From Myxococcales bacterium (GTDB lineage: Bacteria; Myxococcota; Myxococcia; Myxococcales; JAKAPL01), in assembly GCA_021783235.1 (NCBI GenBank), contig JAJXUD010000050.1:1-34487 (forward strand): DNA of 34,487 nucleotides, in the 5' to 3' direction. Of this stretch, positions 1 to 34,487 are shown piece by piece (position 1 is the stretch's first letter; the number at the start of each line of letters is the position of its first letter). The notes under the pieces were generated by a model. It made no database searches and had not been told where the DNA came from. It saw only the letters and a list, made by a program, of their open reading frames with translations. Position numbers and translations under genes: made by a program.

Positions 1-571
1 ACGGGTAGCTGCCGGCCGAGAAGTTCTGGATGGTGGCGCCGTCGGTCCCGCTGTAGTCGCACGGGACCACGGTCGTCTGCGTCTGGCTGGAGCCCGGCGC
101 GACCGCGATGGTGATGCTCACGTTGGCTACGCCCGAGGCGGTGCAGCCCTGCCCGGCGAAGGTCCAGAGCAGCGTGATGTCGCTGTTCGCGATCGCGGCC
201 GTGGGCGTCGCCAGATCGGCGTTGACCGTGGTGTCGGCGCCGCCCTGGACGACGAGCGAGCTCGTGAGCCCGTAGATGGCGTTGCCCTTCGCGTCCTCGC
301 CCGTGAGCGTGAAGCTCTCCGGCCCCGAGGGGATGCCGTCCAGGGTGACGCCCGGGACGCCGTTCGGGTCGCGGCACGGGTAGGCCTGCTTTCCGGCGCC
401 CGCGATCTCGACCGAGACGTAGGAGACGCCCGCGAGCTCGCAGGACTGCCCGCCGTTGAAGGTCCAGAGGAAGGAGACGCTGCCCGCGGCGGGCGGGGGC
501 CCCGACTTGACGACGCAGGCGCCGAGGCCCGACAGCGCGAGGGCGGAGAGGACGGCGATCGTGCGGTTCAT
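1..571 (-). CDS. Repeat-containing lipoprotein, 3' end outside the window
   Basis: An open frame reads from an ATG at 571 to the window edge with no stop; 190 residues are visible. Residues 1-19 form a lipoprotein signal ending in the lipobox LGAC (Cys19), so the protein is probably anchored to a membrane. Two related modules follow, at about 32-120 and from 132. Each starts with a LWTF strand, then a Cys, then GVxxVSxxI and a PC, suggesting tandem beta-sandwich domains of about 100 residues. I do not recognise the family or a function. A nearly leaderless promoter with an inverted repeat lies just upstream (574-609). Transcription is divergent from tolQ. Confidence 0.75.
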   Translation of the reverse strand, partial: MNRTIAVLSALALSGLGACVVKSGPPPAAGSVSFLWTFNGGQSCELAGVSYVSVEIAGAGKQAYPCRDPNGVPGVTLDGIPSGPESFTLTGEDAKGNAIYGLTSSLVVQGGADTTVNADLATPTAAIANSDITLLWTFAGQGCTASGVANVSITIAVAPGSSQTQTTVVPCDYSGTDGATIQNFSAGSYP

Positions 572-573
572 GC

Positions 574-609
574 GGATCCCTATACCGAAGGCGACCTTCG
601 GGAAGCAAG
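574..609 (-). promoter_or_regulatory. Candidate promoter of the 1-571 lipoprotein with embedded inverted repeat
   Basis: On the minus strand, TTGCTT and TATAGG are separated by 18 bases. The -10 element ends about 9 bases before the ATG, so the transcript would be nearly leaderless. The spacer holds a perfect 7-bp inverted repeat, CCGAAGG-CGA-CCTTCGG (585-601), in the position of a repressor operator. Seen by eye only; the bound protein is unknown. Confidence 0.4.
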
Positions 610-637
610 GAGGCTCCCCGTCGGTTCGGACGCTCTG

Positions 638-669
638 GCGGCGAATCCCATTCAATCGCCGCGCTTTTT
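638..669 (+). terminator. Terminator-like hairpin in the tolQ leader
   Basis: GCGGCGA (638-644) pairs perfectly with TCGCCGC (656-662) around an 11-base loop. It is followed by GC and then five Ts (665-669). No plus-strand gene precedes it in the window, so it could attenuate transcription entering tolQ or stop antisense transcripts from the divergent promoter. TTGACC overlaps its T-run at 668-673, so the T-run could instead be part of a promoter. Confidence 0.35.
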
Positions 670-692
670 GACCCTCGAATTGACGGCATGTT

Positions 693-1415
693 ATGGCAAC
701 GCGAGCCATGAGCCTCCTCGCCCCCCTCCCCGCCGCGGGCCTCGACTACGTCGACGTCATCCGCCACGCCGGCGTCATCGAGCTGTCGGTGCTCGGTCTG
801 TTGCTCGGCGCCTCGATGGTCTCCTGGGCCATCATCGTCCGCAAGTACGCCCACCTGAAGGCGGCGGGGCGCCAGTCGCAGGCGTTCCTCGAGACCTTCT
901 GGCAGTCGCGCCGCCTCGACGCGATCTTCGAGGGGGCCGAGAAGATGGCGCAGAGCCCGGTCTCGCAGGTCTTCCGGGCGGGCTACATCGAGCTGTCGAA
1001 GCTGACCTCGCAGCCGGCGCCGGGCGAGGGCTCCATGAGCGAGCGGCTCGGCGGCATCGAGAACGTCGAGCGGGCGCTGCACCGCGCCCAGACCGCGGAG
1101 CTGACCCACCTCGAGGCCACCCTGCCGTTCCTCGGCACGACCGCCTCGGCCGCCCCGTTCGTGGGGCTCTTCGGCACGGTCTGGGGCATCATGAACGCCT
1201 TCTCGGACATCTACGCGCAGGGCAACGCGAACCTCGCCACGGTGGCGCAGCCGATCAGCCACGCGCTCATCGCCACGGCGTTCGGCCTCTTCGCGGCCAT
1301 CCCGGCGGTCGTCTCGTACAACTACTTCCTCTCGCGCATCAAGGTGCTCGACAGCGAGATGGAGAACTTCTCGTCGGACTTCCTCAACATCGTCAAGCGT
1401 CACTTCTTCAAGTGA
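693..1415 (+). CDS. tolQ: TolQ/ExbB-type proton channel subunit
   Basis: This is the inner-membrane stator subunit that, with TolR, converts proton motive force into movement of TolA. At 240 aa it matches the family's usual length. Membrane segments lie at about 29-49, 145-170 and 188-212. The last carries the conserved pattern ISHALIATAFGLFAAIPA, and the second the Gly/Ala-rich GTTASAAPFVGLFGTVWGI. It is the first gene of tolQ-tolR-tolA-tolB, which favours TolQ over ExbB or MotA. The start is uncertain: neither ATG 693 nor the in-frame ATG 708 has a clear ribosome site. If TTGACC at 668-673 is a -35 element, the transcript would begin near 700 and ATG 708 would be used. Confidence 0.93.
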   Translation: MATRAMSLLAPLPAAGLDYVDVIRHAGVIELSVLGLLLGASMVSWAIIVRKYAHLKAAGRQSQAFLETFWQSRRLDAIFEGAEKMAQSPVSQVFRAGYIELSKLTSQPAPGEGSMSERLGGIENVERALHRAQTAELTHLEATLPFLGTTASAAPFVGLFGTVWGIMNAFSDIYAQGNANLATVAQPISHALIATAFGLFAAIPAVVSYNYFLSRIKVLDSEMENFSSDFLNIVKRHFFK

Positions 1416-1430
1416 GGGGCTGAACCGGCG

Positions 1431-1874
1431 ATGGCCTTCTCGGGCAACCAGAACCGCGGCGCGCTCACCGAGATCAACGTCACGCCGCTCGTGGACGTGA
1501 TGCTCGTGCTCCTCATCATCTTCATGGTGGCGGCGCCGCTCATCCAGCAGGGCGTCAAGGTGGCGCTGCCGCAGACGAGGGCCGCGGAGATCCAGTCGCG
1601 CGAGGCGAAGCTCGTCCTCTCGGTGAAGAAGGACCAGACGATCTGGCTCGACGACGCGGAGATCCCGCTCGACGGGCTCGAGGAGAAGCTGCGGGCCAAC
1701 GCGAAGCTGACGGCCGACAAGGAGCTCTACCTGCAGGCCGACCGCGACCTCCCCTACGGCTACGTCGTCTCGGTCATGGCCGCCATCCAGCGGGCCGGCA
1801 TCGAGAACCTCGGCATGATCACGGACCCCGAGGGGCCCAAGGTCGCCGAGGTGAAGAGGTCGAAGCGGCGGTGA
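1431..1874 (+). CDS. tolR: TolR/ExbD-type channel subunit
   Basis: TolR partners TolQ in the proton-driven motor that constricts the outer membrane at division. The protein has 147 aa: a short cytoplasmic tail, one membrane helix at about 18-36, and a periplasmic domain. The helix begins with the family motif NVTPLVDVMLVLLIIFMV, whose Asp22 corresponds to the proton-binding Asp of E. coli TolR. The sequence GAGGGG lies 10-15 bases before the ATG. The gene begins 15 bases after tolQ, and its stop overlaps the next start (GTGA). Confidence 0.93.
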   Translation: MAFSGNQNRGALTEINVTPLVDVMLVLLIIFMVAAPLIQQGVKVALPQTRAAEIQSREAKLVLSVKKDQTIWLDDAEIPLDGLEEKLRANAKLTADKELYLQADRDLPYGYVVSVMAAIQRAGIENLGMITDPEGPKVAEVKRSKRR

Positions 1875-2656
1875 CGGGCGAGGCCCTCGCGGAGGGAGGA
1901 CCGCTCGGCCGGCCGAGGGGCGGAGGCGAGGGGCCGGAGCACTTCGAGGACGGCGCCCCGCCGAGGCGCCCGCCCTTCCCGCTCGGCGCCTCGCTCGCGA
2001 TCTCGGTCGCGCTGCACGCCGGCCTGGTCGCCGCGCTGCTCGGCAGCTCGCTCTTCCGGCCGCCCGCGCTCGACCCCTCCCAGGCGATCCACGTCAAGCT
2101 CGCCCGCATCGGCACCCCGCGCGACAAGAGGCTGCTGCCGCGCCGCCCCCAGGATCCGGTCTCGACCCCCGCCGCGCCGGTGCCGGTGGCCACCGCGAAG
2201 GCGGTGCCGGTCGCCTCGACGCGGCCGATGCCGAAGCTGACCGCGAAGAGGGCCGAGAGCGCGCGGGACCGAATCCAGAGCGCCCTCTCGAAGCTCGAGA
2301 AGCAGGTCGACGACCAGGCCGGCGACCCGAACGGCTTTCAGAACGGCACCGACGACACGACCGAGGGCGACCTCTACTGGGCGCGCGTCGTCGACCGGAT
2401 CAAGCGCTTCTACGTCGTGCCGAACACCATCCCCGACTCCGAGCGGAAGAGGCTCGTCGCCGACGTCCGCATCAGCATCGGCCCGGACGGCACCATCGGG
2501 GATCTCCAGACGCAGACGAGCAGCGGCAACGCCTTCTTCGACCACGCCATCGAGGCGGCCGTGAAGAAGTGCCGCGCCCTGCCGGCGCCGCCGCCAGAAC
2601 TCGCGCGCCGGGCGCGCGACGGCGTCGTGCTGGAGTTCCGCGCCGCCGAGATGTAG
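1871..2656 (+). CDS. tolA: TolA-like protein with TonB C-terminal domain
   Basis: This protein would transmit force from TolQR to the outer membrane. The GTG start sits in a GTGA overlap with the tolR stop. Order: acidic/Pro-rich cytoplasmic tail (1-37), one membrane helix (about 38-62), a basic Pro/Ala linker with a short coiled-coil-like stretch (about 125-150), and a TonB/TolA C-terminal domain (about 165-261) containing YWARVVDRIKRFYVVP. The helix keeps the Ser-x3-His pattern (SVALH) by which TolA and TonB contact their motor. At 261 aa it is much shorter than E. coli TolA because the long helical domain is nearly absent. A TonB role is possible, but position between tolR and tolB favours TolA. 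Confidence 0.82.
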   Translation: MTGEALAEGGPLGRPRGGGEGPEHFEDGAPPRRPPFPLGASLAISVALHAGLVAALLGSSLFRPPALDPSQAIHVKLARIGTPRDKRLLPRRPQDPVSTPAAPVPVATAKAVPVASTRPMPKLTAKRAESARDRIQSALSKLEKQVDDQAGDPNGFQNGTDDTTEGDLYWARVVDRIKRFYVVPNTIPDSERKRLVADVRISIGPDGTIGDLQTQTSSGNAFFDHAIEAAVKKCRALPAPPPELARRARDGVVLEFRAAEM

Positions 2657-2668
2657 GAAAGCACGCTC

Positions 2669-3952
2669 ATGCTCACCGCCCTCGCGCTCTCGCTCGCCCT
2701 CACGCAGGCGCCGCCGAAGCTCATCATCGGGGGCGCGAGCTTCCAGCCCTATCCGCTCGCGCTCGCGCCGCTCGGCGGGACCGGCGCAGCCGCCGCGGCG
2801 GCGGCCGAGCTCTACGCGACCTTGAAGGACGACCTCGCGATCAGCGGCCTCTTCGACCCGCAGCTCCTCGACCCGAAGGGCTACCTCGCCGATCCGCACG
2901 AGGGGATGACGGCCGCGACCATCCACTTCCAGCGCTGGAGCGACGTGGGCGCCGAGGGGCTCGTCAAGGGCGAGATCCGCGCCAGCGGCGGCCGGTTGAC
3001 GGCGGAGCTTCAGCTCTTCGACGTGCTCGCCCGGAGCCAGCAGCTCGACCGGCGCTACGAGGTCGGGCCCAAGGGGGCGCGGGAGATCGCCCACCGCTTC
3101 GCGGACGACCTCATCCAGTACTTCACGAGCGAGCCCGGGCCGTTCGAGTCCGAGCTCGTCTACGTCAAGGACGTCGGCCGCCAGAAGGAGCTCGGCCTCG
3201 CCGACTGGGACGGCCACGGCGAGCGGCTCGTCACCCGCGGCGGCAACCTGAACCTGCTCCCCTCCTGGGCGCCCGACGGCCGCGCCGTCGCCTTCACGAG
3301 CTACAAGAACGGCCACCCGGACCTCTGGGAGCTGCTCCTCCCCTCGCGCGCGGAGAAGCTCCTCGCGGCGCGGGGCGACCTGAACACCGGCGCGGTCTTC
3401 TCGCCCGACGGCAAGAGGGTCGCCTTCGCCTCGAGCTCCGAGGGCAACGACCAGATCTACCTGCTCGACCTCGCGAGCGGCGAGGTCACGAGGCTGACGA
3501 ACGACTTCGGCATCGACGCCTCGCCCTGCTGGTCGCCCGACGGCAAGCAGCTCGCCCTCGTGAGCCAGCGCGAGGGCTCGCCGCAGATCTACCTGATGAA
3601 CGCCGACGGCTCGGGGGCGAAGCGGCTCACCTTCCAGGGCAACTACAACCAGACCCCCAAGTGGTCGCCCCGCGGCGACCTCATCGCCTTCACCGCGCGC
3701 GACGAGCGGGCCGTCTTCGACCTCTTCACCATCAACGTCCAGACCGGCCAGGTGACGCGGATCACCCAGGACCAGGGGCTCAACTCCGCGCCGTCGTGGG
3801 CCCCGAACGGGCGGCTCCTCGTCTTCACCTCGACCCGCACGGGCAAGAAGGAGCTCTGGGTCACCACTCCCGACGGCAACAGCCAGCACCAGCTCACCCA
3901 CGACGGCGGCTACTCCTCCCCCGCGTGGGGGCCGGCGATCCCGCGCCGCTGA
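2669..3952 (+). CDS. tolB: TolB periplasmic beta-propeller protein
   Basis: TolB is the periplasmic partner of Pal and TolA in the Tol-Pal system. A short signal peptide (about 1-14) is followed by the TolB N-terminal alpha/beta domain (about 17-135) and a six-bladed propeller (about 145-427). The propeller shows repeated PD40 motifs: WAPDGRAVAFTS, FSPDGKRVAFAS, WSPDGKQLALVS, WSPRGDLIAFTA and WAPNGRLLVFTS. Length (427 aa) matches the family. AGGAAAG precedes the ATG, 12 bases after the tolA-like gene. No pal or cpoB follows; the next genes are convergent pab genes, so Pal must be encoded elsewhere. Confidence 0.94.
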   Translation: MLTALALSLALTQAPPKLIIGGASFQPYPLALAPLGGTGAAAAAAAELYATLKDDLAISGLFDPQLLDPKGYLADPHEGMTAATIHFQRWSDVGAEGLVKGEIRASGGRLTAELQLFDVLARSQQLDRRYEVGPKGAREIAHRFADDLIQYFTSEPGPFESELVYVKDVGRQKELGLADWDGHGERLVTRGGNLNLLPSWAPDGRAVAFTSYKNGHPDLWELLLPSRAEKLLAARGDLNTGAVFSPDGKRVAFASSSEGNDQIYLLDLASGEVTRLTNDFGIDASPCWSPDGKQLALVSQREGSPQIYLMNADGSGAKRLTFQGNYNQTPKWSPRGDLIAFTARDERAVFDLFTINVQTGQVTRITQDQGLNSAPSWAPNGRLLVFTSTRTGKKELWVTTPDGNSQHQLTHDGGYSSPAWGPAIPRR

Positions 3953-3982
3953 GACCACGCCGAACGCTCCCTTTGGCCCCCG

Positions 3983-4603
3983 TCACGGCCGCTTCGTCAG
4001 GCGCGCGAAGAGCGCCTCGATCCGCTGCCGAATCTCCGGCGGAAACGAACGGCTGTGCGGCTCCGCGAGAGCGCACGTTCCCGCGACCGCGTTCACGAGG
4101 AGAAGCGCGTCGCACGAGGTCGGGATCTCGGCCTCGCGCGTGAGGAGGTGGTCGCGGATGGCGGCCTCGGCGGTGGACCAGACGCGCGGCCGCCGCCGGG
4201 GAGGGCAGACGATGCGGCCGCCGTCCCACCCCACGACGGCAGCGCAGCAGGCCTCCAGCGTCTCGCGCCCGTCCGCCGACGTCAGGAGCGTCGCCACCCC
4301 GTCCAACCGCACCCGATCGTAGCCGCTCGGCGAGCAGCTCTTCGGGAGAAACCCGGCTCGATCGAGAACGGGTGACGGCAGCATTCTCGCCGGCATTCCG
4401 TCGCGCAGGCGCGAGCCGGGCCTGGGCTCGGCGCGCATGCCCCCCGGCTCCGTCCAGATCGCCCAGACGCCCGGCGCGGCATCGCGGCCAAAGCGGAGGA
4501 ACGCCTCTCGGGCGACGGGGTCGGCCTCCACCTCGAGGCGCCGCGCGTGGTAGTCCCACAGGACCACGCCGCCGCCGGTCACGCGGCAGAGGGTGTACGG
4601 CAT
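3983..4603 (-). CDS. Diverged class IV aminotransferase-fold protein (PabC-like)
   Basis: The position after pabA and pabB suggests 4-amino-4-deoxychorismate lyase, which releases pyruvate to give p-aminobenzoate. The 206-aa protein keeps the fold's landmarks: LCRVTGGGV, then HARRL near 19-23, a lone Lys88 (LPKSC) where the PLP lysine belongs, then ETLEACCAAVV (114-124) and GGRIVCPP (128-135). The signature E-x-[ST]-x-x-N is degraded: Asn is replaced by Ala, and the LPGITR-type segment reads RVWSTAEA. It may be inactive, altered in substrate, or a poor lyase. Its start lies 25 bases inside pabB. Assignment rests on weak similarity plus context. Confidence 0.62.
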   Translation of the reverse strand: MPYTLCRVTGGGVVLWDYHARRLEVEADPVAREAFLRFGRDAAPGVWAIWTEPGGMRAEPRPGSRLRDGMPARMLPSPVLDRAGFLPKSCSPSGYDRVRLDGVATLLTSADGRETLEACCAAVVGWDGGRIVCPPRRRPRVWSTAEAAIRDHLLTREAEIPTSCDALLLVNAVAGTCALAEPHSRSFPPEIRQRIEALFARLTKRP

Positions 4604-5589
4604 CGGAGCGCTCCCAGCTTCGTCTCCAGCTCGTCGAGCTCCGCCTGGGGATCCGAATCGTAGACGATGCCCCCGCCCACGCCATAGCTCCAGCCCCCCG
4701 GCGCCCTCGCCGCCGTGCGGATGAGCAGGCTGAAGGTCGAGCGCTCCCCCGTCCAGAGTCCGAGCGCGCCGCAGTACGCCCCGCGCGGGGTGGGCTCCAG
4801 ACTCCGAATCATCGCGAGCGCGGCCCGTTTCGGCGCGCCGGTCACCGAGCCGCCGGGGTGCAGCGACGCGAGAACGTCGAGGGGGGTCGCCCCCTGGTCG
4901 AGGCGCCCGACGACATCGCTCACGGCCTGAAGGGCGTAGGGCAGCTCGATCACGCGGCGCTCGCAGGCGACACGCACGGTCTTCGGGCGACAGACCTGGG
5001 CGAGGTCGTTGCGTAGGAGGTCGGTGATCATGGCCAGCTCCGCACGCTCCTTCTCGCTGGTCTCGAGCTGCTCCTTGCCCGCAGGCCGCGCCGTACCCTT
5101 CATCGGCTCTGAATGCACCTCGCCGCCGTTGGTCTCGAAGAACAGCTCCGGGGAGGCGGACACGAGCTCGCCCCCGTCGGGAAAGCGCACCCACGCGGCG
5201 AATCGCGGGACGCCGCGCTCGCACATCAGCGAGAGCAGCTCGGCGCCGGTTGCGTCGGAGAGCTGCGCGCGGACCGTGAGGCAGACCTGGTAGACGTCTC
5301 CGCACGCGATCGCTTCGCGGATCCGCCTCACCTTCTCCGCGTGGCCGTCCGCCAGGAGAGTCACCCGCAGGCCGCGGGGCGCGGGCCCGCCGAGCTCGAC
5401 CTCGCACGGTCGGGCCGAATCGGCCGCGAAGCCGAGCGCGCCCGCGCCACGCGCCTCGAAGGGCGCGAAGACGAGCGTTGGATCGGCGGCCGCCGGCCGG
5501 AGGCCGCGCAGGAGGAGCCACTGGCCGCCGCCGAATCCCGGCCCGAGCAGCGCGAAGGACGAAAGCGGCTCGAGCTCGCCGAGCTTCAT
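4579..5589 (-). CDS. pabB: Aminodeoxychorismate synthase component I (PabB)
   Basis: The enzyme converts chorismate and ammonia to 4-amino-4-deoxychorismate for folate. The 336-aa chorismate-binding domain is nearly complete but lacks the usual N-terminal region. Motifs: SASPELFFE (144-152), PMKGTARP (162-169) with Lys164, MITDLLRNDL (187-196), HPGGSVTGAPK (244-254) and GGGIVYDSDP (305-314). The Lys in PxKGT marks PabB; anthranilate synthase has Ala there. The usual YQVNL motif reads YQVCL. ATG overlaps the pabA stop by four bases, indicating translational coupling to the amidotransferase subunit. Confidence 0.9.
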   Translation of the reverse strand: MKLGELEPLSSFALLGPGFGGGQWLLLRGLRPAAADPTLVFAPFEARGAGALGFAADSARPCEVELGGPAPRGLRVTLLADGHAEKVRRIREAIACGDVYQVCLTVRAQLSDATGAELLSLMCERGVPRFAAWVRFPDGGELVSASPELFFETNGGEVHSEPMKGTARPAGKEQLETSEKERAELAMITDLLRNDLAQVCRPKTVRVACERRVIELPYALQAVSDVVGRLDQGATPLDVLASLHPGGSVTGAPKRAALAMIRSLEPTPRGAYCGALGLWTGERSTFSLLIRTAARAPGGWSYGVGGGIVYDSDPQAELDELETKLGALRCRTPSAA

Positions 5590-6194
5590 GTCACGGCTTC
5601 GAAGAAGTCGGCGATCATCTCCCGGCCGCGCGGGCTGCCGAACGAGTCCGGATGAAACTGGAGCCCGGCCATCGGGAGGGACTCGTGCTCGATCGCCATC
5701 GGGGTGCCGTCCTCCGACCGCGCGATCACGCGCAGCGGCGCCTCGACCGCCGCGAGACCGAGCGAGTTGTAGCGCATCACCAGCTCGGGACCGGCGAAGT
5801 GCGGGAAGAGACGCGATCGCCCGAAGACGATCGCCGTCCGCTTGCCGTGGACGGGCGCCGCGCGGACGAGCTTCGCGCCGTAGGCGAGGCCGAGTGCCTG
5901 GTGGCCCAGGCAGATGCCGAGCAGAGGCCTCTCTAGGCGCGCCGCCATCCGAACGACGTCCACGATCCCCGCCCGGACCGGGTCGGTCGGACCGGGGCCC
6001 ACGACGACGACGTCCGCGGTCTCGACGGCCCGTGGATCACGCGCGGCTTCTCGGCCCGGGCAGAGGCGAACGTCCCTGCGATCGACGGGAAGGCTCTCGA
6101 CGACGTTCCAGCTGAACGAGTCGTCGTTCTCGAGGACGAGCACGCGCACGGGGCCATGTAACAGCATCGGTCGGGTGGCGTCGACGATCGTCAC
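5586..6194 (-). CDS. pabA: Glutamine amidotransferase subunit (PabA/TrpG type)
   Basis: This class I amidotransferase supplies ammonia to PabB. At 202 aa it has LENDDSFSWNV (21-31), GPGPTDP (66-72), the nucleophile loop GICLGHQALG (93-102) with Cys95, and QFHPDSFGSPRG (179-190) with His181. The usual HPES Glu is Asp183 here, and the usual RYHSL reads RYNSL, so the active site is slightly altered. The GTG start overlaps the kinase stop (GTGA). The GTG adds about 15 residues before the conserved VRVLVLEND, so translation might start at an internal ATG instead. TrpG is the alternative, but the adjacent PabB supports PabA. Confidence 0.88.
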   Translation of the reverse strand: MTIVDATRPMLLHGPVRVLVLENDDSFSWNVVESLPVDRRDVRLCPGREAARDPRAVETADVVVVGPGPTDPVRAGIVDVVRMAARLERPLLGICLGHQALGLAYGAKLVRAAPVHGKRTAIVFGRSRLFPHFAGPELVMRYNSLGLAAVEAPLRVIARSEDGTPMAIEHESLPMAGLQFHPDSFGSPRGREMIADFFEAVT

Positions 6195-7462
6195 GGTGCT
6201 GCTCGCGCGCCGTCCCCTGCCGGCCCGGACGTCGGCTCTCGCCTCCCGCAGGCCTCCGTCGCGGCCGCCTGAGGCACGAGCGGAAGCTCGACGCGAAACG
6301 TGGCGCCCCGACCCGCCGTGCTCTCGACGGCCACCCGCCCCCCGTGGGCCTCGGCCATCCGGCGGACGAGGAAGAGGCCGAGACCGAGGCCGCCCCAGCT
6401 CTGGGAAGAGGCCCGCTGAAAGAGCTGGAAGATCCGCGCCTGATCCGCCGGCGGAATCCCGACTCCATGGTCGCGGACCGACAGCAGCGCGCGGACGCCG
6501 TCGCTCGAAACCGAGATCTCGATCGGCCTGCCCAGACCGTACTTCATGGCGTTGTCGAGGAGGTTCGAGACGATCTGCGGGAGCCTGCGGGGATCCCAGC
6601 GGCCGATCACCGGCCGGGGCGCGTCGATCTCGATGACGCTCTTCGACCGGGGAGCCCGCCGGTGGGCGCGGGCGGCCTCTTTTCGGACCAGGGCCGCGAG
6701 GTCGATCTCCTCGGGGTGGAGCGCCAGCTCCCCGGCGCGGACGAGCGAGGTATCGAGCAGGTCGTCGATGAGGTCGCCGAGCCGCATGAGGCTCGGGCGC
6801 AGCGCCTCGAAACGGCGCAGTAAGGTTTCAGGCAGCTCATCGACGCGTCCGCCGAGGGTGCGCCAGAGGAGATCGAATTCGAGCCCGAGCGCGGCGACGG
6901 GGGTCTTGAGCTCGTGCGAGGCGACGGCGAGAAACTCGTCGCGCAGCCTCACGCCCGCCTGGGCCTCGGCGAGCAGGCGGCGTCGCTCTTCGTCCGCGAG
7001 GCGCCGCTGGGTGGTGTCGTGCGCCATCGCCACGATTGCGGGCCGTGAGTCGAGCACGACGGGGAGGGCGGCGATTTCGGCCCAGATGATCCGGCCGTCC
7101 CGAGCGAGCAGCCGTTCCTCGCGGATGGGGACGGGACGGAAGCTGGCCGCCATGCGCCGCGCCCGCTCCACGACCACCGGGCGATCCTCCGGCGCGACGA
7201 TGGCGAGGACATCCCGGCCATCCAACTCGCCAGGGCCGTAGCCGAGGAGGCGCTCGATCGCTGGGTTTGCGCGCAGAATTCGGCCGCCCCACTGGGCGAC
7301 CATGGGCTCGGGGGAATGCTCCATCATTTCGGCGAGGCCGGGCTTTCGCGCGGCGCCTCGCCGGGCCCACCGTCGCGCGAGGGCAGCGCCGAGCGCCGCG
7401 ACCCCGAAGCCGGCGGCCATCCAGCCGAGGGCACCCGTGATGGTCGTCCGTTCGGACCGCAT
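6191..7462 (-). CDS. Membrane-anchored PAS sensor histidine kinase
   Basis: This is the sensor half of a two-component system. Counting from ATG 7462 (423 aa): one membrane helix at about 10-30, a PAS domain at about 45-150 (SPEPMVAQWGGRILRANPAI), a HisKA helix with phospho-acceptor His183 in ASHELKTPV, and an ATPase domain. The ATPase has its N box NLLDNAMKYG (300-309), G1 box DHGVGIP (331-337) and G2 box GLGLGLF (358-364). With one helix and no periplasmic loop, PAS sensing is likely intracellular. No response regulator is adjacent. Its stop overlaps the pabA start, an unusual pairing. An upstream in-frame GTG at 7486 is an alternative start. Confidence 0.88.
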   Translation of the reverse strand: MRSERTTITGALGWMAAGFGVAALGAALARRWARRGAARKPGLAEMMEHSPEPMVAQWGGRILRANPAIERLLGYGPGELDGRDVLAIVAPEDRPVVVERARRMAASFRPVPIREERLLARDGRIIWAEIAALPVVLDSRPAIVAMAHDTTQRRLADEERRRLLAEAQAGVRLRDEFLAVASHELKTPVAALGLEFDLLWRTLGGRVDELPETLLRRFEALRPSLMRLGDLIDDLLDTSLVRAGELALHPEEIDLAALVRKEAARAHRRAPRSKSVIEIDAPRPVIGRWDPRRLPQIVSNLLDNAMKYGLGRPIEISVSSDGVRALLSVRDHGVGIPPADQARIFQLFQRASSQSWGGLGLGLFLVRRMAEAHGGRVAVESTAGRGATFRVELPLVPQAAATEACGRREPTSGPAGDGARAAP

Positions 7463-7525
7463 GGCGTCACCCAAGGATCTCTGCACGCCCGCGCTCGCCG
7501 GCCAGGCCGGCGCGAGGCCCGTGGG

Positions 7526-9736
7526 CTACGGCCCCGCCACCCCCGCCGGTCGCGGGCTGTTCCCGTTGCGGTTGTCGCCCCCCTCGCGCGGCCACGGGGC
7601 GTCCGGGGACGGCTTGTGCGGGCCGAGGAAGTAGGCGGTGAGGGTCCCGATGGTCCACCAGTCGACGAGCAGCGTGCCCGCCGGCGTCACCGCCAGCGAC
7701 GCGTAGTCCGTCCACTGCGCGGGACCGAGCGGCGCGCGCCAGACCAGCGCGCCGCTCGTCGTGTCGAGCGCGACGATCGAGTTGTCCACCACATCGAAGC
7801 CGCCGTCGTCGATGGCGGCCATGTCCGCGGCGCCGGTCACGACGTACACGAGGTTCCCGTCGCCGAGCGCGGCGCCGGACACGGGATGCTCGCCGCCAGG
7901 CAGGATCGTCTGCCAGCGCAGCGAACCGTCCTTCGCCACCGCGGCGAGGTAGCCGCCGCCGGCGCAGTCCGTGGGCCCGCACGACGCGCCGACGTAGGCC
8001 GTGCCGGCGGCGTCGATCGCCGCGCTCCGGGCGGCGAGCGCGCCGGGCAGCACGGTCCGGTAGAGCTCCTCGCCCGACAAGCTGAAGCCCTCGACGGTGA
8101 ACGGGCCGGTCCCGTCCATGCCTCCCGAACCGACGAGGCGATCGCTCCCGATCGCGAGGATTTCGAAATACTGCCTGGTGTCGCCGCCCGGCCCCGAGAA
8201 CCAGAACCGCTGATTGCCGGCGGGATCGAACGAGCTCGTCACGCTGAGGCCGTCACCCGTGGGCTGGGGGTATATGGTGGAGTTGCTGTCGTAGTAGTTC
8301 AGGTTCGCGTAGGAGTTCCCCTGGGCGTCGAAGAAGACCTTGCCCCAGAACACCGGGGGCGGGTGCGGCAGCGGAACGCTCGTGAAGCCCGCGACCGCGG
8401 GGCCGGTCTCGGGGCCGGTGGCGAGGAACGCGTCGGACCCGTTCAGCGAGAGGGCGATCCGCCCCTGGTTCGAGGCGGCGAGCCCATGCCCCGAATAGTT
8501 CGCCCAGAAGCCCGCGTCGCCGCCGAGCGCGGCGGGCAGGAAGGTCTGCCAGAGCTGCTGCCCGGTGGCCGGATCGTAGGCCGCAAGGTTCCCCCAGTAG
8601 TCGGTGGCCAGGACCCCGGCCGGGGTGAGCACGGTCGAGGGGGAGGTGAGGGGCGCGCCCGGATCCACGCTCTCCGGGCCGGCGGGCAAGGGAGAGCTCC
8701 AGAGGGTCCGCCCACAGGCGTCGAGGGCGGTGACGATCGTCGACTGCCCGCCATCGACGTCGGGGGGCCCGAAGGTGTAGGCCGTCCCCGCGCGATCCAG
8801 CGGGGGCACGCGGAGGCCGCCCCACCAGTAGCCGGTCGCGGACCAGAGAGGCTGGCCCGGCGATTCACCGTCGGCGGTGGGGCTGTCGCAGCTCCCCTTC
8901 TTGCACGCCGCATCGCCGACGCATGGCGCCCACCAGAGCGCGCAGGGCGTCCCGTCGGGCACCGGCACGCCGCTGCACTGGCCGAGCAGGCAGACCGTGG
9001 CCGTCTGGCAGCTCTCGTCCCCGCTGCACGGGGTCCCGTCCGGCGCGGGAGAGCTCTCGCAACCGGTCGCGGGATCGCAGCGGCCGATCTCGCAGCCGTT
9101 GCTCGTCTGGCACTTGGCCGACTGGTCCTGGTGCTGGCAGCCCTGGCCCGGCACGCAGTAGTCGAGCGTGCAGGCGTTCCCGTCGTCGCAGCGGTCGAGC
9201 TGGCCGAGGCACTGACCGGCCACGCAGGCGGTCTGGATGAGGCAGGGGTCGCCGCTCTCGCAGCTCGTGCCGTCGGCCAGCGCGCGCTGGCTGCAGCTCC
9301 CCGCGTCGGGGTCGAACGCGGAGGTCGCGCACGACCCCGGAGGCGGACAGCTCGGCCAGGCGAGGCCGCGGCCCGAGAGCGTGACGGTCGCCTGCCCGGC
9401 GCTCCAGCGCAACCGCAGCACGGCCGAGGCCGGCCCCGCGACGCTCGGCGAGAAGACGACCGGGAGCTGCAGCGCGCCGCCCGGAGCCATCGAGACGGCG
9501 GACGAGGGCGAAGAGAAGGCGCCCCCGGGCGGGTCGAGGGCCACCGCCACGGTGTCGGGCGCGGCCCCGCCGTTCGTGAGCGTGACGCTCTGCCGGGGCG
9601 CGGCGGAGAGGTAGACGCCGCCAAAGTCGAGGGCCGCGGGAGCGACCTGGACGTTCGAAGCGACGTCATCGAGCCGGCCGGACGCGGCGCACGCGATGCA
9701 GCCGAGGAGGAGGAGGGACGGACGGAGACGGGCCAT
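7526..9736 (-). CDS. Mosaic lipoprotein: Ig-like domain, Cys repeats, PQQ-type propeller
   Basis: This 736-aa predicted surface lipoprotein has lipobox LLGC with Cys13. Residues about 28-112 form an ASPM/HYDIN-like Ig domain (VAPAALDFGGVYLS, then VTLSGRGL). Residues about 115-285 carry tandem Cys-rich repeats of the type DGTxC...C...GQC and CDDGNACTLDYC. Residues about 300-720 form a PQQ-like beta-propeller, with repeated phrases such as GRTLWSSPLPAG, GQQLWQTFLPA and GALVWRAPLGPA. Such combinations are typical of myxobacterial secreted proteins (family knowledge). Binding or scaffolding is likelier than catalysis. No ribosome site is obvious before the ATG. The gene precedes the kinase on the same strand, so co-transcription is possible. 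Confidence 0.85.
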   Translation of the reverse strand: MARLRPSLLLLGCIACAASGRLDDVASNVQVAPAALDFGGVYLSAAPRQSVTLTNGGAAPDTVAVALDPPGGAFSSPSSAVSMAPGGALQLPVVFSPSVAGPASAVLRLRWSAGQATVTLSGRGLAWPSCPPPGSCATSAFDPDAGSCSQRALADGTSCESGDPCLIQTACVAGQCLGQLDRCDDGNACTLDYCVPGQGCQHQDQSAKCQTSNGCEIGRCDPATGCESSPAPDGTPCSGDESCQTATVCLLGQCSGVPVPDGTPCALWWAPCVGDAACKKGSCDSPTADGESPGQPLWSATGYWWGGLRVPPLDRAGTAYTFGPPDVDGGQSTIVTALDACGRTLWSSPLPAGPESVDPGAPLTSPSTVLTPAGVLATDYWGNLAAYDPATGQQLWQTFLPAALGGDAGFWANYSGHGLAASNQGRIALSLNGSDAFLATGPETGPAVAGFTSVPLPHPPPVFWGKVFFDAQGNSYANLNYYDSNSTIYPQPTGDGLSVTSSFDPAGNQRFWFSGPGGDTRQYFEILAIGSDRLVGSGGMDGTGPFTVEGFSLSGEELYRTVLPGALAARSAAIDAAGTAYVGASCGPTDCAGGGYLAAVAKDGSLRWQTILPGGEHPVSGAALGDGNLVYVVTGAADMAAIDDGGFDVVDNSIVALDTTSGALVWRAPLGPAQWTDYASLAVTPAGTLLVDWWTIGTLTAYFLGPHKPSPDAPWPREGGDNRNGNSPRPAGVAGP

Positions 9737-10065
9737 GGCGGACCGTTACGCAACGGCGATGCCACGCGCGCGATGGAACCATTCCGAGCGGTTGCGACTC
9801 GCCGCCCCGCCCTCGACGGCGACTTTCGCGGCCGCCCCTCGAAAATCCACCGACCGCGGGTGGGGGAGTCTGCGTCCTCCTGACCGACGCTCCAGCGCCG
9901 GGAACTGCGCGAAGATCGAGCCGTGGTCCCCGCCTCCGCGGGGCCACATCGCTTCGCGCCAGCGAGGGCGGGCCGAGGGTGGCGGACTCCGGCGCGGCGA
10001 TGTCGGGCGCCGCGTGCCATTCCCCGCCAGCCCAGAGCTCGCCTGTCGCGAGATGCAGCCGCTCT

Positions 10066-10134
10066 GTCGGTCGGGAAGTCTCTCCGTGTCGGCTCTCTTG
10101 CCTCTGCCGTCGGCCGGGAAGTCTCTTCGCGTCG
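10066..10134. repeat. 26-bp imperfect direct repeat, 43-bp spacing
   Basis: Copies at 10066-10091 and 10109-10134 match at 23 of 26 bases, with core CGGGAAGTCTCT. The 43-bp offset is close to four helical turns (and to twice 21), so both copies would lie on the same DNA face. Function unknown; paired operator sites are one possibility. Confidence 0.65.
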
Positions 10135-10259
10135 AGCCGGAGGCCTAGAACGACGGGCGAACAAGAGATCCTGTCGTGCCACTCGGCTCGGCTGGCGGAC
10201 CGATGGCCTCAGCCGCCGTGCCAGGCGCCGCTCACCTCCAGACCGCCGGCCAAGGCTCC

Positions 10260-10364
10260 CGCCAGCCGCGACTCCGCGCACGCCAGCCAAGAGCGCTCTA
10301 CCGCCAGCTCGGTCGGATCTACCGCCAGATCGGTCGGCCCTCACGCCATCTGAGCGGGCGCCGT
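10260..10364. repeat. Five 21-bp phased repeats beginning CGCCAG
   Basis: CGCCAG occurs at 10260, 10281, 10302 and 10323, and CGCCAT at 10344, each exactly 21 bp after the last. The third and fourth units are the most alike (16 of 21 bases), sharing CTACCGCCAG before and TCGGTCGG after. Twenty-one bases is two helical turns or seven codons. The frame that would encode heptapeptides is continuous with the HTH gene but has poor codon bias, so I treat the array as DNA sites, not protein. Confidence 0.7.
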
Positions 10365-10427
10365 CGGCCCGATCGACCGTGGACCCCGACGCCAGCGACG
10401 CCGCCGCCCGGTCCGTCCACAAAGAGG

Positions 10428-10462
10428 GCGACAGTCGAGCCCAAGCGTGCGACAGTCGAGCC
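10428..10462. repeat. 14-bp perfect direct repeat at 21-bp spacing
   Basis: GCGACAGTCGAGCC occurs at 10428-10441 and 10449-10462, start to start 21 bp. This is the same period as the upstream array. The second copy ends 57 bp before the HTH gene start, a plausible operator or promoter-proximal position. Confidence 0.7.
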
Positions 10463-10519
10463 GCCGCCGTCGTGGCCACGCCCTCTGGGCGCCGCCAGCG
10501 GGAGCGAGGAGCCCGTCCG

Positions 10520-11032
10520 ATGAGCCTGAACCCCACAGCGCGGCCGCAGCGCTCCCTCCAGCACGTCGTCTATGACGCGCTCCGGGCGCTGAACTACCTC
10601 CAGCAGGACGTCGCGGAGCTCCTCGGCATCTCCGTCCGCACGGTGCAGCGGCGCAGCAACTGGGGCTTCGTCTCCAGCGCCGACTACGAGCTGCTCCTGC
10701 GCGCGCTCCAGCCGACGAACCCCGCGCTCGCCGCGGAGCTCGCCCAGGCGACGGGCCACGACCTCGCGGCGCTCGGGCTCGTGCCGCGGCCGCCGCCGCC
10801 GAGGGTCGAGCCGCCCCTGCCCCCCGCCCGGCTGGAGCACGCGGAGGCCGTGGTCTGCGCGGCCGCCGACGCGATGAACGTCGTCCCCCGCGACGCGCGG
10901 CCGGTCGTCGCCGCGATCTTCGAGCGGGCGCTCGCGCTCGGGGTCGATCACGCCGCCCTGGCGCGGCTGCTCGCGCCGCCGCAGCGGCCCGCCGCCGCGA
11001 AGCGCGAGGCGGGCGCCAAGGCGGAGAAGTAG
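10520..11032 (+). CDS. Helix-turn-helix DNA-binding protein
   Basis: This 170-aa protein has an N-terminal helix-turn-helix: LQQDVAELLGISVRTVQRRS at about 27-46, where QDVAELLGIS is the first helix and turn and VRTVQRR the recognition helix. A helical segment and a Pro-rich linker (about 95-110) follow, then an Ala-rich helical C-terminus with a Lys tail. I do not recognise a named family; regulation of its own operon or a role at the repeats just upstream is inference. The start ATG has GCGAGGAG upstream. A longer in-frame reading from GTG 9923 was rejected on codon use. The gene ends 5 bases before the Ppx/GppA gene, so the two are very likely one operon. Confidence 0.75.
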   Translation: MSLNPTARPQRSLQHVVYDALRALNYLQQDVAELLGISVRTVQRRSNWGFVSSADYELLLRALQPTNPALAAELAQATGHDLAALGLVPRPPPPRVEPPLPPARLEHAEAVVCAAADAMNVVPRDARPVVAAIFERALALGVDHAALARLLAPPQRPAAAKREAGAKAEK

Positions 11033-11037
11033 CCTCG

Positions 11038-11940
11038 ATGGCCCGCTTCGCCGCCATCGACGTCGGCACGAACTCGCTGCTCCTCACCGTCGCCGAGGGC
11101 TCCGGCCGCGCGCTCCGGCCGATCGAGGAGCTGGCCGAGATCACGCGGCTCGGGCAGGGGGTCGACGCCACCGGCCGCCTCTCGGACGAGGGGATCGCCC
11201 GCTCGCTGGCCGTGCTCGCGCGCTTCGCCGAGCGGATCCGCGCGCTCGGCGCCGAGCGGACCGCCTGCGTGGCGACGAGCGCCGCCCGCGACGCCGCGAA
11301 CGGCGAGGAGTTCCTCTCCCGCGTGCGCGCGCTCGGCCTCTCGCCCGAGATCATCGACGGCGAGCGCGAGGCGGCGCTCTCGTTCCGCGCGGCCTGGGAC
11401 GAGTTCGGGGGGACGGGCCCGCTCGGCGTGCTCGACGTCGGCGGCGGCTCGACCGAGATCGTCTACGGCGAGGGGACGCCGAGCTTCCGCACGTCGCTGC
11501 AGGTCGGCTCGGTCCGGCTCACCGAGCGGCTCGTCCGCTCGGACCCGCCCTCGCCCGAGGAGAGGCTCGCGGTGGCCCAGGCGGTGGCGGCGGCGCTCGC
11601 GAGCGTGCCGCCGCCGCCCCCGGGGGCGCGGCTCGTCGGCGTCGCGGGGACCCTGACGACCCTCGCGACCCTGGCGCAGCGGCTCTCCGCCTACGACGCC
11701 GCCCGCGTCCACGGCGCGACGCTCTCGCTCGCGGACGTCTCGGCGATCTCGGCGCGGCTCTGGGCGCTCCCCGTCGCCGAGCGGCGCCGCATCCCCGGCC
11801 TCCAGCCGCAGCGGGCCGATCTGCTGCCCGCCGGCGCGGCCATCGTCGAGGGCGTCCTCTTCCGGCTGCGGCTCTCGGAGCTGACGGTGAGCGACCGCGG
11901 GGTCCGCTGGGGGCTTTTGCGCGAGCTCGCGGAGGGCTAG
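11038..11940 (+). CDS. ppx: Ppx/GppA family phosphatase (exopolyphosphatase)
   Basis: This 300-aa protein belongs to the Ppx/GppA branch of the actin/hexokinase-fold superfamily, which hydrolyses polyphosphate or pppGpp. Motifs: AIDVGTNSLLLTVAE (6-20), ATSAARDAANGEEFL (79-93), IDGEREA (106-112) with the family's catalytic Glu, DVGGGSTE (133-140) and GVAGTLTTLATL near 214. It is the short form without the C-terminal HD-like domain. Polyphosphate and ppGpp substrates cannot be told apart from sequence. It sits between the HTH and methyltransferase genes with 5-6 base gaps. Phosphate uptake genes lie 8 kb downstream. Confidence 0.9.
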   Translation: MARFAAIDVGTNSLLLTVAEGSGRALRPIEELAEITRLGQGVDATGRLSDEGIARSLAVLARFAERIRALGAERTACVATSAARDAANGEEFLSRVRALGLSPEIIDGEREAALSFRAAWDEFGGTGPLGVLDVGGGSTEIVYGEGTPSFRTSLQVGSVRLTERLVRSDPPSPEERLAVAQAVAAALASVPPPPPGARLVGVAGTLTTLATLAQRLSAYDAARVHGATLSLADVSAISARLWALPVAERRRIPGLQPQRADLLPAGAAIVEGVLFRLRLSELTVSDRGVRWGLLRELAEG

Positions 11941-11946
11941 GAGACC

Positions 11947-12642
11947 GTGGGGAGCGGCTTTCTCTTCCGCGCCTTCGCGCGCCCCTACGAGCTGCTGGTC
12001 TACCAGGAGAGCTGGAGGGCCCACTGCCGCCGGCTGCTCGCGCTCCTCCCCGAGGGGAGCGGCCGGCGCGTCCTCGACCTCGGCTGCGGGCCGGGGGTGA
12101 GCGCGCTCGCGATGCGGGAGGCGAGCCCGACCGACCGCTACGTCGGCGTCGACCTCTCCGGGCAGATGGTGCGGCGGGCCTGCGCGCGGCGCGAGCGCGC
12201 GGGGCTGACCGCGGGCGAGCTGCCGTTCGTGCAGGCCGACGCGAGCCGGCTGCCGTTCCCGGACGGCGCCTTCGACGGGGTCACCGGCCACAGCTTCCTC
12301 TACCTGGTGTCGGATCGGAGCGCCGTCCTCGCCGAGATCCGGCGCGTGCTGCGGCCGGGCGGCGGGCTCGTGCTGCTCGAGCCGCGGCGCGGCCCGAGCG
12401 TTGGGCCCGTGCTCCGCTCGCTCTCGGGCGGCCTGCGCTTCGCGGCCTCGATGGCCGCCTGGCGCGTCGTCAGCCGGGGCTTCGGGCAGTTTCGCGAGGA
12501 GACGCTCCGGGCGACGATCGAGGGCGCCGGCTTCTCGGGCGTTAGGGTCGAGCCGACCCTGCGCGGCCTCGGCCTCTTCGCGAGCGCGCGGCGGGCCGAG
12601 CGGCGCGAGGGAGATCCCGCGCGCCGCCCGGGGTCGTCGTGA
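11947..12642 (+). CDS. Class I SAM-dependent methyltransferase
   Basis: This 231-aa protein has the Rossmann methyltransferase core: motif I VLDLGCGPGVSALAMR (42-57), an acidic strand end GVDLSGQMV, DASRLPFPDGAFDGV (motif II region) and EIRRVLRPGGGLVLLEP (motif III). This is the Methyltransf_11/UbiE type. The substrate cannot be deduced; small molecules or quinone/lipid precursors are typical for the family. The GTG start has AGGAG just upstream, in the 6-base gap after the phosphatase gene. The C-terminus is Arg-rich and ends at a convergent lipoprotein gene 10 bases away. Confidence 0.88.
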   Translation: MGSGFLFRAFARPYELLVYQESWRAHCRRLLALLPEGSGRRVLDLGCGPGVSALAMREASPTDRYVGVDLSGQMVRRACARRERAGLTAGELPFVQADASRLPFPDGAFDGVTGHSFLYLVSDRSAVLAEIRRVLRPGGGLVLLEPRRGPSVGPVLRSLSGGLRFAASMAAWRVVSRGFGQFREETLRATIEGAGFSGVRVEPTLRGLGLFASARRAERREGDPARRPGSS

Positions 12643-12651
12643 CGGGCGACG

Positions 12652-13194
12652 CTAGTCGCAGCCGGTGGGGCAGCCGATGCCGAGCTGCGCGAGCTCGACC
12701 AGCGTCTGCTGGCACTGGGAGAGGAAGTACGGGCAGCTCACCGGCTCCCCCTGGGCGGCGGCGTTCGCCACGATGAGCTGGCAGCAGTCGGGGTGGTGGC
12801 TCAAGAAGTTCTCGAGGCAGACCGCATAGCAGGCGCAGGCCGGATCCTGGAGCGAGCAGCCCTGGGGCTGCGGCGGGCAGGCCTGATCGATCCCGGCGCA
12901 GGCGGCGCCACCCGAGCCTAAGACCGAGCCGACCGAAGAGGTGAGGCTCGGCTGCGTCTGGGCGCCGCCCTGGATGGACGGGCCCGTGGCCGCCCCGCCG
13001 CTCACGGAGGGCGAGGTCGCCTGACCCGACGAGGCGATCGACGGGCCCAAGGCCGCCCCACCGGAGATCGAGGGGCCGAACTGCTGACCGGGCGCCGCGG
13101 CGGCGGCCCCCCCGCCCGCCGACCCGCCGGCCGCGGTTGCGCCGCCGCAGCCCGCGGCGGCGAGGAGCCCCGTGAGCGCGAGGGCCCGGGTCAC
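12652..13194 (-). CDS. Cys-rich lipoprotein with decapeptide repeats
   Basis: This 180-aa lipoprotein has lipobox AAGC (Cys16). A Gly/Ala-rich linker is followed by five tandem units of about 10 residues at 40-90: GPSISGGAAL, GPSIASSGQAT, SPSVSGGAAT, GPSIQGGAQT and QPSLTSSVGS. The C-terminal domain (about 97-180) has 12 Cys, including CxC (120/122), CC (137/138) and a final CPTGC, suggesting a compact disulphide-bonded fold. The GTG start overlaps the beta-barrel stop (GTGA), so the two proteins are translationally coupled and may act together at the outer membrane. No family recognised. Confidence 0.78.
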   Translation of the reverse strand: MTRALALTGLLAAAGCGGATAAGGSAGGGAAAAAPGQQFGPSISGGAALGPSIASSGQATSPSVSGGAATGPSIQGGAQTQPSLTSSVGSVLGSGGAACAGIDQACPPQPQGCSLQDPACACYAVCLENFLSHHPDCCQLIVANAAAQGEPVSCPYFLSQCQQTLVELAQLGIGCPTGCD

Positions 13195-13775
13195 CAGAGC
13201 AGCTCCCCGAAGAGCGCCGAGGTCCCCGAGGTGAGGCTCACGGCGGTGTTGCCGTTGCTCGCGAAGGCGAGCGAGAGGCCGGTCTTGATGCCGAAGGAGA
13301 AGTGCTCGAGGATGAAGTACTCGGCGCCGACGGCGCCTTCGAGGGCGAACTCGAAGGCCGTGTTCGCCGAGTTGCCGCTCGGCGGGGTCTCGTTGACGAA
13401 GAGGCCCGGCTCCACGAAGGGGCGCAGCTTGCCGAAGGTGGCGAGGTAGTCGCGGTAGCCGACCTCGAGCGAGAAGGCGAAGCTGGCCGGCGACGGCGCG
13501 AAGTTGGCGCCGAGGCCGAGGTCGACCCGCAGGGCGCCGTTCGGCGTGAGGAAGTAGCTGCCGCCGATGGTGGGGCCGCCGCCCGAGGGCAGGCCGAACT
13601 CGAGGCCGAGCGTGCCGGCCGAGAAGCCGGGGACGCGGGCCTCCTCGCCGGACGCCGGGGGCGCGGGCGAGGCCGGCGTGGTGACCACGGGCGGCGAGAG
13701 AGGCGCCGGCGGCGGAAGGGACTGCGCGAGGGCGACGGGCGAAATCCAGAGCAGCGGCAAGAGCAGCTTCTTCAC
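13191..13775 (-). CDS. Small outer-membrane beta-barrel protein
   Basis: This 194-aa protein has a signal peptide (about 1-17, cleavage after ALA), a Pro-rich linker (about 20-43) and a C-terminal domain of alternating beta strands from about 50. The domain ends in FGELLW; a terminal aromatic residue is typical of BAM-assembled barrels. Strands such as GTLGLEFGLPSGG, ALRVDLGLGANF and SFGIKTGLSLAFA fit an eight-strand barrel. The start is GTG with GGAGGGG about 7 bases upstream. It is coupled to the lipoprotein downstream. No conserved catalytic residue is evident; a structural or porin-like role is inference. Confidence 0.8.
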   Translation of the reverse strand: MKKLLLPLLWISPVALAQSLPPPAPLSPPVVTTPASPAPPASGEEARVPGFSAGTLGLEFGLPSGGGPTIGGSYFLTPNGALRVDLGLGANFAPSPASFAFSLEVGYRDYLATFGKLRPFVEPGLFVNETPPSGNSANTAFEFALEGAVGAEYFILEHFSFGIKTGLSLAFASNGNTAVSLTSGTSALFGELLW

Positions 13776-13838
13776 GTGGAACCCCTCCAGGCTCGGTTTG
13801 AACAGCGGACGACCGGAAGCCTACCACGATTGCCCCGC

Positions 13839-13861
13839 GGCCGGTCGTCGATCGACCGGCC
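13839..13861 (-). terminator. GC-rich hairpin just after treY
   Basis: GGCCGGTCG pairs with CGACCGGCC (9 bp) around a 5-base loop, one base beyond the treY stop. No T-run follows, so it may block 3' exonucleases or act with Rho rather than terminate on its own. Confidence 0.35.
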
Positions 13862-13862
13862 C

Positions 13863-16800
13863 TCACCCCTCGATCTCGAGCAGCGCCACCGGGAACCGGC
13901 CCAAGAGCTCGGCGAGCCGAAGGACCGGCCTCCCGTCCCGGCGCCGCACGGCCACCGGCGCGCCCGTGAAGAGCTCGCCGCCCGACGCCGCGGTCAGCCG
14001 CTCGGGAAGCTCGAGCGCGGTGTCGCCCCAGCTCTCCTCGGGGTCGAGCCGCCGCCCCTCCGAGTCGAGGAGCCCCGCCCAGAGCCGCGGCGCCACCGCG
14101 ACCAGCGTCCGGCCGGCCCGCGAGCGGGCGAAGGCGACGAGCCGATCGGCCCGCGCCCCGGTGGCGGCGAGCGGCTGGTAGTCGCCGCGCCGCAGGGGCG
14201 AGGTGGCCACCCCGAGCTCGCGCAGCGACAGGTAGGTGACGTAGAGCTTGAGGCGCGGATCCTCGGGGCTCGCCGCGAGCTCGGAGGCGAGCCGGCCGCG
14301 CCGGCTCGGCCGGTCGGCCCCCCGCTCGCGCAGGTCGCTGAGCAGCCGCTCCCGGAGCGCGAAGTCGACGGGGCGCCGGTTGTCGGGATCGACGAGCGAG
14401 AAGTCCCAGAGCTCGTTGCCCTGGTAGAAGTCCGGCACCCCGGGCGAGGCCACCTTGAGGACGATCTGCGAGAGCGAGGTGTAGAGCCCCACCCGGGCGA
14501 GCCGCCGCTCGAAGGGGAGGAGGTCGTCCAGGAAGGCGTTCTGCTCGATCGGGGGCGGGCGCGCCGGCAGCGCCCGGCGGACGAAGTCGCGCAGCGCCGC
14601 CTCGTAGGCGAGGTCGGGGTTCACCCAGCTCGTGTTCACCTTCGCCTCGCGGGCGGCCTTCTGCGCGTAGGCCTCGAGCCGGCCGAGCAGCGCCTCCCAC
14701 GACGCCTCCGAGATCTCGCCGAGCGGCCAGACGCCGAGGAGCGTCTGGTAGAAGAGCAGCCGGTCGGTCGGATCGGGCGCGAGGCGGCCGTCTTCGAGCT
14801 CGGTCTCGAGCGAGCGGTGGAGCGTGGTCCAGCGCTCGAGGTGCCGCTCCCACTCGTGCGGCAGCTCGGAGAGCGCGTAGAGCCGCGCCCGGACGTCCTC
14901 GCTCCGCTTCGTGTCGTGGGTCGAGGTCGCGAGCAACGAGTGCGGCCAGCGCGCCGCCCGCTCGTGGTTCTGCGCGTGGAAGCTCTGCGGCGACCGGCCG
15001 AAGCGCTCGGGCTCGCCCCCCACCTCGTTCTGCGCCACGAGCCGGCAGTAGACGTAGAAGGCGGTGTCCTCGACCCCCTTCGCCATCACCGGCCCGGTGA
15101 GCTGCTGGAGCCGGAGCGCGAAGGCGAAGCGCTCGGCCCGCTCGGCGGGCGGCACCTCCGCGCCCCCGGGCACGAGCAGGCTCTCGATGAAGTCGTAGAT
15201 CGACGGGCTCGCGGTGGGGTCGCGCCGCTTCGCCCGCTCCACGGCCCAGCGCAGGTAGCGCCGGTCGCCCGGGTCCATCCAGTCGCCGCGGCCCTCGGCC
15301 TCCGCCCGCCGGCCGCTCGGGCCGGCCTCCTCCGGCCCGAGCTCGCCCTCGCGCAGGTAGGTCCGGTAGACGGGGAAGCAGGCGAGCAGCTCGACGAGCG
15401 CGCGGGTGAGGCTGCGCAGGGTGAAGTCGCGCGTCCGCCGGTCGTGCTCGGAGAGCCGGTTCAGGCGGCGGGCGAGCACGTTGATCTCGCTCGCCATGGT
15501 GGAGCCCAGGATCCGCTTCTTCGCCTGGTAGACGAGCTCGTCGTAGTCGACCGCGCGGCCGACCGCGCGCTCGTAGATCCGGCTGAACGCGGCCTCGTTC
15601 TCCGGCGCCACGAAGAGGCCGCCGAGCGCGTTCGAGAACTCGTAGCCCGTGGTGCCGTGGATCGCCCAGGAGGGCGGGATCCGCTCGCGGCCGGTCAGGA
15701 TCTTCTCGGCCACGACGTAGAGCGGCCGAAAGAGCGGCGAGCTGGGATCGCGCGCCACCTCCGCCGCGAAGCGCCGCTCGAGCTCGGGCTCGAGATCGGC
15801 GAAGGCCTCGACCGGCTGCCCGAGCTCGCGGGCGACGCCTCGGGCGGTCGAGAGGGCGTAACCCAGCTGGAGCCGCCGGAAGTACTCGGTGGGATCGTAG
15901 AGGCCGTCCGGGTGGTCGATCCGCAGGCCGACGACGTTGCCGCGCCGGATCCGCTCGAAGACGCGCCGGTGCGCCTCCTCGAAGACGACCGGGTCCTCGA
16001 CGCGGATGGCGGCCAGGTCGTTGATGTCGAAGAAGCGCCGGTAGTTGATCTCCTCGCCGGCGACGCGCCAGTGGGCGAGCCGGTAGACCTGGGCGTCGAG
16101 CAGCGCGTCGAGCTCGTCGAAGCTGCGCGGATCGCCCGGCCGGCCGTTCAGCTCGGCGACGTTCTCCTCGATGAACGAGCGGACCCCGGGGCAGCGCTCG
16201 CAGAGCCGGGCGAGCCTGCGCTTGAGGACCTCCTTGTCGCGCTCCCGCTCGGCGCAGGGGCCGGGCTCGGTCTCGGTGGCGGGCGGCAGCTTGCCGAAGG
16301 CCGCCACCAGGCTGTCGAAGTCCTCGAGATCCTCCTTGGGGGCGGCGAGCCGATCGCGGCCCCGGCCGAGGATGCGCGGGTAGCTGCGCGGGTCGAGCGG
16401 CAGCCGCTGCTCCCAGTAGCGGACCTCGAAGGCGCCGGCCTCGTGGGAGAGCCGCAGCTCGCCCCGCTCGAGGACGAGGCCGTACTGGTCGCCGAGGATC
16501 GGCAAGAGCAGCCGGCCGTGCAGCTCGTCCTTGACCGGCTCCCAGTCGATGTCGAAGAAGCGCGCCGAAGGCGAGCTCTGGCCGCTCTCGAGGACGGCCG
16601 TCCAGAGCGCGTTCGAGAAGCCCACCCCCATGTGGTTCGGCACGACGTCGAGCAGCGCGCCGAGCCCCGCCCGGGAGAGCGCCTGCTCGAGCTCCTCGAG
16701 CTCCTCCTCGCCACCGATCTCCGGGTTGAGCCGCTGGTGGTCGACGACGTCGTAGCCGTGCCGGCTGCCGGGCATCGCCGCGAAGTAGGGCGAGAGGTAG

Positions 16801-16970
16801 ACGTCCGAGATCCCGAGCGCCGCGAGGTAGGGGACGAGCGCCGCGGCGTCCCGGAAGCGAAAGCCCGAGTGGAGCTGCAGCCGGTAGGTCGCGACCGGCC
16901 GGCGGCGATCGAGCAGGCGGCCGAGCGTCCGCTCGGCGATCTCGGCGACGATGGAGGGATCTCCCGGCAT
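13863..16970 (-). CDS. treY: Malto-oligosyltrehalose synthase (TreY)
   Basis: TreY is a GH13 enzyme that isomerises the reducing-end alpha-1,4 bond of maltodextrins to alpha,alpha-1,1, giving maltooligosyl trehalose for TreZ to release trehalose. From ATG 16970 it has 1035 aa. Motifs: TYRLQLHSGF (28-37), YLSPYF (58-63), GSRHGYDVVDH (68-78), DVVPNHMGV (108-116), GLRIDHPDG (348-356) with nucleophile Asp352, VVAEKILTG (419-427) with acid/base Glu422, and STHDTKRSEDVR with the third acidic residue. No ribosome site is clear. An in-frame TTG at 17036 would add 22 Arg-rich residues and looks less likely. No treZ or glycogen gene lies nearby. Confidence 0.92.
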   Translation of the reverse strand: MPGDPSIVAEIAERTLGRLLDRRRPVATYRLQLHSGFRFRDAAALVPYLAALGISDVYLSPYFAAMPGSRHGYDVVDHQRLNPEIGGEEELEELEQALSRAGLGALLDVVPNHMGVGFSNALWTAVLESGQSSPSARFFDIDWEPVKDELHGRLLLPILGDQYGLVLERGELRLSHEAGAFEVRYWEQRLPLDPRSYPRILGRGRDRLAAPKEDLEDFDSLVAAFGKLPPATETEPGPCAERERDKEVLKRRLARLCERCPGVRSFIEENVAELNGRPGDPRSFDELDALLDAQVYRLAHWRVAGEEINYRRFFDINDLAAIRVEDPVVFEEAHRRVFERIRRGNVVGLRIDHPDGLYDPTEYFRRLQLGYALSTARGVARELGQPVEAFADLEPELERRFAAEVARDPSSPLFRPLYVVAEKILTGRERIPPSWAIHGTTGYEFSNALGGLFVAPENEAAFSRIYERAVGRAVDYDELVYQAKKRILGSTMASEINVLARRLNRLSEHDRRTRDFTLRSLTRALVELLACFPVYRTYLREGELGPEEAGPSGRRAEAEGRGDWMDPGDRRYLRWAVERAKRRDPTASPSIYDFIESLLVPGGAEVPPAERAERFAFALRLQQLTGPVMAKGVEDTAFYVYCRLVAQNEVGGEPERFGRSPQSFHAQNHERAARWPHSLLATSTHDTKRSEDVRARLYALSELPHEWERHLERWTTLHRSLETELEDGRLAPDPTDRLLFYQTLLGVWPLGEISEASWEALLGRLEAYAQKAAREAKVNTSWVNPDLAYEAALRDFVRRALPARPPPIEQNAFLDDLLPFERRLARVGLYTSLSQIVLKVASPGVPDFYQGNELWDFSLVDPDNRRPVDFALRERLLSDLRERGADRPSRRGRLASELAASPEDPRLKLYVTYLSLRELGVATSPLRRGDYQPLAATGARADRLVAFARSRAGRTLVAVAPRLWAGLLDSEGRRLDPEESWGDTALELPERLTAASGGELFTGAPVAVRRRDGRPVLRLAELLGRFPVALLEIEG

Positions 16971-17226
16971 TCGCGTGAAACCCGCGGAGGGAAAGCTGGG
17001 GCGCGAGCGGCCCCGGCGGTAGGGCCGCGCCCCCAATCGATCGCCCTCGCGCAGTGCGAGCCGGGAAGGGCGTCTCTCGCAGCCGCGGACTACTACGCGC
17101 GTGCTCGAGCATCACCGCCTCGCGTGAAACCATCAGCTCGAGAGACTTGACGCGCACTTGTGATTGCAAAGCGACCTCTGCTCTGTCAGAAGTCTTCCCG
17201 TTCTGGCTTGCCTGTGAGGGGTGCTC
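16971..17226. other. Region between treY and the lipoprotein locus
   Basis: No convincing gene. It contains a 12-bp repeat TCGCGTGAAACC at 16971-16982 and 17120-17131, and a decayed copy of the 3' end of the DUF47 gene at 17072-17120. From about 17120 the DNA is visibly less GC-rich than the surrounding genes. TTGACG at 17147-17152 resembles a -35 box, but no good -10 follows at 17 bases. Confidence 0.55.
17072..17120 (-). pseudogene. Remnant copy of the DUF47 gene 3' end (left direct repeat)
   Basis: This segment aligns with 18551-18596, which is the 3' end of the DUF47 gene plus downstream bases. GTCTCTCGCAG is identical (17072-17082 and 18551-18561). The 19-base block TGCTCGAGCATCACCGCCT (17102-17120) differs at one base from 18578-18596. 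The stretch between has small indels. Read on the minus strand it encodes AVMLEHA, against AVMLKHA at the true C-terminus, but the stop is lost. It is a decayed duplicate, not a gene. Confidence 0.7.
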
Positions 17227-17298
17227 ATGAACCGCTGGCTTCTCGGCTGGATCTCGTTCTTTCTCAAACGCTTACGGCCTGAAGGGGCGCTGAAATGA
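17227..17298 (+). CDS. Possible 23-aa leader peptide
   Basis: ATG 17227 opens a 23-codon frame starting MNRWLLGWISFFLKRLR, a hydrophobic-plus-basic peptide. GAGGGG stands 6 bases before its ATG. Its TGA overlaps the ATG of the lipoprotein gene (ATGA), the same coupling used by real operon genes here. It may be a regulatory leader or simply a chance frame; codon use is not biased enough to decide. Confidence 0.35.
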   Translation: MNRWLLGWISFFLKRLRPEGALK

Positions 17299-18509
17299 CG
17301 CCGCGCCTCTTGGCCTCGCTGGGCCTTCTCGGATCCCTCGCCACGGCCTGCTGCTTCAGATCACTCCCTGCGTCGGACGGCGGCCTGCCGGGAGGCGGCA
17401 CCTCGAACGCCGCCGGCACGGGGACTTCCTCGGGGGGATCCACGGCTGGCGGATCCACAAGCGGCGGTTGCGCTCCGGACATGGGGACCTGCTGCGTTCC
17501 GGGCAACGGGGTGGGCTGCTGTAATCCATCCCAGGCAACCTGTTGCCTCACCACCGGAAAGGGGCAGGCGTGTGACTTGTTCCCCGATGGCGGTTCGACG
17601 TGCGGCCCAGGGGATTCGTGCGTCCCGGAGCCGACGTCCTTCCCCACTGGGCTATGCGAAGTCAATTGCTCCAGCCCCGCCAATACCTGCTTGGGAGCAG
17701 GCTATCCCGCCTGCACGATTTCCTCCGACGCCGGACTGACCACCTGCGTGAACGCAACCTACTCGGGGCTCCAGCCATTCGATCCGGGCTGGCCGAGCCA
17801 TGGCTGGGCAGTCGTCGGCACGGCACCCGACGGGCAGTGCGGCTGCGTCCAGGACTTCCCGCTCTACGAGTTCGCGCCCTGCCCGGGGCACGTGACCAAC
17901 TCCCAGAACCAGGCGGAGTGCGGCTGCCCGCTCCAGTGCGCCGGGCCGACGCCCTACGATCACTTCTGCGAGTTCCCCTGCCCGAATGGCGAGGACGACT
18001 GCCCCTGGAACGCGGATTGCGCCACCTACGCCGCCGGCAACAAGGCCTGCGCACCGAATCCCTGCACCGACGCCGGCACCGGCTGCGGCAACAGCCTCAA
18101 CCCGGGGACCTGCATGCCGATGTGGACCTACTCCGGCCCCTCGCTCTACTGCTTCGAGGGCGGCGCCTCGCTCGGCCACTGCAACCCCGATCCGTACTAC
18201 CCGCGAAAGGACCGCTCGTACGCCTGCCGGGCGGGCTACTACTGCCTCGCGACCGCGCCCGACGCCGGCAGTTGCACGCCGATCTGCGACCCGAACGCTC
18301 CAAACCCGAACGCGAACGGCTGCCCCGCCGGGACCCACTGCGGTGTCGTCTTCGACGGCGTCCCGACCTTCGGCGCCTGCGTCGCCTGCCTGCCGAGGCG
18401 CGCGCCCTGCCAGGCCAACGCCGACTGTTGCAGCGGCGACTGCGAGCCCGGCTGCAGCTTCGACTACTCCCAGGGCGGCTGGGGGCAAGGCTGCATGGAG
18501 TGCCGCTAG
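17295..18509 (+). CDS. Large Cys-rich lipoprotein
   Basis: This 404-aa protein has lipobox ATAC with Cys19 (followed by another Cys). A Gly/Ser/Thr linker spans about 29-58; the rest is a Cys-rich chain with many CxxC, CC and PDAG/TDAG motifs and a final QGCMECR. It resembles the disulphide-rich secreted proteins common in myxobacteria, with no catalytic motif. GAAGGGG lies 7-13 bases before the ATG. The 5' half uses more A/T-ending codons than neighbours, and the gene is flanked by direct repeats, both consistent with insertion or transfer. An 8-bp inverted repeat (CGAGGCGC, 18512-18541) follows the stop. Confidence 0.8.
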   Translation: MTPRLLASLGLLGSLATACCFRSLPASDGGLPGGGTSNAAGTGTSSGGSTAGGSTSGGCAPDMGTCCVPGNGVGCCNPSQATCCLTTGKGQACDLFPDGGSTCGPGDSCVPEPTSFPTGLCEVNCSSPANTCLGAGYPACTISSDAGLTTCVNATYSGLQPFDPGWPSHGWAVVGTAPDGQCGCVQDFPLYEFAPCPGHVTNSQNQAECGCPLQCAGPTPYDHFCEFPCPNGEDDCPWNADCATYAAGNKACAPNPCTDAGTGCGNSLNPGTCMPMWTYSGPSLYCFEGGASLGHCNPDPYYPRKDRSYACRAGYYCLATAPDAGSCTPICDPNAPNPNANGCPAGTHCGVVFDGVPTFGACVACLPRRAPCQANADCCSGDCEPGCSFDYSQGGWGQGCMECR

Positions 18510-18550
18510 AGCGAGGCGCGGCTGGCTGCGAGGGCGCCTCGGCCGCGGCC

Positions 18551-18596
18551 GTCTCTCGCAGAGCGGCCGACTACGCGTGCTTGAGCATCACCGCCT
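18551..18596. repeat. Right direct repeat at the DUF47 gene 3' end
   Basis: This is the intact partner of the remnant at 17072-17120. It covers the last codons and TAG stop (18571-18573) of the DUF47 gene and 20 bases beyond. The pair brackets about 1.43 kb that holds just the leader frame and Cys-rich lipoprotein gene. Confidence 0.7.
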
Positions 18597-19200
18597 GCAC
18601 GGCGTTCGCGACGTCCTCGCACTTGTCGGAGGCGATCTCGATCTTCTCGTAGATCTCCTTCCACTTGATGACGGCGATGGGGTCGTCCTTGCGGTCCTTC
18701 ATCAAATGCTTGAGGGCCTGGCGGAGCAGGTCGTCGCACTCGTTCTCGAGCCGGTTGATCTCGATGCAGTGCTGGTTGATCTCGGCGGCCTGCCGCAGGT
18801 TGCGCAGGTAGCCGACCGTGATCTTGACCTCCTGGCAGGCGCGCACGAGGACGTCGGCCATGGTCTTCATCGCGTCGGTCGGCCGATCGATCTCGTAGAG
18901 GTAGAGCCGGTTCGCGGTGGCGTCGATGTGGTCGAGCACGTCGTCGATGCCCGAGACGAGCCGGTGGATGTCCTCGCGCTCGAGCGGGGTCACGAAGGTC
19001 CGGTTCAGCCGATCGAGCGTCTCGTGGGTGATCCGGTCGCCCTCGTGCTCGAGCTCCTTGATGTGCCGCACCTTCTCCTCGACCCCGCTGAAGTCGCGGC
19101 AGAGGTCGGCGAGCGCCTCGGCGCCCACGAGGCTGTTCTCGGCGGCGCGCTCGAAGAGGTCGAAGAAGGTCTCGTCTCGGGGCAGCAATCGGAAGGCCAT
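18571..19200 (-). CDS. DUF47 (PhoU-like) partner of the Pit transporter
   Basis: The 209-aa all-helical protein belongs to the DUF47/YkaA family, which resembles PhoU and is usually encoded beside Pit transporters, where it is thought to modulate transport. Motifs: MAFRLLPRDETFFDLFE (1-17), KVRHIKELEHEGDRITHE (43-60) with the E/D-rich metal-binding pattern, and PLEREDIHRLVSGIDDVLD (about 72-90). The start is 15 bases after the pit stop and both are on the minus strand, so they form one operon. Its 3' end is duplicated at 17072-17120. Confidence 0.88.
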   Translation of the reverse strand: MAFRLLPRDETFFDLFERAAENSLVGAEALADLCRDFSGVEEKVRHIKELEHEGDRITHETLDRLNRTFVTPLEREDIHRLVSGIDDVLDHIDATANRLYLYEIDRPTDAMKTMADVLVRACQEVKITVGYLRNLRQAAEINQHCIEINRLENECDDLLRQALKHLMKDRKDDPIAVIKWKEIYEKIEIASDKCEDVANAVQAVMLKHA

Positions 19201-19215
19201 GCGGAACCTCGTGTC

Positions 19216-20205
19216 TCAGTGAAACAGCGCCGCGAGGGCGCGCTCGATCAGGAAGGCGAGCCCGGCGGCGGCGGGGAGCGTGAAGGCCCAGGCGGTGAGG
19301 ATGTCGAAGGTGACCCCCCACTTGACGGCCGAGAGCCGCTTCGTCGCGCCGACGCCCATGATGGTGGTCGTGATGACGTGGGTCGTCGAGACGGGGAAGC
19401 CCAGCTGGGCGGTGCCGAGGAGCACCACCGAGGCGGCGGTCTCGGCGGCGAAGCCGTCGATCGGGTCGAGCTTCACGAGCCGCATGCCGAGCGTCCGGAT
19501 GATCCGCTTGCCGCCGGTGAAGGTGCCCACCGCCATGGCGACCGCCGAGCCGAGCTTCACCCAGAGCGGCACGTAGAAGTGGTCGATCCGGCCCGAGGAG
19601 AAGAGCGCGAGCGCGATGATGCCCATGGTCTTCTGGGCGTCGTTCGAGCCGTGGGAGAAGGCCATCAGGCTCGCCGAGGCGGTCTGGAGGAGCCGGAAGC
19701 GCCGGTTCGCCGGGGCGGGGGCCTGGCGGCGGCAGATCCAGTAGAGGGCCACCGTGAGCGCGCCGCCCACGAAGAAGCCGATGAGGGGCGAGGTGAGGGT
19801 GGGGACGATGACCTTCCGGAAGATGTCGAACCAGCGCACCCCCACGGAGCCGGCGCGGGCGAGCACCGCGCCCACCATGCCGCCGACGAGGGCATGGGAC
19901 GAGGACGACGGCAGCCCGAACCACCAGGTGACGAGGTTCCAGCCGATGGCGCCGAGCAGCGCCGCCTCGACGACCGCCTGAGTCACCGCCGTCGAGTGGA
20001 CGATGCCCTGCCCCAGGGTGGCGGCGACCTGGGTGGAGACGAGCGCGCCGGCGAAGTTCAAGACGGCGGCGAGGACGAGGGCCACGGTCGGCGGCAGGGC
20101 CCGCGTCGAGATCGAGGTCGCGACGGCGTTGGCGGAGTCGTGGAAGCCGTTCGTGTAGTCGAACACGAGCGCGGTCGCGACGATGGCGAAGAGGCCGAGG
20201 AGCAT
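19216..20205 (-). CDS. pit: Low-affinity inorganic phosphate transporter (Pit)
   Basis: This 329-aa PHO4/Pit-family membrane protein imports metal-phosphate by proton (or sodium) symport. The two signature repeats are GFHDSANAVATSIST (20-34) and MAFSHGSNDAQKTMGI (near 190), each with the conserved Asn-Asp/Asp-Ser-Ala-Asn core. About ten hydrophobic segments are visible, and the second half of the fold shows GFPVSTTHVITTTIMG. It is divergent from pstS. The intergenic Pho box is oriented toward pstS, so Pit is probably not induced by PhoB. Confidence 0.92.
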   Translation of the reverse strand: MLLGLFAIVATALVFDYTNGFHDSANAVATSISTRALPPTVALVLAAVLNFAGALVSTQVAATLGQGIVHSTAVTQAVVEAALLGAIGWNLVTWWFGLPSSSSHALVGGMVGAVLARAGSVGVRWFDIFRKVIVPTLTSPLIGFFVGGALTVALYWICRRQAPAPANRRFRLLQTASASLMAFSHGSNDAQKTMGIIALALFSSGRIDHFYVPLWVKLGSAVAMAVGTFTGGKRIIRTLGMRLVKLDPIDGFAAETAASVVLLGTAQLGFPVSTTHVITTTIMGVGATKRLSAVKWGVTFDILTAWAFTLPAAAGLAFLIERALAALFH

Positions 20206-20254
20206 GGCGCAGCCCGGCTTCTACCCCACCCCGGGGGCAGCGGCAGCAGCTTTT

Positions 20255-20309
20255 CGTCACGGATCCGTCACGAGGCTTTCACGGCAACGGCATCGCCCAC
20301 CTCTATCCT
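20255..20309 (+). promoter_or_regulatory. Pho box and promoter for pstS
   Basis: Four units at exact 11-bp spacing start at 20255 (CGTCAC), 20266 (CGTCAC), 20277 (TTTCAC) and 20288 (CGGCAT). They match the PhoB direct-repeat pattern CTGTCAT-N4. A TATCCT -10 element follows at 20304-20309, with the last Pho unit replacing the -35 box. GGAGG at 20322-20326 is the pstS ribosome site. PhoB encoded downstream would bind here under phosphate limitation, an autoregulated loop. Confidence 0.7.
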
Positions 20310-20331
20310 CGAGGCCTCTGTGGAGGTCCAC

Positions 20332-21363
20332 ATGCGCCGCCTGCTCCTCTGCCTCTCCTTCGCCCTCTCGCTCGCCGGTTCCCTCTCGGCCTCCGCCCAG
20401 ACGCTGGTCAACGGGGCCGGCTCGACCTTCATCTTCCCGCTCGCCTCGAAGTGGTTCAGCGAGTACGCCGCCATCGACCCCGGCGTCCGCTTCAACTACC
20501 AGTCGATCGGCTCGGGCGCGGGCATCCGGCAGGTCATCGACCGGACCGTCGACTTCGGCGCCAGCGACGCGCCGCTCACCGACGCCCAGCTGGCCACGGC
20601 CCCAGACCTCCTCCACGTCCCGGCGACGCTCGGCGCGGTGGCCGTGGCCTACCGGCTCCCCGGGAACCCCGCGCTCAGGCTCTCGGCCGAGACGCTCGCC
20701 GGCCTCTACCTCGGTGAGATCTCGAGCTGGGACGACCCGCGCGTCGCGAACGACAACCCGGGCGTCGCGCTGCCGAAGCTCGCCGTGACGGTGGTCCACC
20801 GCTCGGACGGCAGCGGCACCAGCGCCATCTTCACCGACTACCTCGCGAAGGTGAGCCCGACCTGGGCCGCCAAGGTCCGCCATGGCACGGCCGTCCACTG
20901 GCCGGTCGGCCTGGGCGGCAAGGGGAACGAGGGCGTCAGCGGCCAGCTCTCGCAGATCCCGGGATCGGTGGGCTACGTCGAGCTCGCCTACGCGGCCCAG
21001 AACCGGCTGCCCGTGGCGAAGCTCCGAAACCGCGCGGGCGCCTGGGTCTCGCCCACGGTCGAGTCGACGAGCGCGGCGGCGAGGGCGAGCTCGATCCCGA
21101 AGGATCTGCGCGTCTCGCTGACGGACTCGCCCGGCCCGGACGCCTACCCGATCGCCGGCTTCAGCTACCTGCTCGTCCACCGCGACCAGACGGACCCGGT
21201 GAAGGGGCCCGCGCTCGCCCGCTTCCTCGAGTGGGCGCTGCACGCGGGGCAGAAGGACGCGCCCGCGCTCCTCTACGCGCCGCTGCCCGCGAACGTCGTG
21301 GCGTTGGACGAGGAGGTCTTGCGGCAGCTCACGCTGAACGGCCGGCCGCTGCCGATCCGATGA
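20332..21363 (+). CDS. pstS: Phosphate-binding protein PstS
   Basis: PstS is the periplasmic phosphate receptor of the high-affinity PstSCAB ABC importer. It has 343 aa with a signal peptide (about 1-23, SASAQ). Ligand motifs: GAGSTF, IGSGAGIRQ, FGASDAPL and HRSDGSGTSAIF, which line the phosphate pocket in the family. Start: ATG after GGAGG. It is the first gene of a seven-gene operon; its stop overlaps pstC by four bases (ATGA). Confidence 0.94.
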   Translation: MRRLLLCLSFALSLAGSLSASAQTLVNGAGSTFIFPLASKWFSEYAAIDPGVRFNYQSIGSGAGIRQVIDRTVDFGASDAPLTDAQLATAPDLLHVPATLGAVAVAYRLPGNPALRLSAETLAGLYLGEISSWDDPRVANDNPGVALPKLAVTVVHRSDGSGTSAIFTDYLAKVSPTWAAKVRHGTAVHWPVGLGGKGNEGVSGQLSQIPGSVGYVELAYAAQNRLPVAKLRNRAGAWVSPTVESTSAAARASSIPKDLRVSLTDSPGPDAYPIAGFSYLLVHRDQTDPVKGPALARFLEWALHAGQKDAPALLYAPLPANVVALDEEVLRQLTLNGRPLPIR

Positions 21364-22304
21364 CCGAGGCCGTCCTCCCCGTGGCCGCGACGCGCCACCG
21401 ATCGCTCGCGCCCCGCCGGACCGGCGACCGGCTCTGGCGGCTCCTGCTCGCGCTCCTCGGCCTCGGGGTCGTCCTCGCGCTCTTCTTCGTCGCCCGCGAG
21501 CTCTGGGAGCTCTCGCGGCCGAGCCTGCGTCGGTTCGGCCTCTCGTTCCTCTCCTCCACCGACTGGGATCCCACGAGCGACGCCTTCGGCGCGCTCCCCT
21601 TCGCCGTGGGCACCCTCTGGACCACCGCGATCGCGCTCCTCCTCGCCGCGCCGGTCGGCCTCGGCGGCGCGATCTTCCTCGCCGAGATGGCGCCGCCACG
21701 GCTGCGGGCCGTGCTCCGCTTCCCCATCGAGCTGCTCGCCGCCATCCCGAGCGTCGTCTACGGCCTCTGGGGCCTCTTCGTCGTCGCCCCGCTCCTCCGC
21801 GCCGGCCTCGAGCCCCGGCTCGGGGCGCTCGGCCTCTCGATCTTCGAGGGGCCGCCCGTCGGCGTCGGGATCCTCTGCGCCGGCCTCGTCCTCGCGGTGA
21901 TGGTGCTGCCCACGCTGGTCTCGCTCTCGATCGACGTCCTCGTCGCCGTGCCCCGTTCGCAGCGCGAGGGGCTCTACGCCCTGGGCGCCACCCGCTGGGA
22001 GGCGATCCGCCTCGGGGTCCTGCCCACGGCGCGCCCGGGCCTCTTCGGGGCGGGCATGCTGGCCCTCGGCCGAGCCCTCGGCGAGACCATGGCGGTCACG
22101 ATGGTCATCGGCAACAGCCCGGAGCTGCCCCGCTCGCTGTTCGCCACCGGGGCCACCCTCTCGTCGGTCATCGCGAACGAGCTCACCGAGGCGGTGAGCC
22201 CCCTGCACCAGGCGGCCCTCGCGGAGCTCGGCCTCGTGCTCCTCGGCGGAACGCTCGCCGTCTCGGCCGTTGGGCGGCTCCTCGTCCGAAGGACGCTCGC
22301 ATGA
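21360..22304 (+). CDS. pstC: Phosphate ABC transporter permease PstC
   Basis: This is one of two membrane subunits of PstSCAB. It has 314 aa with six predicted membrane segments, the first at about 28-48. The cytoplasmic coupling loop EGLYALGATRWEAIR and the following GRALGETMAVTMVIGN are characteristic of PstC. Start and stop both use ATGA overlaps with pstS and pstA, which balances subunit synthesis. Confidence 0.94.
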   Translation: MTEAVLPVAATRHRSLAPRRTGDRLWRLLLALLGLGVVLALFFVARELWELSRPSLRRFGLSFLSSTDWDPTSDAFGALPFAVGTLWTTAIALLLAAPVGLGGAIFLAEMAPPRLRAVLRFPIELLAAIPSVVYGLWGLFVVAPLLRAGLEPRLGALGLSIFEGPPVGVGILCAGLVLAVMVLPTLVSLSIDVLVAVPRSQREGLYALGATRWEAIRLGVLPTARPGLFGAGMLALGRALGETMAVTMVIGNSPELPRSLFATGATLSSVIANELTEAVSPLHQAALAELGLVLLGGTLAVSAVGRLLVRRTLA

Positions 22305-23136
22305 GGCGCCGCCTCGCCGATAGGACCTTCACCCTCGCCTGCGGCCTCGCGGTCGCCGTCGCGCTCGTCCCACTCGCGAGCCTGCTCTGGCTGCTCCTCG
22401 CGCGGGGCCTGCCCGTGCTCGGCTGGGGCTTCCTCACGGGGCTGCCGAAGCCGGTCGGGGAGGCGGGCGGCGGGATCGGCAACGGCCTCCTCGGATCGGC
22501 GCTCATCCTGGCGCTGGCCTCTGCCCTCGGGCTGCCGGTCGGCATCGGCGCCGGCCTCTACCTCGCCGAGGCGGGCGAGCGCCCCCTCGCCAAGGCGGTC
22601 CGCTTCGTGGCCGAGGTCCTCGGCGGCGTCCCCTCGATCGTCCTCGGGCTCGCGGTCTACGCCCTCCTCGTCCGACCCATGCACCGCTTCTCGGCGCTGG
22701 CCGGCGCGGTGGCGCTCGCGCTCGTGATGCTGCCGACGCTCGCCCGGGCGACCGAGGAGGCGCTGCGCCTCGTCCCCCGCGACCTGCGCGAGGCCTCGCT
22801 CGCGCTCGGGGCCTCCGAGTGGCGCAGCGGCCTCCTCGTCGTGGCCCGCACCGCGGCCGGCGGCATCGCCACCGGCGTCTGCCTCGCGCTGGCGCGGGCG
22901 GCGGGCGAGACCGCGCCGCTGCTCTTCACCGCGCTCGGCAACCAGTTCTGGAACCTGCGCCCCGACCAGCCCACCGCCTCGCTCCCGGTCCAGATCTTCA
23001 CCTACGCCATCAGCCCCTACCCCGACTGGCAGCGGCAAGCCTGGGGCGCGGCGCTGGTGCTCCTCCTCCTCGTCGGCCTCTTGAACCTCATCGCGCGGTT
23101 CGCCACCCGCTCGCGCCTCGGCGCGGGAGCGGCGCG

Positions 23137-23140
<4 letters not shown>
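22301..23140 (+). CDS. pstA: Phosphate ABC transporter permease PstA
   Basis: The second permease subunit has 279 aa with about six membrane segments. The coupling loop [16 protein letters not shown] and [19 protein letters not shown] are PstA landmarks; the latter Gly-Glu-Thr-Ala-Pro motif separates it from PstC. It overlaps pstC (ATGA) and pstB (GTGA). Confidence 0.94.
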
Positions 23141-23891
<751 letters not shown>

Positions 23892-23895
<4 letters not shown>

Positions 23896-24572
23896 GCCTG
23901 CAGCACACCGACCGCGAATACGAGGCGGACCTGCGCCAGCTCCGCGAGAAGCTCCTCCTCATGGGCGGGCAGGTCGAGGAGATGATCCGGGACGCGGTCC
24001 GCTCGATGCTCGAGCGGGACGAGCGGCTCGCCGCGCAGGTCGCCGAGCGCGACAAGCTCGTCAACCGCGGCGAGGTGGAGGTGGACGAGCTCTGCCTGCG
24101 GATCCTCGCCCTGCGGCAGCCCACCGCCTCGGACCTGCGCTTCGTGACGTTCGCGCTCAAGGCGGTCACCGACGTCGAGCGGATCGGCGATCTCGCCGTC
24201 AACATCACCGATCGCGTCGCCGAGCTCTCGCGAGAGCCGCCCCTGCCGCTGCCGCCCGAGCTGCCGCGCATGGCCGAGGCCGTGCAGCGGATGCTGCGGC
24301 AGGCGCTCGACGCCTTCGTGCGGGGCGACGCCGACGCCGCCGCGGAGGTGCTGCGCCAGGACCAGGGGGTCGACGATCTCTACCGCGAGGCCTTTCAGCG
24401 CGCGCTCGGGCTCATGCGCTCGAACCCCGACGCGGTGCCCTCGGCGACCGGCCAGCTCTTCGTCGCGAAGCACCTCGAGCGGCTCGCCGATCACGTCACG
24501 AACGTCGCCGAGATGGTGATCTTCATGGCCCGGGGCACGGACGTGCGGCACCCCGGCAGCCGGACCCCCTGA
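23892..24572 (+). CDS. phoU: Phosphate signalling protein PhoU
   Basis: PhoU links PstSCAB activity to inhibition of PhoR. The 226-aa all-helical protein has two PhoU three-helix repeats, with [11 protein letters not shown] after [16 protein letters not shown] and, in the second half, [19 protein letters not shown]. These E/D-rich motifs bind metal clusters in the family. ATG overlaps the pstB stop (ATGA). Confidence 0.93.
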
Positions 24573-24581
24573 GGCCCACCG

Positions 24582-25265
24582 ATGCCCGCCCGAATCTTGG
24601 TCGTCGACGACGAGAAGGACCTGCGCTCCTTGCTCGAGTACAACCTCACGCAGGCCGGCTTCGCGGTGGAGACCGCCGAGGACGGCCGGGCGGCGCTCTC
24701 GAAGCTCAAGGCGTCGCCGCCCGACCTCGTCGTGCTCGACCTGCTGCTGCCCGACGTCCCTGGCACCGAGCTGCTCAAGACCATCAAGCGGGCCGAGCGG
24801 CCCGTCCCGGTGCTGCTGCTCACCGCCAAGGGGGAGGAGGTCGACCGGCTGGTCGGCTTCGAGCTCGGCGCCGACGACTACGTGGTGAAGCCGTTCAGCG
24901 TGCGCGAACTCGTGCTGCGGATCCGCGCGATCCTGCGGCGGGGCGAGGAGGCGGGTGGCGAGGCGGAGCGCTACGAGCACGGCGAGCTCGCGATCGACGT
25001 CTCCCGCCACCAGCTGCTCGTGGGAGGCGAGCCGGTGTCGTTGACGGCGCTCGAGTTTCGGCTCCTGACGACCCTGATCGACCGGAAGGGGCGGGTCCAG
25101 ACGCGCAAGATGCTGCTCGCGGACGTCTGGGGCTTCTCGGCGGACCTCGAGACCCGGACCGTCGACACCCACATCAAGCGGCTGCGGGAGAAGCTCGGCT
25201 CGGCCGGCCGCTTCGTCGAGACCGTCCGCGGCCTCGGCTACCGCTTCTCCGAAGAGGAGCGCTGA
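24582..25265 (+). CDS. phoB: Phosphate response regulator PhoB
   Basis: This 227-aa OmpR/PhoB-class regulator has a receiver domain at 1-118 with acidic pocket DDE (9-11), phospho-acceptor Asp53 (VVLDLLLPD), Thr81 and Lys103 (VVKPFS). A winged helix at about 130-225 ends RTVDTHIKRLREKLG...GYRF. It would bind the Pho box at 20255. It begins 9 bases after phoU and precedes phoR. Confidence 0.92.
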   Translation: MPARILVVDDEKDLRSLLEYNLTQAGFAVETAEDGRAALSKLKASPPDLVVLDLLLPDVPGTELLKTIKRAERPVPVLLLTAKGEEVDRLVGFELGADDYVVKPFSVRELVLRIRAILRRGEEAGGEAERYEHGELAIDVSRHQLLVGGEPVSLTALEFRLLTTLIDRKGRVQTRKMLLADVWGFSADLETRTVDTHIKRLREKLGSAGRFVETVRGLGYRFSEEER

Positions 25266-25285
25266 GCGACCGCCGCGAACTCGCC

Positions 25286-27022
25286 ATGGGCGTCCGGAGC
25301 AAGCTCTTCCTCACCCACGTCCTCGTCGTCGCGGCGGCGATCGGCGGCGCCGACGCCTGGCTCCTCGGGCGGCTGCGGGGCGAGCTGCTCGAGCGGCTCG
25401 GCGCCGACCTCGCGCACCAGGCCGAGCTCGGCGTCGAAGCGCTCTCCACGATGCCGGCCGGCGGCGAGCAGCTCCTCGCCCACCGGCTGGGCGCGGCCAC
25501 CCACGCCCGCTTCACGCTCATCCGCCCCGACGGCGTCGTCGCGGGCGACTCCGAGCTCGACGACGCCGCGGTGGCGCGACTCGAGAACCACGCCGGACGC
25601 CCCGAGGTCCGCGAGGCGCGCGCCGAGGGGAGCGGCCGGGCCCTCCGCTTCTCGACGACGATCGGGGCGCCGCTGCTCTACGTCGCCGTCCGGGTGGGGG
25701 CCGCGGACGCGCCGCGCGGCTTCGTGCGGGCGGCGATGCCCGCGACGCGCGTCGATGCGGTGGTGAGCGAGGTCCGCGGCGCGGTGGCGCTGGGATCCCT
25801 CTTCGCCCTGCTTTTCGCCGCCGCCCTCTCGCTCGCGGTGGGCGGCCCGCTCACCCGCTCGACCCGGGCGCTGGCGGACGCCGCCGACGCCATGGCGGCC
25901 GGAGACCTGACGGCGCGCGCCCACGTCCCGGGCGCGGACGAGCTCTCCCGACTGGGACGGGCGCTCGGACGCCTGGGCGACCAGCTCGCGCGAGAGCTCG
26001 CGACGGTGGGCGAGGAGCGGGACCGGCTCGAGGCGCTGCTCGGCTCGATGGTCGAGGGGGTCGTGGTGCTCGGGCCGGACCAGCGGATCCTGCTCGCGAA
26101 CCCCTCGGCCCGCGAGCTCCTCGGAATGCCCCGCGAGGCACCCCCGGGCGCCTCCCTGCTCGAGACCGGGCGGCTTCCGGCGCTCTTCGCGCTGGCGACC
26201 CGGGCGCTGCGCGGCCAGCGGACCGCCGAGGAGCTGGCGCTGCCGGACGGCCGGCAGATCCTCGTGCGGGGGACGCCGCTGACCGGGACGGGCGCGGTGC
26301 TCGTGCTCCACGACCTCACCGACGTCCGCCGGCTCGAGGCGGTGCGGCGCGACTTCGTGGCCAACGTCTCGCACGAGCTGCGGACGCCGCTGGCGGCGAT
26401 CCGCGGCTACGCGGAGACGCTCCTCGGGGGAGCCGCCGACGACCCCGCCCGCGCCCGCGAGTTCTCGGAGGTGATCGAGCGGCACGCCGAGCGGCTCGGC
26501 CGGCTGCTCGACGACCTGCTCGAGCTCTCGCGGCTCGAGGCCGGGCGCCGCGACCTCGCCCGCGAGAAGGTCCTGGCCGCCGACGCCGGCGAGAGCGCGA
26601 TGGAGCTCGTGGGGCCCAAGGCGCAGGCGCGCGGCGTGCGGATCGAGAACGCGCTGCCCGAGGCCGCCGAGTTCGTCGGAGACCGGGGCGCCGTCGAGCA
26701 GATCCTCGTGAACCTCCTCGACAACGCGGTGAAGTTCACGCCCGCGGGGGCGCGCGTCCTGCTCGGGGTGGAACCGGGGGGAGACCCTTCGCGGCTGCGG
26801 ATCTTCGTGCGCGACGAGGGGATCGGCATCGACGCGGCGCACCTGCCGCGGCTCTTCGAGCGCTTCTACCGGGTGGACGCCGGCCGCTCGCGGGAGACGG
26901 GGGGCACGGGGCTGGGGCTCGCCATCGTGAAGCACCTCGTCCAGGCGCAGGGGGGCGAGGTCGGCGCCGAGAGCGCTCCCGGCAAGGGTTCGACGTTCTG
27001 GTTCGAGCTGCCGCGGGAGTGA
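25286..27022 (+). CDS. phoR: Phosphate sensor histidine kinase PhoR
   Basis: This 578-aa membrane kinase has a membrane helix at about 9-28, an extracytoplasmic region at about 30-163, a second helix at about 167-187, HAMP at about 188-240, PAS at about 248-345, and HisKA with His363 ([13 protein letters not shown]). The ATPase domain has [17 protein letters not shown] and [10 protein letters not shown]. The sizeable periplasmic domain is larger than in E. coli PhoR and resembles the PhoR/VicK type of Gram-positive and deltaproteobacterial kinases. ATG 25286 is chosen; an in-frame CTG at 25262 overlapping the phoB stop would add 8 residues. Confidence 0.9.
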
Positions 27023-27028
27023 AGGCCC

Positions 27029-27583
27029 TCAGACCTCCATCACTTCCTTCTCCTTGCGGGCGACGATCTCGTCGACCTTGGCGATGCCGAGGTCGGTCTC
27101 CTTCTGGACCCGCTCCTGGCCGCGCTTGAGGTCGTCCGCCGAGAGCTTCTTGTCCTTCTCCAGCCCCTTGAGCTTCTCGTTGGCGTCGCGGCGCAGGTTG
27201 CGGACGGCCACCTTGTGCTCCTCGCCCTTCGACTTGACGATCTTCGCGATCTCCTTGCGCCGCTCCTCCGTGAGCTGCGGGATGGGGAGCCGCACGGTCT
27301 CGCCGTCGTTCGAGGGGTTGATCCCGATGCCCGATTCGTTGATGGCCTTCTCGATGGCCGGGATGATGCTGCGGTCCCACGGCTTGATGGTGATGAGCCG
27401 CGCGTCCGGGACGTTCAGGCTGCCGACCCCGCCGATCGGCGTCGGCGTGCCGTAGTAGTCGACCTTGATCCCGTCCACCAGGGCGAGGTTCGCGCGCCCG
27501 GTCCGGATGCGCGACAGATCGCGCTGAAGATCGCCGAGCGTCTTCTCGATGTGGCTCTTGAGCTCCTTGAGAACGTTCTCCAT
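27029..27583 (-). CDS. frr: Ribosome recycling factor
   Basis: With EF-G, RRF splits post-termination ribosomes. The 184-aa protein aligns along its whole length: [22 protein letters not shown] (about 24-45), then [16 protein letters not shown] and [17 protein letters not shown], with a long C-terminal coiled coil ending [16 protein letters not shown] precedes the ATG. It lies 24 bases after pyrH, a common bacterial pairing, and is convergent with phoR. Confidence 0.96.
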
Positions 27584-27607
27584 GGCCTCTCTCCTCTCGC
27601 GCGGCTG

Positions 27608-28381
27608 TTAGACGCGCGCCGCCACCCTGCCGCCAGCGCGCTCGGTCCTCACCTTGCCCACCATCGTCCCGATCTCCTCCCCGAGCACGACGCGCTTGAT
27701 GTTTCCCGCGCCGTGGAGGTCGAAGACGACGATCGGCAACCCGTTGTCCATGCACATCGAGATCGCGGTCGAGTCCATCACCTTGAGGCCCTTCTTGAGG
27801 ACGTCGATGTACGAGAGCGTCTTGAACCGGGTGGCCGTGCGGTCCTTCATCGGGTCCGCGGTGTAGACGCCGTCCACCTTGGTGGCCTTGAGGATGACCT
27901 CGGCGTGGATCTCCATGGCGCGCAGCGAGGCGGCGGTGTCGGTGGTGAAGTAGGGGTTGCCGGTTCCGGCGGCGAAGAGGACCACGCGCCCCTTCTCGAG
28001 GTGGCGCATGGCGCGCCGGCGGATGTAGGGCTCGGCGAGCTGCGACATCTCGATGGCCGTCTGGACGCGCGTCGGGATGCCCTGCTTCTCGAAGGCGTCC
28101 TGCAAGGCGAGCGCGTTGATGACGGTCGCGAGCATGCCCATGTAGTCGGCGTTGGCGCGATCCATGCCGCCCGCGCTCGCGGCGACGCCGCGGAAGATGT
28201 TGCCGCCGCCGATGACGACGGCGACCTGCACCCCCATGCCGTGGACCTCGGCGACCTCGCGGGCGATCTGCTGGAGGACCGGGGGGTGGATGCCGTACTT
28301 GCCATCGCCCATCAAGGCCTCGCCCGAGAGCTTGAGGAGGATTCGGCGGAACCGCGGGCTCGGGGCGTCGCTCGGGGCCAT
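27608..28381 (-). CDS. pyrH: UMP kinase
   Basis: UMP kinase phosphorylates UMP to UDP in pyrimidine synthesis. It has 257 aa with [11 protein letters not shown] (15-25), GGGNIFRG (about 60-67), then [16 protein letters not shown] and [16 protein letters not shown]. The ATG at 28381 has no ribosome site; a promoter just upstream predicts a nearly leaderless transcript. An upstream reading through the intergenic region was rejected. Confidence 0.95.
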
Positions 28382-28391
28382 GGGCGGCTCG

Positions 28392-28420
28392 GATCTACTG
28401 CCGCCCCCCCTGGGGGTCAA
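28392..28420 (-). promoter_or_regulatory. Predicted pyrH promoter
   Basis: On the minus strand TTGACC (28415-28420) and TAGATC (28392-28397) are separated by 17 bases. The expected transcription start is about 28385, only four bases before the pyrH ATG. This would separate pyrH-frr from the upstream perR operon. Confidence 0.45.
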
Positions 28421-28461
28421 GGAGGCGCGGCCGTTTCGGCGCACCCGGGAGGCGGTCCGCC

Positions 28462-29037
28462 TCATTCCGCGAGGTCGCCGCGCAGGGAGGCGAGCGTCGC
28501 GGGGGAGAGCACGACGGAGGCCTCGTAGCCCGGGTGGCGCAGCTCGAGACGCGCCGACCCGGCCCCGAGGAGGCCGGCCCGCTCCTCGGGCGTGAGCCGG
28601 AAGCGGACGAACTGGACGGCCGAGATGCGGGCGCCGTCGCTGCGCCCCGCCTCGAAGCTCGCGCGGACCTCGTGGCCCGCGAAGACCAGCCAAAGGGCCT
28701 CCTCGATGCCGACGAGCCGCCGCAGCGTCTCGGGGATGCGCGCCTCCTCGGTCACCTCGATGGTGAGGGTCGCCGAGAGCTCGTCCGGACCGGGGAGGAG
28801 CCCGTCGTAGACCTCGATCTCGGCGCGCACGCCCTCCGGGGTCGAGATCCCCTCTGCCCGCAGCATCTCCTGGATCTGGAACTTGACGGTCTCGCGGTTC
28901 TCGAAGAGCACGGTCACGCTCTCGCCGAGCGCGATGCGGCGCGGCCGCTTGAGCTCGATGATGTGGCGCCGGTACTCGTCGCGGCTCCGCTCGTAGACCG
29001 GGTTCGGCCAGAGATCCTTCTCGGTGAGCCTCTGCAT
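28462..29037 (-). CDS. DUF3501 family protein
   Basis: The 191-aa protein matches the DUF3501 pattern: [20 protein letters not shown] (15-34), [21 protein letters not shown] with EMLRAEGI after it, and [15 protein letters not shown]. No biochemical function is known to me. The family is typically encoded next to rubrerythrin and a two-cluster CCG-domain Fe-S protein, exactly as here. ATG overlaps the Fe-S gene stop by one base (TGATG), so the two are coupled. Confidence 0.82.
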
Positions 29038-30497
29038 CACTCCTCCTTCCCCGGCTCGCCCCCGGAGCGCGCGGCGTCGGCGGCGCGGTAGGCGTCCCGC
29101 AGGAGCACGATCGGGTGCGCGACCTGACGCCCCGTGGTCTTCTCGAGCTGCAGCGCCGCGAGCTGGCAGTCGCTGACGACCACGAGCTTCGGCGGGGGCT
29201 CTGCCGCGGCGCACTCCTCGGCGAGCTCGGCCACCTGGCGGGTGGCCCTCTTCGCGACGCCGAGCGACAGCTCGTAGAACTCCTTCTTCATGCCCCAGGT
29301 CCCGTCCATGCCGCAGCAGCGGTCGACCAGCTCGACCTCGACGCCAGGGATGAGCTCGAGCAGGTCGCGGCTGCGCAGCCCCACCCTCTGCACCTTGAGG
29401 TGGCAGGGGACGTGGTAGGCCACCTTGACGGGTCCCGCCGACGCTAGAGAGGCGTCGAGCTTGCCCGCGCGCCGGAGCGCGAAGAGGTACTCGCCGAGGT
29501 CCCTCGTGGCGGCGCCGAGCGCGCGCGCCTCCTCGGTCCGGAGGAGCGCCGGGTACTCCTCGCGGAGCATGAAGGTGCAGGTGGGGTTCGGGGAGACGAC
29601 GGCGTAGCCCGCCCTGACGAACGGGCCGAGCCGCGAGAGGTTCTCCCGGGCCTGCTCGAGGCACTGCTGGACGTCCCCGCCGTCGAGCGACGGCATTCCG
29701 CAGCAGCGCATCGGCGGTGCCGCCAGACGGACGCCGTTGCGCTCGAGGACCTCGACCGCGGCCTCGGGCACCTCGGGGTCGTTGTAGTTGCCGTAGCAGG
29801 TGGAGAACAGCACGGCCTTCGGCCGCTCGTCCTCGGCGCTCGGGCGGTCTGACCCTTCACCGCGGGCCTCCTGCCGCCCCTCCCACCAGGCGTCGAAGGT
29901 CTCGTGGGCCCACTCGGGCAGGTTGCGATCGCGGTGGATGCCGGCCGTCAGCTCCATCAGCCGGCGGCTCCAGGCGTGGTGGCTCGCCCAGTTGGCGAGG
30001 CCGGGGATCTTCGTCGAGATCGAGCCCAAGAGATCGGTCGCGCCGAGGAGCTTGTCCTCGAGGCGAACGCCCTCCTCGGCCGCGCGGACGGCCTTCGCCC
30101 GGAGCATGAGCCGCGGGAAGTCCAGCGCGAACTCGTGGGGCGGGACGTAGGGGCAGATGGGGAAGCAGAGCTTGCAGTTGTAGCAGAGGTCGACGACCCG
30201 CCCGAGATCGGCCCCCGAGAGGCGAGCGACGGGGTCTTCGGTCGAGACCACGACCCCCGCGAGCGCGTGGGCCGCCTCGCCCTCCTCCATCGGCGCCCCC
30301 TCGCGCAGGAGCGCCCCTTCGGCGGCCTCGCGGTCCGGGTCGAGCTCGTCGATCCGGCCGAAGAGCGCGGGGAAGGAGGGGCAGAGGTTGTGGCAGAGGC
30401 GGCAGCCGTTGCAGATCAGGGCGACCCGCCGCAGCTCGGCGTCGAGCGCGTCGGGGGACCAGAACTGCGGCTCGTCGAGGTCGTAGGATCCGGCCAT
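29037..30497 (-). CDS. CCG-domain Fe-S oxidoreductase (GlpC/HdrD-like)
   Basis: This 486-aa protein has two 4Fe-4S motifs, [12 protein letters not shown] (29-40) and [12 protein letters not shown] (about 108-119). Two CCG domains follow, shown by [11 protein letters not shown] and [11 protein letters not shown], then [10 protein letters not shown] and [15 protein letters not shown]. This layout is typical of GlpC and heterodisulphide-reductase D-like electron carriers. Partner genes are rubrerythrin and DUF3501, suggesting it feeds electrons into peroxide reduction (inference). The ATG is near a GC-rich inverted repeat (GGCCGGG/CCCGGCC, 30517-30546) between it and rubrerythrin, which may temper transcription. 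Confidence 0.87.
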
Positions 30498-30556
30498 CGT
30501 GCGTCGCCGAGGGATCGGCCGGGACCCGGAGCGGCGGGCCCCGGCCGAAGGACCCG

Positions 30557-30979
30557 CTAGCGGAGGCTCTCGAGCCCCTTCTGGAAGCGGCCCGCGTGGC
30601 TCTTCTCGGCCTTGGCGAGCGTCTCGAACCACTCGGCGATCTCGTCGTGGCCCTCCTCGCGCGCGGCCTTCGCGAAGCCCGGGTACATCTGCGTGTACTC
30701 GTAGGTCTCGCCCACGACGGCCGCCTTCAGATTCTTCTCGGTGTCGCCGATCGGCTCGCCCGTGGCGGGGTCGCCGACCTGCTTGAGGAAGTCGAGGTGG
30801 CCGTGGGCGTGGCCGGTCTCGCCCTCGGCGGTGTCGCGGAAGAGCCCCGCGATGTCGGCGTGCCCTTCCACGTCGGCCACCTTGGCGAAGTAGAGGTAGC
30901 GGCGGTTCGCCTGCGACTCGCCCGCGAAGGCCGCCTTGAGGTTCTCGAACGTCTTCTGCGTCTTCTGAAGCTTCGGCAT
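30557..30979 (-). CDS. Rubrerythrin (erythrin-only form)
   Basis: Rubrerythrins reduce hydrogen peroxide at a diiron site. The 140-aa protein is a four-helix bundle without the C-terminal rubredoxin domain. Ligand candidates: Glu21 ([13 protein letters not shown]), Glu54 and His57 ([10 protein letters not shown]), Glu91 and Glu94 ([11 protein letters not shown]), Glu125 and His128 (AEKSH). With no rubredoxin domain it needs an external donor, perhaps the Fe-S protein next door. AAGGAG precedes the ATG. Confidence 0.92.
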
Positions 30980-30993
30980 GCGTGCTTCTCCTT

Positions 30994-31020
30994 TCGACGA
31001 CGGTGACTGATCGACGACGG
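30994..31020. repeat. 10-bp direct repeat before rubrerythrin
   Basis: TCGACGACGG occurs at 30994-31003 and 31011-31020, 17 bp apart, between perR and rubrerythrin. It may be chance or part of a secondary control site. Confidence 0.4.
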
Positions 31021-31464
31021 CTACTGGCGGTCTGGGGCGCCGCCCGCCTCCGCGGCCCCGCCCCCGCAGGCGCGGCAGAGCCCGGTGAGGCGGAGCTCCG
31101 CCCGGTCGAGGCGGCAGCCCGGCGGGACGAGCTTTCCGACGGGGAGATCCCCGAAGACGTCCTCGACCGCCCCGCATCCGCTGCAGACGAAGTGGTGGTG
31201 GGGGCGCGTCTCGGGGTCGAAGCGCTCGGCGCCGGTCCCCATCCCGTGCCGAACGACCTCGCCGAGCCGCGCGAGCGTCTCGAGCGTGTTGTAGACGGTG
31301 GCGAGCGAGAGGCCGCGGTGGCGCCTCCGGACGGCCCGGAAGATCTCCTCGGCGGTCGGGTGCTCGCGGTTGCCGGAGAGCTGCTCGAAGATGGCGCGCC
31401 GCTGGGGCGTCATCCGCATTCCAGCGTCGCGGCAGCGGGCGATCAGCTCTTCGACGGGGCTCAT
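31021..31464 (-). CDS. perR: Fur-family peroxide sensor (PerR)
   Basis: This 147-aa Fur-family repressor has an N-terminal winged helix (MTPQRRAIFEQL; LSLATVYNTLETL) and a metal-binding dimer domain. The Fe ligands of B. subtilis PerR are His37, Asp85, His91, His93 and Asp104. Every one is present with an offset of two: His35, Asp83, His89, His91 and Asp102. The Cys pairs are Cys94/97 and Cys130/133 (structural zinc). Asp83 argues for PerR over Fur. It heads the rubrerythrin operon and a PerR-like box overlaps its promoter. Confidence 0.88.
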   Translation of the reverse strand: MSPVEELIARCRDAGMRMTPQRRAIFEQLSGNREHPTAEEIFRAVRRRHRGLSLATVYNTLETLARLGEVVRHGMGTGAERFDPETRPHHHFVCSGCGAVEDVFGDLPVGKLVPPGCRLDRAELRLTGLCRACGGGAAEAGGAPDRQ

Positions 31465-31483
31465 GGGATCGGGGGCTCCCTGT

Positions 31484-31520
31484 TTGTATTCGTTCTAAGC
31501 AAGCCCCGGCGGGGCGTCAA
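31484..31520 (-). promoter_or_regulatory. PerR operon promoter and PerR-like box
   Basis: On the minus strand TTGACG (31515-31520) and TAGAAC (31492-31497) are 17 bases apart. A 7-1-7 element, 31484-31498, resembles the PerR/Fur box: one half TTAGAAC fits well, the other AATACAA only partly. It covers the -10 box and start site, so occupancy would block transcription (autorepression). The divergent gene at 31582 might also be affected. Confidence 0.55.
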
Positions 31521-31581
31521 GGCGATTCGCCGCGGCTGCGGCTGGCGGCCCCGGTGGCCGGTGGCTACCCATTGCCGGCAG

Positions 31582-32448
31582 ATGCGGGAACGGCGCGAGA
31601 TCAGGCCGCTCGAGGCCACGGTGACGGACGTCGTGCGCGAGACGCACGACAGCGTGACCCTGACCTTCTCGACGGAGGAGCGGCCCGTCTACGAGGCCGG
31701 CCAGTTCCTGACCATCGATCCGCACCAGTTCCCGGAGATCGCGGGGATCGTCCACTACTTCGATCACGCGAAGGCGCGGCGCGAGCCGCCGCGCGCCTAC
31801 TCGATGTCCTCGGCGCCGCACGAGCCGCTCCTCGCCGTCACGGTGAAGGAGGAGCACTTCTCGCCCGAGCAGATGGCCTTCCCGCCGCTCCTCAGCCCGC
31901 TGCTCGTCCACGGCCTCCGGCCGGGCCGGCGGATGACCATCGTCGGATTCACCGGCGCCTACGTCCTGCCGCCCGGGATCGAGCGGGAGGCGGATCACCT
32001 CGTCCACGTCTGCGCCGGCAGCGGCATCGTGCCGAACTTCGCGATCCTCAAGCAGGCGCTCCACCAGGAGCTCCCCCTGCGCCAGACGCTCGTCTACGCG
32101 AACAAGAGCCACAAGGACATCATCTTCCGCGAAGCGCTCGAGCGGCTCGAGCGGCAGCGGCCGGAGCGGCTGCGGATCGTCCACTCGCTCTCCCGCGAGC
32201 CGGAGGCCGAGCGCCACGGCCCAGGCTACCGATCGGGGCACATCGACCGGGCGGTCCTCGAGGAGGCGATCGGCGACCGGCAGCGCTGCGTGGTCTACGC
32301 GTGCGGCCCGGGCGTCACGCCGTTCGAGCGAAAGGCCGCCCGCCAGAAGGGGCTCGAGCCCCCTCCCCGCTTCCTCGAGACGGTCCTCGCCCTCCTCCAC
32401 GACCTGAAGGTCGAGAAGAACCGGATGCACACCGAGAGCTACGGGTAG
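31582..32448 (+). CDS. FAD/NAD(P)H-dependent ferredoxin-reductase-like protein
   Basis: The 288-aa protein is a ferredoxin-NADP reductase fold enzyme. The FAD motif RAYSMSS (71-77) sits in the N-terminal barrel. The NAD(P) domain has CAGSGIVPNF (144-153) and YACGPGVTPFE (239-249). No 2Fe-2S domain is present, so its electron acceptor is separate. Residues about 46-70 carry an insertion (PEIAGIVHYFDHAK). The ATG at 31582 has no strong ribosome site. It is divergent from perR; its partner may be the rubrerythrin/Fe-S proteins (inference). Convergent with tsf. Confidence 0.8.
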   Translation: MRERREIRPLEATVTDVVRETHDSVTLTFSTEERPVYEAGQFLTIDPHQFPEIAGIVHYFDHAKARREPPRAYSMSSAPHEPLLAVTVKEEHFSPEQMAFPPLLSPLLVHGLRPGRRMTIVGFTGAYVLPPGIEREADHLVHVCAGSGIVPNFAILKQALHQELPLRQTLVYANKSHKDIIFREALERLERQRPERLRIVHSLSREPEAERHGPGYRSGHIDRAVLEEAIGDRQRCVVYACGPGVTPFERKAARQKGLEPPPRFLETVLALLHDLKVEKNRMHTESYG

Positions 32449-32454
32449 GCGGCG

Positions 32455-33069
<615 letters not shown>

Positions 33070-33081
33070 GGTCGTCTCCTC

Positions 33082-33113
33082 AAAAGACGGCACCCCGCGA
33101 GGCGGGGTGCCGT
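33082..33113 (-). terminator. rpsB-tsf intergenic hairpin
   Basis: A perfect 12-bp stem (33087-33098 with 33102-33113, ACGGCACCCCGC) has a 3-base loop. On the minus strand it is followed by CTTTT, then the tsf ribosome site. This resembles a weak intrinsic terminator that would reduce tsf relative to rpsB. Confidence 0.65.
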
Positions 33114-33150
33114 GAATCGATCGGGGGCTTCGCTGAAGTCGGTTCGAGGC

Positions 33151-34110
<960 letters not shown>

Positions 34111-34487
34111 CGATTCCTGCTTCCTTTCGCGCCGGTCCGACCGGCTGGTTGTCTGGCTGCCCGCCACTTCCCTCGACGGGACCGGGACCCAGAGCGGGCG
34201 ACGCCTCGCGGCGGCCCGCCTGGACACCCCCCGGACCCTCCGGAAGTGTGTGAATTTACTGCTACTACCTTCGTGGTCTGGGATCCGAACGGACCTTGGG
34301 ACCGCGAGATCCTCAAGTTTAACACGCGATCCCGATCCCCGCAAGCGATGCCAGGGGCCCCCCAGGGCGCCGGACAAAGTCGGACTGGAGCGCGAGGCAG
34401 CCGGCGGCTCGCCGGCCCGAGAGACATCAGGGGGACAGCTGCGGGCCGCGCGGAGCAAGCGGACCAACTCGATACGTCACGTGCGGG
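34111..34487 (-). other. rpsB leader and upstream region
   Basis: I see no supported gene in these 377 bp. From the promoter at 34316-34344 a leader of about 200 bases would precede rpsB, long enough for S2-type autoregulation, but I could not identify a defined leader structure. The end of the window is truncated, so an upstream gene cannot be excluded. Confidence 0.5.
34316..34344 (-). promoter_or_regulatory. Predicted rpsB promoter
   Basis: TTGCGG (34339-34344) and TAAACT (34316-34321) on the minus strand are spaced by 17 bases, giving a start near 34309. It lies in a locally AT-richer patch and is the best sigma-70-like match upstream of rpsB. Confidence 0.5.

Follow-up and report, generated by a model that had tools for sequence, protein, structure and literature searches.

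Gene Content and Repeats of the Locus

The stretch of DNA analyzed here, which we call the window (34,487 nucleotides), is the entire contig C7 of an assembly of 4.58 Mb in 133 contigs. Many of its relatives have large genomes of high G+C content, and we take the lineage to be myxobacterium-like. A treY-like gene on the minus strand is followed by a gene for a Cys-rich lipoprotein on the plus strand and then, again on the minus strand, by a DUF47 gene, the gene of a PiT transporter and pst-like genes (Table 1). The lipoprotein gene is the sole gene of a segment bracketed by direct repeats. The DUF47 reading frame, which ends within the right repeat, is intact, and treY also looks intact. We mapped treY and DUF47 in 60 relatives, none of them of the same genus, and the two were adjacent in none of the genomes where both could be located.

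Table 1. Features of the window around the bracketed lipoprotein gene.
Feature	Position	Strand	Remarks
treY-like gene (maltooligosyltrehalose synthase), left neighbour	13863..16970	-	alpha-amylase domain; sister-genus protein 63% identical
12-mer, original copy, directly upstream of the treY ATG	16971..16982	-	exact match to 17120-17131
Left repeat	17068..17120	-	fragment of the DUF47 3' end plus ~27 bp downstream; 85% identical to 18547-18596
12-bp copy, probable duplication junction GGTTTCACGCG/AGGCGGTG	17120..17131	-	exact 12-mer match to 16971-16982
Bracketed segment (cargo)	17132..18546	.	neither terminal inverted repeats nor a recombinase
23-aa frame overlapping the lipoprotein start, probably no gene	17227..17298	+	not conserved in paralogs
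Cys-rich lipoprotein gene, 404 aa, lipobox ..LATAC	17295..18509	+	one of five paralogs in the genome
Right repeat	18547..18596	-	functional DUF47 3' end (last 23 coding bases, 18574-18596, and stop) plus ~24-27 bp downstream
DUF47 / PhoU-like gene, partner of the PiT transporter	18571..19200	-	PF01865, E 1.7e-33
PiT-type phosphate transporter	19216..20205	-	PF01384, E 6e-92

The initial annotation had described 17072-17120 as an imperfect copy of the 3' end of the DUF47 gene, and this was borne out. The best alignment pairs 17068-17120 with 18547-18596 as direct repeats, with 45 of 53 columns identical (85%) and three gap columns; its local score of 63 compares with 34 at most for 2000 shuffled pairs. 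The two shared blocks noticed before (11 identical bases, and 19 with one mismatch) are present but really extend slightly further: GGgCGTCTCTCGCAG at 17068-17082 and 18547-18561, and CGCGTGCTcGAGCATCACCGCCT at 17098-17120 and 18574-18596, with 22 of 23 bases identical. The left repeat encodes AVMLEHA, the last seven codons of DUF47, but 2 nt inserted ahead of the former stop abolish it, so that this copy is a fragment of the gene. Since it also retains the sequence downstream of DUF47, the duplicated piece includes untranslated sequence. The repeat gave no hit resembling a terminator, its fold z values were -0.75 and +0.86, and a search against Rfam found nothing above the gathering score. 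By whole-genome blastn the repeat occurs only at its two sites in the window (second copy, E 3e-8), and thus it is not an element dispersed over many loci.

A second and shorter duplication adjoins the left repeat on the side of the lipoprotein gene: the sequence TCGCGTGAAACC at 17120-17131 is identical to the 12 bp directly upstream of treY. On the minus strand the joint reads GGTTTCACGCG/AGGCGGTGATGC, i.e., treY-upstream sequence and then the end of DUF47. This is the form expected from a tandem duplication running from the end of DUF47 to the start of treY, which makes it very probable, as judged from one genome, that the spacer between both genes underwent a local duplication. A random-sequence model reproduced the 12-bp match in 0 of 20000 simulations, a simple null applied to a match that had been noticed before testing. 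The repeat covers the DUF47 side of the spacer and the treY side is represented by 12 bp only, placed apart, so that the window does not clearly show one contiguous target as does the paralog C24a described below.

The Lipoprotein Gene and Its Paralogs

The lipoprotein is one of a family of five in this genome. Four good paralogs (51–60% identity) are found on contigs C43, C122 and C24, the latter holding two of them (C24a and C24b); at these identities no copy was identified as the donor of the window gene. When the phylum was searched (195 genomes, this one and 194 others), the two sister-genus genomes gave weak partial matches, two more genomes gave marginal ones, and the rest gave none. 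No family was matched in Pfam or NCBIfam and no significant match was obtained in the PDB; the AlphaFold model, with a mean pLDDT of 41, was set aside. No relatives were reported from the collections of phages, plasmids, viral contigs and genome contigs. The C-terminal part (18390-18506, CQANADCCSGDCEPGC) resembles the knottin type of cysteine spacing, and its match to a spider venom peptide profile was weak and non-significant (E 0.16).

Less GC-biased codons had been pointed out in this gene as a trait of the bracketed cargo. They are indeed seen in the first ~450 nt, where GC3 is 0.77, but the rest of the gene (0.93) is close to the value for the genes of the genome (0.95). The low-GC3 5' part is common to all five paralogs; it is therefore a family trait that says nothing about a recent arrival, and we rejected foreign codon usage as a sign of it. 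The possible leader frame fared similarly: a 23-aa frame exists mechanically, but none of the paralogs conserves it upstream. C43 and C24a have a short frame of their own just upstream, overlapping the start and ending in ..GASPVVHVFGLLHR and ..GANPVVHVYGLMGR, respectively. From inspection only, we interpret it as what remains of the 3' end of a beta-propeller gene once located upstream; an intact parent gene was looked for and not found. These beta-propeller-like 5' fragments look as if the genes had been copied with arbitrary end points.

Flank repeats were found in three of the five paralogs, the window gene, C24a and C43. The clearest case is C24a (L044 8242-9558), bracketed by L044 7839-8146 and 9828-10124 (308 and 297 bp, 94% identical). 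Here the repeat takes in 64 codons at the end of a UvrD-like helicase gene, then the spacer and the 5' part of the next gene, coding for an EGF-domain protein. Each of the two genes still has its complete copy beyond the bracket, and a contiguous target has thus been copied on both sides. The repeats flanking C43 derive from an adjacent repeat-rich gene (score 85), and at C122 and C24b no flank repeats were found (scores 24 and 25). Between the window and C24a repeats there is no common core, their score lying below the 95% level of the shuffles. Being unrelated at these two loci and absent from two others, the repeats are neither part of the lipoprotein unit nor the attachment site of one integrase. 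Repeat-rich genes at L042 5995-6993 and L044 13864-15045, with units such as VVKALIEGSRAAL and VVISLITTSRSLL, adjoin two of the lipoprotein paralogs.

Other Bracketed Genes in the Genome

Bracketing was also counted over many genes, at loci that were in part picked for holding paralogs. We compared the 500 bp at each side of 1164 genes, covering 1.5 Mb of the genome, and scored same-strand repeats with a score of at least 50. Sixteen genes were bracketed, and random pairing of left and right flanks gave none. Flank repeats were about fourfold more frequent around lipoprotein-like genes (6 of 136) than around the others (10 of 1028; Fisher p 0.007), in counts from which C24a is absent because automatic gene calling overlooked it. 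Samples of two relatives served as controls and neither rose clearly above its own null, although they were small (0.40 and 0.36 Mb) and one of the nulls was partly spoiled by a low-complexity locus. By a crude count of repeat clusters the genome is unexceptional (19 per Mb, where two relatives have 7.5 and 15 per Mb), and the excess shows only in the test done gene by gene.

The cargo of these loci is varied. On contig C30 (L156), repeats of 160 bp (2542-2701 and 4291-4450, 97% identical) surround a hipB / hipA-N / hipA-C operon; they span the gene ends of both neighbours and nearly coincide with the limits of the operon. On contig C10 (L081 14357-16872), a RelB/YafQ toxin-antitoxin pair stands between copies of the 3' end of a neighbour (169 bp, 99%), and an extra 86-bp piece from a transporter gene close by is attached there through a 6-bp overlap; the history of this locus is more complex. 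At L042, a repeat of 56 bp (98%) spanning two convergent gene ends lies around small Cys-rich lipoprotein-like frames, and at L073 a lipoprotein gene sits within a partly deleted duplication of a kinase. Comparison of the non-tRNA repeats (53, 56, 160 and 297/308 bp) revealed no common core, one pair, C24a and rel, scoring slightly above its shuffles.

Two further duplications were seen. An exact 44-bp copy of an internal stretch of aspS is located 1.9 kb upstream, past an exported-protein-like frame (L071 16517-16560 and 18427-18470). The other belongs to G013, a genome of the same order that consists of one contig: there, a 652-bp duplication of a csoR/copA end (L108 6891-7542 and 10174-10825) encloses small frames, one of them resembling a transposase fragment.

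The genome also contains repeats of an ordinary kind. Two tRNA-Arg genes (L042 11377-12341 and L144 17333-18828) have exact repeats of their 3' half, of 46 and 48 bp, around short, integrase-poor remnants that have a small membrane-protein frame in common; in the one at L144 there are also a fragment of an integrase and an HTH_17 (xis-like) gene. Such repeats are normal att scars, which look different from the repeats of the window and provide a local yardstick for them.

Origin of the Repeats

The scar in the window is real, not a product of chance nor, on present evidence, of a site-specific element, and we consider it a decayed member of a type of scar already described. Our preferred explanation, to which we would give an even chance, is that the repeats are the scar of an insertion-site duplication, formed when a copy of a lipoprotein gene specific to the lineage settled in the spacer between DUF47 and treY. 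We infer this insertion from the occupied site of one genome. The gene copy would have entered the spacer without a transposase and at no specific site, insertion and duplication being presumably a single event. The target may have been opened by a staggered break or paired nicks, then filled in and end-joined around a captured fragment; another option would be recombination with a small circle or an incoming fragment bearing a portion of the target. The extra end of DUF47 would later have decayed to the present 53 columns at 85% identity. The genome encodes a Ku gene, which permits an end-joining mechanism and does not show it. No staggered-break duplication in bacteria was found in the literature searched.

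What speaks for the insertion is that host sequence stands on both sides of the gene in a repeat much longer than the target duplications of transposons. Further points in its favour are the like arrangement at C24a, with sequence of another kind, and the excess of bracketed genes, which is greatest for those of lipoproteins. For the bracketed set as a whole, a gene-sized insertion duplicating 50–300 bp of target without a transposase is the most economical account.

Tandem duplication followed by loss is a serious and close rival, possible in our view though somewhat improbable. The lipoprotein gene would already have been located between DUF47 and treY, all the DNA between the end of DUF47 and the beginning of treY would have been duplicated in tandem, and the second lipoprotein copy then deleted, with the DUF47 fragment alone left behind. 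It stays close because of the 12-bp treY-upstream copy at the repeat edge, exactly where the junction of a tandem duplication is predicted; the junction GGTTTCACGCG/AGGCGGTG fits a lipoprotein gene inside the first tandem copy at least as well as it fits the insertion. L081 and L073 also have copies in which internal deletions and short microhomology occur. On the other hand, we found no remnant of a second lipoprotein copy in 16984-17067, and the repeats of C24a, L156 and L042, which cross the ends of both neighbours, are left unexplained without an insertion.

That the DUF47 3' end was the attachment site of a decayed integrative element, with the lipoprotein gene as leftover cargo, seems unlikely to us. 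The initial annotation had offered attL/attR as one reading of the duplicated gene ends and duplication followed by decay as the other, and it is the latter that is well supported. The target is indeed a gene 3' end, one side restores an intact DUF47, and the tRNA-Arg genes indicate that integrase-poor att scars, 100% identical over 46 and 48 bp, do occur in this genome. The window repeats, however, are only 85% identical and carry indels, they have no core in common with those of other bracketed paralogs, the segment is free of terminal inverted repeats, and two paralogs are not bracketed at all. The integrase had been noted as missing, and we also found no trace of integrase or xis in the segment: a genome search with PF00589 gave no match on contig C7, and no fragment was recognized in or near the window. 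Nor did the collections of phages, plasmids and viral contigs yield any reported relative of the lipoprotein. An insertion sequence or composite transposon is not indicated either, as inverted ends are lacking and the single gene of the segment falls in no Pfam family.

It is very improbable that the assembly joined in one contig two strain variants of which one has the lipoprotein gene and the other lacks it. With its 133 contigs the assembly resembles a metagenome bin, and the exact repeats of 44–48 bp found elsewhere in it could arise in such a way, but several substitutions and indels over 53 bp are too many for the strain variants of one bin, and the flanking duplication of G013 is comparable and occurs in a single contig. 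Chance similarity, which the numerous short repeats of high G+C sequence might suggest, is already refuted by the shuffled pairs.

Extending the insertion to the whole set leads to a wider proposal that we make tentatively and regard as rather doubtful: in this myxobacterium-like lineage, Cys-rich lipoprotein genes, together with toxin-antitoxin modules, would spread bare and recombinase-free, duplicating 50–300 bp of target, possibly when staggered breaks are end-joined and genomic fragments captured, and such spread would drive the expansion of surface lipoprotein families specific to the lineage. The movement and multiplication of single bacterial genes free of transposons and integrases is poorly documented. 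Insertion with long duplication of the target has so far been tied mainly to restriction-modification genes, with selfish behaviour invoked, and the same scar around lipoprotein genes suggests a general route of gene dispersal linked to repair. The interest rests on the enrichment of such repeats around lipoprotein genes and not on the single locus of the window. Flank repeats are a countable signature that is testable in finished genomes.

Comparison with Known Systems

Integrative elements at tRNA genes and cis-mobilizable elements can have attL and attR without an integrase. Like the window, they present cargo with direct copies of the 3' end of a gene on either side; in the window, the identity is lower, and there is neither trace of a recombinase nor a common core. 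Tandem duplication and random loss, known from the literature on mitochondrial gene order, predicts residual fragments of the duplicated neighbours, as found here, but no remnant of a second cargo is seen in the window.

The transposition of genes in Arabidopsis (Woodhouse et al., 2010; PMC2869330) offers a similar picture in a plant. There, single non-transposon genes of mobile families have host sequence repeated at their flanks, in one instance that of the 3' UTR of a neighbour, and the models considered are recombination or reinsertion by way of a circle, and target duplication. In that plant, donor and empty sites are known.

The closest parallel is the insertion with long target duplication, named by Nobusato et al. 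(2000, Gene 259:99-108) and, according to PMC1643837 and PMC3031569, reported for restriction-modification genes of Helicobacter pylori. As these sources portray it, one to a few genes are found between repeats of the host target, variable in length, and no transposase is involved, which is the situation of the window. Compared with the H. pylori cases so portrayed, the window repeat is older, as its 85% identity indicates. The cargo also differs, being here a lipoprotein gene and elsewhere in this genome lipoprotein-like genes or toxin-antitoxin modules, none of them restriction-modification genes.
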